Shown here: positions 1-64,000 of the stretch, one piece after another | Layout of the letters: every line of letters starts with the position of its first letter | Position numbering within the stretch: position 1 is the stretch's first letter | Source: Paenibacillus sp. 32O-W | Lineage (GTDB): Bacteria > Bacillota > Bacilli > Paenibacillales > NBRC-103111 | NCBI RefSeq assembly: GCF_007679495.1 | Contig: NZ_VEGP01000010.1 | Span: 1-64,000 of the forward strand | Direction: 5' to 3' | DNA length: 64,000 nucleotides | The notes under the pieces: generated by a model | Database searches by the model: none | Told to the model about the DNA's origin: nothing | The model's input: only the letters and a program-made list of their open reading frames with translations | Program-made: the position numbers and the translations under genes

Positions 1-55
1 GATCTGTGAGGGGTAAGGGGCACAATCCTCGAAGGAAAGGCCCCGCCTACTCGAC

Positions 56-212
56 CTCGTCTTTGCGACGTCCTTACCTACCCGGACGCGAAGAGTGGCT
101 TTCCCTTGCTCGTCTTTACGACGTCCTCCTACCCGGACGCGAAGAGTGGCTTTCCCTTGCTCGTCTTTGCGACGTCCTTATCTACCCGGACGCGAAAAGT
201 GGCTTTCCCTTG
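56..212. repeat. Three tandem copies of a 51-53 bp unit
   Basis: Units lie at 56-108, 109-159 and 160-212. Each begins CTCGTCTTTRCGACGTCCT and ends in GTGGCTTTCCCTTG; the units differ by a 2-base deletion and a few substitutions. A truncated fourth start follows at 213. The same opening words recur at the right edge of the window (63965-64000). The forward open frame across it only reflects the repeat. The remaining sequence in 1-414 holds no supported gene, only the hairpin at 353-375. Confidence 0.9.
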
Positions 213-352
213 CTCATCATTTGCTTCCCGCAAAGTATCGTAGCAAATTCATGAAGAGCGACCGCGATTAGAGGAAGGTTTAGACGCCGACTCCGTTGGT
301 GTGCGGACGGAATACGCTTCGAAGGCAACGCGTCACTATGCGGGAATTTTAC

Positions 353-375
353 AGGGCTCCGTTAGGAGCTTTTTT
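353..375 (+). terminator. Orphan terminator-like hairpin
   Basis: GGCTCC, a short GTTA loop and GGAGC are followed by TTTTTTA. Very similar hairpins recur at 3043-3062, 26391-26411 and, more loosely, 16030-16051, so this may be part of a dispersed element as well as a terminator. No forward gene ends just before it in this window. Confidence 0.55.
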
Positions 376-414
376 ATTGAATGGATTGGCAAACACTCTG
401 CATCACACTGCCTT

Positions 415-1422
415 TTAATCGCCCAGCCCGAACGCTTCGGCAAGCAATTGGTACGAGCGCACGCGTGCCGCGAAATCGTGGGTAGGGGTAATCACGACCA
501 CTTCATCGGTCCGATATTGTTCGCTGACCGCGAGCAAGCGTTTCTTGACCTGCTCCGGGGACCCGACAATCCGGCGCTCGCGCCCATGGCGGATTCTCTC
601 CCTGTCGAATTCCGTGTACGGGTAACTAAGGGCGGTCTCTACCGACGGAAAAAAGGACAGCTCCATGCCGAGCTCGAGACGCAGGAAAAACAAATCGGTG
701 CTGGAGGCCAGCCGGTCCGCTTCCTCTTCCGTATCGGCACATATAACCAGCACGGCTACGATCGATCTCGGCTTCTCGTTCAGAAAGGAAGGGCGAAACT
801 GCTCCTGATAAATCCGCATCGCATTCTCTCCGCCCGGCACGCCGAAAAACTGCGCATAGGCATAGGCCGTTCCCAGTTGAGCGGCTATCCGCGCGCTTTC
901 ACTGCTGGAGCCCAGCAGCCATATTTCGGGTGCCGTAGAGATCAGAGGAGCAGCCTGCAGTGCCGCAAAAGGATGCTCCTCGGGCAAATTTTGGTGCAAA
1001 TAGCCGGTCAGATCGGCCACCTGCTGAGGGTAGCGGTCTATGCCGGTATATTTCCCCTCCTGAAGAGCCCTTGTCGCCAGGGGCAAGCCTCCCGGGGCGC
1101 GTCCCAGCCCGAGATCGATCCTTCCGGGATGAAGCGCTTCGAGCAGGCGGAAGTTCTCCGCAACTTTATACGGGCTGTAATGAGGCAGCATAATTCCTCC
1201 CGAGCCGACACGGATGCGGGAGGTCGCCGCCGCCAGATGCGCGATCAGCACTTCAGGGCTAGAGGAGGCCAGCGCCTTAGAGGCATGATGCTCGGATACC
1301 CAATAGCGGGTGTAGCCAAGTTTCTCCGTTTCTTGCGCTAGTCGTGTCGTTTCCTTCAACGCATCTGCGGCCGTTCGGTTTTCGCCTATATGAGATTGGT
1401 CAAGAACGCCCAATTTTAACAT
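415..1422 (-). CDS. Luciferase-like (LLM class) flavin-dependent oxidoreductase
   Basis: This 335-residue protein is a single-domain TIM-barrel flavin monooxygenase of the bacterial luciferase-like family. The N-terminus reads MLKLGVLDQS, followed by YTRYWVSEHH (about residue 45) and GRIDLGLGRAPGG (about 105), all typical of the small LLM proteins such as B. subtilis YvbT/YceB. Such proteins use reduced FMN to oxidise small organic substrates; the substrate here is unknown. An ATG with GAGGTG about 6 bases upstream sets the start at 1422; the frame is open 23 codons further but without a ribosome site. It is monocistronic and reads away from the next gene. The family call is firm, the reaction is not. 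Confidence 0.88.
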   Translation of the reverse strand: MLKLGVLDQSHIGENRTAADALKETTRLAQETEKLGYTRYWVSEHHASKALASSSPEVLIAHLAAATSRIRVGSGGIMLPHYSPYKVAENFRLLEALHPGRIDLGLGRAPGGLPLATRALQEGKYTGIDRYPQQVADLTGYLHQNLPEEHPFAALQAAPLISTAPEIWLLGSSSESARIAAQLGTAYAYAQFFGVPGGENAMRIYQEQFRPSFLNEKPRSIVAVLVICADTEEEADRLASSTDLFFLRLELGMELSFFPSVETALSYPYTEFDRERIRHGRERRIVGSPEQVKKRLLAVSEQYRTDEVVVITPTHDFAARVRSYQLLAEAFGLGD

Positions 1423-1712
1423 TAAGATCACCTCTATACCGACTGTACCAAATAGTCCTGCGCGGGTCAAAAGTCTGTAGATTCTTATCATTCCGCTCCA
1501 TCGCGAAGGAAATGCATGGGAGCTGAAACAGGCGACGGCTCCCTTTCTATTTGTAAAGCTCCTTCCCGGGAAGCATCGTTGCTGTAATACATAGCAGGCA
1601 ATCAGGCCCTTGATCGGACATCCTCCGCGTTTAATGAGGAAAGTTTAATGGCTTGAAGAATAGAATGGGGGATAGGCGGCGAGTTTATACTGAATCCTGG
1701 AAGGGGGGAGCG
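1423..1712. other. Intergenic region with one hairpin
   Basis: The stretch between the flavin oxidoreductase start and the candidate small frame at 1713 contains a hairpin at 1518-1543 (GGGAGC / GCTCCC, followed by TTTCTATTT). No protein with a convincing start was seen. Promoters for the two divergent neighbours must lie here but no clear -35/-10 pair stands out. Confidence 0.4.
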
Positions 1713-1862
1713 ATGTCGGGAAGACGGCCCGGAGGCGCGGTACGGATTTGCTTTGGTATGCCTATTCCAGGGCCTGTAAAGACTACGAAGGACTTTAGCT
1801 ATGCCGCTGAGCAGGGAAGATCTGCTTCTTCTAACCAATTGTGTAAAGGAGATGTTCGATGA
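1713..1862 (+). CDS. Candidate 49-residue small ORF overlapping the next gene
   Basis: An ATG at 1713 is preceded by AAGGGGGGAGCG, a good though close ribosome site, and the frame ends in a TGA that overlaps the ATG of the next gene in an ATGA arrangement. The peptide starts MSGRRPGGAV and has no recognisable family, signal peptide or membrane segment. The overlap would fit a translationally coupled leader, but composition gives no support. Low confidence. Confidence 0.2.
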   Translation: MSGRRPGGAVRICFGMPIPGPVKTTKDFSYAAEQGRSASSNQLCKGDVR

Positions 1863-2926
1863 ACCGGGTCAGAATTCTGTTAGCTTTCATGTTGATCGGC
1901 CTGCTGAGTGCCAGCACCGTCTTTGCAAGTCAGGGAGTTATTCCCGTATCCGAATTGAAGCCGGCTGTGCCTCTGGAGAAGCCTCAGCTTACCGGAGTTG
2001 GAGGCAAGCTGATTCTCAGCGATTCCCCGGAATCATTCACCAATCAGGGAGCGTTCTACAGGGATTCGGTTAGCGATTCCTTCCGCGTGTTCTGGCACCA
2101 TCAGAATGCAGGGAATGAGACGGTGACGGTGGCGGTGGCCGTCACGAATGAGTCGGAGGAAGCGGTGCAGCTGTTTACGGAAGGCAGCGGGGTCGGAACG
2201 AGCTATTATGTCGACGTTGCCGGACAGGATGCCCTGGCCGATTTCATGGCAAGTAACTTCAACAAACAGTTTCTTACGACGCTTGCCCCCGGAGAAAGCT
2301 ATTATATCGAATCTCCTACGGCGCCCACATACACGAACAGCGGAATCGCCCAATTCCTGGCCAAAACCAAGAAGGGTAACCGGCCTGCAGCAGTGACGGT
2401 AACCGTGCTGAATTATAAAGACCGTCCGGATAATCCGGTCACCGTTCCCGTGCTGCCTGGCGATTCGCATACGCGGGGAACCTTCCCGCATTATGACCGC
2501 GTAGGGACTCTGAAATACAACACCGCCATGGGAAATGCGCTGATCCGCATCTCCAGCGCCGAATCCGGTCAATGGAGCGATAAAATGCCCGGGGAATACG
2601 AGACAGGATATAACGCGGTAGATGGCGGCAGCGTGGTTAATAACGGAAACTACGGAGTCATGTACCGGCTTCAAGTGGTCATCGAGAACGGTCACCATCA
2701 TCCCCGCGCGGTAACGCTCTATCACAATCCTTCGGGAGGATTTGGGCATTATGTGGTGAAGTGGGGGAACCGGTTGAAGCTGTCTGATTTTATTACTTAT
2801 GAGCAAGCCTGGCCGTTTGCCGACTTCATACTGGGGGCCAACGGAAATACTTATAAATCCGAGATCAGCCTGACCGGCGGAGCGCCCGGTCCGCATGTCA
2901 TTTATTTCACCAACCGGGATAAATAG
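1859..2926 (+). CDS. Secreted protein of unknown function
   Basis: The 355-residue product starts with a clear Sec signal peptide: MNRVRILL, a hydrophobic core to about residue 22 and a VFAS-type cleavage site. The rest has no membrane segment and looks beta-rich, with alternating Thr/Val strands (VTVAVAVTNES around residue 85), YYVD and GHYVVKWGN motifs and a VIENGHHHPRAVTLYHN segment near 275. I do not recognise the family; similar beta-sandwich proteins are found on Bacillales surfaces. AAAGGAG lies about 7 bases before the ATG. The gene is followed by three consecutive hairpins. An extracellular location is well supported; the role is unknown. Confidence 0.8.
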   Translation: MNRVRILLAFMLIGLLSASTVFASQGVIPVSELKPAVPLEKPQLTGVGGKLILSDSPESFTNQGAFYRDSVSDSFRVFWHHQNAGNETVTVAVAVTNESEEAVQLFTEGSGVGTSYYVDVAGQDALADFMASNFNKQFLTTLAPGESYYIESPTAPTYTNSGIAQFLAKTKKGNRPAAVTVTVLNYKDRPDNPVTVPVLPGDSHTRGTFPHYDRVGTLKYNTAMGNALIRISSAESGQWSDKMPGEYETGYNAVDGGSVVNNGNYGVMYRLQVVIENGHHHPRAVTLYHNPSGGFGHYVVKWGNRLKLSDFITYEQAWPFADFILGANGNTYKSEISLTGGAPGPHVIYFTNRDK

Positions 2927-2937
2927 AAAAAACTCCA

Positions 2938-2984
2938 CCGCTGTCGTTCAAGGAAGAGCGGCAGCGGCTTGAGATATTTTTTAT
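2938..2984 (+). terminator. Terminator of the secreted-protein gene
   Basis: CCGCTGTCG (2938) pairs with CGGCAGCGG (to 2967) and is followed by ATATTTTTTA. It sits 11 bases after the stop codon. Confidence 0.75.
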
Positions 2985-2994
2985 CGGCAATAGT

Positions 2995-3029
2995 AAAACC
3001 GCTGCGGCTTTATAGGCTGCAGCGGTTTT
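2995..3029. terminator. Second hairpin, bidirectional form
   Basis: AAAACCGCTGC pairs perfectly with GCAGCGGTTTT around a TATAGG-containing loop. A-run and T-run flank both sides, so it could act on either strand. Confidence 0.65.
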
Positions 3030-3042
3030 CATCTTGGCAATG

Positions 3043-3062
3043 GCTCCGTCAGGAGCTTTTTT
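3043..3062 (+). terminator. Third hairpin with T-run
   Basis: GCTCC-GTCA-GGAGC is followed by six T. It is nearly identical to the hairpin at 353-375, suggesting a dispersed terminator-like module. Confidence 0.6.
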
Positions 3063-3476
3063 CACGATAGCTGGTAGCGGGTAGCGGCTGGGGCGGCAAA
3101 AATCTGCAAAAGTATATCATTTTGATCACTATCGATAGCTGTCGAGTTAAAGCCCGCAATCCAGTTCGAATAAAGATTTGGCTGATTTTCATAAAAATTC
3201 ATGTATTGTTGTTGCAGGCTTTTCTTTCGAACATCTCCATTCGCTTCATAATTGATGTATTATCGCAGGAATTTATGTTGGCCCACGGAATGAATTCGCG
3301 GCAAGGATGTTTTCCTTCACTGCCCCGGGAGTTAGCCCCCCTCCGAATCCATTTCAGCATGCGCCGGTCACTGATTCTTTGTTGTATGAAGCTTCAGGGC
3401 GTGTACCTTCGGAACGGAATGGACGCTTATCTTAGTTACTGGGAAAGTCAGGAACTCTTTTCCATAGAATAAACTC
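3063..3476. other. Gene-free stretch
   Basis: About 410 bases between the stacked hairpins and the end of the aminopeptidase gene. A 116-codon forward frame (3122-3472) is present but lacks a ribosome site and protein-like composition. Nothing else was recognised. Confidence 0.4.
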
Positions 3477-4550
3477 CTACGCCTGCTCGGTGACCGTCCG
3501 CACCAGGGTCCGGTCCGTGGCCTGCACCAGACGGACTAACAGCTCCTTGGCCGCCGCATAATCGTCGATATGCAGGATGGAAGCGGAAGTGTGGATATAC
3601 CGGGCGCATACCCCCAGAGCTGCGGTAGGTACGCCCTTGCCGTACAGATGGACCTTCCCCGCATCGGTTGCTCCAGGAGAAACAAAGAATTGATAAGGAA
3701 TATCATGGGTTTCCGCCGTATCGAGAATAAACTCGATCAATGCCTGGTTCGGGACGATGGAGCTGTCCAGAATTCGGACAAGCGTTCCTTTGCCCAAATG
3801 GCCGAAGGCTTGGCGGTCGCCTGTCGTATCGTTGGCCGGGCCCGCATCGAGCGTGTAACAAATGTCGGGTTCAATAAGCGCCGCCGCCGTTTGTGCGCCG
3901 CGAAGCCCGACCTCCTCCTGAACCGTTGCGCCGGTATAGAGGACGTTGGGGAAGTGCTGCCCCTTCAGCTCTTTGGCCAGCTCCAGTGCAAGGCCGACGC
4001 CGAAGCGATTGTCCCAGGCTTTCGCCATAATTTTCTTGCCGTCCGCCAGCGGGGTGAAAGGACAGACGGGAACGGCAGGCAGGCCCGGACGAACGCCCAG
4101 CTCCATTGCGTGCTCCTGGCTGTCGGCCCCGATGTCGATGAACATGGTGCCGATGTCCGCCGGCTTACTGCGCTGCGATTCATCCAACAGATGGGGAGGG
4201 GTCGAGCCGATGACTCCGAATAACGTTCCCTGCTTGGTCAAGATCTGAACGCGCTGGGCGAGCAGCACCTGACTCCACCAGCCGCCCAAGGGCTTGAACT
4301 TAAGCATGCCATTGTCCTTAATGCCTGTGATCATAAACCCGACCTCGTCCATATGGCCGTTGACCATCACTTTGGGTCCGCTATCGTCGCCCCGCAGGAC
4401 GCCGAAGATGCTGCCCAAGTGGTCGCTGATCACTTCCGTAGTCACCTTCTCCAATTCAGCGCGGACAAATCGGCGCACCTCATGCTCAAAACCGGGAGGC
4501 CCCGGCAGCTCTGTCAAAGTGCGAAACAATTCCAGCGTATCGCGATTCAT
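3477..4550 (-). CDS. M42 family metallo-aminopeptidase
   Basis: The 357-residue protein is a cytosolic dinuclear-metal aminopeptidase of family M42 (glutamyl/deblocking aminopeptidase, YsdC/FrvX type), which trims peptides from the N-terminus. The expected ligand motifs appear in order: NGHMDEVGF (His, Asp), AWDNRFG (bridging Asp), the EE pair in [11 protein letters not shown] that includes the catalytic base, an Asp in [10 protein letters not shown], and a final His in RYIHTSAS. Length is normal. ATG at 4550 has GGAAGGAGG 6-7 bases upstream; an earlier ATG at 4577 has none. It stands alone. The family is secure; the preferred substrate cannot be read from sequence. Confidence 0.92.
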
Positions 4551-4838
4551 CTGGTACCTCCTTCCGGACCGCTGCAATGACGGACCGTTCTTTTAATTTT
4601 ATCTCTTCCTAAGTATAAGATGGTTTCTGCTGGAAAAACAATACAGGATTATAGAGCGAAGGTTGACAGGAAGTTAACGGAAGCTTGCCGCGAAGTGATG
4701 CCGCCGCCGTCCCGTCCGGCCGGACTGCTGACAAGCGCGGACAAGCATGGAGGATAATTTATTTGCGGGACAGGGGTTAATTTTCGGCAAAATCTTGTTA
4801 GAATGAAGGGGAATAAAAAGAGCTCAGGAGGGCTGTCA

Positions 4839-5723
4839 ATGACAAATTATTCGGAAGCGCCTTCATCCGCCGTTAAGCCGGTCATCCGGTTTCAGGTAAT
4901 TAGCGACATCCACGTAACAACGGACGAGAACCACGATTTCAATCGGAACTTCGACCGGGTGTTGAAGGATATCCGGGAGCACTGTCCGGACAGCGTAGGG
5001 ATCATGCTGGTCGGAGATATTACGGATTCAGGAACGGAGCCGGAATATGATGAAATGCTGAGAATATGGAAGGAGAACGGTCGGCCCAAGATGCTGTTTA
5101 CGATGGGAAACCACGATGTGCGCTGGGCCGATTGGGACGACCGCAGGGAACGTTTTTTGCGCAAGACGGGGATGAGAGGCCTTTATCACGACCACTGGCT
5201 GGAAGGGTATCATTTTATTTTCTTGGGAACGGAGCAGGGGTTGAAGGACGATGCTTATTTATCAGACGTTCAATTGAACTGGTTCGAGGAGAAGCTGGCG
5301 GAAGGATCGGATTCCCGCAAACCCATATTCGTATTTCTTCATCAACCGCTGAAGGACGGGGTGGCCGGTTCGCGGGATTGGCATGGAGTCGTGCAGGATT
5401 CGCAGATGAAGAGCATTCTGGCCAAATACCCGCAAACGATCTTGTTCACCGGGCATTCTCATTGGGAGCTAGGTTCCGCTCGCACCATGTACCTGTCGCG
5501 ATACGGGACCATGCTGAATACGGCTTCCGTGGCCTACCTGTCGACGGATACGGAGGATTTCAAGAAGGGAAGCCAAGGCTATTATGTAGATGTGTATGTT
5601 GACGAAGTGGTGGTTAGAGGCAGGGATTTTGCCTCCGGCTCCTGGCTCGCATCCGCCGAGTATTCGGTTAAGTATCCGGTTGACAGTCCGGATGAGGGGG
5701 GGAATCCCTCTGAGCTCCCATAA
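4839..5723 (+). CDS. Calcineurin-like metallophosphoesterase
   Basis: The 294-residue protein carries the full set of calcineurin-type metal motifs: SDIHV near residue 20, GDITDSG near 55, GNHD near 91, a His in VFLHQPL near 165 and GHSH near 205. No signal peptide or membrane segment is visible, so it is probably cytosolic. Members of this group hydrolyse phosphomono- or diesters, including cyclic nucleotides; the substrate here is unknown. The ATG at 4839 follows AGGAGGG by about 6 bases, while the earlier in-frame ATG at 4803 has no ribosome site. It ends in a clear terminator and has no operon partner. Confidence 0.88.
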   Translation: MTNYSEAPSSAVKPVIRFQVISDIHVTTDENHDFNRNFDRVLKDIREHCPDSVGIMLVGDITDSGTEPEYDEMLRIWKENGRPKMLFTMGNHDVRWADWDDRRERFLRKTGMRGLYHDHWLEGYHFIFLGTEQGLKDDAYLSDVQLNWFEEKLAEGSDSRKPIFVFLHQPLKDGVAGSRDWHGVVQDSQMKSILAKYPQTILFTGHSHWELGSARTMYLSRYGTMLNTASVAYLSTDTEDFKKGSQGYYVDVYVDEVVVRGRDFASGSWLASAEYSVKYPVDSPDEGGNPSELP

Positions 5724-5735
5724 AAGAAATTACGG

Positions 5736-5764
5736 CAGGCCGACTTGGGCCTGTCTTTTGTTTT
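5736..5764 (+). terminator. Terminator of the phosphoesterase gene
   Basis: CAGGCC (5736) and GGCCTG (to 5753) form a stem followed by TCTTTTGTTTT. Confidence 0.8.
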
Positions 5765-5909
5765 AAACATATTTCTCTAGCTGCCTTCATACTATTCTAT
5801 AGCGGATCTTGTCCAACATACGACATGCCTGCCAGGAATGGATGAGAGCTTTCTTGCGTCACAACGGTCTTATGGATCGTTTTAAAGCGATAGAGAAAGG
5901 AAGAAGCAG

Positions 5910-7040
5910 ATGAAAAGCAACGGGCCGGACATAGCTATATTGGGCATAGGCACTGCCGTGCCTCCATATCGGCTGGAACAAGAGGAAGCCTCAAGCAAGC
6001 TCACCGATGCTCTGGTCGAGTCGGGGCATCGGCAGGCGGCTCGCTGGGCGGGTAAAATATTCCGCAACTGCGGCGTAGAAACGCGCTATACCTGTGAGCC
6101 CGAGCTGTTAAACCAGGGCGACCGCTGCCGTTATGTAGCCTATTCGCGCCCCCAGGAGGTGCCCTCCACCGAGGAGCGGATGGAGAAATTCCGAATAGAG
6201 GCGGCGCGGCTTGGCTACGAGGCGGGAAGCCTGGCATTGAAGGACAGCCGGATAAGTCCGGGCGACATTACCCATTTGATTACGGTCAGCTGTACGGGTT
6301 TGTTCCTGCCCGGGCTGGATGCCGTCCTTGTTCGGCAGCTTGGCCTGCCCGCCGACGTCGAGCGGATCCCGCTGACTTTCCTCGGCTGTGCTGCCGGGAT
6401 GACGGCGCTTCGGCTGTCCCGCCGCATGGTCGAGCACCGCCCGCAGGCGAAGGTGCTGATCGTCTGCGTCGAATTGTGCACGCTGCATATCCAGCCCGCA
6501 GCAGACCGGGAAGCGCTGTTCGGCGCAGCGTTCTTCGGCGACGGGGCCTCGGCCTGCGTGGTCGGCAGCGCGTATTCCTCTGAGCGGGGAATGCTGGCCT
6601 TGGGCCGCAGCCGAACGGTGCTCTTCCCTGAATCGGCTGACGAGATGATATGGAAGGTCGGAAACTACGGCTTTAACTTGTATTTGTCGCCGCGCATTCC
6701 GCAGCGGATCGGTGAGTATGTGCCTCCCGAAGTGGAACGCCTTCTGGAAGGCGGCCCCGCCCCCGAATTTTGGGCGATTCACCCCGGCGGCCGCGGCATT
6801 ATCGATACGCTGCAAACGATATATGGCTTAAGCGAAGAACAGACGGCCGCCAGCCGAACGATTCTCCGGCGATATGGAAATCTGTCGTCGGCGACGATTC
6901 TGTTCGTGTTGGAAGCCATAAGAAGTTCTATGGAAACGGCCGAATCCGCCCGGAAAGAAGGAATCGCCTTGGCCTTCGGCCCCGGCCTTGCAGCGGAAAT
7001 TATGCAAATGGCTTATATACCGCCTGCAATCCGCAGATAA
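5910..7040 (+). CDS. bpsA: Type III polyketide synthase (chalcone/alkylpyrone synthase family)
   Basis: The 376-residue protein is a homodimeric type III PKS that extends an acyl-CoA starter with malonyl-CoA and cyclises the product to pyrones or resorcinols. The catalytic triad can be located: Cys128 in VSCTGLFLPG, His291 in AIHPGG and Asn324 in GNLSSATI. Length and order match Bacillus BpsA/BcsA. AAAGGAAG precedes the ATG. It is first in a four-gene run with a methyltransferase, a flavoprotein and an MMPL exporter, so the polyketide is probably methylated, oxidised and exported. The closest known logic is Streptomyces srsABC (phenolic lipids). The family is certain; the symbol is by similarity and the product is unknown. 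Confidence 0.92.
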   Translation: MKSNGPDIAILGIGTAVPPYRLEQEEASSKLTDALVESGHRQAARWAGKIFRNCGVETRYTCEPELLNQGDRCRYVAYSRPQEVPSTEERMEKFRIEAARLGYEAGSLALKDSRISPGDITHLITVSCTGLFLPGLDAVLVRQLGLPADVERIPLTFLGCAAGMTALRLSRRMVEHRPQAKVLIVCVELCTLHIQPAADREALFGAAFFGDGASACVVGSAYSSERGMLALGRSRTVLFPESADEMIWKVGNYGFNLYLSPRIPQRIGEYVPPEVERLLEGGPAPEFWAIHPGGRGIIDTLQTIYGLSEEQTAASRTILRRYGNLSSATILFVLEAIRSSMETAESARKEGIALAFGPGLAAEIMQMAYIPPAIRR

Positions 7041-7070
7041 GCGGAAGGGCGGAGTGAAGGAGGGACTCCA

Positions 7071-7784
7071 TTGATTCCATCGTTGAAGCGGAGAGCGGCG
7101 GAGCCGGAGCTGATGGATGATTTGGCTGCCGGAGGCCCGGATTTGAGTGAAGCGCTGCGCCATTTGCGCCGGTTGAACCGGATTTTTGCCGCTGCCGGGC
7201 CGACGCTCTATGGAGTCCGTCAGATCTGGTCGGCGGCGGGACAGCCGGAGCGGTTCTCGATTTTGGACATCGGTGCGGGCTCGGGGGATGTCAATCGGCG
7301 GCTTCTGCGCTGGGCGGATCGTGAGCGGATCGATCTGACCATCACGATCTCCGATATTACGGAGGAGGCGTGTGCGGAAGCACGGCAATTATTCAGCCGG
7401 GAACCGAGGGTGAGTGTCGTCCGCCAGGATTTGTTCCAGCTGCCGGAAGGCTGCGCGGATATTGTGACCGCTACCCAGTTTGTCCACCATTTCGCATCCG
7501 AACAATTGCCGGGGGTTGTCCGGCAGATGCTGAAGGCTTCAAGAATGGGCATTGTCATTCAGGATATTCACCGGCATTGGCTCGCCTGGCTGGCTGTCTG
7601 GTTGGTCACCCGGTCGATTTCACGCAACCGCTATATCCGCAACGACGGCCCGCTATCCGTGGCCAAAGGGTTCCGGGCCGAAGAGTGGCAGCGTCTGAGG
7701 GACACCTTGCCGGTCCCCAGCCTGTCCATAACCTGGCGGCCGTTATTCCGATACGTGGTGACCGCTCTAAAGCCGGTCAACTAA
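7071..7784 (+). CDS. Class I SAM-dependent methyltransferase of the PKS cluster
   Basis: The 237-residue protein has the Rossmann SAM-binding motif I ILDIGAGSGDVNRRLL (about residues 64-79), an acidic motif II in TISDITEEAC and a post-II VTATQFVHHF segment, as in UbiE/Coq5-like methyltransferases. It starts at a TTG with AAGGAGGG 7 bases upstream; no ATG start is available at the N-terminus. It lies 30 bases after the PKS stop and 39 before the next start, so it is cotranscribed. Role by analogy with SrsB or BpsB: C- or O-methylation of the polyketide. The protein class is secure, the acceptor is inference. Confidence 0.85.
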   Translation: MIPSLKRRAAEPELMDDLAAGGPDLSEALRHLRRLNRIFAAAGPTLYGVRQIWSAAGQPERFSILDIGAGSGDVNRRLLRWADRERIDLTITISDITEEACAEARQLFSREPRVSVVRQDLFQLPEGCADIVTATQFVHHFASEQLPGVVRQMLKASRMGIVIQDIHRHWLAWLAVWLVTRSISRNRYIRNDGPLSVAKGFRAEEWQRLRDTLPVPSLSITWRPLFRYVVTALKPVN

Positions 7785-7823
7785 GCAATGGCCGGCTCCG
7801 GCCGTCGGGAAGGAGGGGGGACG

Positions 7824-8969
7824 ATGCGAAGGTACGATGCGGCTGTAATCGGCGGAGGAGTCGCCGGGAGCAGCATGGCGGCGGCACTGGCCGGAATGGG
7901 TTGGAGCACCGTCTTAATTGATCAGGATACCTGTCCCCGGCATAAGGTGTGCGGGGAATTTCTATCTCCGGAATCGCTGGACAGCTTGTCCGCCCTTGGT
8001 CTGCTGCCGCTGCTCCAGCCGCTGCAGCCCAGCGCGATGAGAACGGTCAGGCTGACTGCGGCCAACGAATGGATACTGGACATTCCGTTGCCGGGGACGG
8101 CGCTCGGGATCAGCCGTTTCGCTCTGGATCATGTGCTGCAGCAAGCTGCACAGGAGCGGGGGGCGGAGCTCATAAGCGGCACCGCTGTTATTTCGATAGG
8201 TAGGAACGGGGAGGGGCACCGGTTAGAGCTTCGCGGCCGGAGCGTGCGGCAAATCGTCGAAGCCCGTGCGGTGATTGGTGCCTGGGGGCGCCGCCCCCGT
8301 TCCGGACTGGCTCCGGCCGCATCCGTTCTTCACCGATCGTATGTCGGGGTGAAAGCCCACTATTCCGGCATGGAGCGAGGAGACCGGGTCGAGCTGTATC
8401 TGTTTCCGGGGGGCTATTTGGGCATAGCCCCGATTGAAGGAAATCGTCATAACGTGGCCGCGCTGATGACCAGGGAAGCCTTCCATCACGCGGGAAAATC
8501 CGTGCAAAACGCTATAAAATGGGCGTCCGCACGCAATCCCGCCTTGCAGCGAAGGCTCGCTGGCGGAATGCCGCTTGCAGAGACACAAGCGGCCGTATAC
8601 CCTGTAGCCATCAGCCGAAAGCCAACCGCCTGGGGGCAGGTGCCCCTCATCGGAGACGCTGCTGTGATGATTCCTCCCCTATGCGGGGACGGAATGGCGG
8701 TAGCTCTGCGCACGGTCGTATTATGTTCGCGGTGGGTGGACGAATTTCTGCGGGGGAGCCTCGGGCTGGAAGATTGGAAGCAGCAGTATACCCGGGCCTT
8801 GCGGCAGGAATGCATGCCTCTGCTGCGATGGGGCAGATGGCTGCAAAGGATGCTTGACAGCCGGGTAACGTCTCCTCTGTTGTTCCGCTTAGGAAATCGG
8901 CTTCCCGGTTTGGCCGGCCGGATGGTCGAGAGGACCCGGCTAACCTGTGCGAACCCGAGGAAACGGTAG
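7824..8969 (+). CDS. FAD-dependent monooxygenase/reductase (geranylgeranyl-reductase-like) of the PKS cluster
   Basis: The 381-residue flavoprotein opens with a dinucleotide-binding motif, AAVIGGGVAGSSMAAALAG, then HKVCGEFLSPES (about residue 45), typical of the UbiH/GGR-like family. A second FAD motif, PLIGDAAVMIPPLCGDGM, lies near residue 275. It would hydroxylate or oxidise the aromatic polyketide, for example to a quinone, as SrsC does. GAAGGAGGGGGGACG directly precedes the ATG at 7824; an ATG 36 bases earlier has no comparable site. It is the third gene of the cluster. Family is clear; the reaction is inferred from context. Confidence 0.85.
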   Translation: MRRYDAAVIGGGVAGSSMAAALAGMGWSTVLIDQDTCPRHKVCGEFLSPESLDSLSALGLLPLLQPLQPSAMRTVRLTAANEWILDIPLPGTALGISRFALDHVLQQAAQERGAELISGTAVISIGRNGEGHRLELRGRSVRQIVEARAVIGAWGRRPRSGLAPAASVLHRSYVGVKAHYSGMERGDRVELYLFPGGYLGIAPIEGNRHNVAALMTREAFHHAGKSVQNAIKWASARNPALQRRLAGGMPLAETQAAVYPVAISRKPTAWGQVPLIGDAAVMIPPLCGDGMAVALRTVVLCSRWVDEFLRGSLGLEDWKQQYTRALRQECMPLLRWGRWLQRMLDSRVTSPLLFRLGNRLPGLAGRMVERTRLTCANPRKR

Positions 8970-9047
8970 ATGAGGCGGCATGCGCGGCTGTGCGGTTAAA
9001 ATACGGGGCTTGTGAGATTAACTTTTTTGCGTCTGGGGGAGAAGGTT

Positions 9048-11177
9048 GTGCTGCAATGGTTTGCCACACTGGCGGTCCGATATTCTCGTGCGATTGTAGC
9101 CGCGTGGCTTGTCTTTCTTGCGGTTTGCGGAAGCTCCGCCGTCAAGCTCCCTGCCGTACTGCAGGATCACGGGCTAAGGGTAGGAGGGGACTATGCCCGG
9201 ACGCAGCAAATATTAGCTGCGGATTTTCATCTACCGGACGAGCCGGTGATCCTGCTCTTTGAGAACAAGAATCCGTTCTCTTCGCAGCGATTTCATCTGG
9301 AAATCGCCAGTATGCTTCGGCGGGTGGAGCAGGTGAACGGCATCCGGGAGGTGATCTCCCCGTGGGCCAGGGAAGGAATGCTGCAGGAAAAGGCCGCCTA
9401 TGCTTTGCTGGTGCTGGATACCCCTGCCCGCGAGACTCAAAAGGTTCTAGACGACATTAGAAGTCTCTTCCCCGATAACGATCGGTTGGCGGTTTCAATG
9501 ACCGGGAAGCCGGTCGTTCAGGAGGATGTCAACCGGACCAGCCATGCCGATTTGACCCAGGCGGAGATGATAGGGGTACCGCTGGCGTTCATCATCCTCT
9601 GGATCGCTTTCGGAGGCTTCATCAGCGCCATGATCCCCGTTGTTGTAGGATTGATCGGGGTGATAGGGACCATGGGCATTATGTATGGGCTGGGAACCCG
9701 ATTGGAGCTGTCCATCTTCGTATTGAACGTCATTCCTATGGTGGGGCTGGCGTTAAGCATCGATTTCGCCCTGATGCTGGTCAGCCGCTTTCGCGAGGAG
9801 CTGCGAATGCATCCGCTCCCGAAGGCGGTGAGCATCGCCATGTCCACAGCCGGCCGGGCTGTATTTTTTTCCGCTTTATGCGTATACCTGGGACTGGCGG
9901 GCACTTTGTTCATCCGGATGCCCATTTTTAACTCGGTCGCGATCGGCGCCATGATCGTGCTTACCATTTCGCTAATGCTGACGTTCACTTTGGTCCCGGC
10001 TCTGCTGGTGCTGGCAGGAGGACGGCTGCGGGCGGAAGGCCGAGGGCGCCGGAATGTCCGGAGCAGCTTATGGGCCGCTCTATCCGCTTATGTCATGCGG
10101 CGGCCGGTTCTAATGGGCACGCTGGCCTCTGTGGCTCTTCTTGTCTGTCTCCTGCCCCTCGCTCGAATGGAAATGACCGTTCCCGACGCCGCCTCTTTGC
10201 CCCGTCATTACGAATCCCGTCAAACTGCGGAGCGGTTCGCGGCATATTTTTCCCCTCCCGCTGTCTCGCAAGTGTATGTGGTTGCGGAGGCCGGACAAAT
10301 TCACCCGGACCGAAACGCTTGGCTGGCCGTCTATGATCTGGCGGAGCGATTGCGGCGCAGCCACGGTGTATTAAGAGTCGAAACGGTCTTCGACCGGCTT
10401 TCCTTGACCCCTGGGCAGCTTCATATGATTACTCAGAACGCCGATTTGAAGAAAAGGTTTGACCCCCTATTAGAGCCCTTCGTTCAAGGAAACCGCATGC
10501 TCATTGCCGTGACGTTGAATGGCGGCCCTTCCTCTAAGACGGCCATCGATTGGGTCCGGAAATGGGGGGCTGAGGAGGATGTGTCATCCCGTCTCTCCAT
10601 CCGGGTTGGCGGGGAGCCGAAATATCAGCAGGAGGTCTATGATGAAATCAGGACCAAGCTAAAATATGTTTTCTTATTTGTATTCGGGTCCAACTTTCTT
10701 GTTCTGTTTCTCGCTTTCCGCTCCTTGTGGATACCGGTCAAAACGATTCTGATGAATCTGTTAAGCCTCGGAGCTTCCTTCGGCATTCTTGTATGGATAT
10801 TCCAAGACGGCAGATTCGGGATGGAGCCGACCAGCATCGCTATCATGATACCGGTGTTTATTTTCGGCTTGACGTTCGGTATCAGCATGGATTACGGGGT
10901 GTTTCTGCTGTCGAGAATTTATGAAATCTATCTCCGGACTAAAGACAATGAACGTTCCGTACTGGAAGGATTGACAATCACCAGTAAAATCATTACCTCC
11001 GCGGCGGCGATTATGATCGCAGTGACCGCTCCTTTCGCTTGGGGAGGGGTAGCGGGGGTTAAGCAGCTTGGCATAGGAATCGCTGCGGCCATCCTAATCG
11101 ATGCCACTATTGTTCGCATGATGCTCGTCCCGTCTTTGATGAAGCTGCTCGGAAGATGGAACTGGTGGGCTCCCTAA
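9048..11177 (+). CDS. MMPL/RND family transporter of the PKS cluster
   Basis: This is an RND-superfamily MMPL exporter of about 709 residues: one N-terminal membrane helix, an external loop, a five-helix bundle around residues 165-330, a second external loop and a final bundle. Signature segments are DFALMLVSRFREE near residue 240 and SMDYGVFLLSRIYE near 615; the Asp residues are proposed to carry protons. MMPL proteins export lipids and lipid-like polyketides, fitting this neighbourhood. I prefer the GTG at 9048 (GGGGGAGAAGG upstream, then directly the first helix); a GTG at 9012 is also open but has a weak site. Proton-driven export of the PKS product is inference. Confidence 0.85.
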   Translation: MLQWFATLAVRYSRAIVAAWLVFLAVCGSSAVKLPAVLQDHGLRVGGDYARTQQILAADFHLPDEPVILLFENKNPFSSQRFHLEIASMLRRVEQVNGIREVISPWAREGMLQEKAAYALLVLDTPARETQKVLDDIRSLFPDNDRLAVSMTGKPVVQEDVNRTSHADLTQAEMIGVPLAFIILWIAFGGFISAMIPVVVGLIGVIGTMGIMYGLGTRLELSIFVLNVIPMVGLALSIDFALMLVSRFREELRMHPLPKAVSIAMSTAGRAVFFSALCVYLGLAGTLFIRMPIFNSVAIGAMIVLTISLMLTFTLVPALLVLAGGRLRAEGRGRRNVRSSLWAALSAYVMRRPVLMGTLASVALLVCLLPLARMEMTVPDAASLPRHYESRQTAERFAAYFSPPAVSQVYVVAEAGQIHPDRNAWLAVYDLAERLRRSHGVLRVETVFDRLSLTPGQLHMITQNADLKKRFDPLLEPFVQGNRMLIAVTLNGGPSSKTAIDWVRKWGAEEDVSSRLSIRVGGEPKYQQEVYDEIRTKLKYVFLFVFGSNFLVLFLAFRSLWIPVKTILMNLLSLGASFGILVWIFQDGRFGMEPTSIAIMIPVFIFGLTFGISMDYGVFLLSRIYEIYLRTKDNERSVLEGLTITSKIITSAAAIMIAVTAPFAWGGVAGVKQLGIGIAAAILIDATIVRMMLVPSLMKLLGRWNWWAP

Positions 11178-11232
11178 CGATAATTTTCGTGTATATTTGA
11201 ATAAGAATCCGTAATTGGGCAGGTATAAATAG

Positions 11233-11261
11233 TTGACTTATATAGTTAAGTTTAATAAACT
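11233..11261 (+). promoter_or_regulatory. Promoter with overlapping palindrome upstream of marR
   Basis: TTGACT (11233-11238), a 17-base spacer and TAAACT (11256-11261) form a sigma-A-like promoter. A palindrome AGTTTA-A-TAAACT (11249-11261) covers the -10 box, a usual place for MarR autorepression. The second MarR gene in this window has a similar AAACTA/TAGTTT dyad. Confidence 0.6.
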
Positions 11262-11291
11262 AAACTGCATAAACCTCTGGGAGGTGACAGG

Positions 11292-11771
11292 GTGGACGAG
11301 TATTTGAAAGTAATGGATCAAATTAATCAGTCCTTCGAACAGTTTCAGTCCTTGGTTTGGCAGAATACGAAGCAAGCGGAGCGTCTGAAGAGCTATCACT
11401 TGACGCCGCAGCAGGAGCTGTTCATGTATTATATTATCCGCAATCAGCCGGTTACGGCGAATCAGATTGCCGCACATTTTCAAATTTCCAAAAGCGCGGT
11501 CAGTCAGGTGCTGCCGAAGCTGGAGGAAGGGCGGATGATTACGCGCCGGACGAATCCCGACAACCGGAGGGAGTCGTTCATCCGGCTGGGGGAGCGTGGA
11601 GAGGAATATGCCGAGCTGCTTCAATCGATTGACGAATGGCTCGTGCGCCGGTTTTATTCCAAGGTCCCGCTCGAGGATCTCCGGCAGGTGCTGGACGTTC
11701 TGCAGCGTCTGGTGGCAGCGTCCGGAGAGGACGAGGGAACGACGAAATCCGGCAATGAAGCGGATAGCTAG
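11292..11771 (+). CDS. MarR family transcriptional regulator
   Basis: The 159-residue protein is a winged-helix MarR repressor: helix-turn-helix around VTANQIAAHFQISKSAVSQVLPKLE (two stretches, about residues 50-75) and a wing MITRRTNPDNRRESFIRL, in which DNRR is the MarR signature. The GTG start at 11292 has GGGAGGTG 6 bases upstream. It precedes a metallo-beta-lactamase-fold gene by 31 bases, suggesting one operon. An autoregulatory dyad overlaps its promoter. Its ligand is unknown; it could also act on the adjacent PKS/MMPL cluster. Confidence 0.88.
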   Translation: MDEYLKVMDQINQSFEQFQSLVWQNTKQAERLKSYHLTPQQELFMYYIIRNQPVTANQIAAHFQISKSAVSQVLPKLEEGRMITRRTNPDNRRESFIRLGERGEEYAELLQSIDEWLVRRFYSKVPLEDLRQVLDVLQRLVAASGEDEGTTKSGNEADS

Positions 11772-11802
11772 CGATTAAGTCTAAGAGAGGGGAACTATTC
11801 TA

Positions 11803-12670
11803 ATGAAGGAAAAGAAGCTCGAGCGCCTAACGGATGCCGTCTATTTTATGCCGCCGGAGGAGGAAACCGACCGGCCTATCCTAGCCGCAATTTGCGGCCA
11901 TGAGCGGACATTGATTATGGATGCGGGAAATTCTGCGTCGCATGCCTCGCTTTTTTTGGAGGTGCTGGCGGAGCGGCAAATCACGAAGCTTCACGCGGTT
12001 GTGCTGACCCATTGCCATTGGGATCATGTTTTCGGTGCGGATCGGCTTAATCTGCCGGTCATTGCCCATCTGCAGACGAAGCAGGCACTGGAGAATATGG
12101 CGAAGCTTTCATGGACGGACGAAGCTCTGGATGAGAGGGTGCGGGAAGGAAGTGAATTTCTCTTCTGCGCGGACATGATTAAGAAGGAATTCGCCCACAA
12201 CCGCGATATCCTTATCCGGCTGCCGGATCAAACCTTCACCGATAAGCTGGACATCGATCTGGGCGGCGTCCGCTGTACCGTTGAACATGTGGGGGGAGAT
12301 CACTCATCGGATTCCACCGTTATATATGTGGCGGAGGAAGGCCGGGCAGGAGGAGTTCTTCTTGGGAGACTGTATGTACCCCGATCTTGGCGGAAAATAT
12401 ACGGTCCAGGCTGTTCTTGATCTATTGGAAAAGCTGGATCGGTATGACGCCGATTATTATGTGCTGTCGCATGAAATGCCCTTATCCCGCAACGAGTACC
12501 TGGAATATAACGGTTTGTTAAAGCTGCTGTGTTCTATTACGGTGGAAGCGGAAGGGGAGCTTCATCGAATCCTCCAAGAGAATATACCCGTCGGGTGGGG
12601 AAAGAGCCCGGGGAAATCGAGCTTGAAGCGATTCACTGCTTTGTTAACGGCTGGACTGCAAAATAATTGA
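11803..12670 (+). pseudogene. Metallo-beta-lactamase-fold hydrolase, broken by a one-base frameshift
   Basis: The first frame (11803-12420) codes for an MBL-fold hydrolase with the zinc motif THCHWDHVFGAD and a second ligand region GGDHSSDS. Near 12357-12363, in the run TTCTTCTT, the frame is lost and runs into an unrelated tail. The proper C-terminal half continues one frame over, from GDCMYPDLGGKYT to 12670. Removing one T restores AGGVLLGDC, which is exactly the expected beta-strand and metal-ligand Asp. It is either a real inactivating insertion or a sequencing error. AGAGAGGGG precedes the ATG at 11803. MBL-fold hydrolases of this kind act on thioesters, lactones or similar; substrate unknown. 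Confidence 0.8.
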
Positions 12671-12840
12671 AACTAAAAAGGGTTTAAGTATTGCATTGGC
12701 CACAAATATATGCTATTTTAGTAAAAACATATATAACCAATCAACTTAGTATGAATTAGTTTTTCTTTTGTTATGATGTGAAGCAAAATTTACCACGTTT
12801 TACTGCGTATGGATGAATCATGGCGATTTAGGAAAGAGGA

Positions 12841-12870
12841 TTGACGAACGAAACCGGGATGGGGTATACT
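12841..12870 (+). promoter_or_regulatory. Promoter of the met riboswitch operon
   Basis: TTGACG (12841-12846) and TATACT (12865-12870) are separated by 18 bases. The start of transcription would fall about 35 bases before the riboswitch. The sequence 12671-12840 upstream holds nothing else recognised. Confidence 0.65.
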
Positions 12871-12913
12871 GAGGCTTGTATTTCTCAGGAACAACTAAAC
12901 TGAATACGGCATT

Positions 12914-13034
12914 TTCTTATCCAGAGAGGCGGAGGGACAGGCCCTATGAAGCCCGGCAACCGATCGTGCGCGAGCAGCGTGCGGTGACAATGGTGCCAAT
13001 TCCTTCAGAATCGAATGATTCTGGCAGATGAGAA
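12914..13034 (+). ncRNA. SAM-I (S-box) riboswitch
   Basis: The aptamer shows the S-box hallmarks in order: P1 strand TTCTTATC (12914), CAGAGAGGCGGAGGGAC, CCTATGAAGCCCGGCAACC, GGTGCCAATTCC, and the closing GATGAGAA (13027-13034), which pairs with the 5' strand. It lies directly before metNIQ and is followed by a terminator, so SAM binding should stop transcription. Confidence 0.95.
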
Positions 13035-13056
13035 AGGACGGTTTCGATTAGATCGG

Positions 13057-13089
13057 AAAGCCCTTTTTGCTCTGCATAAGGGCTTTTTC
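13057..13089 (+). terminator. Expression-platform terminator of the SAM riboswitch
   Basis: AAAGCCCTT pairs with AAGGGCTTT, followed by TTTCTT, 19 bases before metN. This is the conditional terminator expected for an S-box OFF switch. Confidence 0.88.
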
Positions 13090-13107
13090 TTATATTGAGG
13101 TGAATCC

Positions 13108-14124
13108 ATGATTGACTTGCGCCATGTGCAAAAACAATACCAAAGCGGTTCCCATACGACGTACGCTTTGCATGACATCGATTTGAGCATTGAGCAAGGG
13201 GAAATTTTCGGAATCATCGGGCATTCCGGTGCCGGGAAGAGCACCCTTCTCAGAAGTATAAATTTGCTGGAGCGTCCGACAGCCGGCTCCGTTGTCGTCG
13301 ACGGAGTGGAGCTTACGGCACTTTCCACGAAGCAGCTGCAGGAGCAGCGGAGGCGGATCGGAATGATATTCCAGCATTTCAATCTCCTGTCCTCGGCGAC
13401 CGTAGAGGAGAATGTCGCTTTCCCGCTTAGGCTGATCAAGACGCCCAAGGCGGAAGTGAACCAACGCGTGCGGGAGCTGTTGGAGCTGGTCGGCCTGACG
13501 GAGCAGAGCCGGAAATATCCGGCCCAATTGTCCGGAGGACAGAAGCAGAGAGTCGGCATCGCCCGGGCTCTGGCCACTAACCCGCATGTTCTGCTTTGCG
13601 ATGAGGCAACTTCCGCCCTGGACCCGCAGACGACGAATTCGATCCTCAGCCTGCTGCTGGATATCAATCGTAAGCTAAGGATCACGATTGTCTTGATTAC
13701 CCATGAGATGCATGTTATCCGTTCGATCTGCGACCGGGTGGCGGTCATCCATCAGGGCCGGATCATCGAACAGGGCCCTGTGGCAGAGGTCTTCCTGAAG
13801 CCTCGGCATGAAGTGACCAAACAGTTCATTGAGCAAGTAGCGGATAGCGTTGATTTCCGGGACGAGAATCTCTCTCCGGACTCCACGATTTTAAAGATCA
13901 ATTTTCTTGGCGAATCTACTTACGAGCCAATTTTATCCCGCGTAGTGCAGGAAACGGGCGTAACTTTCTCGATCCTGCAGGGAACGATTTCCCGGATAAA
14001 AAGTACCCCGTACGGGCAATTGGTTGTTAAGATTGAGGGGCCACGGCAGGCCGCGGATGATACCGTAAGCTTGCTTATAGAACGCGGGCTGGATGTGGAG
14101 GTGTACGAGCATGGATTGGGCTAG
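13108..14124 (+). CDS. metN: Methionine ABC transporter ATP-binding protein
   Basis: The 338-residue protein is the ATPase of the MetNIQ importer for D/L-methionine. Walker A GHSGAGKST (about residue 39), signature LSGGQKQRVGIARAL (about 140), Walker B VLLCDEATSALDP (about 164) and the H-loop ITHEMHVI are intact. The last 90 or so residues form the MetN-specific ACT-like NIL domain, where methionine binds and inhibits transport. The S-box riboswitch immediately upstream confirms the substrate. It overlaps metI by 14 bases. Confidence 0.97.
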   Translation: MIDLRHVQKQYQSGSHTTYALHDIDLSIEQGEIFGIIGHSGAGKSTLLRSINLLERPTAGSVVVDGVELTALSTKQLQEQRRRIGMIFQHFNLLSSATVEENVAFPLRLIKTPKAEVNQRVRELLELVGLTEQSRKYPAQLSGGQKQRVGIARALATNPHVLLCDEATSALDPQTTNSILSLLLDINRKLRITIVLITHEMHVIRSICDRVAVIHQGRIIEQGPVAEVFLKPRHEVTKQFIEQVADSVDFRDENLSPDSTILKINFLGESTYEPILSRVVQETGVTFSILQGTISRIKSTPYGQLVVKIEGPRQAADDTVSLLIERGLDVEVYEHGLG

Positions 14125-14770
14125 TATCGATTGGGCCGAAATTGCCCGGGAGACGAAGCAGACGCTGATCATGCTGGGTCTCTCCACTCTGTTCACGTTT
14201 ATCATCGGCTTGCCGATGGGTATTCTGCTCTATTTGACAACCAAGGGAAATTTGCTGCAGAACCGGGCTGTCAATCTGATCATTTCCTTCATCGTTAACG
14301 TGCTGCGTTCCGTGCCATTTGTTGTCCTGATGGTTGCACTTATTCCGTTAACGAAACTGATGGTCGGGACCTCTATGGGTGTCAAGGGAACGATACCTCC
14401 GCTTGTCATTGCGGCCGCTCCGTTCTTCGCCCGCCTCGTAGAGACCGCTCTGCGGGAAGTGGACCGCGGCGTTATAGAAGCCGCCCAATCCATGGGGGCG
14501 GGACGCGCCCAGATCGTCTTGCGGGTGCTGCTGCCGGAGTCGCTCCCGGGCCTGATTGCAGGGATCACCATCACCACCGTCACGCTGGTCTCTTATACCG
14601 CCATGTCGGGCATGATCGGCGGTGGGGGGCTGGGGGATCTTGCCATCCGATATGGATATCAGCGCTTCCAGACGGAAGTCATGATCGCCACCGTACTTAT
14701 ATTAATTATTTTGGTGCAAGTTTTGCAGATGGTCGGGGATCGTCTCGTTCTCCGATTCATCCGCAAATAA
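14111..14770 (+). CDS. metI: Methionine ABC transporter permease
   Basis: The 219-residue integral membrane protein has five predicted helices and the permease EAA loop (REVDRGVIEAAQSMGAGRAQ, about residue 118), which contacts MetN. The start at 14111 lies within the end of metN and follows GGAGGTG, indicating translational coupling. Second gene of the SAM-controlled metNIQ operon. Confidence 0.96.
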   Translation: MDWASIDWAEIARETKQTLIMLGLSTLFTFIIGLPMGILLYLTTKGNLLQNRAVNLIISFIVNVLRSVPFVVLMVALIPLTKLMVGTSMGVKGTIPPLVIAAAPFFARLVETALREVDRGVIEAAQSMGAGRAQIVLRVLLPESLPGLIAGITITTVTLVSYTAMSGMIGGGGLGDLAIRYGYQRFQTEVMIATVLILIILVQVLQMVGDRLVLRFIRK

Positions 14771-14806
14771 TGCAATAGATAAATTAAAGAAAAGGGGAGA
14801 AACCTA

Positions 14807-15673
14807 ATGAAAAAACAGGTAGTACTTGCATTTCTTCTTATTATCGCTTTAGTCGCCCTTGCAGGCTGCGGACAGAAGAACGCGGCTCCTACGCCGTCGT
14901 CTTCTCCTTCGGCTTCGCCATCCGGCTCCCAAGGCTCCGATGGTGCCGCCAAGGAGGTTACCTTGAAGGTGGGAGCATCTGCCGTGCCGCATGCCGAGCT
15001 TCTGAAGCTGGTTCAGGATAAGTTGAAAGAAGAAGGCGTCATTCTGGAAATTAAAGAGTTTACCGATTACGTTCAACCGAACGTGCAGGTAGATGAGAAA
15101 CAGTTGGATGTAAACTTTTTCCAACACCTTCCCTATATGGAGCAGTTCAATAAAGATAAAGGAACGAAGCTGGTGAGTGTAGGAAGCATTCATGTGGAGC
15201 CGTTCGGCGCCTACTCTCACAAGATTAAGTCCATTGACGAATTGCAGGATGGGGCCACGGTCGCCATTCCTAACGACCCTTCCAATGGAGGACGCGCTCT
15301 TGTCCTTCTCGAGGAGAACGGCTTGATCAAGCTGAAGGATGGGGTAGGCATCGCAGCAACCGCCAAGGATATCGTGGAGAACCCCAAGGGGCTGAAAATT
15401 AATGAACTTGAAGCTGCCATGCTCCCTCGTGTATTGGATGAAGTGGATTTGGCGCTGATTAATACGAATTACGCTTTGGAAGCGAAGCTTGTTCCGACCA
15501 AGGATGCTCTCTTCATGGAAGATAAGGATTCCCCGTTTCCTAACATCATTGCCGCAAGGGAAGACAATAAAGATTCCGAAGCCGTTCAGAAGCTGGTGAA
15601 AGCTCTGCAATCACCGGAGGTCAAAGCATTTATCGAGGAAAAATACGAAGGATCGATCATTCCGGCTTTCTAA
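14807..15673 (+). CDS. metQ: Methionine-binding lipoprotein
   Basis: The 288-residue substrate-binding protein is an NlpA-family lipoprotein. It has a signal peptide with the lipobox LAGC (about residues 20-23), a Ser/Pro/Thr linker and the NlpA domain, with VGASAVPHAELLK near residue 55 and VNFFQHLPYMEQFN near 105, which contributes to methionine binding. It would be anchored to the outer face of the membrane and deliver methionine to MetI. AAAGGGGAG precedes the ATG. A terminator follows. Confidence 0.96.
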   Translation: MKKQVVLAFLLIIALVALAGCGQKNAAPTPSSSPSASPSGSQGSDGAAKEVTLKVGASAVPHAELLKLVQDKLKEEGVILEIKEFTDYVQPNVQVDEKQLDVNFFQHLPYMEQFNKDKGTKLVSVGSIHVEPFGAYSHKIKSIDELQDGATVAIPNDPSNGGRALVLLEENGLIKLKDGVGIAATAKDIVENPKGLKINELEAAMLPRVLDEVDLALINTNYALEAKLVPTKDALFMEDKDSPFPNIIAAREDNKDSEAVQKLVKALQSPEVKAFIEEKYEGSIIPAF

Positions 15674-15701
15674 GTCTCGATGAATAGAAATAAAGCAATT
15701 G

Positions 15702-15737
15702 GAAACTGTCTGTATTTGCAGGCAGTTTTCGTTTTTA
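15702..15737 (+). terminator. Terminator of metNIQ
   Basis: GAAACTGTCTG pairs with CAGGCAGTTTTC and is followed by GTTTTT. Confidence 0.85.
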
Positions 15738-16320
15738 TATACGAGAATAATTCTTCCTTGGAATGGGTATTTAAACCAGGTGAGAATGACACGCACGGCT
15801 GCAACGCAGCAAATGAACCGGAGCGTAACTCTTCTCGCTTGATTTGTATATTTGATGGTTTTTTCATTTTCTGCGCTAATATTCACTGTCATTGATAGTA
15901 ACGCACCCGGCGGGTGCTTTTTTACCACATAGGAATCTTTAAGTTCTTTACAGCGTTAATACGAAGAAAATCTAGATTCCTATTGGCATAAAAAAGCTAC
16001 CTTTAAAACCGGGTTATTCTTCTTTGAAAAGGCTTCGCATAGAAGCTTTTTTATATAAACTCAAACTTTGCAGCTTGAAATAGACAAGTAAGCCTTGTTA
16101 TAGCTGGGGAAACCGGCAATCCAATCAGAGAAGTAGACGAATAACTTCTGGTTTGTTCCGCTTGGTTTTGGCCGCGGCAATCTCCATGAAAAATGCCATC
16201 AGTTGGCGCAGTGCTGTAACTAAATCGAGATCACGTACTTCATCGGAAAAGAGGAAGAACAGACCGTCAAGTGATTACTCATAGTTATCTTGAGTCGCTC
16301 CCACTCCATGACCAAATAAC
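15738..16320. other. Gene-free stretch with two hairpins
   Basis: Hairpin GCACCCG/CGGGTGC with TTTTTT lies at 15903-15923. A second hairpin GCTTC-GCATA-GAAGC with TTTTTT lies at 16030-16051, inside a longer segment (15941-16052) that resembles segments at 18770-18870 and 26341-26411 (shared words AGTTCTTTA, GGCATAAAAA, AAAACCGG). No protein-coding frame is convincing. Confidence 0.5.
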
Positions 16321-16372
16321 GACTACCTTGAAATCCGTCTGTTTCACCGTCTGCTGGTGCCTGTCGGCACCG
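16321..16372 (-). repeat. About 50 bp repeat, inverted copy
   Basis: Read on the minus strand this gives CACCAGCAGACGGTGAAA followed by GACGGATTTCAAGGTAGTC. It matches three plus-strand copies at about 16600-16637, 16900-16936 and 16960-17000 and is the only inverted one. Confidence 0.7.
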
Positions 16373-16392
16373 TTGCAAGCGAAATAGCGCGT

Positions 16393-16577
16393 CTAACTGT
16401 ATTTTGTACAGTTAAATTCAAGCGAATGAGCGAAAATAATCAAGCTAACTGGAACTACAGTTAAAATGGGCAACTTTGGGCGAAACGACCGTTTTGGCGC
16501 AAACTAACTGTAGTTTTCCATTTAATATTACTATTTCTCCCGAATGTAGAAATCTAACTGGATGAAATCCATTTAGA
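16393..16577. repeat. Four CTAACTG units spaced 49-59 bp
   Basis: CTAACTG occurs at 16393, 16445, 16504 and 16554. Each begins a small inverted repeat: TAACTGTA/TACAGTTA, TAACTG/CAGTTA, a weaker one, and TCTAACTGGAT/ATCCATTTAGA. The spacing of about 50 bp resembles the other tandem arrays in this window. Confidence 0.75.
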
Positions 16578-16599
16578 CCCCATGCCGCTGACTGCGACA

Positions 16600-17005
16600 C
16601 CATCAGATGATGAAAAATAGACGGATTTTCAAGGTAGGATGTGGCGGGGTAATATTACAAAACCTGAAAACGTTATTCGGGCAAAACATAACTAATCCAT
16701 TTTCTTATGAAACTGTATATCGCTAATTCATCAAAATTGAAGATCACAGAGCCGGATTTCAGCCATATAACGATCGAGAGTTTCGTTATATTTGTTAATG
16801 GCATCGTTTTTAAGGCAATAACGTTACCCAGATTCGTTAGCGAGATTAAAACCGGAGGGGAGCCGGGCAGATGACCATCCATGCGTCTCGCCGCGGCACC
16901 ATCAGATGATGAAAATAGATGGTTTTTTCAAGGTATGCGTGCCATTCCGCTTGTAACGATGCCAGCAGACGGTGAATTTGACGGATTCTCAAGGTAGTTA
17001 TTCCG
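16600..17005 (+). repeat. Three direct copies of a 40-50 bp repeat
   Basis: Copies start near 16600, 16898 and 16960. The common core is CACCATCAGATGATGAAAAT (third copy CAGCAGACGGTGAA), then a TAGACGGATTTTCAAGGTAG-like end. About 260 bases of AT-rich DNA separate the first two. Nothing protein-coding was recognised between them. Confidence 0.7.
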
Positions 17006-17056
17006 GAGGTAGAAAATCTGGTATTGATTTCTAGGTTGAGCCTGATTTTTAATTTA

Positions 17057-17641
17057 TTATTGATAGTATAAGTTGTTTTTGCGCTCCTCCATAATTTCAT
17101 TTATGGCATCTAAGTGACGTTTTTGGAGTTCTTTCTTCAAATGCAAGAAAAATAGATGGCTTGAAATGATAATAAAGACGGTTAGTCCTGACCATAAAAT
17201 GACATTAGAAGTTGCAGCAACTTTTGTCATAACATTCACGATACCGACTAAATGTTCCGCTGGGTTAAAATTTGAGTCTACAATAATTTTATCGCTGTTA
17301 TTCAAAAAATCTAAAATAGAAGCCGCCGAAGTAGCCAAGACTGAAATCGCAGCGAGCCCAACTGTAAAAGAAAGTTTTATCAATAAATCAGCTATTTGTA
17401 GTATAGGGGTGTCGAAGTAATGTGAATTTACTTCTCTTCTAGCGTACATTAATTCTTCGGGCTTCATTAATTTGTAGGCTCTGTAAAGTTTTTCATGAGT
17501 TTTGTGCTTTGATAAATTGAACCTTATAACTCTTTTCTTAACCAATTTGTCGATATTTCTTTTGAAAGTTAGATATGAACTAAAGAGATACAGAAATAGG
17601 GCAGCAACCAATATGACAAGCCCCCAGTGATAAAATTCCAA
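17057..17641 (-). CDS. Orphan membrane protein of unknown function
   Basis: The product has about 194 residues with three predicted helices: WGLVILVAALFLYLFSSYL at the N-terminus, LIKLSFTVGLAAISVLATSA near 90, and VILWSGLTVFIIISSHLFFL near 150; both ends are basic and probably cytoplasmic. I do not recognise the family. The start is a TTG at 17641 with GGAGG 7 bases upstream; another TTG at 17656 lies inside that ribosome site region. The gene is clearly AT-richer than its neighbours and sits in a repeat-rich, gene-poor stretch, which hints at recent acquisition. No operon partner. Confidence 0.65.
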   Translation of the reverse strand: MEFYHWGLVILVAALFLYLFSSYLTFKRNIDKLVKKRVIRFNLSKHKTHEKLYRAYKLMKPEELMYARREVNSHYFDTPILQIADLLIKLSFTVGLAAISVLATSAASILDFLNNSDKIIVDSNFNPAEHLVGIVNVMTKVAATSNVILWSGLTVFIIISSHLFFLHLKKELQKRHLDAINEIMEERKNNLYYQ

Positions 17642-18023
17642 ATTCCCATCCTCCAATATTTACTCTAGGATTAGTTTATCGGATAAATCACAAGGTTTAT
17701 TTATATATTTTCAAATTGATATTCGAGAGGTGGTGTTATGTAGTGGCGAGAAAGAAGCCTGCAGCGGGAAGAAGCCAAGAAGATGTGGATGGACAGCGGC
17801 GGAAGAATGAAGTTAAAGGTGGCAGTTAAGGACCGTCGGACCATATTTTCAGTGTGCAAACTTATGAAAAGAAGAATAACTAACCTAAGCAATTTAACAA
17901 GACTTCTCAAAAGCCGGCAAATAGTGGATAATGGATAACGACTCATTTTATGAAGGATAAGAGAATGCCGGCGGGCGGGCTGATTTCGAATAAGTGCAGT
18001 TAATGGAAGGAGTTGGATAGAAT
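17642..18023. other. Intergenic region with a possible phage terminase relic
   Basis: On the plus strand, GAGAGGTGG precedes a GTG at 17743 that opens a short basic peptide beginning MARKKPAAGRSQE. In another frame (17789 onward) the sequence reads MWMDSGGRMKLK. Placed end to end, these two pieces resemble the start of phage terminase small subunits (MARxR..., then xWxxSGGxxKLKDIA). This would be a decayed, frameshifted remnant. The match is short and made by eye. Confidence 0.2.
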
Positions 18024-18464
18024 ATGCAGCTTGTTGATTTGGAGCCGAAGCTCGGTGAGGAAGAAATCCGCGAGCTTCTGGAGGCCTGCGTTCAATATGA
18101 CCCTGAGTTATTGGACAGAGCAGTAGAGGAATACCGGTCAGACCCGGAATTGTCGATCCTGGGCCTGGAAGTGGAAGATGAAATCGTGGGGCTGTTGGGA
18201 ATTAGAAGCCGTCAGGATAATACGGTTCTCATCCGGCATTTATATGTTAAGCCCGAAGTACGCGGGAATGGACTTGGACGGGCGCAGCTGCTTGAATTGA
18301 TTTCCTTGCGGAATCCGGACCACATTATAGCGGAAGTGGAGGAAGAGTCGGTGGACTTCTTCCGGAATGTAGGATTCACGATTGTCAGCTTCAAGGAAGA
18401 AGACGGGCAGGAAAAATTTCGCTGCACCTATTCGGTTCATGAGCAAGCGGAGGACGAAGGATGA
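18024..18464 (+). CDS. GNAT family N-acetyltransferase
   Basis: The 146-residue protein has a compact GNAT fold: acceptor region at the N-terminus, ILGLEVEDEIVGLLGIR strand, LYVKPEVRGNGLGRAQLLELI (acetyl-CoA pyrophosphate loop, Q/RxxGxG/A form RGNGLG, about residue 80), then IIAEVEEESVDFFRNVGF. It would acetylate an unknown amine or protein with acetyl-CoA. GGAAGGAG lies about 12 bases before the ATG. Its end overlaps the next small membrane gene by four bases, so the two are cotranslated. Confidence 0.85.
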   Translation: MQLVDLEPKLGEEEIRELLEACVQYDPELLDRAVEEYRSDPELSILGLEVEDEIVGLLGIRSRQDNTVLIRHLYVKPEVRGNGLGRAQLLELISLRNPDHIIAEVEEESVDFFRNVGFTIVSFKEEDGQEKFRCTYSVHEQAEDEG

Positions 18465-18694
18465 AGACAGTCTATAATTTTGTGACCGGCGGGCTTATCG
18501 TGTTCTTTGTATTTATTTCATTGGCTACCGTGGGCAAGCTGTCCGGTTATGACGTTGACTTCATTCCAATAGCGGAGTGGGCTACCAAGTATATTCTGCC
18601 GTGGATCGCTCTTTATTGGCTGATTCGATTGGTCCGGGCGGTAGAGGCCAAGCAGGGCCCGGATAAAACCGATTCCAAGGTTAGTTCTGAATAG
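18461..18694 (+). CDS. Small two-helix membrane protein
   Basis: The 77-residue product has two predicted helices (FVTGGLIVFFVFISLATVG and YILPWIALYWLIRLV) and a charged cytoplasmic tail rich in Lys/Asp. Its ATG overlaps the acetyltransferase stop in an ATGA arrangement. No family recognised. A terminator follows. Confidence 0.7.
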   Translation: MKTVYNFVTGGLIVFFVFISLATVGKLSGYDVDFIPIAEWATKYILPWIALYWLIRLVRAVEAKQGPDKTDSKVSSE

Positions 18695-18740
18695 CTACTA
18701 TAGATACTTGGGGTACGCTTCCCTTATTTCACCCTACAAG

Positions 18741-18761
18741 GACGCCGAAAGGCGTCTTTTT
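18741..18761 (+). terminator. Terminator of the GNAT operon
   Basis: GACGCC-GAAA-GGCGTC is followed by TTTTT; the GAAA tetraloop makes it a textbook intrinsic terminator. Confidence 0.92.
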
Positions 18762-18769
18762 ACAGCTTA

Positions 18770-19070
18770 GAGTTCTTTATTATGTTAATGCGGTGCAGAA
18801 GTGAAGGCGCCTATGGCATAAAAATCTTCGCTAATACCGGTTTTCCTATCCAGTTCCAAGGCTACTCGCAAAGTACTGCATAAACCTTTATCGAAGTAAA
18901 GCCATGCAGAGAGACCGCGAATAGCGGAAGGGTTTAGCCGTAAAGCCGTACAAATTCCTGCGATTCTGCAGTTTTTATGAAGTGATTCTGAACACTCGGG
19001 TGGAAAGCCTGCGATAATGCAGCCGTGCCTATCTTTACCAATTTTCATTTTTCTTTTTATCGATAAAACT
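18770..19070. repeat. Long intergenic repeat-like element
   Basis: This gene-free segment shares AGTTCTTTA, GTTAAT and GGCATAAAAA with 15941-16000 in the same order, and further on contains GCAGAG, CGCGAATAGCGG, and TGCGATTCTGCAG-type short inverted repeats. A reverse frame of 109 codons (18785-19114) crosses it but has no ribosome site. It is probably a dispersed structured repeat rather than a gene. Confidence 0.45.
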
Positions 19071-19105
19071 AAGCTTGTCCCTCCCAAAAATATATTTAAA
19101 AAATA

Positions 19106-19175
19106 TTGACACAAAGAATGAGTGCCTTTATTATATAGTAATGTAATTTATTTTAATTAGTAAACTATTTAGTTT
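19106..19175 (+). promoter_or_regulatory. Promoter and MarR operator
   Basis: TTGACA (19106-19111), 17 bases, TATTAT (19129-19134): a near-consensus promoter. Downstream, AAACTA-TT-TAGTTT (19162-19175) is a perfect dyad in the leader, the expected operator of the MarR protein encoded next. Confidence 0.75.
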
Positions 19176-19207
19176 GCATAATACTTTATCGTTAAAGGAG
19201 TGATCCA

Positions 19208-19648
19208 ATGCCTACGAACGATGAGTTGTCTAGATCGGTGGAATTATTCTGGCGGGTATCTAGAGGCTTGTCATCCATTTGGAAAAAAAAGTTTGAACAG
19301 CAGTTATCCAATACCCAGGCCTATATTTTAATTCACCTGGATTCGAAAGGTCCGCAGAAGATTACAAACCTGGCGGAAGTATTGGATATCACTCCCGGAG
19401 CGATTTCCAGCATCTCGGACAAATTAATAGCCGCCGGCTTAATTGTCCGATGCCGGGATGAAGTTGACCGGCGTGTCGTATACTTGGATATAACTCCAAA
19501 AGGTAAGAAAATGCTGAAAGAAATCAAAGAGGAAGCCAGGATTGTAGTTAATAAATGCTTTAACGGATTGCCTGAAGAAGACATACACCATTTAATTCGA
19601 ATTTACGAAACCATTTTAATTAATATAGATAAATATCGAAGGGAGTAG
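19208..19648 (+). CDS. MarR family transcriptional regulator
   Basis: The 146-residue winged-helix protein has the recognition region KITNLAEVLDITPGAISSI (about residue 57) and the wing motif RDEVDRRVVYLDITPKG with the DRR signature. AAAGGAGTGATCCA precedes the ATG. The drug exporter begins 4 bases after its stop, so it most likely represses its own operon until a toxic compound binds. The strong promoter with a palindrome upstream supports this. Confidence 0.9.
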   Translation: MPTNDELSRSVELFWRVSRGLSSIWKKKFEQQLSNTQAYILIHLDSKGPQKITNLAEVLDITPGAISSISDKLIAAGLIVRCRDEVDRRVVYLDITPKGKKMLKEIKEEARIVVNKCFNGLPEEDIHHLIRIYETILINIDKYRRE

Positions 19649-19652
19649 GAGT

Positions 19653-21305
19653 ATGGAGCATCTTTCAAACAAGAGAAAAGTTTCGATTATGATCGCGATC
19701 ATGGCGGCCATGTTCTTCTCGGCTATCAACCAGACGATTATCGGAGTAGCCATGCCGCGGATCATTGCCAAGCTTGGAGGAATGGATTACTACACCTGGG
19801 CGATAACCATTTACTTATTGACCTCGACCGTAGCCACTGTTCTGGTCGGCAAGCTGTCCGATATTTATGGAAGAAAGCCGTTTGTGCTGGTCGGTATCGG
19901 GGTATTCATGCTGGGAGCTTTCTTATCCGGCTTCTCGAAGGATATTATCCAATTGATCATATACCGCGGAATCCAGGGAGTCGGCGCTGGGATCATCATG
20001 TCAACCGCGTTTACCGCAGTCGGGGATCTGTACGCTCCTCGTGAGAGGGCCCGCTGGACCGGCTTAATGAGCGGGGTATTCGGTTTATCCAGTGTGCTGG
20101 GGCCGCCGCTCGGAGGCTATATTGTAGACCATCTGGATTGGCACTGGGTGTTCTGGCTCTTCCTGCCGCTTGGGATCGTTGCATTTATTATGATCATGAC
20201 CCTTTTTCCAAAAGTGGAACGCAGACCCGGCGAATCCATCGACTATTTAGGTTCCTTGTTCCTGACGACAACCATCGTTCCGCTGCTGCTGGCTTTCTCG
20301 TGGGCAGGGGAAGGTGAAGGCAAATATGCTTGGGGCTCCTGGCAAATTATCGGGTTGTTTGCCGTTACCGCCGTCTCCTTGATCATTTTCCTTCTGGTGG
20401 AGATGAAGGCCAAGTCGCCTGTTCTGCCGTTATCCTTGTTCAAGAACAGTGTTGTTACGGTTTCCAATCTGTCCGGCTTCGTGCTGAATGCCGGAATGAT
20501 GGGCGCGATCATCTACGTTCCCTTCTTCGTTCAAGGGGTTAAAGGAATTTCTCCCACCTATTCGGGGTATGTCACGATGCCGATGTCCATAGCGATGATC
20601 GTTACTATGGGCGTGGTCGGGCAAATGATTGCCAGGACGGGAAAATATAAAGCCAAGGCGATTGTAGGATTAATTATTATGGCTGCCGGAATGGTGCTGC
20701 TTCATTTCATGGGTGTAGACACGCCAATTTACATCACGATCATCTATATGTGTATTCTGGGCTTCGGCCTCGGGATCAGCATGCCGGTCTTCTCCTTGAC
20801 GGTTCAGAATGCCGTGGAGCCGAAACAGCTTGGCGTCGCTACCGCTTCTTCGCAGTTGTTCCGGTCTTTGGGAGGAACTATCGGGATTGCTGTAATGGGT
20901 ACGATAATGGGGCAGAGGATGACTTCCAAAATGACGGAGCTCTTCGCACCCGCAGTCGGAACTGCTCAGCAAGTTCCTATGGACCCGGCGCTGGCCGAGC
21001 AAATGCAGGAATTCCTGAACCCGCAGGCTCTGCTGGATCAGCCGAAGCTGGAGGAATTTATGAGCGGATTGCCGGTCGAGATGCAAGCATTGTTCAATGA
21101 ATTCCTGGAGAAGGTTCGCGAAGCCTTGAGCTACGCCGTAACCAGTACTTTCCTGGCTGGTGCCATCGTCACCGTAGCTGCGGTGGTGCTGACGTTCTTC
21201 CTGAAGGAAATTCCGCTCCGTTCGGAGAAAGATGCCAAGCCGGCTGCCAAAGAAGCGGCAGAGGGCAAGAGAGCAGGGTTCAGCAAGCCAAGAACTGATT
21301 CTTGA
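19653..21305 (+). CDS. DHA2 (14-helix) MFS multidrug exporter
   Basis: The 550-residue protein belongs to the EmrB/QacA drug:proton antiporters. Motif A GKLSDIYGRKPFVLVG (about residue 61), IYRGIQGVGAGIIMSTAFTAVGDL (motif B region) and motif C GLSSVLGPPLGGYI (about 145) are intact. The C-terminal part contains a roughly 65-residue hydrophilic loop before the last helix and a basic tail. GGGAGTAGGAGT precedes the ATG. Cotranscription with marR predicts inducible efflux. Substrate unknown. Confidence 0.92.
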   Translation: MEHLSNKRKVSIMIAIMAAMFFSAINQTIIGVAMPRIIAKLGGMDYYTWAITIYLLTSTVATVLVGKLSDIYGRKPFVLVGIGVFMLGAFLSGFSKDIIQLIIYRGIQGVGAGIIMSTAFTAVGDLYAPRERARWTGLMSGVFGLSSVLGPPLGGYIVDHLDWHWVFWLFLPLGIVAFIMIMTLFPKVERRPGESIDYLGSLFLTTTIVPLLLAFSWAGEGEGKYAWGSWQIIGLFAVTAVSLIIFLLVEMKAKSPVLPLSLFKNSVVTVSNLSGFVLNAGMMGAIIYVPFFVQGVKGISPTYSGYVTMPMSIAMIVTMGVVGQMIARTGKYKAKAIVGLIIMAAGMVLLHFMGVDTPIYITIIYMCILGFGLGISMPVFSLTVQNAVEPKQLGVATASSQLFRSLGGTIGIAVMGTIMGQRMTSKMTELFAPAVGTAQQVPMDPALAEQMQEFLNPQALLDQPKLEEFMSGLPVEMQALFNEFLEKVREALSYAVTSTFLAGAIVTVAAVVLTFFLKEIPLRSEKDAKPAAKEAAEGKRAGFSKPRTDS

Positions 21306-21349
21306 TCCGAATATCTGATCTCATTGGCGGATATCGTTAAGCACGTAGA

Positions 21350-21376
21350 AAAGGACACCACTTTGGTGTCCTTTTT
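21350..21376 (+). terminator. Terminator of marR-MFS operon
   Basis: AAAGGACACCA-CTT-TGGTGTCCTTT with a T-run; long perfect stem. Confidence 0.93.
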
Positions 21377-21575
21377 CTCTTGGCGGATTGACCAAGCTAT
21401 TCTTTTTACGAGCTTCCGGCTTATTGGTTGGTCTGCCATGCCCGGGTTTGGAGAGAGAAGAGAGGAATTTGCTGTTGCTCTTCCGGCCAGATGAATTATA
21501 ATGGACTTTATCCAGTTTTATGCCATTGACTCGTTAAAGAGATGCAGATAAAAGTAACGAATAGTAAGGGGAGGA

Positions 21576-22769
21576 ATGGAGTTGGAACGTCTAGAAGGTT
21601 GGATAGAGGATGTATCCATAGTCACTCCGGAGGAGGTTGTGCAGGGAAGCCTGCGAATGGAAGATGGCAGAATCGCAGAAATCAAGCCGCACGGCGGCCA
21701 GGGGGCGGCAAGAGAATCATTTGAAGTGCACGACGGATTGTATCTGCTCCCGGGCATGATCGATCTGCATTGCGATGCGATTGAGAAAGAAGTCCAGCCG
21801 AGGCCGAATACTTTGTTTCCCATGGAAATGGCTTTACTCGAGCTGGAGAAGAAGCTGGCGGGCAACGGAATTACAACCATGTACCACTCTTTGTCGTTAG
21901 GAACCGGGCTTAGCCTGCGAGGGGATCATCTGATGACGGAGATGATCCGGCTAATCCGGAAGTATAGGGAAGAGCGGGCGATGATCCGCCACCGCATTCA
22001 TCTGCGCTACGAAGTCATTCATCTGGAAGGGCTGCCTCTGGCTGAAGAGCTGCTTCGCTCCGGCGCGGTAGAGTATCTGTCCTATATGAATCATGCCCCG
22101 GGCCAAGGGCAGTACCGGGCTCCCGGATCATTCGAGGCTTATGTGATGAAAAATCAGGGGGTATCCAAAGAGGAGGTCCGCCTCATTGCCCAGAACGCGC
22201 TGCAGAAGCAAGCACAAATAAATTGGCCCAGACTGCGGCAACTGTCTGAAGAGGCCAGAGAGCGCGGAATAGCGGTTGCATCCCATGACGACGATACCGA
22301 AGAAACGGTCAATACAGCATTAAGCTTCGGGGCTTCAGTCTCTGAGTTTCCGCTCAATTTGCCTACGGCCGAATATGCCAAACGCCAGGGATTGCAAATA
22401 TGTGTCGGCGCCCCCAATATTGTCCGCGGAGGGTCTCACGATAAAAATATGAAGGCCATGGATGGCATCCAGGCCGGTGTGGTGGATATTCTCTGTTCCG
22501 ATTATTATCCTTCATCCCTGTTGTCGGCTGTGTTCCTGATTGCGCATGAGGCGGGAATCGGTTTACCCCGAGCAGCGGCCATGGCCAGTCTGCATCCTGC
22601 AAGGGCGGTAGGGATTGATGATCGGCTCGGTTCGATTGAGGCCGGCAAACAGGCAGACCTGCTATTGGTCCAGGTTAAGGACGGATACCCGCTCGTTCGC
22701 AAAACATGGGTCAACGGAAGCCTGGTTTATGAAGCCAATTATTATCGCGAAAGAGAAAACAGATTTTAG
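21576..22769 (+). CDS. phnM: PhnM-type amidohydrolase (ribose 1-methylphosphonate 5-triphosphate diphosphatase family)
   Basis: The 397-residue protein matches PhnM of the carbon-phosphorus lyase pathway: MIDLHCDAIEKEVQPRP (metal-binding HxD, about residue 61), IASHDDDTEE (about 230), CSDYYPSSLL (about 310) and a C-terminal GSIEAGKQADLLLV strand. PhnM releases diphosphate from 5-triphospho-ribose methylphosphonate. No other phn gene lies nearby, so it is an orphan that may act with genes elsewhere or on another substrate. ATG at 21576 sits very close to GGGGAGG; a TTG two codons later (21582) has better spacing. Family is firm. Confidence 0.85.
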   Translation: MELERLEGWIEDVSIVTPEEVVQGSLRMEDGRIAEIKPHGGQGAARESFEVHDGLYLLPGMIDLHCDAIEKEVQPRPNTLFPMEMALLELEKKLAGNGITTMYHSLSLGTGLSLRGDHLMTEMIRLIRKYREERAMIRHRIHLRYEVIHLEGLPLAEELLRSGAVEYLSYMNHAPGQGQYRAPGSFEAYVMKNQGVSKEEVRLIAQNALQKQAQINWPRLRQLSEEARERGIAVASHDDDTEETVNTALSFGASVSEFPLNLPTAEYAKRQGLQICVGAPNIVRGGSHDKNMKAMDGIQAGVVDILCSDYYPSSLLSAVFLIAHEAGIGLPRAAAMASLHPARAVGIDDRLGSIEAGKQADLLLVQVKDGYPLVRKTWVNGSLVYEANYYRERENRF

Positions 22770-22832
22770 GCGAATGAGTGGCCGGCCCGTTCACTTTGAT
22801 GGGGAAAGGCGTCCATTCGTAGAAAGGGTTGA

Positions 22833-22876
22833 TAAAACCTGTATCTGGTTCTTCATTAACCGGATCAGGTTTTTTG
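22833..22876 (+). terminator. Terminator of phnM
   Basis: AAAACCTG...TCTGGTT pairs with AACCGGA...CAGGTTTT, followed by TTG and TTTT. Confidence 0.85.
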
Positions 22877-23002
22877 TTTTCTGCAGAAGGCCCGGGCGTT
22901 ATGGTCCAAGAAATGCTAACAGATTCGATTTCCTTAGTTATTAACGAAGAAGAATATGAATAATAGCATTCCAAAAAGTTCAGCATAAGTTTAAATTAGG
23001 CG

Positions 23003-23050
23003 TTGAAATTTGACGAAGAGTCGACTACAATAATGATAATGATTATCATT
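23003..23050 (+). promoter_or_regulatory. Promoter with a perfect Fur box
   Basis: TTGAAA (23003-23008), 17 bases, TACAAT (23026-23031). The 19-base dyad AATGATAATGATTATCATT (23032-23050) overlaps the predicted transcription start. It contains TGATAAT-n-ATTATCA, the 7-1-7 Fur consensus of Bacillus, and differs from Zur and PerR boxes at the diagnostic outer bases. Iron-dependent repression of the next gene is predicted. Confidence 0.85.
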
Positions 23051-23087
23051 GTTACTTATTGACCATGATTAAGAGGAGCGTTTAGAT

Positions 23088-23282
23088 ATGAGTTTATTAC
23101 TTCCGATCACTACCATCATCCTGGTCCTGCTTGGGAGCGCCTGTTTGTTTATGGCAATAGAGCATGATCGCCGGGTAAGCGCGCAATTCAGCAAGAAGAA
23201 GGCAAGTACCGTCAGAGCATACGGATCAGGCCCGGTGGAGGGGCTTCGCAGGCTTTTCCTTAAGGTTCGTAACGCTGAATAA
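23088..23282 (+). CDS. Fur-box-controlled small membrane protein
   Basis: The 64-residue product has one N-terminal helix (LLLPITTIILVLLGSACLFMAI) followed by a basic cytoplasmic tail of about 40 residues (DRRVSAQFSKKKA...). AGAGGAG lies about 11 bases before the ATG. I recognise no family. A perfect Fur box covers its promoter, and no other gene follows within 300 bases, so it is a free-standing iron-regulated transcript. It may be a small accessory or regulatory peptide for an iron-limited membrane complex; this is speculation. Confidence 0.65.
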   Translation: MSLLLPITTIILVLLGSACLFMAIEHDRRVSAQFSKKKASTVRAYGSGPVEGLRRLFLKVRNAE

Positions 23283-23387
23283 GCTCAAGATGGAGAATGC
23301 CGAATGTGACAATGCGAAGCTTGGGCTGCATATGAGCCCGGTCGGACAGAAGCTTCAGTGAGGATCGAATAACGGATCTACGAAATG

Positions 23388-23434
23388 AACAGCCGGAGGA
23401 CTGCGCAGAGACGCAGGTTCTTCGGCTGTTTGTC
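23388..23434 (+). terminator. Terminator-like hairpin
   Basis: AACAGCCG...ACTGCG pairs imperfectly with CGCAGG...CGGCTGTT; only a short T-rich end follows. The rest of 23283-23586 contains nothing else recognised. Confidence 0.55.
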
Positions 23435-23586
23435 ATTTGAGGAGTTGTTCGACAGGTAAATCTCCTCCCCCTGCACTTGTTCCCTGGCTTACAATCCCGG
23501 TTGATTTCGGCCTTGTCAAAAATGTGATCATTTAGATGAATAATGGGAAGATTATATAAAGAGTATTGCAGAAGTGAGGTGATACG

Positions 23587-24090
23587 ATGCCGACAACAAT
23601 GGAGACCGACGTCAATCATGAAGCGGTGGATAAGGTCAAGGAGATGATTAAAGATATCGAAACGGCGATGTTATCCACCATATCGGAGGGGGGCATCAAC
23701 TCCAGGCCGATGCAGACGCAGGATATTGAATTTGACGGGGACTTGTGGTTTTTGACGAAGAAGGATACGACCAAGTTCCGTGAAATTATGGAGAATCCTA
23801 GCGTCAATATCGCGTACGTAGGCCAATCTTATGTGTCTATTCGCGGTACAGCAGAAATTGTGGACGATCTTGAGCGGAAGAAAGAACTGTGGAAAAAAGG
23901 ATACGAGAAGTTTCTGGATACGACATATGAAGACCCCAATATCGTATTGATCAAAGTTCGGTCGGAAACGGCGGAATATTGGGAAACGGGAAATAAAATG
24001 AAAACCGTAAAAGCTTTTTTTAGAAAAATGGCGGGCAAGCCGCCGGAGGATGACGAGGAGATCAATAAAACTATTCATTTGAACCATTAG
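23587..24090 (+). CDS. Pyridoxamine 5'-phosphate oxidase family / general stress protein 26-like
   Basis: The 167-residue protein has the split-barrel FMN-binding fold of the general stress protein 26 (YdaG) group: MLSTISEGGINSRPMQTQDIEFDG, DLWFLTKKDTTKFREI and YVSIRGTAEIVDD follow in the canonical order, with the family's C-terminal PNIVLIKVRSETAEYWE. These proteins bind FMN or deazaflavin and reduce small molecules or buffer stress. GTGAGGTGATACG precedes the ATG. It stands alone, ending in a bidirectional terminator shared with amt. Fold assignment firm, substrate unknown. Confidence 0.88.
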   Translation: MPTTMETDVNHEAVDKVKEMIKDIETAMLSTISEGGINSRPMQTQDIEFDGDLWFLTKKDTTKFREIMENPSVNIAYVGQSYVSIRGTAEIVDDLERKKELWKKGYEKFLDTTYEDPNIVLIKVRSETAEYWETGNKMKTVKAFFRKMAGKPPEDDEEINKTIHLNH

Positions 24091-24116
24091 CCCAAATCAT
24101 TTGACAGCAATGAGAG

Positions 24117-24149
24117 AACGCAGGACCTCCCTGGAGATCCTGCGTTTTT
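24117..24149 (+). terminator. Terminator between the GSP26-like gene and amt
   Basis: AACGCAGGA and TCCTGCGTT form a stem followed by TTTTT; an intervening CTCC/GGAG pair strengthens it. Confidence 0.85.
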
Positions 24150-24255
24150 GATATTCTTCCAGGGGCTGACCTTAACAGATAAAATCTGCCGGGGATAACC
24201 CCTTTTAACGTGTAAATTATACCTTGCCGGACTCGCGATTCATGGCAGAGAGGGC

Positions 24256-25674
24256 TCACGGCTCCGTCCGGAACCCGCCGATGGAGGGGGAGGTGCGGTG
24301 AGCGGCTATTTCATCGTTAGTTGTCCGGATATGCTCTGGATACCCATAGCTTCCGTGCTCGCTGAGATCCAGGCCTTCCATCTCTTCCTGGGGAGTTACC
24401 CGCAGCCCGAACGATTTCTTGATAGCATACAGACAGAGGAAGGAGAGGGCGAAGGCATAGCCTCCTGCTGCCACGACCCCGTAAAATTGCACCCATAGCT
24501 GCTCCAGGCTCCCGGTGTACAACCATCCTCCTTGGCCGACTCCAACCTTGGAGGCGAGCTCGGGAGAAGCCAGGAAGCCGGTGGACAGCGTTCCCCAGAT
24601 GCCGGCCGCTCCGTGAACGGATAGCGCGGAGATCGGGTCATCGATCCGTCTTCTTTCGAGCCATCGGGCGCTGACGAAGACGAGCCCTCCGGCAATCCCT
24701 CCAATCAAAATTGCGGCCCAAGGCTCCACGAAGGCGCAGGAGGCGGTAATGGCGACAAGCCCGGCCAGATAGCCGTTTAATATGACGGGAATGTCGGCCC
24801 TCTTGTGCCGTATCCAGGATACCGCCATAGCGGACAGGGCACTGGCTCCTGCGGCGAGCTGCGTATTCATAGCGACGAAAGCGAAGAACCCGTCTCCGAC
24901 CGACAGCGTGCTGCCGGCATTAAATCCGAACCAGCCTATCCATAGAAAACATACACCAAGTGTAGTGTAGACCTGGTTATGGCCGGGGATTTCGTTGGCA
25001 GACCCGTCGAGGTTATATTTGCCCAGCCGCGGTTTAAGTAAAATGGTGGCGGCCAAAGCGGCCATAGCTCCGGTGAGATGGACAACAGTCGAACCGGCGA
25101 AATCCTGCTTGCCGTGCTCGCCTAGCCAACCCCCTCCCCAAATCCAGTGGGCCACTACCGGGTAAACCAAAATCGAGAACAGCAGGGTGAACAGGACGTA
25201 AACCGACAGCTTCGCGCGTTCGGCAAAACCTCCCCAGGCGATGGAGAGGGAGACGGCGGCGAAGGCCAGCTGGAACAGGAAGAACACGGCGGGTGGAAGG
25301 GAGTCGGAGGCGGCAGGAGCAAACATGAATTGGCCCCAGCCGATGAAGGAATTTCCCGATTCCCCGAAGATCAAGCCGTAGCCGGCAAACCAGAAGACGA
25401 GCGAGCACAAGCCTACGGTTATAACGGTTTTGCCCGCGATATGTCCGGCGTTCTTCATTCGGGTCGAGCCCGTCTCCAGCAGGACGAAGCCCGCTTGCAT
25501 CAACAGAACCAGAACGGCCGCCACCATCACCCATAATGTGTCCAAGCCGACGGCCAATGAGGAAACGCCCTCTGCTTCCTCCGCAGCCATGGCCTTTAAC
25601 GGAAGCAGCGATCCGAAGCAAACGGTGGACGCTCCCGCTATCGTTTTTCTGACAAGAGAATGACATTGTTTCAT
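24256..25674 (-). CDS. amt: Ammonium transporter (Amt family)
   Basis: The 472-residue protein is an Amt/MEP/Rh channel with a cleavable-looking N-terminal signal and 11 predicted helices. Landmarks are LETGSTRMKNAGHIAGKT, the substrate-recruiting Asp and first pore His in DFAGSTVVHLTG (about residue 190), and the second His in SVHGAAGIWGT (about 345). The C-terminal cytoplasmic tail has the GLDLSEHGSYGYPE motif of Amt gating. No glnK gene follows. ATG at 25674 has AAAGGAG 10 bases upstream. A TnrA/GlnR-like box lies about 90 bases upstream, matching nitrogen control. Confidence 0.94.
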   Translation of the reverse strand: MKQCHSLVRKTIAGASTVCFGSLLPLKAMAAEEAEGVSSLAVGLDTLWVMVAAVLVLLMQAGFVLLETGSTRMKNAGHIAGKTVITVGLCSLVFWFAGYGLIFGESGNSFIGWGQFMFAPAASDSLPPAVFFLFQLAFAAVSLSIAWGGFAERAKLSVYVLFTLLFSILVYPVVAHWIWGGGWLGEHGKQDFAGSTVVHLTGAMAALAATILLKPRLGKYNLDGSANEIPGHNQVYTTLGVCFLWIGWFGFNAGSTLSVGDGFFAFVAMNTQLAAGASALSAMAVSWIRHKRADIPVILNGYLAGLVAITASCAFVEPWAAILIGGIAGGLVFVSARWLERRRIDDPISALSVHGAAGIWGTLSTGFLASPELASKVGVGQGGWLYTGSLEQLWVQFYGVVAAGGYAFALSFLCLYAIKKSFGLRVTPQEEMEGLDLSEHGSYGYPEHIRTTNDEIAAHRTSPSIGGFRTEP

Positions 25675-25764
25675 CAAGCTTCAGCTCCTTTTGTCACTTT
25701 TTCTTACTTCATCCCACTTGTACGCCTAATGATAAAAGGAGATTAGACCATGGTGCAACAAACC

Positions 25765-25781
25765 TGTAAGGTAATGTGACG
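25765..25781. promoter_or_regulatory. TnrA/GlnR-type box upstream of amt
   Basis: TGTAA-n7-TGACG matches the consensus TGTNA-n7-TNACA with one mismatch in the last position. It lies about 90 bases before the amt start on the opposite strand. Confidence 0.6.
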
Positions 25782-25840
25782 AGCTTTTTTAAGTTAGGGG
25801 TGATTAAGCGGAGGGCGTTCTATAAAAAGAGGCTGAAAAT

Positions 25841-25883
25841 AAAAAAGGATGAAACCTGACGCCGGTTGACCGGCTAGGGTTCC
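25841..25883 (-). terminator. Terminator of the tnrA-like gene
   Basis: On the minus strand GGAACCCTAGCCGG folds with CCGGCGTCAGGTTTC around TCAA, followed by ATCCTTTTTT. Confidence 0.75.
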
Positions 25884-25924
25884 TCCCCGTTTGGATCTGC
25901 AGATGGTCATGGACTGAACAAAGG

Positions 25925-26248
25925 TCAGCTTGGCGGCCGATGGCGATTAAATTGGACGTTGAGCTGTCCTTTAAGCATTTCCTCGCGCATTTTTTCTTTG
26001 CTGATCTGCTTTTTCTCCCGCTCCCGCATTTTATGGATCTCATACGTTTGCATGCCGTCCTCCATTTTATTGGCCACTTCCACCAGCATATCGACATCCT
26101 CGAAGGAAAATTTGCGGGTTCCGCCTTTGGAGCGTTCGGGAACGACCAGTTTTCGTTCTTCATAATAGCGGATTTGCCTGACGGACAATCCCGTAAGCTC
26201 GCTGACCGTGCCGATCGGGATGACCTTCTTTTCTCTGTACGATACCAT
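25925..26248 (-). CDS. tnrA: TnrA/GlnR-type MerR-family nitrogen regulator
   Basis: The 107-residue protein has the MerR-type winged helix with the family core IGTVSELTGLSVRQIRYYEERKLV (read in two parts, about residues 12-35) and GGTRKFSFEDVDMLVEVANK. The C-terminus ends KGQLNVQFNRHRP, resembling the TnrA tail (GQLNAHFR) that binds feedback-inhibited glutamine synthetase. It lies divergent to glnA, with two perfect TnrA/GlnR boxes between them. AAGGAGGGAATAACC precedes the ATG. TnrA is favoured over GlnR by the tail and by not being cotranscribed with glnA, but the two are close paralogues. Confidence 0.82.
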   Translation of the reverse strand: MVSYREKKVIPIGTVSELTGLSVRQIRYYEERKLVVPERSKGGTRKFSFEDVDMLVEVANKMEDGMQTYEIHKMREREKKQISKEKMREEMLKGQLNVQFNRHRPPS

Positions 26249-26390
26249 GGTTATTCCCTCCTTCTTATACGATCATCACCTTTCATATTCCACTCATGAC
26301 AGCTTTTGAAGATTTTGTTTATTTGCCGCATTGGACAGTTTGTATTGGGATACAAGCTGCCTTCAAAACCGGCTTATTCATCTTGAGACG

Positions 26391-26411
26391 GCTCCGGTAA
26401 GGAGTTTTTTT
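26391..26411 (+). terminator. Hairpin in the tnrA-glnA gap
   Basis: GCTCC-GGTAA-GGAGT and seven T. It ends a segment (26341-26411) related to 15990-16052. No forward gene ends here, so it may belong to a dispersed element. Confidence 0.5.
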
Positions 26412-26448
26412 CAATTTATCACATGCATTCCCGTGAAAGGAATGAGTT

Positions 26449-26465
26449 TGTTATATTATTTGACA
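26449..26465 (+). promoter_or_regulatory. Perfect TnrA/GlnR box 1 upstream of glnA
   Basis: TGTTA-TATTATT-TGACA fits TGTNA-n7-TNACA without mismatch. It lies about 195 bases before glnA and about 200 before the divergent regulator gene, so it could serve either. Confidence 0.85.
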
Positions 26466-26575
26466 TCAAATGTATGAATAAGGTCTATAACTTATATTAA
26501 TTGTCGGCAAATCCAGGGTTACATATATAAAAAGGCCGCTGTTTTTTCGTACACTGTCTCGAACCTCAAATTTTA

Positions 26576-26592
26576 TGTCATATAATCTAACA
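26576..26592 (+). promoter_or_regulatory. Perfect TnrA/GlnR box 2 overlapping a glnA -10 element
   Basis: TGTCA-TATAATC-TAACA fits the consensus without mismatch, and its spacer contains TATAAT (26581-26586), a candidate -10 box. Binding here would block glnA transcription, as expected for repression under nitrogen excess. Confidence 0.87.
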
Positions 26593-26659
26593 CAATTGTG
26601 GACCGGACCCCCGAACCTGTGAAAAAATGCCCTTGTAACTAACAACGATGGAGGGTTCG

Positions 26660-28003
26660 ATGATGAAAACCAATCGATTTAGCGCAGAACAGATTCTTCG
26701 GATGGCCAAGGAAGAAAATGTCCGGTTCGTCCGCCTGCAATTCACGGATATGCTCGGAACGATCAAGAACGTGGAAATTCCGGTCAGCCAACTGCCGAAG
26801 GCGCTGGACAACAAAATGATGTTCGACGGATCCTCGATCGAAGGGTTTGTGAGGATAGAAGAATCCGATATGTACCTGTATCCCGAGCTGGATACGTGGA
26901 TGATATTCCCATGGACGACAGGGGACGGCAAGGTGGCCCGCTTAATCTGTGACGTCTATAACCCGGATGGCACCCCGTTCGCGGGCGATCCGCGGAGCGT
27001 GCTGAAGAAAGTGCTCAAAGAGGCCGAGCAGCTTGGTTTTACCGCGATGAACGTCGGTCCGGAACCGGAATTTTTCCTCTTCAAAACAGATTCCAACGGC
27101 GAGCCGACGATGGAAGTGAACGATAAGGGAGGGTACTTTGACTTGGCGCCCAGCGATTTGGGAGAGAACTGCCGCCGGGATATCGTCATTACCCTCGAAA
27201 GCATGGGCTTTGAAATCGAAGCCTCCCACCATGAAGTGGCGCCGGGACAGCATGAGATCGATTTTAAATATTCCAACGCGGTAGAGGCGGCGGATAGCAT
27301 CCAAACGTTCAAGCTGGTGGTCAAGACGATTGCGAGAAATCACGGTCTTCACGCTACCTTTATGCCTAAGCCGCTATATGGGATCAACGGATCCGGCATG
27401 CACTGCCATCAATCTCTGTTCCGCGGCAAGGAGAACGCCTTCTATGACGCCAACGACGACTTGGGCTTGAGCCTGACGGCGAAGCAGTATTTGGCGGGGC
27501 TGTTAAAGCACGCCAGAGGATTCGCGGCCATTACGAATCCGACTGTCAACTCTTACAAAAGACTGGTACCGGGCTATGAAGCGCCTTGTTATGTCGCCTG
27601 GTCGGCCAAGAACCGGAGTCCGTTAGTCCGCATTCCGGCCAGCAGAGGCTTGAGCACCCGGATCGAATTAAGAAACCCGGATCCGGCGGCTAATCCGTAC
27701 CTGGCTCTCGCTGTCATGCTGGCTGCGGGATTGGACGGCATAAAGAACAACTATACCTTGTGTGCCCCTACGAACCAAAATATATACACAATGGATGACC
27801 TGGAGAGAAAGCGCCACAAAATCGACAGCCTTCCTTCTTCGTTAAAGGAAGCGATCGAGGAGCTGCGCGCCAACGAAGTGATCGTGTCCGCTCTGGGTGA
27901 TCATATCGTCTCTCACTTTATCGAGGCGAAGGAAATCGAATGGAATCTGTTCCGGCTGCAGGTACATCCTTGGGAGCGGGAGCAGTATATGACTGCCTAT
28001 TAA
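26660..28003 (+). CDS. glnA: Glutamine synthetase type I (alpha)
   Basis: The product of about 447 residues is close to B. subtilis GlnA over its whole length. It makes glutamine from glutamate, ammonium and ATP in a dodecamer. Visible signatures are [17 protein letters not shown] (with the Arg used for feedback inhibition in Bacillus), [38 protein letters not shown] and [13 protein letters not shown]. It has no adenylylation Tyr loop. GGAGGG lies 4-7 bases before tandem ATG codons at 26660 and 26663. The feedback-inhibited enzyme probably also controls the TnrA-like protein next door. Two perfect boxes precede it. Confidence 0.97.
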
Positions 28004-28010
28004 GCTCAGT

Positions 28011-28044
28011 CCCTCCTTCCATTATGGTAGGAGGGGCTTATTTT
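28011..28044 (+). terminator. Terminator of glnA
   Basis: CCCTCCTTCC pairs with GGTAGGAGGGG, followed by CTTATTTTG. Confidence 0.8.
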
Positions 28045-28049
28045 GTCAC

Positions 28050-28085
28050 AAGCCGTGATTCCGGTTGGTCGGAAGCGGCTTTTTT
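28050..28085 (+). terminator. Second terminator after glnA
   Basis: AAGCCG...CCG pairs with CGG...CGGCTT and runs into TTTTTT. The remaining 28086-28307 holds the AT-rich leader of gltA with no other recognised signal. Confidence 0.75.
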
Positions 28086-28307
28086 ATATGTGTCTCGTTT
28101 TGTTCGGGTGTTCCAAAATGTGGGAAAGATGCCGATTGAAGAATGAAACCAATTCATTATTTTAATCATCTCATGATGGATAGATCATTTTTATTTATCT
28201 CAATTAAAAATTTGCTTATGGCAAATTATCTGACAAACCAATGGATGCATAACGGCATCCCGTTTACGATTAGTACCATCGTTACAGTAGACAGGAGGAG
28301 GATAAAG

Positions 28308-31300
28308 ATGACAGACAGCGCATTTCCAAACAAACAGGGACTATACGATCCTGCATTCGAGCATGATGCGTGCGGGATCGGTGTAATAGCAAATATCAAA
28401 GGGGTCCCATCCCACGACATTGTCACACAGGCGCTGGAAACTTTATGCCGCCTCACTCATCGCGGGGGACAGGGGGCAGACCCTGCCAGTGGAGACGGAG
28501 CGGGCATCTTGACCCAGATCCCCCACAAGCTGCTGCTAAGAGAGAGCAGCCGGGCCGGATGGAAGCTTCCCGAAGCGGGCAGGTACGGGGCAGGCATGAT
28601 ATTCCTGCCGTCCGAGGACAAGGCCCGCCGCGAATGCGAGCAAGGACTCGAGCGGATTGCAGAGGAGGAAGGCTATCAGGTGCTCGGCTGGAGGACGGTG
28701 CCGACGAAGGATGCTGTACTCGGGCCGACAGCGGCGAATTCCAAGCCGTACATCCGGCAGTGGCTCATCACCCCGGAACAGGGGATGGAGATAGGGGAAG
28801 GTGCCCTGGAGCGAGGGCTATACGTCATCCGTAAGCGGGCGGAACGGGAAATCGGCCTTGCGCAGGCCAAGGCGGGCCGGACCTTCTACTTCGCCAGCCT
28901 GTCCAGCCGGACCATGGTTTACAAGGGCCTGCTGCTTCCGGAGCAATTGCCTGCCTTCTACACGGATTTGCAGGATGCGGACTATGAATCGGCCCTCGCT
29001 TTGGTCCATTCCCGCTTCAGCACCAATACGTTTCCAAGCTGGGAGAGGGCCCATCCGAACCGTTACATGATCCACAATGGGGAAATCAATACCATCAAGG
29101 GCAACGTCAACTGGATGCTGGCCCGCGAGGCGGCCTGCAGCGGCGGACCTTTCGCGGATCTGTCCCAAATCCGTCCGGTCATCGACCTGTCCGGAAGCGA
29201 TTCTTCGATGCTGGATAATGCTTTGGAGTTTCTCCACTTATCCGGGCGGTCATTGGTCCACTCGGTCATGATGATGGTTCCGGAACCCTGGTCCAAGGAC
29301 GCGGGGATGGAGGAAGGCAAGAGGGCGTTCTACGAGTATCATAGCTGCCTGATGGAGCCCTGGGACGGCCCCGCCGCTTTGGCCTTCACCGACGGTAAGC
29401 AGATAGGCGCCTGTCTGGACCGCAACGGTTTGCGTCCGACCCGCTATTATGTGACCCGGGACGACCGGATCATTCTATCCTCCGAGGTGGGAGTCGTCGA
29501 TGTGCCGCCGGATAACATCCTGTACAAGGAAAGGCTCCATCCCGGACAAATGCTGCTGGTCGACCTGGAGCAGGGACGCATTGTACCCGATGAGGAAATC
29601 AAGCGCAGCGTCAGCTCCGAACAGCCTTATCGCCAATGGCTGGATGAGCATTTGCTTGATCTGGGGCAGCTTCCGGATGCAGAGGGCGAGCCGTCGGGGG
29701 AATCCGGCCCGGCATCCGATCCAGCCAGGCTGCAGCATGCGTTCGGCTATACCTTCGAGGAAATTGCCAAGGGGCTGCGTCCGCTGCTTCTCAAGGGCGA
29801 AGACCCTGTAGGCTCAATGGGCTATGATGCGCCCCTGGCGGCTCTGTCTACGAAACCGCAGCTTCTGTACAGCTATTTCAAGCAAATGTTCGCCCAGGTT
29901 ACGAATCCGCCGATCGATGCTTTTCTTGAAGAGATGATTACCTCGGTAGAGGTCACTATAGGGGCCGAGGGAGATTTGCTTCAGCCGGGCCCGGATAGCT
30001 GCCGGCGCATCCGGCTGAAGGCTCCGGTATTGTCCAATGAAGAGCTTGGACGCATTCGGAGCAGCAAGCTTCCGGGCTTGCGGGCCGATACTCTGTCCAT
30101 GACATTCGTTGTCGGGGAAGGGGAACGCGGCCTGGAGGAAGCGCTGAAGACCTTGTTCCAATCTGCAGAAGCGGCGATAGACGAAGGGGCATCGCTGCTT
30201 ATCCTGTCCGATCGGGGAATTGGCCGCGGACAGGCACCGATCCCGGCGCTGCTGGCCGTCTCCGGGTTGCATCATCACCTGATTCGCAGCGGTAAACGGA
30301 CGAAAGCCAGCCTGCTGGTGGAATCCGGGGAGCCGCGGGATGTGCACCATATCGCCTTGCTGTTGGGCTATGGAGCCAGCGCGGTTAATCCCTATCTGGT
30401 ATTTGACACCGCAGCGCAGCTGATCTCGCGGGGACAACTGGAGGAGCTTTCGTTAGAGCAGGCGGTTCGGAATTATATTGCCGGGATCAAGAAGGGGCTC
30501 CTGAAGGTGATGGCCAAGATGGGCATTTCCACCGTTCAGAGCTACATTGGGGCGCAAATATTTGAAGCGCTCGGTATTCACGGAGACGTGATCGATACCT
30601 ACTTCCCGCGGACACCGTCGCGAATCGGCGGTATCGGCCTGGCAGAGATTGTGGAAGAAGCGCTGATGCGGCACCGCCGGGCCTATCGTTCGGAGCGTCC
30701 TGAGCCGCTTCAGCCAGGAGATGAATTCCAATGGAGGCCGGGCGGCGAGGAGCATCTCTTCTCTCCGCAGACCATTCACGCTCTGCAGCAGGCCTGCCGC
30801 AGCAACGATTACGACCTGTTCAGAAAATATAGCGCCGGAATCGATCAACATGCCAAAGCTCACTGCACTTTGCGCGGTCTGCTTGAGCTTGTTCCCGGGC
30901 GGAAGCCGGTTCCGATCGAGGAGGTCGAACCGGTCGAAGCGATCGTTGCCCGCTTCAAGACCGGAGCGATGTCGCTCGGCTCCATCAGCAAGGAAGCCCA
31001 TGAGGCGATGGCCATTGCGATGAACCGGATAGGCGGCCGGAGTAATTCCGGTGAAGGCGGCGAGGATCCGGGACGGTATGTAACGGATGAGAATGGCGAC
31101 CATCGCGTCAGCGCAATCAAGCAGGTAGCCTCCGGACGGTTCGGGGTCACCAGCCATTACCTGATTCACGCGGACGAAATTCAGATCAAGATGGCTCAGG
31201 GAGCCAAGCCGGGAGAGGGAGGGCAGCTTCCTGCCCATAAAGTGTACCCGTGGATCGCCGAAGCCCGGGGCTCGACGCCCGGAGTGGAGCTGATCTCGCC

Positions 31301-32942
31301 GCCGCCGCATCATGACATATACTCCATTGAGGATTTGGCCGAGCTGATTCACGATCTGAAGGAAGCCAATCCGCGCGCGAGGATCAATGTGAAGCTCGTG
31401 TCCGAAGCGGGAGTGGGTACGATAGCTGCGGGAGTGGCCAAGGCCGGTGCCGATGTGATTCTGATCAGCGGATATGACGGGGGGACCGGTGCCGCCTCGC
31501 GCAACAGCATCAAGCATGCGGGTATGCCGTGGGAAATCGGCTTGGCCGAGGCGCATCAGACGCTGCAGCTGAACGGGCTGCGCAGTCGCGTCAGGCTGGA
31601 GACGGACGGCAAGATGATGAACGGCCGCGATGTGGTCATCGCCTCGCTTCTTGGGGCGCAGGAATTCGGCTTTGCCACAGTACCGCTCGTCGTGATGGGC
31701 TGCGTAATGATGCGAGTCTGCCACCTGGACACCTGTCCGGTTGGCATTGCTACGCAAAATCCGGAGCTGCGCCGCACCTTCGCGGGCGATCCCGGCCATC
31801 TGGTCAACTTCATGTATTTTGTCGCCCGTGAAGTGAGGGAATGGATGGCCCGGCTCGGTTTCCGGACGATGGAAGAGATGGTCGGTCGGACGGATTGCCT
31901 GCGGATCAACCTGCCGCAGGATCATTGGAAAGTCTCCGGCCTCGACCTGTCCCCGCTTCTGTACAGAGTTCCGGGAGAACCGGAGGATCAGCACCGGCCA
32001 GATGGAGGAGAAACGCAACCGGCGGAGGAAACGGCGGTGAAAGGGGACTCGCCCTCGCAGCTTCTCCAATCGGATGACGCTGCCGATCCGATGCGGCTTT
32101 TGTCCTTGTGTGCAGCCGCCCTGGATCGTCGGGAACGAATACAGGCGATCCTTCCCATCCGCAATACCGACCGCGCGGCCGGAACCCGGCTGGGCAGCGA
32201 AGTGACCCGCAGATATGGGGCGGAGGGGCTGCCGGACGGCACGATCCAGCTGCACTTTCACGGTAGTGCCGGACAAAGCTTCGGCGCCTTTATCCCACGG
32301 GGAATCACGCTTACACTCGAAGGCGATGCCAACGATTATGTCGGCAAAGGGCTGTCCGGCGGCAAGCTGGCGGTCTATCCGCCGGTGCAGTCCGGATTCG
32401 CGGCGGAAGACAATATCATTATCGGCAACGTGGCCCTGTACGGTGCGACATCCGGCGAGGCATATATTCGGGGAATCGCCGGCGAGCGCTTCTGTGTCCG
32501 CAACAGCGGAGCCGAGGTTGTTGTGGAAGGAGTCGGCAACCACGGCTGCGAGTATATGACCGGCGGGCGGGTCGTTGTTCTCGGAAGGGTCGGGCACAAT
32601 TTCGCCGCCGGCATGTCGGGAGGCGTCGCTTATGTATGGAGCCGGCAAATGGCGGAAGTCGAGGCGAGGTGCAACCTGAAGCTGGTTGAGCTGGAGATGC
32701 TCGCGGATACGGAGGATGAAGGCCGAGTCAGGGCAATGCTGGAGAAGCATCTTCGCTATACGGACAGTGCTGTTGCACGGCGTATTCTGGAGGATTGGGA
32801 GAGGGAGGCGAAGCGGTTCGTGCGCATCATTCCGAAGGAATACAGGCGGATGATCCGGACGATTGAGCGCTTCCGGGCTTCCGGGGTTTCCCATGAGGAG
32901 GCGGCCTTGGCGGCGTTTCAGGAAAGAAGGAAGGCTCAATAA
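28308..32942 (+). CDS. gltA: Glutamate synthase large (alpha) subunit
   Basis: The 1544-residue protein transfers the amide nitrogen of glutamine to 2-oxoglutarate. Order of domains: glutaminase class II with the nucleophile Cys22 in HDACGIG (preceded by a propeptide), central domain, FMN-binding synthase with GRSNSGEGGEDPGRY and GYDGGTGAASRNS, a 3Fe-4S cluster in CVMMRVCHLDTCPVG, and the C-terminal GXGXG beta-helix. A low-complexity insert rich in Glu/Pro/Gly sits near residue 1240. ACAGGAGGAGG precedes the ATG at 28308; the frame is open 55 codons earlier without support. No gltC neighbour. Functions with gltB downstream. Confidence 0.97.
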   Translation: MTDSAFPNKQGLYDPAFEHDACGIGVIANIKGVPSHDIVTQALETLCRLTHRGGQGADPASGDGAGILTQIPHKLLLRESSRAGWKLPEAGRYGAGMIFLPSEDKARRECEQGLERIAEEEGYQVLGWRTVPTKDAVLGPTAANSKPYIRQWLITPEQGMEIGEGALERGLYVIRKRAEREIGLAQAKAGRTFYFASLSSRTMVYKGLLLPEQLPAFYTDLQDADYESALALVHSRFSTNTFPSWERAHPNRYMIHNGEINTIKGNVNWMLAREAACSGGPFADLSQIRPVIDLSGSDSSMLDNALEFLHLSGRSLVHSVMMMVPEPWSKDAGMEEGKRAFYEYHSCLMEPWDGPAALAFTDGKQIGACLDRNGLRPTRYYVTRDDRIILSSEVGVVDVPPDNILYKERLHPGQMLLVDLEQGRIVPDEEIKRSVSSEQPYRQWLDEHLLDLGQLPDAEGEPSGESGPASDPARLQHAFGYTFEEIAKGLRPLLLKGEDPVGSMGYDAPLAALSTKPQLLYSYFKQMFAQVTNPPIDAFLEEMITSVEVTIGAEGDLLQPGPDSCRRIRLKAPVLSNEELGRIRSSKLPGLRADTLSMTFVVGEGERGLEEALKTLFQSAEAAIDEGASLLILSDRGIGRGQAPIPALLAVSGLHHHLIRSGKRTKASLLVESGEPRDVHHIALLLGYGASAVNPYLVFDTAAQLISRGQLEELSLEQAVRNYIAGIKKGLLKVMAKMGISTVQSYIGAQIFEALGIHGDVIDTYFPRTPSRIGGIGLAEIVEEALMRHRRAYRSERPEPLQPGDEFQWRPGGEEHLFSPQTIHALQQACRSNDYDLFRKYSAGIDQHAKAHCTLRGLLELVPGRKPVPIEEVEPVEAIVARFKTGAMSLGSISKEAHEAMAIAMNRIGGRSNSGEGGEDPGRYVTDENGDHRVSAIKQVASGRFGVTSHYLIHADEIQIKMAQGAKPGEGGQLPAHKVYPWIAEARGSTPGVELISPPPHHDIYSIEDLAELIHDLKEANPRARINVKLVSEAGVGTIAAGVAKAGADVILISGYDGGTGAASRNSIKHAGMPWEIGLAEAHQTLQLNGLRSRVRLETDGKMMNGRDVVIASLLGAQEFGFATVPLVVMGCVMMRVCHLDTCPVGIATQNPELRRTFAGDPGHLVNFMYFVAREVREWMARLGFRTMEEMVGRTDCLRINLPQDHWKVSGLDLSPLLYRVPGEPEDQHRPDGGETQPAEETAVKGDSPSQLLQSDDAADPMRLLSLCAAALDRRERIQAILPIRNTDRAAGTRLGSEVTRRYGAEGLPDGTIQLHFHGSAGQSFGAFIPRGITLTLEGDANDYVGKGLSGGKLAVYPPVQSGFAAEDNIIIGNVALYGATSGEAYIRGIAGERFCVRNSGAEVVVEGVGNHGCEYMTGGRVVVLGRVGHNFAAGMSGGVAYVWSRQMAEVEARCNLKLVELEMLADTEDEGRVRAMLEKHLRYTDSAVARRILEDWEREAKRFVRIIPKEYRRMIRTIERFRASGVSHEEAALAAFQERRKAQ

Positions 32943-33132
32943 GGAGGAGCCCGCTGAACCAAGCTGAACTTGGATCAACCCGGCGAGCATCTGCTCCAAT
33001 CTATTCGGAGCTCGCTTACAGACGGAAATTATAGAACGTTAAGCCATAACGGTTTAATAGAGGCTGTCGATTCGTTGCGGGAAAGGCGTTAAACAGGATG
33101 TTGTACAAGTGAAAAGTCCAACAGCGAAAACG

Positions 33133-33315
33133 TAACGGACCTGGGAGACTCTATTTCGTCAAAACAGGCGGTTTTTTTAGACTAACGGACACCGTTGCTC
33201 TTATTGCTTGGAATTCTCCTGCTTTCGCATGCATTTCTTGAGAATAAGGTCATCCAAGTCCGTTAAAATGACCGAAAGGCCCTTCTGGAGTGAATAAGGT
33301 CTCTGAGGTCCGTTA
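33133..33315. repeat. Mirror array of four TAACGGAC units at 50 bp spacing
   Basis: Two direct units start at 33133 and 33183 (TAACGGAC...CTATTT/CTTATT), and two inverted units end with GTCCGTTA at 33265 and 33315. Each pair is exactly 50 bp apart. The outer units match each other best (TAACGGACCT, then AGA-CT-TATT), as do the inner ones. The whole could fold as one long nested hairpin between gltA and gltB. Confidence 0.75.
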
Positions 33316-33402
33316 AAACCAAACCGTGCACCATTTTCGCATGATCTTTGGTTGTATACCATTAATCGACAGTCTCCAATAGAAGGATAGGAGGGGCAAT
33401 GG

Positions 33403-34875
33403 ATGGGTAAGCCGACAGGATTTATGGACTACCGCCGGGCGAAGCAGCCAGAACGCGAGCCGGCGGCAAGATTGCAGGACTGGAACGATCTGTACCGGTC
33501 TCTGCCTGAAACAGCGCTGCGGGAGCAAGGAGCCCGCTGTATGGACTGCGCCGTCCCTTTCTGTCAGACGGGGGGAGCGATAGAAGGGATGGTCACGGGA
33601 TGTCCCGTCCATAATCTCATTCCCGAATGGAATGATCTGGTGTTCCGGGGGCATTGGCGGGAGGCCTTGGAACGGCTGCATATGACGAATAACTTTCCGG
33701 AATTTACGGGAAGGGCCTGCCCCGCCCCCTGCGAAGGCTCATGCGTCGCCGCCTTGTACGATTCCCCGGTGGCCATCAAATCGATAGAAAGGGCCATTAT
33801 CGACAGAGGCTTCGAGGAAGGATGGGTCGTCCCCCGTCCCCCCGGAACGCGAACCGGGAAGAAGGTGGCTGTCGTCGGTTCGGGCCCGGCGGGACTCGCT
33901 TGCGCGGATCAACTGAATCAGGCGGGACACGACGTTACCGTATTCGAACGCCATGACCGGATCGGCGGGCTGCTGACGTATGGAATTCCCAAGATGAAAA
34001 TAGAGCAATCCGTCATTGACCGGCGGGTGAAGCTGTTGATGGAGGAAGGAATCCGTTTTGTCACAGACTTTGAGGTAGGCAAGGATCATCCGCTGGAGGA
34101 ATTGAGACGGGGGTTTGACGCGGTGGTGCTTTGTATCGGAGCGACCGCCCCGAGAGATTTGCCGGTCGAAGGCCGGGAGCTTGCGGGCATTCACTTCGCC
34201 ATGGATTTCCTGCACGCGAATACGAAGAGCCTGCTGGATTCCGGGCATCGGGATAATCAATATATTTCTGCCAAAGGGAAGGATGTGCTCGTGATCGGCG
34301 GAGGGGATACCGCTACGGACTGCATCTCGACCGCCATGAGGCACGGCTGCAGAAGCATAACGCAATTTGATATCTATCCCCGCAAGTCATCGGCAAGGGA
34401 AGCGGACAATCCTTGGCCGCAGTGGCCGCTTGTGCACAGACGCGATTCCGGCCAAGTGGAGGCCGAAGCGGTATTTGGCGACGATCCTCGCGAATTTGCG
34501 GTTCTGACGAAGGAGTTCATCGGCGATTCGGAGGGCCGGGTATCCGGAGTGAGAAGCGTCCGTCTGCGTACGGTGGAAGGAACGTCGGGGAGCCGGGTTC
34601 GGGAGGAAGTACCGGGAAGCGATCAGATTTGGCCGGCACAGCTCGTTCTGCTTGCTATCGGCTTCAGCGGACCGGAGCAGGATGTTCTGCAGCGAATGGG
34701 CATCCGTACGAATGAGCGTTCCTGCATTGACGCTAAGTTCGGAGAATACGCGACGAACCTGGATGGAGTCTTTGCTGCAGGGGATGCGCGCCGGGGGCAG
34801 AGCTTGATCGTCTGGGCCATTCGTGAAGGCCGGGAGGCCGCAGCCGCCTGTGACCGGTATTTGCAGGCTCGTTGA
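33403..34875 (+). CDS. gltB: Glutamate synthase small (beta) subunit
   Basis: The 490-residue flavoprotein supplies electrons from NAD(P)H to the large subunit. The N-terminus holds the 4Fe-4S Cys motifs RCMDCAVPFCQ, GCPVHNLIPEW and ACPAPCEGSC, followed by the FAD fold VAVVGSGPAGLACADQL and the NAD(P) fold VLVIGGGDTATDC, with a closing GVFAAGDARRGQSLIVWA. AGGAGGGG lies about 6 bases before the ATG. It lies 460 bases after gltA, an unusually wide gap filled by an inverted-repeat array, so it may have its own promoter or altered expression. Confidence 0.96.
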   Translation: MGKPTGFMDYRRAKQPEREPAARLQDWNDLYRSLPETALREQGARCMDCAVPFCQTGGAIEGMVTGCPVHNLIPEWNDLVFRGHWREALERLHMTNNFPEFTGRACPAPCEGSCVAALYDSPVAIKSIERAIIDRGFEEGWVVPRPPGTRTGKKVAVVGSGPAGLACADQLNQAGHDVTVFERHDRIGGLLTYGIPKMKIEQSVIDRRVKLLMEEGIRFVTDFEVGKDHPLEELRRGFDAVVLCIGATAPRDLPVEGRELAGIHFAMDFLHANTKSLLDSGHRDNQYISAKGKDVLVIGGGDTATDCISTAMRHGCRSITQFDIYPRKSSAREADNPWPQWPLVHRRDSGQVEAEAVFGDDPREFAVLTKEFIGDSEGRVSGVRSVRLRTVEGTSGSRVREEVPGSDQIWPAQLVLLAIGFSGPEQDVLQRMGIRTNERSCIDAKFGEYATNLDGVFAAGDARRGQSLIVWAIREGREAAAACDRYLQAR

Positions 34876-34986
34876 GTAAGATGGCGGAGTGAGCCGGCTT
34901 AACTCGAAGATTCTCTGTCATTTTCTGGAACTGAAACGCCTGAAGCTTTATATTATCGAAACTTATCTTTGTCAGGAGGGGAGCGC

Positions 34987-36234
34987 ATGGAGTCATCAGG
35001 AGGGTTCATTCCCAAATTATTAGCCGACAGGATTGGCGGCAAGAGGTTCGGCCAGGAGACTGAAATTTATAAATTCGAAAAAATAAAACGCGCCAAGCAA
35101 TGGGCGCTGCGGCAGCATCCCGGGAAAGAATTGATCGATCTGGGAGTTGGAGAGCCGGACGAGATGGCCGATCTGCGGGTCGTCCGCCTGCTCGCCGAGG
35201 AAGCCGCCAAGCCGGAAAACCGGTTCTATGCCGATAACGGCGTCTTCGAATTCAAGCAGGCAGCCAGCGACTATATGGAGCAGGTATTCGGCGTGGCCGG
35301 AATCGATCCGCACAGCGAGATCAACCACGTGATTGGTTCCAAGCCGGCCTTGGCGATGCTCCCGTACGCTTTTATCAATCCGGGGGATGTCGCTCTTATG
35401 CCCTCGCCATGTTATCCGGTTCTCGGCACACATACCGAATATTTGGGCGGGCACGTCGTATCTTTGCCCTTGACGGAGGACAACCGGTTCTTACCGGACT
35501 TGGATGCCCTGCCGGACGATCTATTGCGCAAGGCCAAGCTGTTATATTTGAACTATCCGAACAATCCAACGGGTGCTTCCGCCACACCGGAATTTTTCGA
35601 GAAGGTCGTGCGCTTCGCGAAGCATAACGGGATTGCTGTCGTACACGACGCTGCTTATTCGGCTCTGGTGTTCGACGGGGAGAAGCCCCTCAGCTTTCTG
35701 TCCTTACCGGGTGCCAAGGAGGTGGGGGTGGAGCTTCATTCCTTGTCGAAGTCGTACAATATGACGGGCTGGAGAATCGGATTTATCGCCGGCAACCCGT
35801 TAATGGTGAAGGCTTTCGCCACCATCAAGGACAACTGCGATTCGGGCCAGTTCATCCCGATTCAGAAAGCGGCCGCTTTCGCTCTCAACAACCCGGATAT
35901 CACGCGCAGAATCAGCGAGAAGTATTCGCGGCGGCATGATATGCTGGTGCAGGTTTTGCGCGAAGCGGGGTTTCGGGCGCACAAGCCGAAAGGCTCCTTC
36001 TTCCTGTATACCGAAGCACCCAAAGCGGTCAAAGGCGGACCGGAATTTGGCAGTGCCGAGCAATTCAGTGATTATTTAATCCGTCATCACTTGATCTCTA
36101 CCGTTCCCTGGGACAATAACGGAGAATGCTATGTCCGCTTTTCCGTTACTTTCCAGGCCGGCAGCGAGCAGGAGGAACGGCGGATTATAGATGAAATCAG
36201 ACGAAGATTGGCTGAGGCCGACTTCCTATTTTGA
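34987..36234 (+). CDS. dapL: LL-diaminopimelate aminotransferase
   Basis: The 415-residue PLP-dependent class I/II aminotransferase matches DapL: KRFGQETEIYKFEKIKRAKQ at the N-terminus, LIDLGVGEPDEMAD, YADNGVFEFKQAA, LYLNYPNNPTGA, VVHDAAYSALVFDG and the PLP Lys in LHSLSKSYNMTGWRIGF (about residue 258). DapL converts tetrahydrodipicolinate directly to LL-diaminopimelate, bypassing the succinyl/acetyl routes. AGGAGGGGAGCGC precedes the ATG. dapF starts 19 bases downstream, giving two consecutive steps in one operon. Confidence 0.93.
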   Translation: MESSGGFIPKLLADRIGGKRFGQETEIYKFEKIKRAKQWALRQHPGKELIDLGVGEPDEMADLRVVRLLAEEAAKPENRFYADNGVFEFKQAASDYMEQVFGVAGIDPHSEINHVIGSKPALAMLPYAFINPGDVALMPSPCYPVLGTHTEYLGGHVVSLPLTEDNRFLPDLDALPDDLLRKAKLLYLNYPNNPTGASATPEFFEKVVRFAKHNGIAVVHDAAYSALVFDGEKPLSFLSLPGAKEVGVELHSLSKSYNMTGWRIGFIAGNPLMVKAFATIKDNCDSGQFIPIQKAAAFALNNPDITRRISEKYSRRHDMLVQVLREAGFRAHKPKGSFFLYTEAPKAVKGGPEFGSAEQFSDYLIRHHLISTVPWDNNGECYVRFSVTFQAGSEQEERRIIDEIRRRLAEADFLF

Positions 36235-36253
36235 CGGGGGAGGGAGAACAGCT

Positions 36254-37114
36254 ATGAAGTTTGCCAAGATGCATGGTCTGGGAAACTGTTACGTTTACGT
36301 AAATCAATGGCAGGAGCTCATTCCGGAGGAGAGGCTGGAGCTGCTGGCAAGGGTTGTATCCGATGTTCATACCGGAGTCGGTTCGGACGGGCTGATTCTC
36401 ATAGGCCCTTCGGAATGCGCCGATTTTCGCATGCGAATCTTCAATGCTGACGGCTCGGAAGCGAAAAATTGCGGCAATGGGCTAAGATGCGTGGCTAAAT
36501 ACGTGTATGAACGCCGCATGATCGACCGGCGCGAGTTTACGATCGAAACGCTGGGGGGAACAGTATCGGTAGAGGTCGATGCGGACTTCGGCCGCAAGGT
36601 GAGGCAGGTTACAGTCGATATGGGAGCGCCCCGCTTAACGAAAGCGGAGGTCCCCATGCTCGGGGACCCAGCAAGCACTACAATCGATGAGGAAGTGGCG
36701 ATCGTCTCCGAAACTTACCGGCTAACCGCCTTGTCCATGGGAAATCCTCATGCCATTCTGTTCGTCCCCGATGTGAATGAAGTGCCTATTCATGAAATCG
36801 GTCCCTCGATTGAGTTTGCCCCCATATTCCCGGAACGGGTTAACGTCGGATTCGTTCAGGTAAGGGGGCCCCGGGAGATCGATTACCGGGTATGGGAGCG
36901 GGGCTCGGGAATCACGCAAGCTTGCGGCACCGGAGCCTGTGCGGCGGTTGCTGCCGGAATTTTGAACGGGCTGCTGGAGCGGAACACCCCGATCACTGTC
37001 CACCTGCTTGGTGGCGATCTGGAAATTGTGTGGTCTGAAAATTCACATATTTATATGAAGGGACCGGCGGAGTTTATTCTGGACGGCGAATTCTTTCCCG
37101 CGCAGAAGACTTGA
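36254..37114 (+). CDS. dapF: Diaminopimelate epimerase
   Basis: The 286-residue protein isomerises LL- to meso-diaminopimelate without a cofactor. Both catalytic thiols are present: KNCGNGLRC (about residue 75) and QACGTGACA (about 225), each in the family motif, plus MHGLGNCYVYV at the N-terminus, where the usual NDF is NCY, a small oddity. GGGGAGGGAGAACAGCT precedes the ATG at 36254; the longer frame that starts inside dapL has no ribosome site. Meso-diaminopimelate feeds lysine and peptidoglycan synthesis. Confidence 0.94.
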   Translation: MKFAKMHGLGNCYVYVNQWQELIPEERLELLARVVSDVHTGVGSDGLILIGPSECADFRMRIFNADGSEAKNCGNGLRCVAKYVYERRMIDRREFTIETLGGTVSVEVDADFGRKVRQVTVDMGAPRLTKAEVPMLGDPASTTIDEEVAIVSETYRLTALSMGNPHAILFVPDVNEVPIHEIGPSIEFAPIFPERVNVGFVQVRGPREIDYRVWERGSGITQACGTGACAAVAAGILNGLLERNTPITVHLLGGDLEIVWSENSHIYMKGPAEFILDGEFFPAQKT

Positions 37115-37280
37115 CTGGTTGCAATATGCATGATAGTTTTAATTATTGGGGGAAATTATTTGTTCTGTGCATATCCCTACTTTTACTATTAGAATTCAAT
37201 GAATTGGGGACGGGATATTCGTTTTCCCGTTTTCCCGTTCTTGCAGATAGCTATGAAAATGACCAACAGGAGGTACGCTA

Positions 37281-37631
37281 ATGAGATCAACCGCCACAGT
37301 CAGCTTCCGCAGTTACTTTTTGATCTTAGCATTCGTCCTGTTGACTACTTTTATTTCCTCCTCTTTGTTTGTGGATACCAGCCATCCTTTGGTTGAAGAA
37401 TCTCCGACACTCGTCTCTTCCATTAAAGAGCATTCGATTATAACCACCCGAAATACCGCCAAGATCGGCCTCATATGGCTTCATAAATGGCTGTCCTGGA
37501 TTCCGCTATTCCCTCTATTGCTGCTGGTTTTGGCTTTGCCGCCTATAATTTATTTGTTTCGTTTCATTCCCCTTGCTATAAAGGGCATATTTCTAATGCC
37601 TATTAAATTTACCTCGACTTACGTTGTTTAA
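37281..37631 (+). CDS. Two-helix membrane protein of unknown function
   Basis: The 116-residue product has two hydrophobic segments: YFLILAFVLLTTFISSSLFV near the N-terminus and LSWIPLFPLLLLVLALPPIIYLF near residue 75, separated by about 35 extracytoplasmic residues. AGGAGGTACGCTA directly before the ATG is a near-perfect ribosome site, the main reason to believe it. No family recognised and no operon partner. Confidence 0.6.
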   Translation: MRSTATVSFRSYFLILAFVLLTTFISSSLFVDTSHPLVEESPTLVSSIKEHSIITTRNTAKIGLIWLHKWLSWIPLFPLLLLVLALPPIIYLFRFIPLAIKGIFLMPIKFTSTYVV

Positions 37632-37962
37632 TCACGTTAACTATCTACCTCGTTAATTATTTTAACCAAACAAACTTCAGTCAAGCTTTCTTTACCTCCG
37701 ATTCCGCCTGTAGACGGATATAAGGGGAGGGCTAATTAAGTGCGCCTATTTTCAAAACTAGTTAAGAAATTTGTGAATAATTTATGCAGTTTGGCCTTTA
37801 TATAAATGAAATAATGAATCTAATTCATATTTTGTCGGACAGACCCATTTTGTGAAATCCGATGGAATCGTGCTGTAAAGTTCGATCGTTATAAAAAATC
37901 ACCTTACGAAGCCGGGAAACCCGACTTATATTGTGAATAAAGAAAGCGGAGGGACTATCATT
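37632..37962. other. AT-rich intergenic leader of the antiporter operon
   Basis: About 330 bases without a gene. It presumably carries the promoter for the antiporter operon, but no -35/-10 pair or riboswitch consensus was recognised. Confidence 0.35.
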
Positions 37963-38457
37963 TTGAATATCCGTGAATCTGATTTGCCTGGAATTGGCCG
38001 CAAGTTTCAACTGGACACGCGCTCCGGTGACAAGTTGGTTGTCATTATTCATGACGATGGGAGAAGAGAACTGTTTCACTTCGACTATAAGGATCCCGAG
38101 GAAAGTATCTCTATGGTTACATTGGATGATGAGGAGTCCAGAATGATTGCAGGGATCATAGGAGGAATGACTTATCGCCCCCGTGCGTTGGAAACGATCG
38201 ATGTCGCACTCGACGATCTGGTCATCGAGTGGTACAAGATCGAGCAAGATGCCCGTTGCGTAGGGTCCAGCATAGGAGACCTCGATGTGCGCAAGAGGAC
38301 GGGCGCATCCATCCTGGCGGTCGTAGAGAAGAATCATAATAAATATATTAATCCGGGACCAGACTATCCACTAAAGGCAGATTCCACTCTAATTGTCGCG
38401 GGAGAAAGACAACATATCAAGAAGCTGAAGAGGTTTTTGCTAAACGGAGACGAATAA
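37963..38457 (+). CDS. khtT: KhtT-like regulatory subunit of a cation/proton antiporter
   Basis: The 164-residue cytoplasmic protein has an N-terminal KhtT-type domain ([16 protein letters not shown]) and a C-terminal RCK_C/TrkA-C domain ([19 protein letters not shown] to [14 protein letters not shown]), which in KhtT binds c-di-AMP and gates the KhtU transporter. I choose the TTG at 37963, with GGAGGG upstream, because the paralogue at 39773-40273 also starts TTG AAT ATC; a GTG at 37933 would add ten residues. The transporter follows after 12 bases. Family firm; ligand inferred from B. subtilis. Confidence 0.85.
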
Positions 38458-38469
38458 CAGGGGGGAATT

Positions 38470-39681
38470 ATGGATACGATCATTTTTGAAGTAGGATTGG
38501 CTATTTTATTGGTGGCAACAGTAGGTTTGATCGCAACGAAGCTTCGCTTTTCGGTCATTCCCTTCTATATATTGGTCGGGATGGCTGTCGGCCCGCATGC
38601 CCCCCACGTATGGATTTTTGATTTCCGGTTTATTGAAAGCTCCGAATTTATTGATTTTATGGGCCGGCTTGGCGTCCTGTTCCTGCTTTTCTATCTGGGG
38701 CTGGAGTTTTCGGTGGGGCGGCTGATGAAATCCGGAAAATCGATTGTCATTGGCGGGCTGTTCTATATTATTATTAACTTCCTGTTCGGACTCCTTCTCG
38801 GTTGGATGATGGGTATGCCGCTCAAGGAAACCTTGGTCATCGCGGGAATCATGACCAGCTCGTCCACGGCCATTGTAGCCAAAGTATTGGTGGACCTTAA
38901 ACGGACGGCCAACCGGGAAACGGAAATCATCATGGGAATGATCATGTTCGATGACTTGTTTATTGCCGTTCATATTTCGATTCTGTCGGGGCTGGTGTTA
39001 AGCGGAGCGACCTCCTTCCTGGGGGTACTGCTGACATCGTTATCGGCTCTTATCTTCATTCTCTTGTTCCTTATTGTAGGACGCAGAGTCATCAAGTATG
39101 TGGATAAAGGGCTGAATATATCATCGCCCGAGTTATTCCTATTGGTTATTCTGGCCGCACTGTTTCTCATTGCGGGATTTTCGGAAACGTTCCATGTGGC
39201 CGAAGCTATCGGTGCTCTGATGGTCGGGCTCGTATTGGCTGAATCGGTTCACGTCAAGCGGATCGAGCAGCTCATCTTGCCCTTCCGTGATTTCTTCGGG
39301 GCGATGTTCTTCTTCAGCTTCGGATTAACAATCGCCCCTGCGTCCCTGGGCGGAGCGGTCGGCATGGCAATATTGGCGGTGGTGCTGACGATTATCGGGA
39401 ATCTGGTTGCCGGCATGCTGGCGGGCAAAATCGCCGGAATCTCGCCGCGAGCTTCCGTCAATATCGGTCTGACCCTATCCTCACGCGGAGAGTTCTCCAT
39501 CATTATGGCCAATATTGGCAAAGCGGGCGGACTGCTTCCGGTTGTCCAATCGTTCGCGGTGCTGTATGTGCTGCTTCTGGCCATACTTGGACCGCTCTTG
39601 ACGAAGGAATCCAAACGGATTTACAACCTGGCGGTTAAGCTGTTCGGCAGAGGCAATAAAACAGAGCAGCCGGGGCAATAG
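38470..39681 (+). CDS. khtU: KhtU-like CPA2 cation/proton antiporter
   Basis: The 403-residue protein has about 12 membrane helices and the CPA2 core: FSVIPFYILVGMAVGPHAP, LFLLFYLGLEFSVGRLMKSGK (about residue 75), ITSSTAIVAKVL-type motif (MTSSSTAIVAKVLVDL) and MIMFDDLFIAV. It would exchange K+ (or another cation) for H+. CAGGGGGGAATT precedes the ATG. It lacks the long C-terminal KTN domain of KefB/KefC; the separate KhtT-like subunit takes that role. Ends in a bidirectional terminator shared with the converging second subunit gene. Confidence 0.9.
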   Translation: MDTIIFEVGLAILLVATVGLIATKLRFSVIPFYILVGMAVGPHAPHVWIFDFRFIESSEFIDFMGRLGVLFLLFYLGLEFSVGRLMKSGKSIVIGGLFYIIINFLFGLLLGWMMGMPLKETLVIAGIMTSSSTAIVAKVLVDLKRTANRETEIIMGMIMFDDLFIAVHISILSGLVLSGATSFLGVLLTSLSALIFILLFLIVGRRVIKYVDKGLNISSPELFLLVILAALFLIAGFSETFHVAEAIGALMVGLVLAESVHVKRIEQLILPFRDFFGAMFFFSFGLTIAPASLGGAVGMAILAVVLTIIGNLVAGMLAGKIAGISPRASVNIGLTLSSRGEFSIIMANIGKAGGLLPVVQSFAVLYVLLLAILGPLLTKESKRIYNLAVKLFGRGNKTEQPGQ

Positions 39682-39709
39682 CAACCCGTTGAATAACACA
39701 ACTAATAAC

Positions 39710-39758
39710 AAAGGCCATGCGGTCCCCGGGAATGGATAGGGGCATCACATGGCCTTTT
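39710..39758. terminator. Bidirectional terminator
   Basis: AAAGGCCATG pairs with CATGGCCTTTT around a loop that has its own CCCC/GGGG stem; lies between convergent khtU and the second khtT-like gene. Confidence 0.85.
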
Positions 39759-39772
39759 GGCGTGGGACAGGG

Positions 39773-40273
39773 CTATTGCTGCTTCTTGAGCTGCAGCAGG
39801 GCTCTAAGTTTCTTTAATTGCTCTCTTTCGCCGGTAGCGACGAGGGTGCAATGAGCGGTTAGCACATGCTCGGGTCCGGGATTGATTACCTTGGTATGTC
39901 GTGTCTTATCGATAACCGCTATGATGACGGCACCGGAAGCTTGTCTGATCGTCAGCTCGCCGATCGTTTGGCCGACGCAGGCGGCATCCGGTTCGATTTT
40001 AAACCATTCAATAACAAGGTCCTCCAGGGACATCTCGATTTCTTCCAAAGCCTTGGGCTTATAGCTCATGCCGCCGATAATTGCGGCCATTTGCCTCGCT
40101 TCGTCGTCTTCTAGGGAGATGTTGGACAAGCATTCTTCCTGCTCATCTTCGCCAAAGTGATATATTTCGCGCAGTCCGTTGTCATGAATGACGACGACCA
40201 CGGAATCTCCGGTACGGGTTTGCAGTTGAAATTTACGGCCGATTCCCGGCAAATCGACTTCTTTGATATTCAA
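39773..40273 (-). CDS. Second KhtT-like regulatory subunit
   Basis: This 166-residue protein is a clear paralogue of the subunit at 37963: it starts [20 protein letters not shown] and keeps LEDLVIEWFKIEPDAACVGQTI and VATGEREQLKKLRALL. It starts at TTG, with AAGGAGGT about 7 bases upstream. It faces khtU from the other strand. It could regulate the same transporter under another condition or a transporter elsewhere. Divergence between the two is substantial in the middle (acidic insert DEQEEC), arguing against a very recent duplication. Confidence 0.85.
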   Translation of the reverse strand: MNIKEVDLPGIGRKFQLQTRTGDSVVVVIHDNGLREIYHFGEDEQEECLSNISLEDDEARQMAAIIGGMSYKPKALEEIEMSLEDLVIEWFKIEPDAACVGQTIGELTIRQASGAVIIAVIDKTRHTKVINPGPEHVLTAHCTLVATGEREQLKKLRALLQLKKQQ

Positions 40274-40419
40274 TGGTTGGACCTCCTTTTCTTCCTATTG
40301 CTTTACAAATGTGGTTTCTATTATACATGAGCTTGCCGATTCGAGCGATAGCCAGTTGCAAGGCCCGGCAAAATCGATTAGCATAAATCGCGAGAGGGTT
40401 AAGGGGGAGAGGCGGAAGA

Positions 40420-40695
40420 ATGAAATTATTGATTATTTATTTGCTGCTGGTCAACGGGCTCGGCTATTGGTCAATGGGACGGGACAAGGCTCTGGCCGGC
40501 AAGGGAAAGAGAAGAATTCCCGAAAGAAGGCTGTTCGGTCTGGCTCTGGCGGGAGGTGCGGTCGGGTCGTGGTTGGGGATGAGAAGGTTTCGTCATAAGA
40601 CGAAGCATTCTTCCTTCGTGATCGGGATTCCTCTGCTGATTGCGGTGAACGCTGTTTGCGTTTATGGAGTCTGGAGGCTAATATTAAGCGTTTGA
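40420..40695 (+). CDS. DUF1294 small membrane protein
   Basis: The 91-residue protein has the DUF1294 pattern: an N-terminal helix, then MGRDKALAGKGKRRIPERRLFGLALAGGAVGSWLGMRRFRHKTKH with conserved D-K-A and the basic R-H-K-T motif, and a last helix. AAGGGGGAGAGG precedes the ATG. Function unknown for the family. Confidence 0.85.
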   Translation: MKLLIIYLLLVNGLGYWSMGRDKALAGKGKRRIPERRLFGLALAGGAVGSWLGMRRFRHKTKHSSFVIGIPLLIAVNAVCVYGVWRLILSV

Positions 40696-40728
40696 TTAGG
40701 CCGGAGCTCCGGTCTCTTCATACACATC

Positions 40729-40769
40729 AAAACTCCCCTTGCCGCCGAAGCGAGAAGGGGAGTTTTTTT
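40729..40769. terminator. Bidirectional terminator
   Basis: AAACTCCCCTT pairs with AAGGGGAGTTT, flanked by A and T runs; serves DUF1294 and the converging Big2 gene. Confidence 0.9.
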
Positions 40770-40774
40770 CACCG

Positions 40775-43129
40775 CTAATCCGTTACCGTCACGATAATTT
40801 TCGTCCGTTTGCCTGCGAATTTCACTGTGATCGTCGCTTTGCCCGGCCCGTTCGCCCGAATGATTCCGTCTTTAACATCCGCTACTATTAATTTTGAAGA
40901 TTGCCATAAAGCTTCGACGGACACATCCTCATCCGTGCCGTCCGCATAAGTAGCGGTGGCCTTGGCAGAGTATGTTTGGCCTTTTTTCAATTCCAGCTGC
41001 ACTACGTCTGTTTTTAAATATTTCAAAGTATCTACGTCGACTTGAACGGAGATAGATTTGCCGCCGTATGAGGCCGTAATTTTCGCTTTCCCGTATCCGG
41101 CAGCGGTGACCTGCCCCGCATGGTCGACGTCAGCAACTTTATAAGAGGAGGTTTTCCAGTCTGCCTCTGCCGTTACGTCTCTTTCGGATCCGTTGGAGAA
41201 TGTAGCCGTCACGGCGATCTGCTTCTGATCGCCGGATTTCAGAGACAAGGCCCGGGTATCGGCGGTCAGCTTCGTGATGATATCGACATCTACCGCAATG
41301 GTGACGGACTGGCCTCCGTACTTGGCGGTTATGATCGTTTTGCCTCTTTCGAAGGCCGTAACCGCACCTTTGCTAACATCGGCATATTTCGGAGAGCTGG
41401 ATAACCATTCCGCATCGCGGGTAACATCCCGGACATTGCCGGCCTTATCGGTGGACGTCAATTTAATATAACCGGTTTGCCCCTGATTCAGCATCAAGGT
41501 TTTCCGGTCTGCGCTCAACTCCTGAACGACGTCCACAAAGACGGGAATGGTAACCGTCCTGCCGCTGTATGTGGCGGTTACTTTGGCTTCTCCGCTGTCC
41601 GTCGCGGTGATCAGCCCTCTGCGGACTTCCACGGAGGAGTCGGAGCCGGCCGACCATTCAGCCTGATGGGTAACCTCTTCCATCCGGCCGTCTGCATAAA
41701 CAGCATGTACCGTAACTTGATGGGTATCTCCTTTTTGCAGGGCGAGGGAATCGATGTCTGTCGTCAGTTTTCTAGGAATATCTACGTCTACGACGATGGA
41801 TGCCGTTTTATTACCATACTTCGCGGTTATCGTAGCTTCTCCGGAGCGTTTACCGGTAACCACGCCTTTTGCAGCAAATGCGGTTGCTTCCTTATCCGAC
41901 TTCCATTCCGCTTTGTTCGTTACGTCTTCCCGGGTTCCGTCCTGATAGGTGGCGAACAGCTTTAACGGTTCGGATTGGCCCTTCTGCAAGGAAAGAAACT
42001 CCCGGTCTATCTCCAGAAGACGCGGAACTTCCACATCAATCGCGATATCAATCGACTTTGCTTCGAAATGGGCGGTGATGATAACCTCGCCCGGAGCAGA
42101 GGCATGGACTTTCCCTTTGCTGACAAAGGCAATCTTTTCGTCGCTGGAGGTCCATTTCGCCGCATTCGTGATATCTTCGACTCGACCGTCGGCATAAGTG
42201 GCTTTTAAAGTAAGCTGCTCGGTATTGTTTACCCTCATAAATAAGCTTTGCCGATCCACCTCGAGCTTCTTGGCCGAGTCGACATCGACTTTGACCGATG
42301 CCGATTTGCTTCCGTATTTCGCCGTAATAACGGTTTCGCCGGGAGCGTAAGCCGTAATCTCGCCGCGGATGGCGTCGGCCACCGTTTCGTTGCTGCTGGA
42401 CCATTCCGCCTGTTCGGTCACATCCTCGACCGTGCCGTCGGGGAAGGTGGCCTGCAACGTTATTCTCTCCGTGCCGTCGACAAGCAGGGAGACCTGGGGT
42501 TTGTCCGCATCCAGCCGGCGGACCAGCTCAACGCTGACGGGAATCGAGACCGAACGGCTCCCGAACTTGGCTACAACGGTGGCCGTCCCCGAGCCCAGTC
42601 CTTCCACCGTACCGTTGACGACTGTCGCGACCTCGTAATTGTCGACGCTCCATTCGGCTTTCTCGGTCACGACCTCCTTCGTCCCGTCACTGTAAAAAGC
42701 AGTTAACTCCACCTGCTCTTTAACGCCGGTACGAAGCTGCAGGGAATGACGATCCTTCGTCAAAGCCTTGACCTTCTTGTGAATCGTTACCTTGACGACG
42801 ACTGTCTTCCCCTGATAGGTCGCCGTCAGGACAGCGGTTCCTTCGCCCTTTGCCGTAATGGTACCGGCGTAGACCGACGCCACTTCCGGATTTTCGCTCT
42901 CCCAATCCGTCTTGATCGTCACTTCTTCCGTTTTGCCGTTGACATAGACTGCGGTAGCCGTTAACGATTGGGTGTCGCCGATCTCCATTGTCAGCTCGTT
43001 CTTGGACAGAACGAGCCGGGAGATTTCCTCCGCTGCCATTACGCTGCCTGCTCCCATGCAATAGAAAAGCATGGTCATACATAATACAACCTGAACGATT
43101 TTTTGCAATCTTCCTTGCCTCAACGTCAT
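40775..43129 (-). CDS. Secreted protein with nine Big2 (bacterial Ig-like) repeats
   Basis: The 784-residue protein has a signal peptide ending at VMAAEE (about residue 33) and then nine Ig-like Big2 domains of about 83 residues. Each unit starts like K-L-x-x-D-x-x-x-L-x-L, runs through TATYADGTxEDVTxxAEWxSS and ends VTAKYGGKSxxVxVDV. No anchor motif, no enzymatic domain and no SLH domain is visible, so it may be released or bound by partner proteins. AAGGAGGACA precedes the ATG. It lies downstream of a CssRS-like two-component system on the same strand, 209 bases away. Adhesive or wall-spacing role is inferred from the fold. Confidence 0.88.
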   Translation of the reverse strand: MTLRQGRLQKIVQVVLCMTMLFYCMGAGSVMAAEEISRLVLSKNELTMEIGDTQSLTATAVYVNGKTEEVTIKTDWESENPEVASVYAGTITAKGEGTAVLTATYQGKTVVVKVTIHKKVKALTKDRHSLQLRTGVKEQVELTAFYSDGTKEVVTEKAEWSVDNYEVATVVNGTVEGLGSGTATVVAKFGSRSVSIPVSVELVRRLDADKPQVSLLVDGTERITLQATFPDGTVEDVTEQAEWSSSNETVADAIRGEITAYAPGETVITAKYGSKSASVKVDVDSAKKLEVDRQSLFMRVNNTEQLTLKATYADGRVEDITNAAKWTSSDEKIAFVSKGKVHASAPGEVIITAHFEAKSIDIAIDVEVPRLLEIDREFLSLQKGQSEPLKLFATYQDGTREDVTNKAEWKSDKEATAFAAKGVVTGKRSGEATITAKYGNKTASIVVDVDIPRKLTTDIDSLALQKGDTHQVTVHAVYADGRMEEVTHQAEWSAGSDSSVEVRRGLITATDSGEAKVTATYSGRTVTIPVFVDVVQELSADRKTLMLNQGQTGYIKLTSTDKAGNVRDVTRDAEWLSSSPKYADVSKGAVTAFERGKTIITAKYGGQSVTIAVDVDIITKLTADTRALSLKSGDQKQIAVTATFSNGSERDVTAEADWKTSSYKVADVDHAGQVTAAGYGKAKITASYGGKSISVQVDVDTLKYLKTDVVQLELKKGQTYSAKATATYADGTDEDVSVEALWQSSKLIVADVKDGIIRANGPGKATITVKFAGKRTKIIVTVTD

Positions 43130-43338
43130 TGTCCTCCTTGATAATTAATATGCAGCCGGGATAAGGATTCGGAATTATGGAGCGGGCGGGGGAGCTGAAA
43201 TCCGAATCATGGTTTATATCGGCAAATGAGAAGGAACAAATTGGGGTTTCCAGATGGGAAATGCATGTAAAAACTGTGTAAAACGCTCCCATATGATTCC
43301 GCGGTGACGCTGTGCTCTTTCAGGAAAAAAACATCCGC

Positions 43339-44694
43339 CTATTTATTTTGCAGGGGGAAGGAGAGACGGAACAAGGCTCCTCCTTCCGGTCGGTTCTCGG
43401 CGGTGATGCTTCCCGAGCACCGTTCGACAATGGCGCGGGCAATCGCGAGCCCCAGCCCGTTCTCCCCGTCATGTCCTTTGACAAAACGGTAAAAAAGCTT
43501 CGGAACGATATCTTCCGGAATTCCTTCCCCATCGTCGGTCACTTCAATGACGATGCTGCCATCCTTGCAGAAGGAACGGATGACGACAGACGAACGGGCG
43601 TGCCGGATCGCATTGGCGATTACGTTCAGCAACGCTTGAATTAGCTTGTCCGGATCGGCATAGATGATAGCATCAAGCGATGTATCATCCTCTCTGTATT
43701 CAACCGCAATCCGGTTTTGGATGATAAGAGGATCGAGCTTTTCTATCGTTCGGGCAACGACCTGATGGATCGCTACTTCCGTATGGGCGAAGATTCCGTC
43801 CTCGATATCGAGCTTGGCCAGCAGCATGATTTCCGTCACGATTTTCTTAAGTCGTTCGCACTCTTCCGCGATGACGTTCAATCCGTGCTTCGCCTGCTCC
43901 TCTTTAAAGACGCCGTCCCGGATTCCTTCCGCATAACCTTGAATATTCATCAATGGAGTTTTCAGTTCATGTGAAGCATTCTGGAAAAATTCCTTCTGCG
44001 TCCGATGATACCCGTCCAGCTCGGCAGCCAGCTTATGGACGCTTGCGGCGACCTCCCCGATTTCTCCGCCCGCCTTCACCATCTGAACCTCGGAGAAGCG
44101 GCGATTCTGCACTTTGTGCAGTTCATCCCGCAGAGTGGACAGGGGAGTGACCAGCCGCCTTGTAATGAATATGCTGAGCAGCAGCGCGAACAAGGCACCC
44201 AACCCGAAGATGAGGACCATTCGTTGGATGAAGCTGAATTGGATCGATTTCAACCGGTCCATTGGAGCAGCGACGACCAGCTTGTCCGAATAATCGTTCG
44301 CCTGGATCGTCTCAATCAGGTATGTGTTCTGCTGGCCCTTCCATACATTGCCTTCTCCTAGAGCCAGCTCCCGGGCATTCTGAATAATCTCCGTGTACTC
44401 TTCGTTGGAGACGGGCAGGGAAATGGCATTATTGTTGGAATAGAGGAAGGCCATATGGGCATTCGGCGAAACGATCTGCGTGACCAAATCGACGGTTCTA
44501 TTCGTACCGCTGCTGTGGGAGGACCCGGTCCCCATATACTGCAGCATGACAGCCCGGCCTTGTTCCCTCATTTCTTTCCGTTGGCTGTCGATCAGGATAT
44601 CCAACAATAACGTGCTCATTAACCAAGCGGTCACGATAAGGAGAAAAAGAAGGAGTAAACCGAATGCTAGATTCAGGCGAGTCAGCAGCCTCAT
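43339..44694 (-). CDS. Sensor histidine kinase (CssS-like)
   Basis: The 451-residue kinase has two membrane helices (about residues 10-32 and 155-177) around a 120-residue external sensor, a HAMP linker (FITRRLVTPLSTLRDEL), HisKA with the phospho-His in NASHELKTPLMNIQGY (about 232), and a catalytic domain with N-box LLNVIANAIRHA, G1 DDGEGIP and G2 GLGLAIARAIVE. ATG at 44694 overlaps the response regulator stop (ATGA) after GAGGAGGAG. Architecture resembles B. subtilis CssS, which senses misfolded secreted proteins, but no htrA lies near. Confidence 0.88.
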   Translation of the reverse strand: MRLLTRLNLAFGLLLLFLLIVTAWLMSTLLLDILIDSQRKEMREQGRAVMLQYMGTGSSHSSGTNRTVDLVTQIVSPNAHMAFLYSNNNAISLPVSNEEYTEIIQNARELALGEGNVWKGQQNTYLIETIQANDYSDKLVVAAPMDRLKSIQFSFIQRMVLIFGLGALFALLLSIFITRRLVTPLSTLRDELHKVQNRRFSEVQMVKAGGEIGEVAASVHKLAAELDGYHRTQKEFFQNASHELKTPLMNIQGYAEGIRDGVFKEEQAKHGLNVIAEECERLKKIVTEIMLLAKLDIEDGIFAHTEVAIHQVVARTIEKLDPLIIQNRIAVEYREDDTSLDAIIYADPDKLIQALLNVIANAIRHARSSVVIRSFCKDGSIVIEVTDDGEGIPEDIVPKLFYRFVKGHDGENGLGLAIARAIVERCSGSITAENRPEGGALFRLSFPLQNK

Positions 44695-45398
44695 GACGGC
44701 TCCTCCTCTGTGGAACGCAGCCTGTATCCGTAACCCCACACGGTATCCAGCGGGAGATTATCCATTTTTTTGCGTATCCGTTTCACCAAATCGTCGACCG
44801 CCCGGTCGCTGCCGTAATAATCTGCACCCCAGACTTCATTTAACAGCTCGCTTCGGGAATAAGCATGGTTCGGTCTTTCCGCCAATATGTACAACAGGGT
44901 AAACTCCTTCGCTGTCATCTCGAGCTCGGAGCCGTGCCAATATACTCTTCTTTCTTCTGGAATGATTTGCAGAGCCCCAACCACCAGAGTTGTCGGGGAA
45001 GCCGCGCATCCCGTGCCGGGATTCGCCTGCTGCATGGACCACCTGAACAGCAGTCGGTTGACCTTGGCCACCAGCTCGCGCGGGCTGAACGGCTTCGTTA
45101 AATAATCGTCGCTTCCCAGCTCCAGTCCCATAATTTTGTCCACTTCCTCATCCTTGGCGGAAATCATGATGATGGGCACCTCGTCGTCGTTCCGGATCTG
45201 CCGGCAGAATTCATAGCCATCCATGCCGGGCAGCATAATGTCCAGCACCCACAGATCGGGGGGCATTACTTTACGCAGCTGGAGCGCTTCTTCCGCGGAT
45301 GAAACACCGATCGTGCGATACCCTTCCCGCTGCAAATAGGCTTCAACAATTTGCCGAATATGAAGCTCGTCGTCAACAATTGCAATAAACTGAGACAT
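44691..45398 (-). CDS. OmpR-family response regulator (CssR-like)
   Basis: The 235-residue regulator has a receiver domain with acidic pair DDE near residue 9, phospho-Asp in VLDIMLPGMDGYEF (about 53), Thr/Ser of IMISAKD and Lys of TKPFSP, followed by a winged-helix domain with SELLNEVWGADYYGSDRAVDDLVKRIRKKM. The last stretch and DLWVLDIMLP resemble CssR. GGAGG precedes the ATG by 12 bases. It is cotranslated with the kinase. Secretion-stress control is a guess from similarity and from the big secreted protein downstream. Confidence 0.9.
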   Translation of the reverse strand: MSQFIAIVDDELHIRQIVEAYLQREGYRTIGVSSAEEALQLRKVMPPDLWVLDIMLPGMDGYEFCRQIRNDDEVPIIMISAKDEEVDKIMGLELGSDDYLTKPFSPRELVAKVNRLLFRWSMQQANPGTGCAASPTTLVVGALQIIPEERRVYWHGSELEMTAKEFTLLYILAERPNHAYSRSELLNEVWGADYYGSDRAVDDLVKRIRKKMDNLPLDTVWGYGYRLRSTEEEPS

Positions 45399-45550
45399 TC
45401 CTATTCAGTCCTCCGTAGTCAGTAAAATCATGTTTATTGTAACAGATGGAAGAATGGGCGGGAGGGATTGGAGGCGAATTCTACACTTTTTCTACATCTG
45501 ATCGTTCTTCTGCGATTGGGGAGCTTTTCAAAGCCAGGTCACCGTGCCGG

Positions 45551-45589
45551 AAAAAACAACAGCCACCGGTAGGTTTCTGCCGGTGGCTG
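45551..45589 (-). terminator. Terminator of the hfq-like gene
   Basis: On the minus strand CAGCCACCGG pairs with CCGGTGGCTG and is followed by TTGTTTTTT. Confidence 0.9.
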
Positions 45590-45598
45590 CGTATAATA

Positions 45599-45856
45599 TT
45601 AACTGCAATCGGATCCGGATTGAAGTTCGACGGGAACTTCCGGAATAATGGTGGACAGGGCCGATTTATACAAGGTTTGCTGCTTGCCGAAGGAGTCGTG
45701 GATAACGATGACATATTTGTCAAAAGCGGTGATCGTTCCCTTTAGCTGTACCCCATTCACGGTGATGATGGTGCATTTCGTATTCTTTTTGCGCAAGGTG
45801 TTCAGATAAAGATTCTGGTCAAACAGAGGCCTGGTTCTTTGATCAAGTTCCTGCAT
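45599..45856 (-). CDS. hfq: Hfq-family Sm-like RNA-binding protein
   Basis: The 85-residue protein has both Sm motifs of Hfq: Sm1 NTLRKKNTKCTIITVNGVQLKGTITAFDKYVIV (read in order, about residues 18-50) and Sm2 TLYKSALSTIIP, where Hfq usually has YKHAIST. The His of the KH pair is replaced by Ser, and the N-terminus is 11 residues longer than usual. It is not beside miaA, the usual Hfq locus, so it may be a second, divergent copy. AGAGGGATTAAACCA precedes the ATG, and it has its own terminator. RNA-chaperone function is plausible but untested. Confidence 0.75.
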   Translation of the reverse strand: MQELDQRTRPLFDQNLYLNTLRKKNTKCTIITVNGVQLKGTITAFDKYVIVIHDSFGKQQTLYKSALSTIIPEVPVELQSGSDCS

Positions 45857-46014
45857 TGGTTTAATCCCTCTTTCTCTTTAAGGATTTTAATCTAATCATA
45901 CCATAGAACGGAGGCTGCGGAACAAGAGTCTAACGCCTTATATACAACCTTGGATTGGGACAGGAAGTCCTGTTGTGGTATGATGATAAAAATTATGAAC
46001 AGCAGGTGATTGAC

Positions 46015-47322
46015 ATGAAAAAACGGACATGGTTAATATGCGCGGCCTCCTTAATAATGATCTTGCTCCTGTCGGGATGTGCCCAAGCCGGCCAGGCCCC
46101 TTCCGGACCGCCGACACCGTCCTACGAACCATCCTCCGAACCATCCTCGTCCCCGGTACCCGAGCCCAGCTCCGAACCCGTACCCGGCCCTTCTGCTGAG
46201 GCAGAAGAGGAGGAGGGGCTTGCCGGCATTGTGAACCGGATGACACTGGACGAAAAAATCGGACAGATGATCATTGCCGGTGTCGATGGGACGGTCCCTT
46301 CGGCCCGGGACGAAAGAATGATCAAGCAGCAGCATGTCGGGGGCATTATTTTTTATAAAAACAATTTATCCGACCCGGCTTCAGTCGTTAGCTTCGGCAA
46401 CCGGCTCAAGCAATGGAATGAGGGCCATCCGGTTCCGCTGCTTCTGTCCGTTGATCAGGAAGGGGGGCGGGTAAGCCGGCTTCCAGGCTTCGATCAACTG
46501 CCGACCGCTCAGGAGGTGGGACGATGGGGCCGCCCGGAAGCGGCCGGAGAGCTCGGAAGGATTCTGGGCGAAGAGGTCGGAGCAATGGGGTTGAATATGA
46601 ATTTTGCCCCGGTGCTGGATATTAACAATAACCCGAAGAATCCGGTTATTGGAGACCGCTCCTTCGGTTCTGACGCTGAGACCGTAACCGGCATGGGGCT
46701 CGAGGTAATGAAGAAGATGGCGGAGACCGGGATCATCCCGGTAGTCAAGCACTTTCCGGGGCATGGAGATACAGAGACCGATTCCCATCTCGACCTGCCG
46801 GTCATCAGGAAGAGCGAGCAGGATTTGGCCGGTCTGGAATGGAAGCCGTTCGCGGAGGCCATCCGGGAAGGAGCGGACGCCGTCATGGTGGCGCATATTC
46901 TGTTTCCCGAGATTGACGGGCAGAATCCGTCTTCTTTGTCAGAGAAGGTAGTGACGGGACAATTGCGCGATAAGCTGGGCTTCGATGGGGTAATTCTGAC
47001 GGATGACCTCACTATGGGGGCAATCGTCAATCGGTATGGCATCGGGGAAGCCGCCGTTCTCTCTGTCCAGGCAGGGACGGATATATTGCTGGTTGCCCAC
47101 GAGTATGCCAATGTCGATGCCGTGATCGCCGCCATAAAGCAAAGTGTCGCCGACGGCAAGCTGACCGAGGATCGGATCAACGAGAGCGTGCTGAGAATTG
47201 TTCGGTTGAAGGCTAAATACAATCTGGAGGACAAGCCTGCAGAAACGCCGGATGTTAGTGTCCTTAACGGTCAGATCCGGACGATGACCAATCAATTCAG
47301 CACGAAGACGGCTAAAGAATAG
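46015..47322 (+). CDS. nagZ: NagZ-type beta-N-acetylglucosaminidase lipoprotein (GH3)
   Basis: The 435-residue lipoprotein has a signal peptide with lipobox LLSGC (about residue 20), a Pro/Ser/Glu linker of about 45 residues and a GH3 barrel. NagZ hallmarks are SVDQEGGRVSRL, FAPVLDI and the catalytic His/Asp loop KHFPGHGDTETDSHLDLP, with the nucleophile Asp in VILTDDLTMGAI. It removes GlcNAc from muropeptides during wall turnover, on the outer face of the membrane. AGCAGGTGATTGAC precedes the ATG; an in-frame ATG 60 bases earlier lacks support. It lacks the second domain of the larger NagZ of B. subtilis. Confidence 0.92.
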   Translation: MKKRTWLICAASLIMILLLSGCAQAGQAPSGPPTPSYEPSSEPSSSPVPEPSSEPVPGPSAEAEEEEGLAGIVNRMTLDEKIGQMIIAGVDGTVPSARDERMIKQQHVGGIIFYKNNLSDPASVVSFGNRLKQWNEGHPVPLLLSVDQEGGRVSRLPGFDQLPTAQEVGRWGRPEAAGELGRILGEEVGAMGLNMNFAPVLDINNNPKNPVIGDRSFGSDAETVTGMGLEVMKKMAETGIIPVVKHFPGHGDTETDSHLDLPVIRKSEQDLAGLEWKPFAEAIREGADAVMVAHILFPEIDGQNPSSLSEKVVTGQLRDKLGFDGVILTDDLTMGAIVNRYGIGEAAVLSVQAGTDILLVAHEYANVDAVIAAIKQSVADGKLTEDRINESVLRIVRLKAKYNLEDKPAETPDVSVLNGQIRTMTNQFSTKTAKE

Positions 47323-47360
47323 TGCTTGCTTGCGGCGTATAATTCGACGACACAGATAGA

Positions 47361-47419
47361 AAAAGACAGTCCGGCGCTAATACTATCGGGTAATCCGTAG
47401 AAAGCGTGGACTGTCTTTT
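47361..47419. terminator. Bidirectional terminator
   Basis: AAAAGACAGTCC pairs with GGACTGTCTTTT across a 35-base loop; between convergent nagZ and arsR-type genes. Confidence 0.8.
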
Positions 47420-47423
47420 CCGT

Positions 47424-47801
47424 TTACTCTTTCTTCTCCTTATCCGTAGATGCTTGCAGCCGTGCGGGGGACGGGGTGGAGGCGGATCCATCGGACTCCA
47501 CATAATGCTGCAGCACGGACAGCTTGTTATCCCAAAACCGATCAAAATAAGCAAGCCAGCGCTTCAATTCGAGAAGCGGCTCCGGCTCAAAACGGTATCG
47601 TGTCTCCCGCCCGACTTTCCTCTCCTTGACGAGCCCTGCATCGGCCAAAATGCGCAAATGCTTGGAAACGGCCGTCCGGCTTATCGGAAAGTGTCCGCTA
47701 ATCGCCGTCACGGCCATCTCCCGGTCATCGATCAGTCTGAGGAGCTTGCGCCGGGTGGGATCGGCAATGGCTTGGAAAACATCCACTTTCGGAGAGGTCA
47801 T
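47424..47801 (-). CDS. ArsR-family winged-helix regulator
   Basis: The 125-residue protein has the ArsR fold: VFQAIADPTRRKLLRLI at the N-terminus, recognition region ISGHFPISRTAVSKHLRIL and a GLVKERKVGRETRYRFEP wing. It has no metal-binding CxC, so it belongs to the subgroup that pairs with START/AHSA1 proteins. I take the ATG at 47801 (GAGG 6 bases before); one at 47816 would overlap the SRPBCC gene. Second gene of a two-gene operon. Confidence 0.88.
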   Translation of the reverse strand: MTSPKVDVFQAIADPTRRKLLRLIDDREMAVTAISGHFPISRTAVSKHLRILADAGLVKERKVGRETRYRFEPEPLLELKRWLAYFDRFWDNKLSVLQHYVESDGSASTPSPARLQASTDKEKKE

Positions 47802-47802
47802 G

Positions 47803-48225
47803 TCAAGCCTCGACATACTCGCCCAGCTTCTTAACCAATCCGGTCCAGCCTCCGCTCATCTGGTCGTGGACCAAGGCGTGGGATTCGCCGAATTCGGTAA
47901 CGGTTTCGGTATCCCACCCGGAATGGATCAGAGTGAACTCTGTCTTGCCGTCCAGCTCTTTCAGTTCGAAGGTTAGGGTCCAATCCTTGCCCCAGCGGAA
48001 GGAAAGGCGATGGGGCGGCTCCGCTTCCGTTACTTTGCAGGGCGACATGCCGAACGGACCCGCGTTGATTTGAAATTTATGGCCGACGACGGGCTGCATA
48101 TCATTCGGCATAAACCAGGAGGCCATGCCTTCTGCAGTCGCAACGGCCTCCCATACTTTCTGAATAGGCGCGTTAAAAATCTGTGTTTTACGGATATCGG
48201 GCAGGGCATTAGAATTTTTGGTCAT
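47803..48225 (-). CDS. SRPBCC/AHSA1 family protein
   Basis: The 140-residue protein is a START-like AHSA1 domain: IRKTQIFNAPIQKVWEAVATAEGMASWFMPND at the N-terminus and TEFTLIHSGWDTE...GGWTGLVKKLGEYVEA at the end. It would bind a small hydrophobic ligand in a helix-grip pocket. GAGGACTTAAAC precedes the ATG. Immediately followed by the ArsR gene, a very common pairing in Bacillales in which the regulator controls the operon. Ligand unknown. Confidence 0.88.
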   Translation of the reverse strand: MTKNSNALPDIRKTQIFNAPIQKVWEAVATAEGMASWFMPNDMQPVVGHKFQINAGPFGMSPCKVTEAEPPHRLSFRWGKDWTLTFELKELDGKTEFTLIHSGWDTETVTEFGESHALVHDQMSGGWTGLVKKLGEYVEA

Positions 48226-48256
48226 GTTTAAGTCCTCGCATCATCAAATAAGTATC

Positions 48257-48640
48257 TTACTTTCTGGTGTTTACCTTGCTCTGCGGGCGAAAACGCAAGG
48301 CCGACCAAGTTTCGTCCACCGATACATTGCTGACCGCTCTGTACTCGGAGCTATTCTGTACGATAGCGTTTAATGTATCCCGGTTAATATCGGTCTTGAT
48401 CTTAGAGCTTTGCTTGGGATAGGCGATCCAGAACAGGGCGTCCTCGTTCAATATCGGAAGAACCCGCGGCAGCCATTCCTCCGTATCCCGGGCGTTGTTC
48501 ACGAACAGCAGCACGAAATCACAGATGCCGTCCGTGCTGTCGCTCGCTTCATTTCCAAGACTGAATCCTGGCGGGGAATTAAGAACAGCGGCAGCTTGTC
48601 CGCTTTTATAACGTAATTTCTTCAGCAGCTCTTCATTCAT
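48257..48640 (-). CDS. Hypothetical protein, possibly DUF3052-like
   Basis: The 127-residue cytosolic protein contains GICDFVLLFVNNARDTEEWLP, LFWIAYPKQSSKIKTDINRD and a C-terminal SVDETWSALRFRP. This order resembles DUF3052 (DLV..., LWLAYPK..., VDDxWSAxRF). AGGAGTTGAGCTAA precedes the ATG. It lies 31 bases upstream of the SRPBCC gene on the same strand and could be the first gene of that operon. Function unknown. Confidence 0.65.
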   Translation of the reverse strand: MNEELLKKLRYKSGQAAAVLNSPPGFSLGNEASDSTDGICDFVLLFVNNARDTEEWLPRVLPILNEDALFWIAYPKQSSKIKTDINRDTLNAIVQNSSEYRAVSNVSVDETWSALRFRPQSKVNTRK

Positions 48641-48781
48641 TTAGCTCAACTCCTGTATTGGCTTAAAAATCATTATATGAAACCTTTTGGTTTCATGTCA
48701 AAGGAAAATTCAGGCCCTTACCCTAATGGGCAGGGCACCAATCCATTCAAGCGGGGGAACGCGTATTTCAAAAAAAAGCGT

Positions 48782-49168
48782 TTATTTTACTGCAATTTGC
48801 CAGCGGACTCCGAACGGATCCTCGACGCGGCCCAGCATCGAGCCCCAAGGCATTAACTTCAGAGGGAAAATGACCCTTCCATCCCGGGATAGCCGCTCGA
48901 ATACGGTTCTCGCTTCGGCTTCCGACTGCAGTTCGAGTGCCAGATCAATCTGATTTCCGGAGCGGATAGGGGAAGAGTCGGCCATAAAAATCTGCAGCTC
49001 GCCGACCTTGAGCACGAGGTGCATCACTCTGCTTCTCTCTTCCGGGGAAGCGTCGGGCCAATTTTCGAAGGTTTGTACGCTCACAATTTCCCCGCCCAGT
49101 GCTTTTGCATAAAAATCGGCTTGTTTTCTGGCATCCTCGCAATAGATATACGGACTCAATCTGCTCAT
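48782..49168 (-). CDS. VOC superfamily protein (PhnB-like glyoxalase fold)
   Basis: The 128-residue protein has the paired beta-alpha-beta units of the VOC/PhnB group: RLSPYIYCEDARKQADFYAKALGG at the start, VMHLVLKVGELQIFMADS in the middle, and WGSMLGRVEDPFGVRWQIAV at the end. Metal ligands of true glyoxalases are not clear. GGGGA precedes the ATG at 49168 by about 7 bases; a TTG two codons earlier is open. Monocistronic. Function unknown. Confidence 0.85.
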   Translation of the reverse strand: MSRLSPYIYCEDARKQADFYAKALGGEIVSVQTFENWPDASPEERSRVMHLVLKVGELQIFMADSSPIRSGNQIDLALELQSEAEARTVFERLSRDGRVIFPLKLMPWGSMLGRVEDPFGVRWQIAVK

Positions 49169-49351
49169 AGCCAATCCCCTTTTCTCATATAGGCTGCAGC
49201 TATTCCTAAGTTTATCATAGCGTTATAATGAAACCAAAGGGAGAAGGCTGAAGGCTTATCTCTGCTTCGGGTGTTAAAGTCTGGCTGCGGCTGTGGCTAG
49301 CCGGATGATATCCGGTTAGCCATCCAAGCCCCTGTCGGGAAGGGAGAGTAA

Positions 49352-50062
49352 ATGATGTACAAAATTATGATTGTGGAGGATGATCCCAAAATTTCCGAGC
49401 TTCTGCAGTCCTATATTCAAAAATATGGGGACGAGGGGATCGTCGTTAAAGATTTTCAGCGCGTTCTGGAGCAATTTCAAGAGACGGAGCCCCATGTGGT
49501 GCTGCTGGACATTAATTTGCCGAGCTTCGACGGGTATTATTGGTGCCGCCAGATCCGAACCGTCTCGACCTGCCCGATCATCTTTATTTCTGCGCGAAAC
49601 GGGGAGATGGATCAGGTCAGAGCGATAGAGAACGGCGCGGATGATTATATTACCAAACCGTTCCATTATGAGGTCGTCATGGCCAAAATCCGCAGCCAGC
49701 TTCGGCGTGTATACGGCGATTATGCGGTCAAGATGAGCGAAAGGACCGTGGACAGGGACGGCCTAGTGCTTTATCCGGAGAGGATGGAGCTGCATCTGAA
49801 GGGGCGCATGGTTCCGCTGACGAGAAAGGAGACGGTTCTGGTCGAAACACTGCTGGAGCGCTGTCCGCGTGTCGTTAGCCGGGAAATGATCCTGGACAAG
49901 CTCTGGGACGACTATACCTATGTGGACGATAATACGCTCAGCGTCAATATAACGCGCATACGCAAAAAGCTGACGGAGCTCGGCATCGAGGAAGCTCTGG
50001 AAACCGTCCGCGGAGTAGGTTATCGTCTGAACAAGACGTGGGAGGCTCAAGAACGGACATGA
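49352..50062 (+). CDS. bceR: BceR-type response regulator
   Basis: The 236-residue OmpR-family regulator has a receiver (EDD near residue 9, phospho-Asp in VLLDINLPSFDGY, ARNGEMDQV, TKPFHYEV) and a winged helix (LTRKETVLVETLLERC, DKLWDDYTYVDDNTLSVNITRIRKKL), both typical of BceR/YxdJ regulators. It is followed by an overlapping BceS-type kinase and a BceAB-type ABC transporter. A BceR-like dyad precedes the transporter genes. GGGAAGGGAGAG precedes tandem ATGs. Confidence 0.9.
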   Translation: MMYKIMIVEDDPKISELLQSYIQKYGDEGIVVKDFQRVLEQFQETEPHVVLLDINLPSFDGYYWCRQIRTVSTCPIIFISARNGEMDQVRAIENGADDYITKPFHYEVVMAKIRSQLRRVYGDYAVKMSERTVDRDGLVLYPERMELHLKGRMVPLTRKETVLVETLLERCPRVVSREMILDKLWDDYTYVDDNTLSVNITRIRKKLTELGIEEALETVRGVGYRLNKTWEAQERT

Positions 50063-51045
50063 GATTGTTTTTGCGGGAGCACCTACCTCTGATCGGCTTC
50101 ACGATCGTTCAATTGTTCGTTGTCCTTCTTGTCTACTGGTTTGACGGTTACGACCATCTGTCCACCGCCTTGTATGCCGTTTTTCTGGGATTGTTTCTGT
50201 TAACGGGCTACTTGGTGTTCCGGTACTACAGCCATCGCAGGTTTTATGAACGGTTATCGAGTCCCGAAACATCGCTGAGCGAATCTATTCAAGAACTGGA
50301 TTCTGCCCCAGTGCCGGAGGCGCTGGGGCAGCTGCTGAATTCCTTGTACCGCAACTACCAGCAGCAATTAAAAACGTGGGAAAGAAAGCAGCAAAACCAC
50401 CTAACCTTTATGAATCAATGGGTTCACCAGATGAAAACCCCTTTGTCCGTCATTGAGTTGATCATTCAGAATGAGGAGGACCCGCGGCTCGAAAGTATTT
50501 CGGAGGAAACGGACCGGATGCGGGCGGGACTGGAGATGGTGCTGTACATGGCCAGGCTTGAAACATTCGAGCAGGATTTTCACGTTGACAAGGTGTCGCT
50601 GCGCGAGATCGTCAATGACGTGATCGGCGAAAATAAACGTTTGTTCATCCGCAGCTATGTGTATCCGGAAATCCAGGTCGATTCCCGATTTATCGTGGAA
50701 ACGGATGCCAAGTGGCTTCGCTTTATTCTGCAGCAGCTGCTGTCCAACGCCATCAAATATTCGGCCGGCAGCCGGGAGAAGATCACCGTCGCCGCTTCCT
50801 CCGAGGGGCGGGCGGTCCATCTCGAAATCAGGGATCGCGGAGTCGGCATCCCGGCATCGGATCTGTCGCGCGTGTTCTATCCGTTCTACACCGGAGAGAA
50901 TGGCCGGCTCTTTAAAGAATCGACCGGTATGGGACTTTATCTCGTGAAGCAGGTGGTAGACAAGCTGAACCATGAGATTGACATCCGGTCCGAGACGGGC
51001 CGCGGAACTACGGTCCGAATCACTTTCCCCCATGCTTCCCATTAG
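50059..51045 (+). CDS. bceS: BceS-type intramembrane-sensing histidine kinase
   Basis: The 328-residue kinase has two helices close together with only a few residues outside (LIGFTIVQLFVVLLVYWF and ALYAVFLGLFLLTGYLVF), hence no external sensor. The phospho-His lies in MNQWVHQMKTPLSVIELI (about residue 124), and the ATPase domain has LLSNAIKYSAG, IRDRGVGIP and GMGLYLVKQVVDKL. Such kinases sense drug-induced flux of their ABC partner rather than the drug. ATG at 50059 overlaps the regulator stop. A terminator follows. Confidence 0.92.
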   Translation: MRLFLREHLPLIGFTIVQLFVVLLVYWFDGYDHLSTALYAVFLGLFLLTGYLVFRYYSHRRFYERLSSPETSLSESIQELDSAPVPEALGQLLNSLYRNYQQQLKTWERKQQNHLTFMNQWVHQMKTPLSVIELIIQNEEDPRLESISEETDRMRAGLEMVLYMARLETFEQDFHVDKVSLREIVNDVIGENKRLFIRSYVYPEIQVDSRFIVETDAKWLRFILQQLLSNAIKYSAGSREKITVAASSEGRAVHLEIRDRGVGIPASDLSRVFYPFYTGENGRLFKESTGMGLYLVKQVVDKLNHEIDIRSETGRGTTVRITFPHASH

Positions 51046-51084
51046 GGAGGCCCGGGGTACTGGAGGACAGCCGATCCGTCGGAG

Positions 51085-51122
51085 AGAATCCCAGTCCATT
51101 TTGGAGCCGGGGTTCTTTTTTT
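51085..51122 (+). terminator. Terminator after bceRS
   Basis: GAATCCC...TCCA pairs with TGGA...GGGGTTC and is followed by TTTTTTT. It separates regulator and transporter transcription units. Confidence 0.85.
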
Positions 51123-51160
51123 GCCGGAGAGAATGGTGCGGATTTGGCCTTCACTGCGCG

Positions 51161-51184
51161 TAATCTTACAAAGTTGTTAGATTA
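51161..51184 (+). promoter_or_regulatory. BceR-type operator upstream of bceAB
   Basis: TAATCTTACA-AAGT-TGTTAGATTA is an inverted repeat with one mismatch. Its core TTACA-n4-TGTTA fits the known BceR consensus TNACA-n4-TGTAA with one change. It lies 40 bases before a TAAACT -10 element (51224-51229) that has no good -35, as in activator-dependent promoters. Confidence 0.85.
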
Positions 51185-51267
51185 ATGAAAGACAATGCGA
51201 TAGGAAAGACGGCAAGGCTGGAGTAAACTGTAAGCAGAACGGTAAAAGGTAAGGAGATCTAACAGCT

Positions 51268-52038
51268 ATGGAAATATTAAAAGTGCATGATCTGAGCAAA
51301 ATTTATCCGGGCAAGGTGCCTTATGAGGCCCTCTCCAACATTAATTTAACGATTGATAAAGGGGAGTTTGTCGGAATTATGGGACCGTCGGGGAGCGGAA
51401 AGACGACTTTGCTGAACCTGGTCTCCACGATCGACTTTCCTACGTCGGGGGAGGTGCGGATTGAAGGCAAGAACCCTCACCAATTATCCAAAGAGAAGCT
51501 GGCGTATTTCCGCCGCCGTGAACTGGGATTTATTTTCCAATCGTTCAATCTTCTGCACACCTTGACGGTTAAAGAAAATATCGTGCTGCCCCTGACCCTT
51601 GACGGGGTAGATGTGAAGGAAATGAACCGGCGAGTGGCCGTGATGGCGGCAAAGCTGGGAATTGAATCCATCTTGGACAAACGAACCTATGAAATCTCGG
51701 GAGGACAAGCCCAGCGGACGGCGATTGCCCGGGCCCTCATCCATTCCCCCAAGCTGGTGCTGGCCGACGAACCGACCGGAAATCTCGATTCCAAGGCCGC
51801 CCGCGACGTTATGGAGCTGATGGCCAAATTAAACCGGGAGGAGGAAGCGACGATGATGCTGGTGACTCATGATCCGATTGCCGCCAGCTACTGCCATCGC
51901 GTCGTCTTCATTAAAGACGGACAGTTCTTCAACGAGATCCATTGCGGGGACAACCGTTCCTCCTTCTATCAGAAAATAATTAACGTTTTATCGCTGCTGG
52001 GAGGGGATGCGCATGACTTTTCGCCAATTCGCGTTTAA
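51268..52038 (+). CDS. bceA: BceA-type ABC transporter ATPase
   Basis: The 256-residue ATPase has Walker A GPSGSGKTTLLNL (about residue 38), Q-loop IFQSFNLLHTLTVKEN, signature ISGGQAQRTAIARALIHSP, Walker B LVLADEPTGNLDS and an H-loop MLVTHDP, with the MacB/LolD-like length of Bce systems. It energises the permease BceB to protect lipid II-cycle targets from peptide antibiotics. GTAAGGAGATCTAACAGCT precedes the ATG. Overlaps bceB by 26 bases. Confidence 0.93.
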   Translation: MEILKVHDLSKIYPGKVPYEALSNINLTIDKGEFVGIMGPSGSGKTTLLNLVSTIDFPTSGEVRIEGKNPHQLSKEKLAYFRRRELGFIFQSFNLLHTLTVKENIVLPLTLDGVDVKEMNRRVAVMAAKLGIESILDKRTYEISGGQAQRTAIARALIHSPKLVLADEPTGNLDSKAARDVMELMAKLNREEEATMMLVTHDPIAASYCHRVVFIKDGQFFNEIHCGDNRSSFYQKIINVLSLLGGDAHDFSPIRV

Positions 52039-53920
52039 TAACATCATGCGCAACAAGCGCACCTATCTGGCCCATTTTTTGAGCAGCGCCTTTTCGGTCA
52101 TGATTTTTTTTACGTATGCCCTGCTTCTGTTCCATCCGAATCTGCAGGGTGAGCTGGCTTCCACAAGTAAAACGATGAGCCAATTGGCGACGATGGGAAT
52201 GAGAGTGTCCCAATACCTGATTTTCATTTTCTCTTTTTTCTTCCTATTGTATTCGGTCAGTGCATTTCTGAAGATCCGCAAGAAGGAATTCGGCATTCTG
52301 ATGACGCTCGGAATGTCTCCCAAGCAGTTGAACAAGCTTGTTTTCATAGAAAATATGATGATCGGGATGGCCGCGATCATTACGGGAATACTTATTGGTC
52401 TCGTCTTTTCCAAGCTTATTTTGTTAATCAGCGCGAGCATTCTGTATATTGAGAAAGGGCTGGCCTTCTATATTCCAATTCAAGCCGTATGGACGACAGC
52501 CGGGGCGTTCTTCCTTCTGTTCGTTCTGATTTCGCTGTTCACTTCGCGAACGGGAACGCGGGTGCAACTGACGGAGCTGATTCGATCCGATGAGAAGCCC
52601 AAGCCGGAGCCCAAAGCTTCTCTGATCTTGTCGCTGCTCGCTGTTTTACTGATTGGCGCAGGGTATGCAATGGTCTTTTTGTTCGCGGTGCAAAGATTGT
52701 TTTCCCTGATCCTATTGGCGGCAGGGGTAGGTTTTGTCGTGCTGGGGACATATTTTCTGTTCACTCAATTGAGTGTTTATGTGATCCGGGCGTTGAAGAA
52801 GAAGGAACGGTTGTTCTTTAATAAAATCAATCTGCTGACTCTCTCGGAATTAAGCTATCGGATGAAAGACAATGCGGTCATGTTCTTCATCGTAGCGGTT
52901 ATTTCAGCTTCCGCATTTACCGGCATCGGCACCAGCCTGGCGATCGCCGATCCGGGGCTGGCCGAGATGACGAACCCGTTCGCCTACAGCTATTCCAGCA
53001 GTCCGGATAACCGCTTGAAAGAGAAGCATCTTCAGGAAATCAAGGACCAACTGGAGGGCGCTAATTTGTCCTATCGGGAAGCTAAGGTCGTTCCGGATTA
53101 TACCGAAAATGGAAAGACCATCTTGAAGCTGAGCGAGTACAATCAGCTGGCGGTCGCTCTCGGTTATCCCGCCGAATCGTTGAATGAAGAGGAAGCCATA
53201 TTGGTTCCGGGCACGATAGCGGAGAAGGACCGATTCAAGAAAAATGACAGGTTGCCGGTTTCCGCGACATTAATGCAGGGAAAACTGGATATTTCCTTGA
53301 CCGTCAAGAAAGCAGCGCCCTACATGGTCCTGCCTTCCTTCAGAAATATCGTGGTCGTTGCGGATTCCTTGTATGACCGAATATCCGAATCATCCGGCCT
53401 TCAGGAGTATTACTATTTCGCAGTGGATCAGTGGCAGAAGTCCAGAGGGGTTGCCCTAGCTTTGGCAGAACGGATCCCGCCGGACCCGGAAGCGGATTAC
53501 TATTTATCCTCTCTGGTATTCGAATGGCTGAGCTCCAAGCAATCCAACGGCATTTTGCTCATTGTCAGTGTGCTGGTGGGAGTCGTGTTCTTCACTTTTG
53601 CCGCAAGCTTCATCTACTTCCGGCTGTATGCCGATTTGGAAAGAGACGAGCGTCAGTACCAGATGATTTCGAAAATTGGGCTGAGCAAATCCGAGTTAAG
53701 AAGAATGGTCACAAGGCAGCTTCTTCTGCTCTTCTTCCTGCCGATTGTGCTGGCTGTGATTCACAGCGGGGTGGCCTTCATGGCTCTGCAGTTTCTGGTC
53801 GATTATTCCATTGCTTACAATTCTTTGATCGTTTTTTCCTCCTTCGTCCTGGTTCAGTTGGTTTATTTCTTTGTCATCCGCTGGCGGTATTTGGGGCACT
53901 TGTACCAGAAGCTGGTGTGA
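52013..53920 (+). CDS. bceB: BceB-type ABC transporter permease
   Basis: The 635-residue permease has ten predicted helices and the large external domain of about 210 residues between helices 7 and 8 (about residues 310-510) that defines Bce-type resistance transporters. The N-terminus MTFRQFAFNNIMRNKRTYLA is typical of the BceB/YxdM/PsdB group. GGGAGGGG precedes the ATG at 52013, and an ATG two codons before it is less well placed. With BceA and BceRS it forms a complete flux-sensing resistance module. The antibiotic (bacitracin, nisin, LL-37-like) cannot be read from the sequence. Confidence 0.92.
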   Translation: MTFRQFAFNNIMRNKRTYLAHFLSSAFSVMIFFTYALLLFHPNLQGELASTSKTMSQLATMGMRVSQYLIFIFSFFFLLYSVSAFLKIRKKEFGILMTLGMSPKQLNKLVFIENMMIGMAAIITGILIGLVFSKLILLISASILYIEKGLAFYIPIQAVWTTAGAFFLLFVLISLFTSRTGTRVQLTELIRSDEKPKPEPKASLILSLLAVLLIGAGYAMVFLFAVQRLFSLILLAAGVGFVVLGTYFLFTQLSVYVIRALKKKERLFFNKINLLTLSELSYRMKDNAVMFFIVAVISASAFTGIGTSLAIADPGLAEMTNPFAYSYSSSPDNRLKEKHLQEIKDQLEGANLSYREAKVVPDYTENGKTILKLSEYNQLAVALGYPAESLNEEEAILVPGTIAEKDRFKKNDRLPVSATLMQGKLDISLTVKKAAPYMVLPSFRNIVVVADSLYDRISESSGLQEYYYFAVDQWQKSRGVALALAERIPPDPEADYYLSSLVFEWLSSKQSNGILLIVSVLVGVVFFTFAASFIYFRLYADLERDERQYQMISKIGLSKSELRRMVTRQLLLLFFLPIVLAVIHSGVAFMALQFLVDYSIAYNSLIVFSSFVLVQLVYFFVIRWRYLGHLYQKLV

Positions 53921-54180
53921 ACGGAAATCTTGTGGTAGGTTGTCGGCAGCTACAGCATCCTGGTAAGGTGTAGAAGGAGCGAAGAAGAACGTTTTGGAAC
54001 TGGAGAAGGTCCGAGGATAACAGCGATTGGGAGCCCAAACGGTCTCGAGTAACTGGACATTCGCTATGGACCAAAAGTCCAGCAGCGAAAAGTCCACTCT
54101 TGTCTTCCAGAAGTCGGGCTTAGAAGAAAAATGGATGAAAAAGGGTTATAATAAGGAAAAGGATGGAAGGAGGACCCGCT
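53921..54180. other. Intergenic gap before gpmA
   Basis: About 260 bases. TATAAT occurs near 54149 and is a candidate -10 for gpmA; a matching -35 at the right distance is weak. No other feature is recognised. Confidence 0.3.
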
Positions 54181-54912
54181 ATGATAAAAATGGTACTTAT
54201 TCGTCACGGCCAAAGCATATGGAACCTGGAAAACCGGTTTACCGGTTGGACTGATGTCGATCTATCCGAACAAGGGCTGAGGGAAGCGAGGCAGGCGGGC
54301 AGAATCCTGGCGAAGAACGGATTTGTATTCGACAGGGCCTATACATCCGTGCTTAAGAGAGCGATTAGAACCTTATGGATCATCCTGGATGAGATGAATC
54401 TCATGTGGATTCCGGTTGCCAAGTCGTGGATGCTGAATGAGCGACATTACGGCGCCCTGCAAGGTCTCAATAAGGCGGAGACGGCTGCTCAATACGGGGA
54501 GGAGCAGGTGCAGTTGTGGAGAAGATCGGTCTCCGTCAGACCTCCTCAGTTGGATATGAAGGACGATAGATATGAAGCGGCCGATCCCCGATATAAGGAT
54601 TTGAAGGAAGGGGAATTCCCCTTGACCGAGAATCTGGAGGATACGGAAGAGCGGGTGCTGAAGTATTGGCACGAAACGATAGTCCCCGTGCTTAGGGAAG
54701 GACAGAGAGTCATTATCTCCGCCCATGGGAACACTTTGAGGGCGCTGGTCAAATATCTGGACAATATCCCGGCCGATGGAATTGTCGGGTTGAATATTCC
54801 GACAGGGGTTCCGTTAGTGTATGAGCTGGATGAGGACCTTAGGCCGATCAGGCACTATTATCTGGGGATCGACGGGGAGCTCCCGGAAGGGACGGTTTCG
54901 GCAAGTCTTTAA
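54181..54912 (+). CDS. gpmA: 2,3-bisphosphoglycerate-dependent phosphoglycerate mutase
   Basis: The 243-residue enzyme has the histidine-phosphatase signature [18 protein letters not shown], with the phospho-His at residue 10, followed by [16 protein letters not shown], and [18 protein letters not shown] with the second His. It interconverts 3- and 2-phosphoglycerate in glycolysis. AAGGAGGACCCGCT precedes the ATG at 54181; six codons further upstream are open but unsupported. Insertions relative to E. coli GpmA are small. Bacillales usually rely on the Mn-dependent GpmI, so this may be a second, dPGM-type enzyme. Confidence 0.94.
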
Positions 54913-54947
54913 AACAATTTCCTATTTACAAAGGTATAGGTTTTAAC

Positions 54948-54987
54948 AGAGAGGGAGAGGCGCGAGCCATCTTCCTCTCTTATTTTG
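54948..54987 (+). terminator. Terminator of gpmA
   Basis: AGAGAGG pairs with CCTCTCT, followed by TATTTTGTTG. Confidence 0.8.
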
Positions 54988-55040
54988 TTGGGAAGGGAGA
55001 GCAGGATTTGCTCTGACACCACCTATGCCCCTTTATATTA

Positions 55041-55119
55041 GACAAATGTAGAAAATATTCGCCAAACGTATTGACTATTATTTTTGACAAGTGTAAAATA
55101 TGAAAAAAAGACAATTGTC
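55041..55119 (+). promoter_or_regulatory. Promoter with three BlaI-type operator half-dyads
   Basis: TTGACT (55071-55076), 17 bases, TAAAAT (55094-55099) form the promoter. Three sites share GACA-nn-TGT(A/C): GACAAATGTA (55041), GACAAGTGTA (55086, in the spacer and -10) and GACAATTGTC (55110, at the transcription start). BlaI/MecI operators are TACA-nn-TGTA dyads, so this array fits repression by the BlaI-type protein encoded next. The ATG at 55100 lies at the end of the -10 box and cannot be the start. Confidence 0.82.
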
Positions 55120-55138
55120 AAAAAAGGAGTTGGAAGAC

Positions 55139-55516
55139 ATGAAAAATATAAAGAGGCTGCCCGATGCGGAATTTGAAATTATGAGGGTCGTCTGGGCTAA
55201 CGAACCGCCTATCACTACCGCGATGATTATGGAACAGCTCGGGAACGAGCGGAAATGGAAAGCCCCCACGGTTATTTCACTTATGATGCGTTTGGTGGAA
55301 CGGGGGTTTCTGCAAACCGAAAAGGAGGGGAAAGAGCGCACTTATTATCCGCTGATCCGTAAAGAGGAATACCTTGCCTTGGAAACGGAAAATTTTATGA
55401 AGCAATACCACGAGAATTCATTCCTGAGCTTTGTCAATACGCTGTACAACGGGAAACAGCTCTCGGACAAAGAGCTGGATGATTTGCTGAAATGGGCCAA
55501 GGAACGGAGGGAGTAA
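55139..55516 (+). CDS. BlaI/MecI-family repressor
   Basis: The 125-residue protein has the BlaI winged helix: MKNIKRLPDAEFEIMRVVWANEPPITTAMIMEQL at the N-terminus, KAPTVISLMMRLVERGFLQTEKEGK (recognition helix and wing) and a C-terminal dimerisation helix. AAAGGAG lies 10 bases before ATG 55139, and the promoter position excludes the ATG at 55100. In classical systems a BlaR1 protease triggers cleavage or release of BlaI; an M56 protease gene follows 3 bases after the stop, strongly indicating the same pairing. Controls the seven-gene operon by inference. Confidence 0.92.
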   Translation: MKNIKRLPDAEFEIMRVVWANEPPITTAMIMEQLGNERKWKAPTVISLMMRLVERGFLQTEKEGKERTYYPLIRKEEYLALETENFMKQYHENSFLSFVNTLYNGKQLSDKELDDLLKWAKERRE

Positions 55517-55519
55517 TTC

Positions 55520-56947
55520 TTGCAAAATTTATTGATTTCATTACTTGAGAGTTCGCTGGCCATGTCGGCTATTGCTCTTGTGTATATGGCTATTGCGCCT
55601 CTGCTCTCCAAGAAATTTACGGCTAAAGGACTCTACTATGCGTGGCTAGTCATTGTTGTCGGACTGATTATTCCATTCCGGTTCCACCCGCAAGCATCGG
55701 CTATTAATATAAATACGCTGATCCCCGGGCTGAAGGCGGCGAGCGGTTCCTTCGGGGAACATGCGGTTTCTGCCGCGACGGTTACCTCGCTCGTCATTCC
55801 GTGGTCTGTCCTTGCCGGTAGCCTATGGCTTGTAGGAGCGATCGTATTTATCGCCTATCATGCCGTTCGACACAGACGTTTTCTGAGAATGGTCAAGCGC
55901 TGGAGCGACGAGATCACTGCTCCGCAAGTCCTGAGCACACTGCAGGATGTTCGAACGAAGCTGGGAATCCGGCGGCAGATTGGGCTGAAGGTCTGTCCCG
56001 GCATTTCCAGTCCGATGCTGATGGGCTTTGCCCGTCCGGTCATCTTGCTTCCGGCGGTAAATCTCCCGGCAGATGAGCTTGAGCTCATTTTGCAGCACGA
56101 GCTGGTTCATTTCAAACGCGGAGATATTTGGTACAAAACGATTGTGTTTCTGGCGACCGCCCTGCACTGGTTCAATCCGTTCGTCTATATGATGGCAAGA
56201 GAAATCTCCGTCCAATGTGAAATCTCCTGCGACGAAGAAGTGGTCAAAAATACGGACAGGAACGGCCGGCAGCGGTATGTCGAAACCATTATCGGGCTGA
56301 TTAGAAAGCAGTCCCGGATGCAAACCGTGTTCTCAACTAATTTCTACGGAGGTAAACAGGGTATGAAGAACAGAATTTTGTCTATCATGGATTCCCGAAG
56401 CAAGAAATGGGGGATATCCATTGTGGCCGTCATCGTTATAGCAACGCTAAGCACGGGGATTGTGCTGAAGCTGAACACGGAGAATTCCGACAACGTGACC
56501 CCCCTGACAGCATCCGATGCGGAGGTAGGGGTGGAAAAGGAACGTCCGGATCCTCCGCTTACAGGTTCCACTTCACCGACGGGTTTGGATGGAGAAGTAG
56601 AAGGGGAAGGATCGGAGCCCGATCCGTCAGTGAACGGCAGCTTGTCAGGTGCTCCAAAGGAAAGCTTGGAGGAAGGAAGGGCTTCCGGGGATGGCGCATC
56701 GGTTCAAGGACCGAAGATGTTTCAATCCACACAGGATAATCTGGTAGCAGGGCCAAGCGGAGCGGCACCTGGACCTGAAGCTTCCATGAATGGCGCCTCG
56801 ACGCGTTTAATTGAGGGCAAAGGGGAGCCCGCTCCTGTGCGTGACACTTCTGCCGATGATTCAGCGAGTATAGTCGAGGTTAACCCGAATACGGTTAAGC
56901 AAGACCCGTCTTCCGAGCCCGGTGTCTTTAATTTAGTAAAGGATTGA
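55520..56947 (+). CDS. BlaR1-like M56 membrane metalloprotease lacking the penicillin-sensor domain
   Basis: The 475-residue protein has the BlaR1 membrane part: helices near residues 10-30, 37-55, 95-115, the gluzincin motif HELVHFKRGD (His193, Glu194, His197) before a further helix pair, and CEISCDEEVV giving the third zinc ligand Glu. Its membrane region ends with a helix near 298-317. The remaining 155 residues are a Ser/Gly/Pro/Glu-rich external tail with no SxxK penicillin-binding fold, unlike BlaR1/MecR1. TTG start at 55520 with GGAGGGAG upstream. It probably cleaves or releases the BlaI-type repressor on a signal other than beta-lactam. Confidence 0.88.
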   Translation: MQNLLISLLESSLAMSAIALVYMAIAPLLSKKFTAKGLYYAWLVIVVGLIIPFRFHPQASAININTLIPGLKAASGSFGEHAVSAATVTSLVIPWSVLAGSLWLVGAIVFIAYHAVRHRRFLRMVKRWSDEITAPQVLSTLQDVRTKLGIRRQIGLKVCPGISSPMLMGFARPVILLPAVNLPADELELILQHELVHFKRGDIWYKTIVFLATALHWFNPFVYMMAREISVQCEISCDEEVVKNTDRNGRQRYVETIIGLIRKQSRMQTVFSTNFYGGKQGMKNRILSIMDSRSKKWGISIVAVIVIATLSTGIVLKLNTENSDNVTPLTASDAEVGVEKERPDPPLTGSTSPTGLDGEVEGEGSEPDPSVNGSLSGAPKESLEEGRASGDGASVQGPKMFQSTQDNLVAGPSGAAPGPEASMNGASTRLIEGKGEPAPVRDTSADDSASIVEVNPNTVKQDPSSEPGVFNLVKD

Positions 56948-56986
56948 GAAAGACTGCGTAGAAGGAAATTCGAAAGGGTTGACAAT

Positions 56987-58048
56987 GTGCAAAAGACATG
57001 GATATTTAGGCTGGTAGTAGCTTTAGTCGCCGTTGTCATGCTGGCAGCCGGCTGTTCAACTAAAAATGCCGGGAAGGATGGATCAAGCGACATCAGCAAT
57101 ACCGATCCCAATCCATTTGAACTGGATGACAAGGATACCGTTGTTTTGGGCCATATTGGTCATGGACTGGCCAATCCGGAATTAGATGAAACGGGCGCGA
57201 GACTTCCCTTGCGCTATAGCGGCGGCGAATTAAAGATAGATTATACTGTAAATGCAGCCGGAAAGGCGAAAAATGTAGGCTTTCTTGTCTTCGTAGACGG
57301 AATCCCGCAGCCTTATAAAATTAATACTGCCGATGCTCCTTATGAGTATATGCACATCTTTGAGCTGGAGGGGGATGACGTGCAGACGCCTTTCTCCTTT
57401 ATCTTCACCCCGATCATCGGCAAGCAGGGGGAGACCTTGAGCGTCAGCATTGCCAGCGTATATAATCCGGCATTTATACCGGACATGAAAGAAACGAGTT
57501 CTTATGGAAGCTATCACGATACGTTGGAATCGATGTTTTCCCTTGTTTTTGACAAAGACGCGGAGGCTCTCGATGTTTCCTCTATCCCGCATAACGAATA
57601 TTTAAGTGATGTTCGCCTGTCGGCCGAACTGATCACGAAAGAGATGATGGAAACCCAGGGCGGTTTTGTAACGATAGATTCGGAGACTCTGGAGAAAAAT
57701 GTATTCAGCCGTTTGTATTTTGACGGGGCGGTTCTGTCGAAGGTCGACAATCTCCAGGTGAAGGACAGCGGCACCCTTCATGTCACCTTTCAAATATTCG
57801 GCCATCCCGGAGTGAGGTATAGAAATACGTTCTACATCAATCATAAACCTTTAATCGGCAAGGAAGGAAGCACTTTTGAAACGGTACTCGCCAAGGGCGA
57901 GGCGGCAGTGATCGACGCGGATATCGATTTAGGGAAACTGGAGGAACTCAATACGTTTTATGTCGTTTCGGTTCCGGTGAATGCCGCCGATTTCCCAGAT
58001 GATGTCGTTGTCTTGGAAAAAACAGCGTCCATCTTATTATATAAATGA
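56987..58048 (+). CDS. Lipoprotein of unknown function
   Basis: The 353-residue protein has a signal peptide with lipobox LAAGC (about residue 23), then Thr/Asn-rich linker and a beta-rich body with no recognised domain. VGFLVFVDGIPQPYKI and FSFIFTPIIGKQGETLSVSIASVYNP suggest Ig-like strands. GTG start at 56987 after AAAGGG. Third gene of the BlaI-M56 operon, 39 bases after the protease gene, so it may be the missing external sensor or a protective envelope factor. Function not established. Confidence 0.78.
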   Translation: MQKTWIFRLVVALVAVVMLAAGCSTKNAGKDGSSDISNTDPNPFELDDKDTVVLGHIGHGLANPELDETGARLPLRYSGGELKIDYTVNAAGKAKNVGFLVFVDGIPQPYKINTADAPYEYMHIFELEGDDVQTPFSFIFTPIIGKQGETLSVSIASVYNPAFIPDMKETSSYGSYHDTLESMFSLVFDKDAEALDVSSIPHNEYLSDVRLSAELITKEMMETQGGFVTIDSETLEKNVFSRLYFDGAVLSKVDNLQVKDSGTLHVTFQIFGHPGVRYRNTFYINHKPLIGKEGSTFETVLAKGEAAVIDADIDLGKLEELNTFYVVSVPVNAADFPDDVVVLEKTASILLYK

Positions 58049-58066
58049 ATGGAGACCAAGCGGCCT

Positions 58067-59281
58067 ATGAATAAGAAGCTGTTGATCGTCACATTACTTC
58101 TATCCGTATTTTTAGCTGCGGGATGCGCACAAAACAATGCGAATTCAGAACGTTCGATAGATCCGTCTCCCCGTACGGAAAGCCAGGCTAACAATAAAAC
58201 AGACGCACCCGATATGGCGGCGACTCCCGTCGTTTCCAAATTGAAATTGGAGAAGATCCAAGGCGACATCAAGAGCATTCATTACGCAGATGGCAATAAG
58301 GTGCTCATATCGGCCGACAAGCTGTATTTATATGACCTGGGCACGGGGAATGTTGTGGCGGAAGCCCCGCGAGAAGCATTCGAGGGAGAAAATTACTGGG
58401 TGATTGACAGCGGGTACGTTGCGGTCGGGGTAAAAATCAATACAGGCAAAAGCAACGGGAGTATGTTGACGACAAACGAAGGGATGGCCTACAGCGCCGT
58501 CTTCTATGACCGGGAGCTGAATAAACAATCCGAATTCCATTTCAGTTCATTGCTTGATGGCGATGACGTATTGTCTACCGACTCGTTTTCGTTTTCTTCC
58601 GATGGAAACCAGGTAGCTTATGCAACATTATCCGGCCTATATCTATATGATTTCAGCAAGGATAAGAGGACAACGGTCATCGATTTGCTCTCTGAAGATT
58701 ATAAGGGGCGCTCCGGCCTTGCCACGATTGAGCAAATCGGGTTCACGAACGAGGACAAGACTATTGCTTTCAAGGCGCAGAGCTTGGATGTCCCCGCTAT
58801 CCCCGGCAAGCCTTCTTTCGATACATGCGGTACAGTCAACACGGATGGCTCCGCACTATCCAATCGGACCTTCGACAATTACATATGCAAGGAACTGACG
58901 GCTTACAACAAGGTGCTATTCTTGGCAGAGGATTTTACGGTTCCGTCAGGAAAAATTCTGGTTATGGAGACTCCCGGCGGGACAACGAAGCTTCATACGT
59001 TGACGGAGAAGGGCGAAAGCGGATTTGTAACGGGCTCCGATTCGGGACGCTATTTCGCCACTTCGCTTGCAGACAAGAACGGCACCGGATGGAAAATTCG
59101 GGTATATCATACGGAAACCGGTAAGCTGGAAGCGGAGCAGCTCGTCTCGAGTGACGGGAAGGAGCTCTATATGGCCAGAGATCCGAAAATCAAGGTGATC
59201 GACGATATAAGGACTTGCATTGTGCTATTGGGATCAACAAAGGCGGATATTGAAACCAAAGTGGTGATCAGTCAGTTTTAA
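58067..59281 (+). CDS. Lipoprotein with beta-propeller-like body
   Basis: The 404-residue lipoprotein starts MNKKLLIVTLLLSVFLAAGC, with the lipobox at residue 17-20, a linker of about 45 residues, and a body with repeated blades such as DGNKVLISADKLYLYDLGTGNVV, SFSSDGNQVAYATLSGLYLYDFSKD and GRYFATSLADKNG..., characteristic of WD40-like/TolB propellers. ATG at 58049 is immediately after the previous stop; the ATG at 58067 gives a standard lipoprotein signal. Likely a binding or scaffolding protein of the outer membrane face. Family-level call only. Confidence 0.78.
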   Translation: MNKKLLIVTLLLSVFLAAGCAQNNANSERSIDPSPRTESQANNKTDAPDMAATPVVSKLKLEKIQGDIKSIHYADGNKVLISADKLYLYDLGTGNVVAEAPREAFEGENYWVIDSGYVAVGVKINTGKSNGSMLTTNEGMAYSAVFYDRELNKQSEFHFSSLLDGDDVLSTDSFSFSSDGNQVAYATLSGLYLYDFSKDKRTTVIDLLSEDYKGRSGLATIEQIGFTNEDKTIAFKAQSLDVPAIPGKPSFDTCGTVNTDGSALSNRTFDNYICKELTAYNKVLFLAEDFTVPSGKILVMETPGGTTKLHTLTEKGESGFVTGSDSGRYFATSLADKNGTGWKIRVYHTETGKLEAEQLVSSDGKELYMARDPKIKVIDDIRTCIVLLGSTKADIETKVVISQF

Positions 59282-59296
59282 TTTTGAAAACCGGGC

Positions 59297-59339
59297 GCTT
59301 TCTTCCTTTAAGTCCCAATTGTTCTTAGAAGAAGAAAGC
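59297..59339 (+). terminator. Intra-operon hairpin
   Basis: GCTTTCTTC pairs perfectly with GAAGAAAGC across a 25-base loop, followed by TGCTTTGTTTC. It sits in the only sizeable gap (86 bases) of the operon, between lipoprotein and ABC genes; it may attenuate downstream expression or be an mRNA end. Confidence 0.5.
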
Positions 59340-59367
59340 TGCTTTGTTTCATAGGAGGAACGGATGG

Positions 59368-60240
59368 GTGAAAGTAACCTTCAAAGGAATTTCCAAGCAG
59401 TATAAAGGCAAGTATGCGCTGAAAAACTTTACGTCCGAGCTGGAGAACGGGATTTATGGTTTGCTGGGGGCGAACGGTGCGGGAAAAACGACGCTGATTA
59501 ACATCTTTGTCGGCATTTTGAAAAGCGATGAGGGGCAAATATTGATCAATGGCGAGGATGTGCGGGGCTTGGGAATAGACTTTCTGTCCCATATCGGTTA
59601 TTTGCCGCAGTATCCGCAGTTTTACAAAAACTTTGAAGTGATGGATTTCTTGCGGTATATGTGTGTGCTTAAAGATATTCCCATGGAAAAGGGCGAGAAG
59701 AGGGCCAGGGAATTGCTGGAGATCGTCAATTTGAGCAGTGCCCATAATAAAAAGATCGGAGCGCTGTCCGGCGGAATGCGCCAGCGTGTCGGAATTGCAC
59801 AGGCAATGCTCGGCGCCCCGGATATTCTGATACTGGACGAGCCGACAGCCGGACTTGACCCACAGGAAAGGATCCGGTTCCGCAACCTGATTGCCAAATT
59901 TGCCGAGAACCGAATCGTATTATTGGCTACGCATATTGTCTCCGACATTGAATTTATCGCCAATCAAGTCATCCTGCTCAAGGACGGTCAGCTCGTGAAA
60001 CAGGATACGCCGCAGGCCCTAATGAGGGGAATGGAGGGGAAGGTTTGGAATGTAACGGCGACGGATGCGACGGTCGATGACAAGCTGAAACGCCTTAAAA
60101 TCAGCAATATGATGCGGGACCAGGAGAAAATTCTGTTAAGGGTGATTGCCGACGAGCAGCCGGATCCCCATGCTGTCCATGTGCAGGCGAATTTGGAGGA
60201 TGTTTTCTTATACTATTTCGGTGAGGGCGAGCAATGGTAA
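59368..60240 (+). CDS. ABC transporter ATP-binding protein
   Basis: The 290-residue ATPase has Walker A GANGAGKTTLIN (about residue 34), signature LSGGMRQRVGIAQAML, Walker B ILILDEPTAGLDPQ and H-loop LLATHIVSD, and a C-terminal extension of about 70 residues, as in DRA/CcmA-type exporters (drug or lantibiotic immunity). GTG at 59368 with AGGAGG 9 bases before; an ATG at 59364 is out of frame. It overlaps the first permease. Exporter polarity is inferred from the subfamily. Confidence 0.92.
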   Translation: MKVTFKGISKQYKGKYALKNFTSELENGIYGLLGANGAGKTTLINIFVGILKSDEGQILINGEDVRGLGIDFLSHIGYLPQYPQFYKNFEVMDFLRYMCVLKDIPMEKGEKRARELLEIVNLSSAHNKKIGALSGGMRQRVGIAQAMLGAPDILILDEPTAGLDPQERIRFRNLIAKFAENRIVLLATHIVSDIEFIANQVILLKDGQLVKQDTPQALMRGMEGKVWNVTATDATVDDKLKRLKISNMMRDQEKILLRVIADEQPDPHAVHVQANLEDVFLYYFGEGEQW

Positions 60241-61472
60241 AACTAATCGTTTATGAATGCCGCAAGCATTTCCTGAAAACGTCCGTTCTTCTGGCCGTGC
60301 TGCTTTTCTCCATCCTGAGCGTTGCCAAAATTTACAGCATCTACAATGGGAACTCGCTGCTTTCCAAAAACTATTCCGGCCCCGAGTGGAAGGGACTCTA
60401 TTGGGAGATGTACGAGGACTTCGGAGGAAAAATAACGGATGAAAAAATCAGACGGCTCATGGCCATATATGGACCTCTTGAGAAACAAACGGCCGATCGT
60501 ACGGCAAGCACGCGAACGGATAACCCCGATACCTACACCGGAAATGTCTACAACGACCGCCTTTTCTTCGATTGGTGCTTTGTGAAGCCCATGAAGTATG
60601 CCTATATGTACAGAAATCATGCTAACGATATTGTGACTGCGGCCAAGGATAATATGGATTTTTATGAATCGGTCGGCAATGGGTACGAATACCGAAAGAA
60701 TGCCGCCATTGCGGAGCTTTTTAAAGAACGGGCTATATCCCACTTTTCCTATACGGAAATGTACCAATATTACTTGCATTATGATTTTTCCGCGTTTCTA
60801 GTTTTGCTGATTTGTCTGTACGGCTTAATGAGCGTATTTGTAACCGAGAAGGAAACGGAGATGGATACCCTCTTATTGACTACGAAGGCAGGGGGAAGAC
60901 GAACGGTTATCGCCAAGCTTGCCGCTTCTGCCATCTTCATATGCATCGTCTGCTCCTGGTTCTGGCTGATTGATTTCGCGGCATTTTCCGGGATCTTCGG
61001 TTCTCTGGAAGCCGCTTCCTCTCCTCTGTACGCCGTCGAGAATTTCGCAAACTCATCGATTGCTGTGAGCCTGGGCCAATACGCCCTGCTGTCCGGCTTG
61101 GTGAAAACGGTGGGAATTCTCGTGCTCGGCCTGACGTTTCTGCTCGTTTCCTGCCTGTTTAAAAATGCCCTGCTGCCTTTTATCATCAGCCTGTTCTCCG
61201 CCTTCGGACTGATCTATATGGAGGAAGCGTACATGGGCTCCGGACACGTGCTGTTCAAAGTGATCAACCCGTTTGTGCTGGTCGTCAATCGGGAGCTGTT
61301 TCGCAAGACGGAATTTGTCAATCTGTTTGGTTATCCTGTGTACAGCTATCTGTCGGCCCTCTTGTTTGCGGCCGTCTGGGGGACGGTATGTATTGTGGCC
61401 ATTGCGATGCTGGTCCGCAAGAATGCTCAATCCGGAAAAGGGGGGAAGAAGCGTGTCCTTGTGGATTTATGA
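60234..61472 (+). CDS. ABC transporter permease with large external domain
   Basis: The 412-residue protein has an N-terminal helix (LKTSVLLAVLLFSILSVAKIY), an external domain of about 150 residues (Tyr/Asp-rich), and five further helices: FLVLLICLYGLMSVFVTEKE, AKLAASAIFICIVCSWFWLIDF, LSGLVKTVGILVLGLTFLLVSC, LPFIISLFSAFGLIYM and YLSALLFAAVWGTVCIVAIAML. ETEMDTLLLTTKAGGR (about residue 205) fits the coupling loop of ABC-2-like permeases. Overlaps the ATPase gene by 7 bases and the next gene by 20. No family symbol. Confidence 0.85.
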   Translation: MVKLIVYECRKHFLKTSVLLAVLLFSILSVAKIYSIYNGNSLLSKNYSGPEWKGLYWEMYEDFGGKITDEKIRRLMAIYGPLEKQTADRTASTRTDNPDTYTGNVYNDRLFFDWCFVKPMKYAYMYRNHANDIVTAAKDNMDFYESVGNGYEYRKNAAIAELFKERAISHFSYTEMYQYYLHYDFSAFLVLLICLYGLMSVFVTEKETEMDTLLLTTKAGGRRTVIAKLAASAIFICIVCSWFWLIDFAAFSGIFGSLEAASSPLYAVENFANSSIAVSLGQYALLSGLVKTVGILVLGLTFLLVSCLFKNALLPFIISLFSAFGLIYMEEAYMGSGHVLFKVINPFVLVVNRELFRKTEFVNLFGYPVYSYLSALLFAAVWGTVCIVAIAMLVRKNAQSGKGGKKRVLVDL

Positions 61473-63498
61473 GATGAAAAAAATGTTTTTCTATCAGAAG
61501 GGCCTGCTGTTCATCGGATTGTATTTCGTTATCAGCACGGCGGCCCTGATTGCTTTCGACACGCCCGTCAACCCGGATGTGGAATTGAATGCTCCGCAGT
61601 ATTTTTATTACCTGGATCAAGTCCGCGGTCCATCCTCGGAGGAAAGCGAACGGTTCTTGACGGATGAATCCCGTCGAATTTCCGACGCAAACGTCGCCTT
61701 GCGAAAAGCATACGACGATCATTATGACAGGAACCTTGCGGAGGATGAACTGGTGGCCATAACCCGTCCGCTGGAGGACATCGTCCGGAATGAAAGAGGC
61801 TTTAACCTTGTTTTTGACCAATATTCGTATATTCGCGAGCAGCCGGACAACCGGTATTTTCTGTATACGAACGGCTGGGACGGGCTTCTGTCGCATGACA
61901 GCCTGGATTTGTTCTTTCTTTTATTGCTGCTCGTACTCGTGGCTCCGGTGTTTTGCTACGAGTTTGAAAGCAAGATGGATCCGCTCATCCTTACCGTCAA
62001 GAAAGGAACAAGGGTTCAGGCTGTCACTAAGATAGGTCTTGTGCTGGCAACCGTTGCCGTGCTCTGTCTATTCACCGAGGGCTTAAGATACGGTTTCTTT
62101 CATTTCAAATACGGCTTGGATAATGGAAGTTATACGCTGCAAAGCTTGTCCTATTTTGGAACGTCTTCCAAGGATGTCACGCTGTTCGACACATTTGTAT
62201 GGTTGGCGGTGTGTAAGCTGTTCGGCTATCTAAGCTTTGCCATGCTCATTATGTTTGCTGCGGTATATATAAAGAAATACGCGCTGACCCTATTCGCCAG
62301 CACTGCCGTGGTCCTGCTCCCCTATTTCGGATTCCGCCTGGAATCCTCGAAATACTGGTTGCCGGGGCCGCTCGGGTTTATGATTTCCACGGGATTCTTC
62401 CGAGGGAACGAGTATGAGTACAACATCTATACGGAGCAGAAGGACGTCGTATTTCAGGAAGTTTCCGGCGCGGCGTGGATCCTGTTGTTTGCCGTTACGT
62501 TGTGCATCGGTATTGGCATGTTTATTGGAATCATGTTTCGGCATAGGAATGTATGGGGAGCCGGCCAACGAAGTCACCGGCTGAGGCCGGTCGGTCTTAC
62601 GCTCATCCTTAGTTTGGCCGCATCCGCGTTATCCGGCTGCGCCTCTAATGGAGAAGAGGGGAACTATGATATTTATAACTCCTCTTCCAAAAGGTCGTTT
62701 GAGAATGAGCGCTATCGGTTTTATGCAGATGAAACGATTATGTTCGAGGATAAGGAAACCGGGGAGCAAGAAAACTTGATCCGAAACCCGCTGCAATCAT
62801 CCACCAAGGTCAGAGATGTTATTTACGGCAACGGTTCGCTTGTTTACTACATGAAGTATGATTTTGACAAGTCAAAGCTTCGGGAAACGGTTGACCGATT
62901 TTCGGTTATAGAAGTAGATACGGCGACCTTTGAGGAGAGAATTGTTTTCGAAAAAAACTTGAACGCAGATAGAGACCATTTTTTGGGGCTGAATAAAACC
63001 TCCGTGTCCGATGAAGTTTTCTTCATGACAGTAGACTCTTTTTTTATGGACGAGCGCAGCATCTACCTAATCGGCGAGGGGGAGATCAGGCGGGTAAGTA
63101 AACTAACGGGCAACGTGAGTGTTATCGTCCAATCGCGGGTGATGAGAAGTGTCGCTTTTGACGGCCGGAATATTTATTATGTCAATGACAAATCCGAGGT
63201 GGCCAAGTACGATACGAAGACCGATTCGGAAACGGTTATTCCTGATCTTATAACGGAATATTTTGTGTTGACCGATACGGAACTGCTTTATATCAATCGC
63301 AAAGATAAGCAAAAAATCTATGCCATGAATTTGGGTGATTTTTCAACTCGCAAAATTACGGATAAATCCGTCCTAACCTTCACTTTCGACGGGAACTATA
63401 TTTACTATGAAAGTAAGGCAGACCTTAAGAAATATCGAATCGACCGGGACGGACAAGAGGAGACGCTTATCCCAACCGATAAAGGAATACGGAACTAA
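61453..63498 (+). CDS. ABC permease fused to a C-terminal beta-propeller-like domain
   Basis: The 681-residue protein has two parts. Residues 1-375 are a second permease, with helices at about 15-35, 150-175, 195-215, 255-300 and 338-360 and the loop CYEFESKMDPLILTVKKG. Residues 376-398 form another hydrophobic stretch ending ASALSGC, which looks exactly like a lipoprotein signal with lipobox, followed by about 285 residues of DUF5050/TolB-like blades (GRNIYYVNDKSEVAKYDTKT, NRKDKQKIYAMNLGDFSTRK). One open frame, no stop. GTG start at 61453 with GGGGGAAGAAGC. Either a natural fusion or two genes joined by loss of a stop. Confidence 0.85.
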   Translation: MSLWIYEMKKMFFYQKGLLFIGLYFVISTAALIAFDTPVNPDVELNAPQYFYYLDQVRGPSSEESERFLTDESRRISDANVALRKAYDDHYDRNLAEDELVAITRPLEDIVRNERGFNLVFDQYSYIREQPDNRYFLYTNGWDGLLSHDSLDLFFLLLLLVLVAPVFCYEFESKMDPLILTVKKGTRVQAVTKIGLVLATVAVLCLFTEGLRYGFFHFKYGLDNGSYTLQSLSYFGTSSKDVTLFDTFVWLAVCKLFGYLSFAMLIMFAAVYIKKYALTLFASTAVVLLPYFGFRLESSKYWLPGPLGFMISTGFFRGNEYEYNIYTEQKDVVFQEVSGAAWILLFAVTLCIGIGMFIGIMFRHRNVWGAGQRSHRLRPVGLTLILSLAASALSGCASNGEEGNYDIYNSSSKRSFENERYRFYADETIMFEDKETGEQENLIRNPLQSSTKVRDVIYGNGSLVYYMKYDFDKSKLRETVDRFSVIEVDTATFEERIVFEKNLNADRDHFLGLNKTSVSDEVFFMTVDSFFMDERSIYLIGEGEIRRVSKLTGNVSVIVQSRVMRSVAFDGRNIYYVNDKSEVAKYDTKTDSETVIPDLITEYFVLTDTELLYINRKDKQKIYAMNLGDFSTRKITDKSVLTFTFDGNYIYYESKADLKKYRIDRDGQEETLIPTDKGIRN

Positions 63499-63567
63499 AC
63501 CAAAATAAGCACCAGGAACGGCAAAATCACGGGAGGAAATAAAGGTCCCGGTTTATTAAACCATCTC

Positions 63568-63590
63568 AAAACGCTGCAAAGCGTTTTTTT
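63568..63590 (+). terminator. Terminator of the BlaI-M56-ABC operon
   Basis: AAAACGCT and AGCGTTTT pair around GCAA, followed by TTT to 63590. Confidence 0.88.
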
Positions 63591-63750
63591 CATATTTAAA
63601 TTCGGACGTTTTAGCTGATAGTGCCTCTTTTAATCAGAAGGCTTTCCTAATATCCAGTTTGCGATTTTCAGCACCGGAGACTCTCGTATGATGTGAACTC
63701 TTTCGGGATAGCCCGGTCATCCGCCGGATCGGGTAAAAGACAAACAAAAC

Positions 63751-63910
63751 TGCAGGTCTTTTAGGGGGAAAAGCCGCGCGATACCTAATTCTAAAGCGAT
63801 AGTGCAGGTCTTTTTTGGAAAAAGTCGCGAAATGCTTAATTCTAGAGCGATAGTGCAGGTCTTTGGAGCGATTTTTGCGAAATGGCCACATTTGGTCAAA
63901 AAGACCTGCA
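63751..63910. repeat. Tandem TGCAGGTCTT units of about 50 bp closed by an inverted copy
   Basis: TGCAGGTCTT occurs at 63751, 63803 and 63853 (spacing 52 and 50). The units share GAAAA-AG-CGCG and TAATTCTA-AGCGATAG. The last one is closed by AAGACCTGCA (63901-63910), so it can fold into a hairpin. Confidence 0.82.
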
Positions 63911-63964
63911 CATTTGAGCGTCTTTGGCCCTCTTTTTAGAAAATGGCAGGATTTTAATGCACTT

Positions 63965-64000
63965 TTGCTCGTCTTTACGACGATCTTACCGACCGGGGAT
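63965..64000. repeat. Partial copy of the left-edge repeat
   Basis: TGCTCGTCTTTACGACG matches the 53-bp repeat of 56-212 in 17 of 17 bases, then drifts. It is cut by the window end. Confidence 0.65.

Follow-up and report, generated by a model that had tools for sequence, protein, structure and literature searches.

The closest described counterparts of the locus considered here are the BlaI–BlaR1 and MecI–MecR1 systems, in which a repressor and a membrane metalloprotease are encoded by paired genes at the head of an operon, and in which operators with a core (ACANNTGT) that we take to be that of MecI, BlaI and CopY operators lie over the promoter. The scissile bond of MecI is an Asn–Phe pair. 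The copper repressors CopY and TcrY have an operator core that is the same as this one. Partial parallels are also offered by the LanFEG, DrrAB and Ytr-type ABC transporters, and by Lactococcin 972-type loci, where a small Sec-secreted beta protein is encoded near ABC transporter and membrane protein genes, an arrangement seen in relatives of our locus though not in the window itself.

The window, by which we mean the whole stretch of 64,000 nucleotides from Paenibacillus sp. 32O-W that was analysed, contains seven contiguous, co-directional genes (55139–63498, + strand) with close spacing or short overlaps, the widest intergenic gap being ~86 nt, 5′ of the ATPase gene. The order runs from a BlaI-family repressor through an M56 protease, two lipoproteins (Lp1 and Lp2) and a DrrA-like ATPase to permease 1 and permease 2. 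The operon thus resembles the BlaI–BlaR1 and MecI–MecR1 systems in its repressor family, its protease family, the operator core over its promoter and the paired genes at its head, but differs in a cargo that consists of lipoproteins and an ABC transporter. Its features are as follows.

55041..55050, + strand: predicted operator O1, GACAAATGTA; BlaI/MecI/CopY-type core, kept upstream of blaI in related loci
55071..55099, + strand: predicted promoter, TTGACT-17-TAAAAT; −35 and −10 boxes align across 8 loci
55086..55095, + strand: predicted operator O2, GACAAGTGTA; between the −35 and −10 boxes, overlapping the −10 box by two bases
55110..55119, + strand: predicted operator O3, GACAATTGTC; between the −10 box and the ribosome site
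55139..55516, + strand: blaI-type repressor gene; 125 aa, Penicillinase_R E=1.9e-27, matches MecI and BlaI structures
55520..56947, + strand: M56 membrane metalloprotease; 475 aa, Peptidase_M56 E=4.5e-56
56987..58048, + strand: lipoprotein 1 (Lp1); 353 aa, LAAGC lipobox and conservation
58049..59281, + strand: lipoprotein 2 (Lp2); probable start ATG 58067, LAAGC lipobox and homologues
59368..60240, + strand: ABC ATPase, DrrA/GldA-like; ABC_tran E=4.9e-30
60234..61472, + strand: permease 1; 412 aa, kept in every cassette locus
61453..63498, + strand: permease 2 fused to a lipoprotein-like domain; internal lipobox, DUF5050 match
63568..63587, + strand: Rho-independent terminator-like hairpin, followed by a T run

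The most likely start of blaI is ATG 55139, which is preceded by an AAGGAG ribosome site; a start at 55100 was rejected, as it would fall immediately after the −10 box. The ATPase gene probably begins at GTG 59368. The upstream neighbour of the operon is an unrelated phosphoglycerate mutase gene, and the sequence 3′ of the operon (63745–63910) contains repeated GATAGTGCAGGTCTTT-like stretches. A prior sequence-only reading had proposed a seven-gene operon here, and this is confirmed both by the contiguity of the genes and by the recurrence of their order in other genera, at ~47–96% protein identity.

The evidence for BlaI-type control lies in the promoter region, where O1, O2 and O3 are GACANNTGT sites of the BlaI/MecI type that flank and overlap the operon promoter; the start that had previously been given to the locus, 55041, coincides exactly with the first base of O1. 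Across the eight regions upstream of blaI there are 17 exact cores versus 0.5 expected (2000 first-order shuffles, maximum 4 cores), and the next 185 nt upstream of these regions contain none. The sites are not uniformly preserved, as none of the Virgibacillus operators is an exact core, and O1 is degenerate in Candidatus Carbobacillus and in genome G347. The extended pattern TTWNGACANNTGTNRAA has only three matches in the whole genome, one of which is O2. The repressor itself scores 96 bits against Penicillinase_R (PF03965; cut-off 22.6) and has three predicted sites at its own promoter, as expected of the BlaI/MecI family. Its best NCBIfam score, below cut-off, is to CopY_TcrY, from whose copper systems this locus differs in that the operon has no copper ATPase and the repressor is paired with an M56 protease. 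Because the predicted operators lie at the promoter and are found again before blaI in related loci, autorepression of the operon by BlaI is strongly supported at the sequence level, and the proposal that a BlaI-type repressor controls an ABC transporter and lipoprotein cargo gains support from the same three conserved sites. The Asn–Phe pair of MecI is not conserved and aligns to Thr–Leu in the window repressor, so the cleavage site of this BlaI may differ.

The second gene encodes a protease of the M56/BlaR1 type, with a Peptidase_M56 domain (190.6 bits) and an HELVH motif at residues 193–197. Only its residues 14–310 align with BlaR1 (residues 11–319), and the tail that follows the last membrane helix varies among orthologues both in length and in sequence. 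Unlike BlaR1 and MecR1, it lacks a transpeptidase sensor (no Transpeptidase match in Pfam), and no sensor domain was identified on it.

The cargo is less easily placed in known families. Lp1, Lp2 and permease 1 have no family match in Pfam or NCBIfam. Lp1 is predicted to form Ig-like beta domains in a low-confidence model (pLDDT 64), with RbmA and WxLIP among the matrix or surface proteins that its fold weakly matches, and a sequence search of the PDB returned nothing convincing for Lp1 or for the secreted protein described below. By BLAST, Lp2 is unrelated both to the lipoprotein of the distant locus L066 and to the end domain of permease 2. In NCBIfam the ATPase scores, below cut-off, against TIGR01188, TIGR03522 and TIGR03740, which include models of DrrA and of lantibiotic-protection ATPases, and thereby resembles the LanFEG, DrrAB and Ytr-type transporters, from which the operon departs in that its permeases match no family and the second is fused to a lipoprotein-like domain; PADLOC returned generic ATPase matches only. 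Of the two permeases previously proposed, the second is a permease that carries a lipoprotein-like domain at its C-terminus. All 11 of its homologues share a succession of permease, basic stretch, hydrophobic stretch, Gly–Cys and an extracytoplasmic domain containing the DUF5050 match; the Gly–Cys of the lipobox is invariant (11/11), its Cys falling at 62638–62640 in the window, where the Pfam DUF5050 match occupies the protein end (63118–63474). Judged from these sequences, the fusion looks like a permease with an embedded lipoprotein signal, and we infer signal peptidase II cleavage within it. At locus L028 (7027–7530), a gene 3′ of permease 2 encodes a lipoprotein whose first ~50 residues are nearly those of Lp1 and whose body differs.

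The full order BlaI–M56–Lp1–Lp2–ATPase–Perm1–Perm2 also occurs in Paenibacillus sp. J2TS4, Paenibacillus sp. MSJ-34 and P. pini, and likewise in Virgibacillus proomii, Siminovitchia thermophila and genome G347. In Candidatus Carbobacillus the cassette is spread over two contigs with an interrupted M56 gene, and in P. pini Lp1 is present as two overlapping frames, perhaps because of a frameshift. The conserved co-occurrence of BlaI, M56 and ABC genes that had been anticipated is thus found in Paenibacillus, Virgibacillus and Siminovitchia, and across the two Carbobacillus contigs. Strong cassette matches are nonetheless patchy, occurring in five of 395 genomes order-wide (the window included) and two of 399 class-wide, and even J2TS4, the nearest relative of the window, has different flanking genes. 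Given this patchy distribution and the differing chromosomal places, the cassette probably moves horizontally. Plasmids searched with Lp1 and the secreted protein, phages searched with Lp1 and viral contigs searched with the secreted protein contained no relatives. The cassettes of genomes G275, G380 and G200 lack BlaI–M56, and these genomes contain no close copy of the window BlaI; two cassette relatives have a sigma factor in place of the pair. Homologous sigma factors (34–51% identical) occur in G275, G380, G059 and G061, those of the last two being near-copies.

Among 298 genomes of the order, no BlaI outside the cassette exceeds 70% identity to that of the window, whereas inside the cassette the values are 76–94%. 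These outside relatives (51–70% identical) pair with M56 proteins near different genes: a penicillin-binding protein (PBP), a MoxR–DUF58–transglutaminase cluster, or sigma factors with secreted proteins. This variety of cargos suggests that BlaI–M56 acts in these bacteria as a modular switch for a range of envelope functions. A canonical locus, with BlaI, a BlaR1 that has the transpeptidase sensor and a MecA_N-type PBP, lies on contig C152 (L037) of the same genome. No beta-lactamase or PBP2a-like target is present in the window operon and none was seen in the orthologous operons, as the sequence-only reading had held of the window; a non-beta-lactam cargo is less unusual than that reading supposed, as related pairs have varied envelope cargos. 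Within open-access papers we found no report of an ABC transporter and lipoprotein operon controlled by BlaI–M56.

Several of these other pairs have features of their own. At L091 (52–7161), BlaI is accompanied by two very large M56 proteins and an adjoining PBP gene, and the M56 protein scanned there has ankyrin repeats and a copper amine oxidase N-terminal domain. At L093 (9928–13171) and L094 (10362–13535), BlaI–M56 lies near a sigma factor and a divergent, secreted-looking protein of ~225 aa with no family. At L089 (1924–8149) and L095, the pair precedes genes for a MoxR ATPase, a DUF58 protein and a transglutaminase (families checked in L089).

A gene for a small Sec-secreted protein adjoins the cassette in six of the 10 full-cassette genomes searched; it occurs in two of ~294 other genomes sampled in the order, both times beside Lp1 (Fisher P=5.5e-9, relatedness uncorrected). 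Its position varies: in P. pini and Carbobacillus the gene precedes blaI, and in Siminovitchia it follows permease 2. In G275, G380 and G200 it adjoins Lp1 and has a Sec-type signal peptide; in G059 and G061 the secreted protein and Lp1 are accompanied by a divergent sigma factor alone. In G275 the pair of secreted protein and Lp1 is tandemly duplicated, a decayed secreted protein and broken Lp1 being followed by an intact pair. Five cassette loci lack the secreted protein, including the window, although J2TS4 was covered near the operon only; it is absent from the window genome, which therefore does not itself pair the cassette with a secreted protein in the manner of a bacteriocin/immunity locus. 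In a tree built from 11 loci, three of the forks lack support. At L066 and L067, whose ABC genes are distant relatives of those in the cassette, genes for a small secreted protein, a lipoprotein, a permease and an ATPase are arranged likewise, and the small secreted proteins encoded there look unrelated.

The secreted protein has no convincing match in Pfam, NCBIfam or PHROGs, in which it differs from Lactococcin 972-type proteins; bacteriocin families of Pfam and NCBIfam gave nothing at E values up to 0.5, so it is not placed with Lactococcin 972. For its mature form, a model built on a two-sequence alignment (pLDDT 75) predicts a beta sandwich of eight strands with an Ig/FnIII-like fold, which is common and uninformative on function. 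There is no BlaI operator at the secreted-protein genes that adjoin BlaI-type cassettes, and BlaI thus seemingly does not co-regulate them.

Around the secreted-protein gene, five loci (L027, L030, L033, L056, L058) have a long hairpin just 3′ of it (~−35 to −50 kcal/mol within 110 nt), of similar sequence in several loci, and three (L030, L056, L027) have possible very short hydrophobic leader frames behind GGAGG ~85 nt 5′ of it. In G200 the cassette is followed (L036:14–3571) by genes for a sigma factor, another small secreted-looking protein and two FtsX-like-looking membrane proteins.

We give about an even chance to the reading that this is a mobile bacteriocin-like/immunity cassette, kept in the window as an inducible protection module. 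A BlaI-family dimer would bind the three promoter operators and repress the whole operon, until an envelope signal, perhaps relayed via the lipoproteins, activates the sensor-less M56, which by the precedent of BlaR1 and BlaI would remove the repressor; the derepressed operon would then supply surface lipoproteins and an ABC transporter that guard the envelope. The sequence-only reading had supposed that the signal is an envelope-active peptide or wall damage, which goes beyond what the sequences show. The likeliest role would be immunity to the small secreted Ig-like, bacteriocin-like protein or to a similar secreted factor, and the window lineage, which has no gene for the secreted protein, would keep the module as inducible stand-alone protection. 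We infer an immunity role because in relatives the secreted protein is coupled to the cassette and most of all to Lp1, and the minimal units of secreted protein and Lp1, the duplicated pairs and the cassettes without the secreted protein together resemble bacteriocin and orphan-immunity loci. A more ambitious form, in which small Ig-like secreted antibacterial proteins make up a new family, a BlaI–M56 proteolytic switch governs immunity to them, and signal peptidase II cuts permease 2, as a polyprotein, into a transporter subunit and a surface lipoprotein, is put forward tentatively and is on balance unlikely.

The main alternative is general envelope-stress detoxification, with BceAB, LanFEG and Ytr systems as analogues, where BlaI–M56 would sense wall or membrane damage and induce the removal of antibiotics or lantibiotics, the secreted protein being a non-toxin neighbour. 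This is a real possibility, if somewhat doubtful: the affinities of the ATPase, the five cassettes without the secreted protein and the related BlaI–M56 pairs near other envelope functions (PBP, MoxR/DUF58/transglutaminase) all accord with it, but it leaves aside how strongly the secreted protein is linked to Lp1 and the cassette, minimal and duplicated pairs included. A further alternative is surface assembly, with the lipoproteins and ABC transporter displaying or maturing a secreted structural or matrix protein and BlaI–M56 serving as an assembly-stress switch, an idea suggested by the predicted Ig-like beta structure of both Lp1 and the secreted protein and by the weak RbmA and WxLIP matches of Lp1. 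We think it rather improbable, as the secreted protein, equipped with a Sec signal peptide of its own, would not need ABC export, and as the window genome and others carry the cassette without it. Least of all do we credit a chance neighbourhood of a BlaI–M56 pair and an ABC operon, which has a very slight probability: related pairs do occur with different cargo and some cassettes lack the pair, but order and operators are conserved in several genera, and in the orthologous genomes we did not find the pair beside a beta-lactamase with the ABC genes elsewhere.

The locus extends BlaI–M56 signalling beyond beta-lactams to an ABC transporter and lipoprotein cassette with mapped, conserved predicted operators, and these make the signal of sensor-less M56 proteins testable. 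Two further leads are an unnamed family of small secreted proteins, to which a lipoprotein is linked, and a lipoprotein that may be released from inside a permease.
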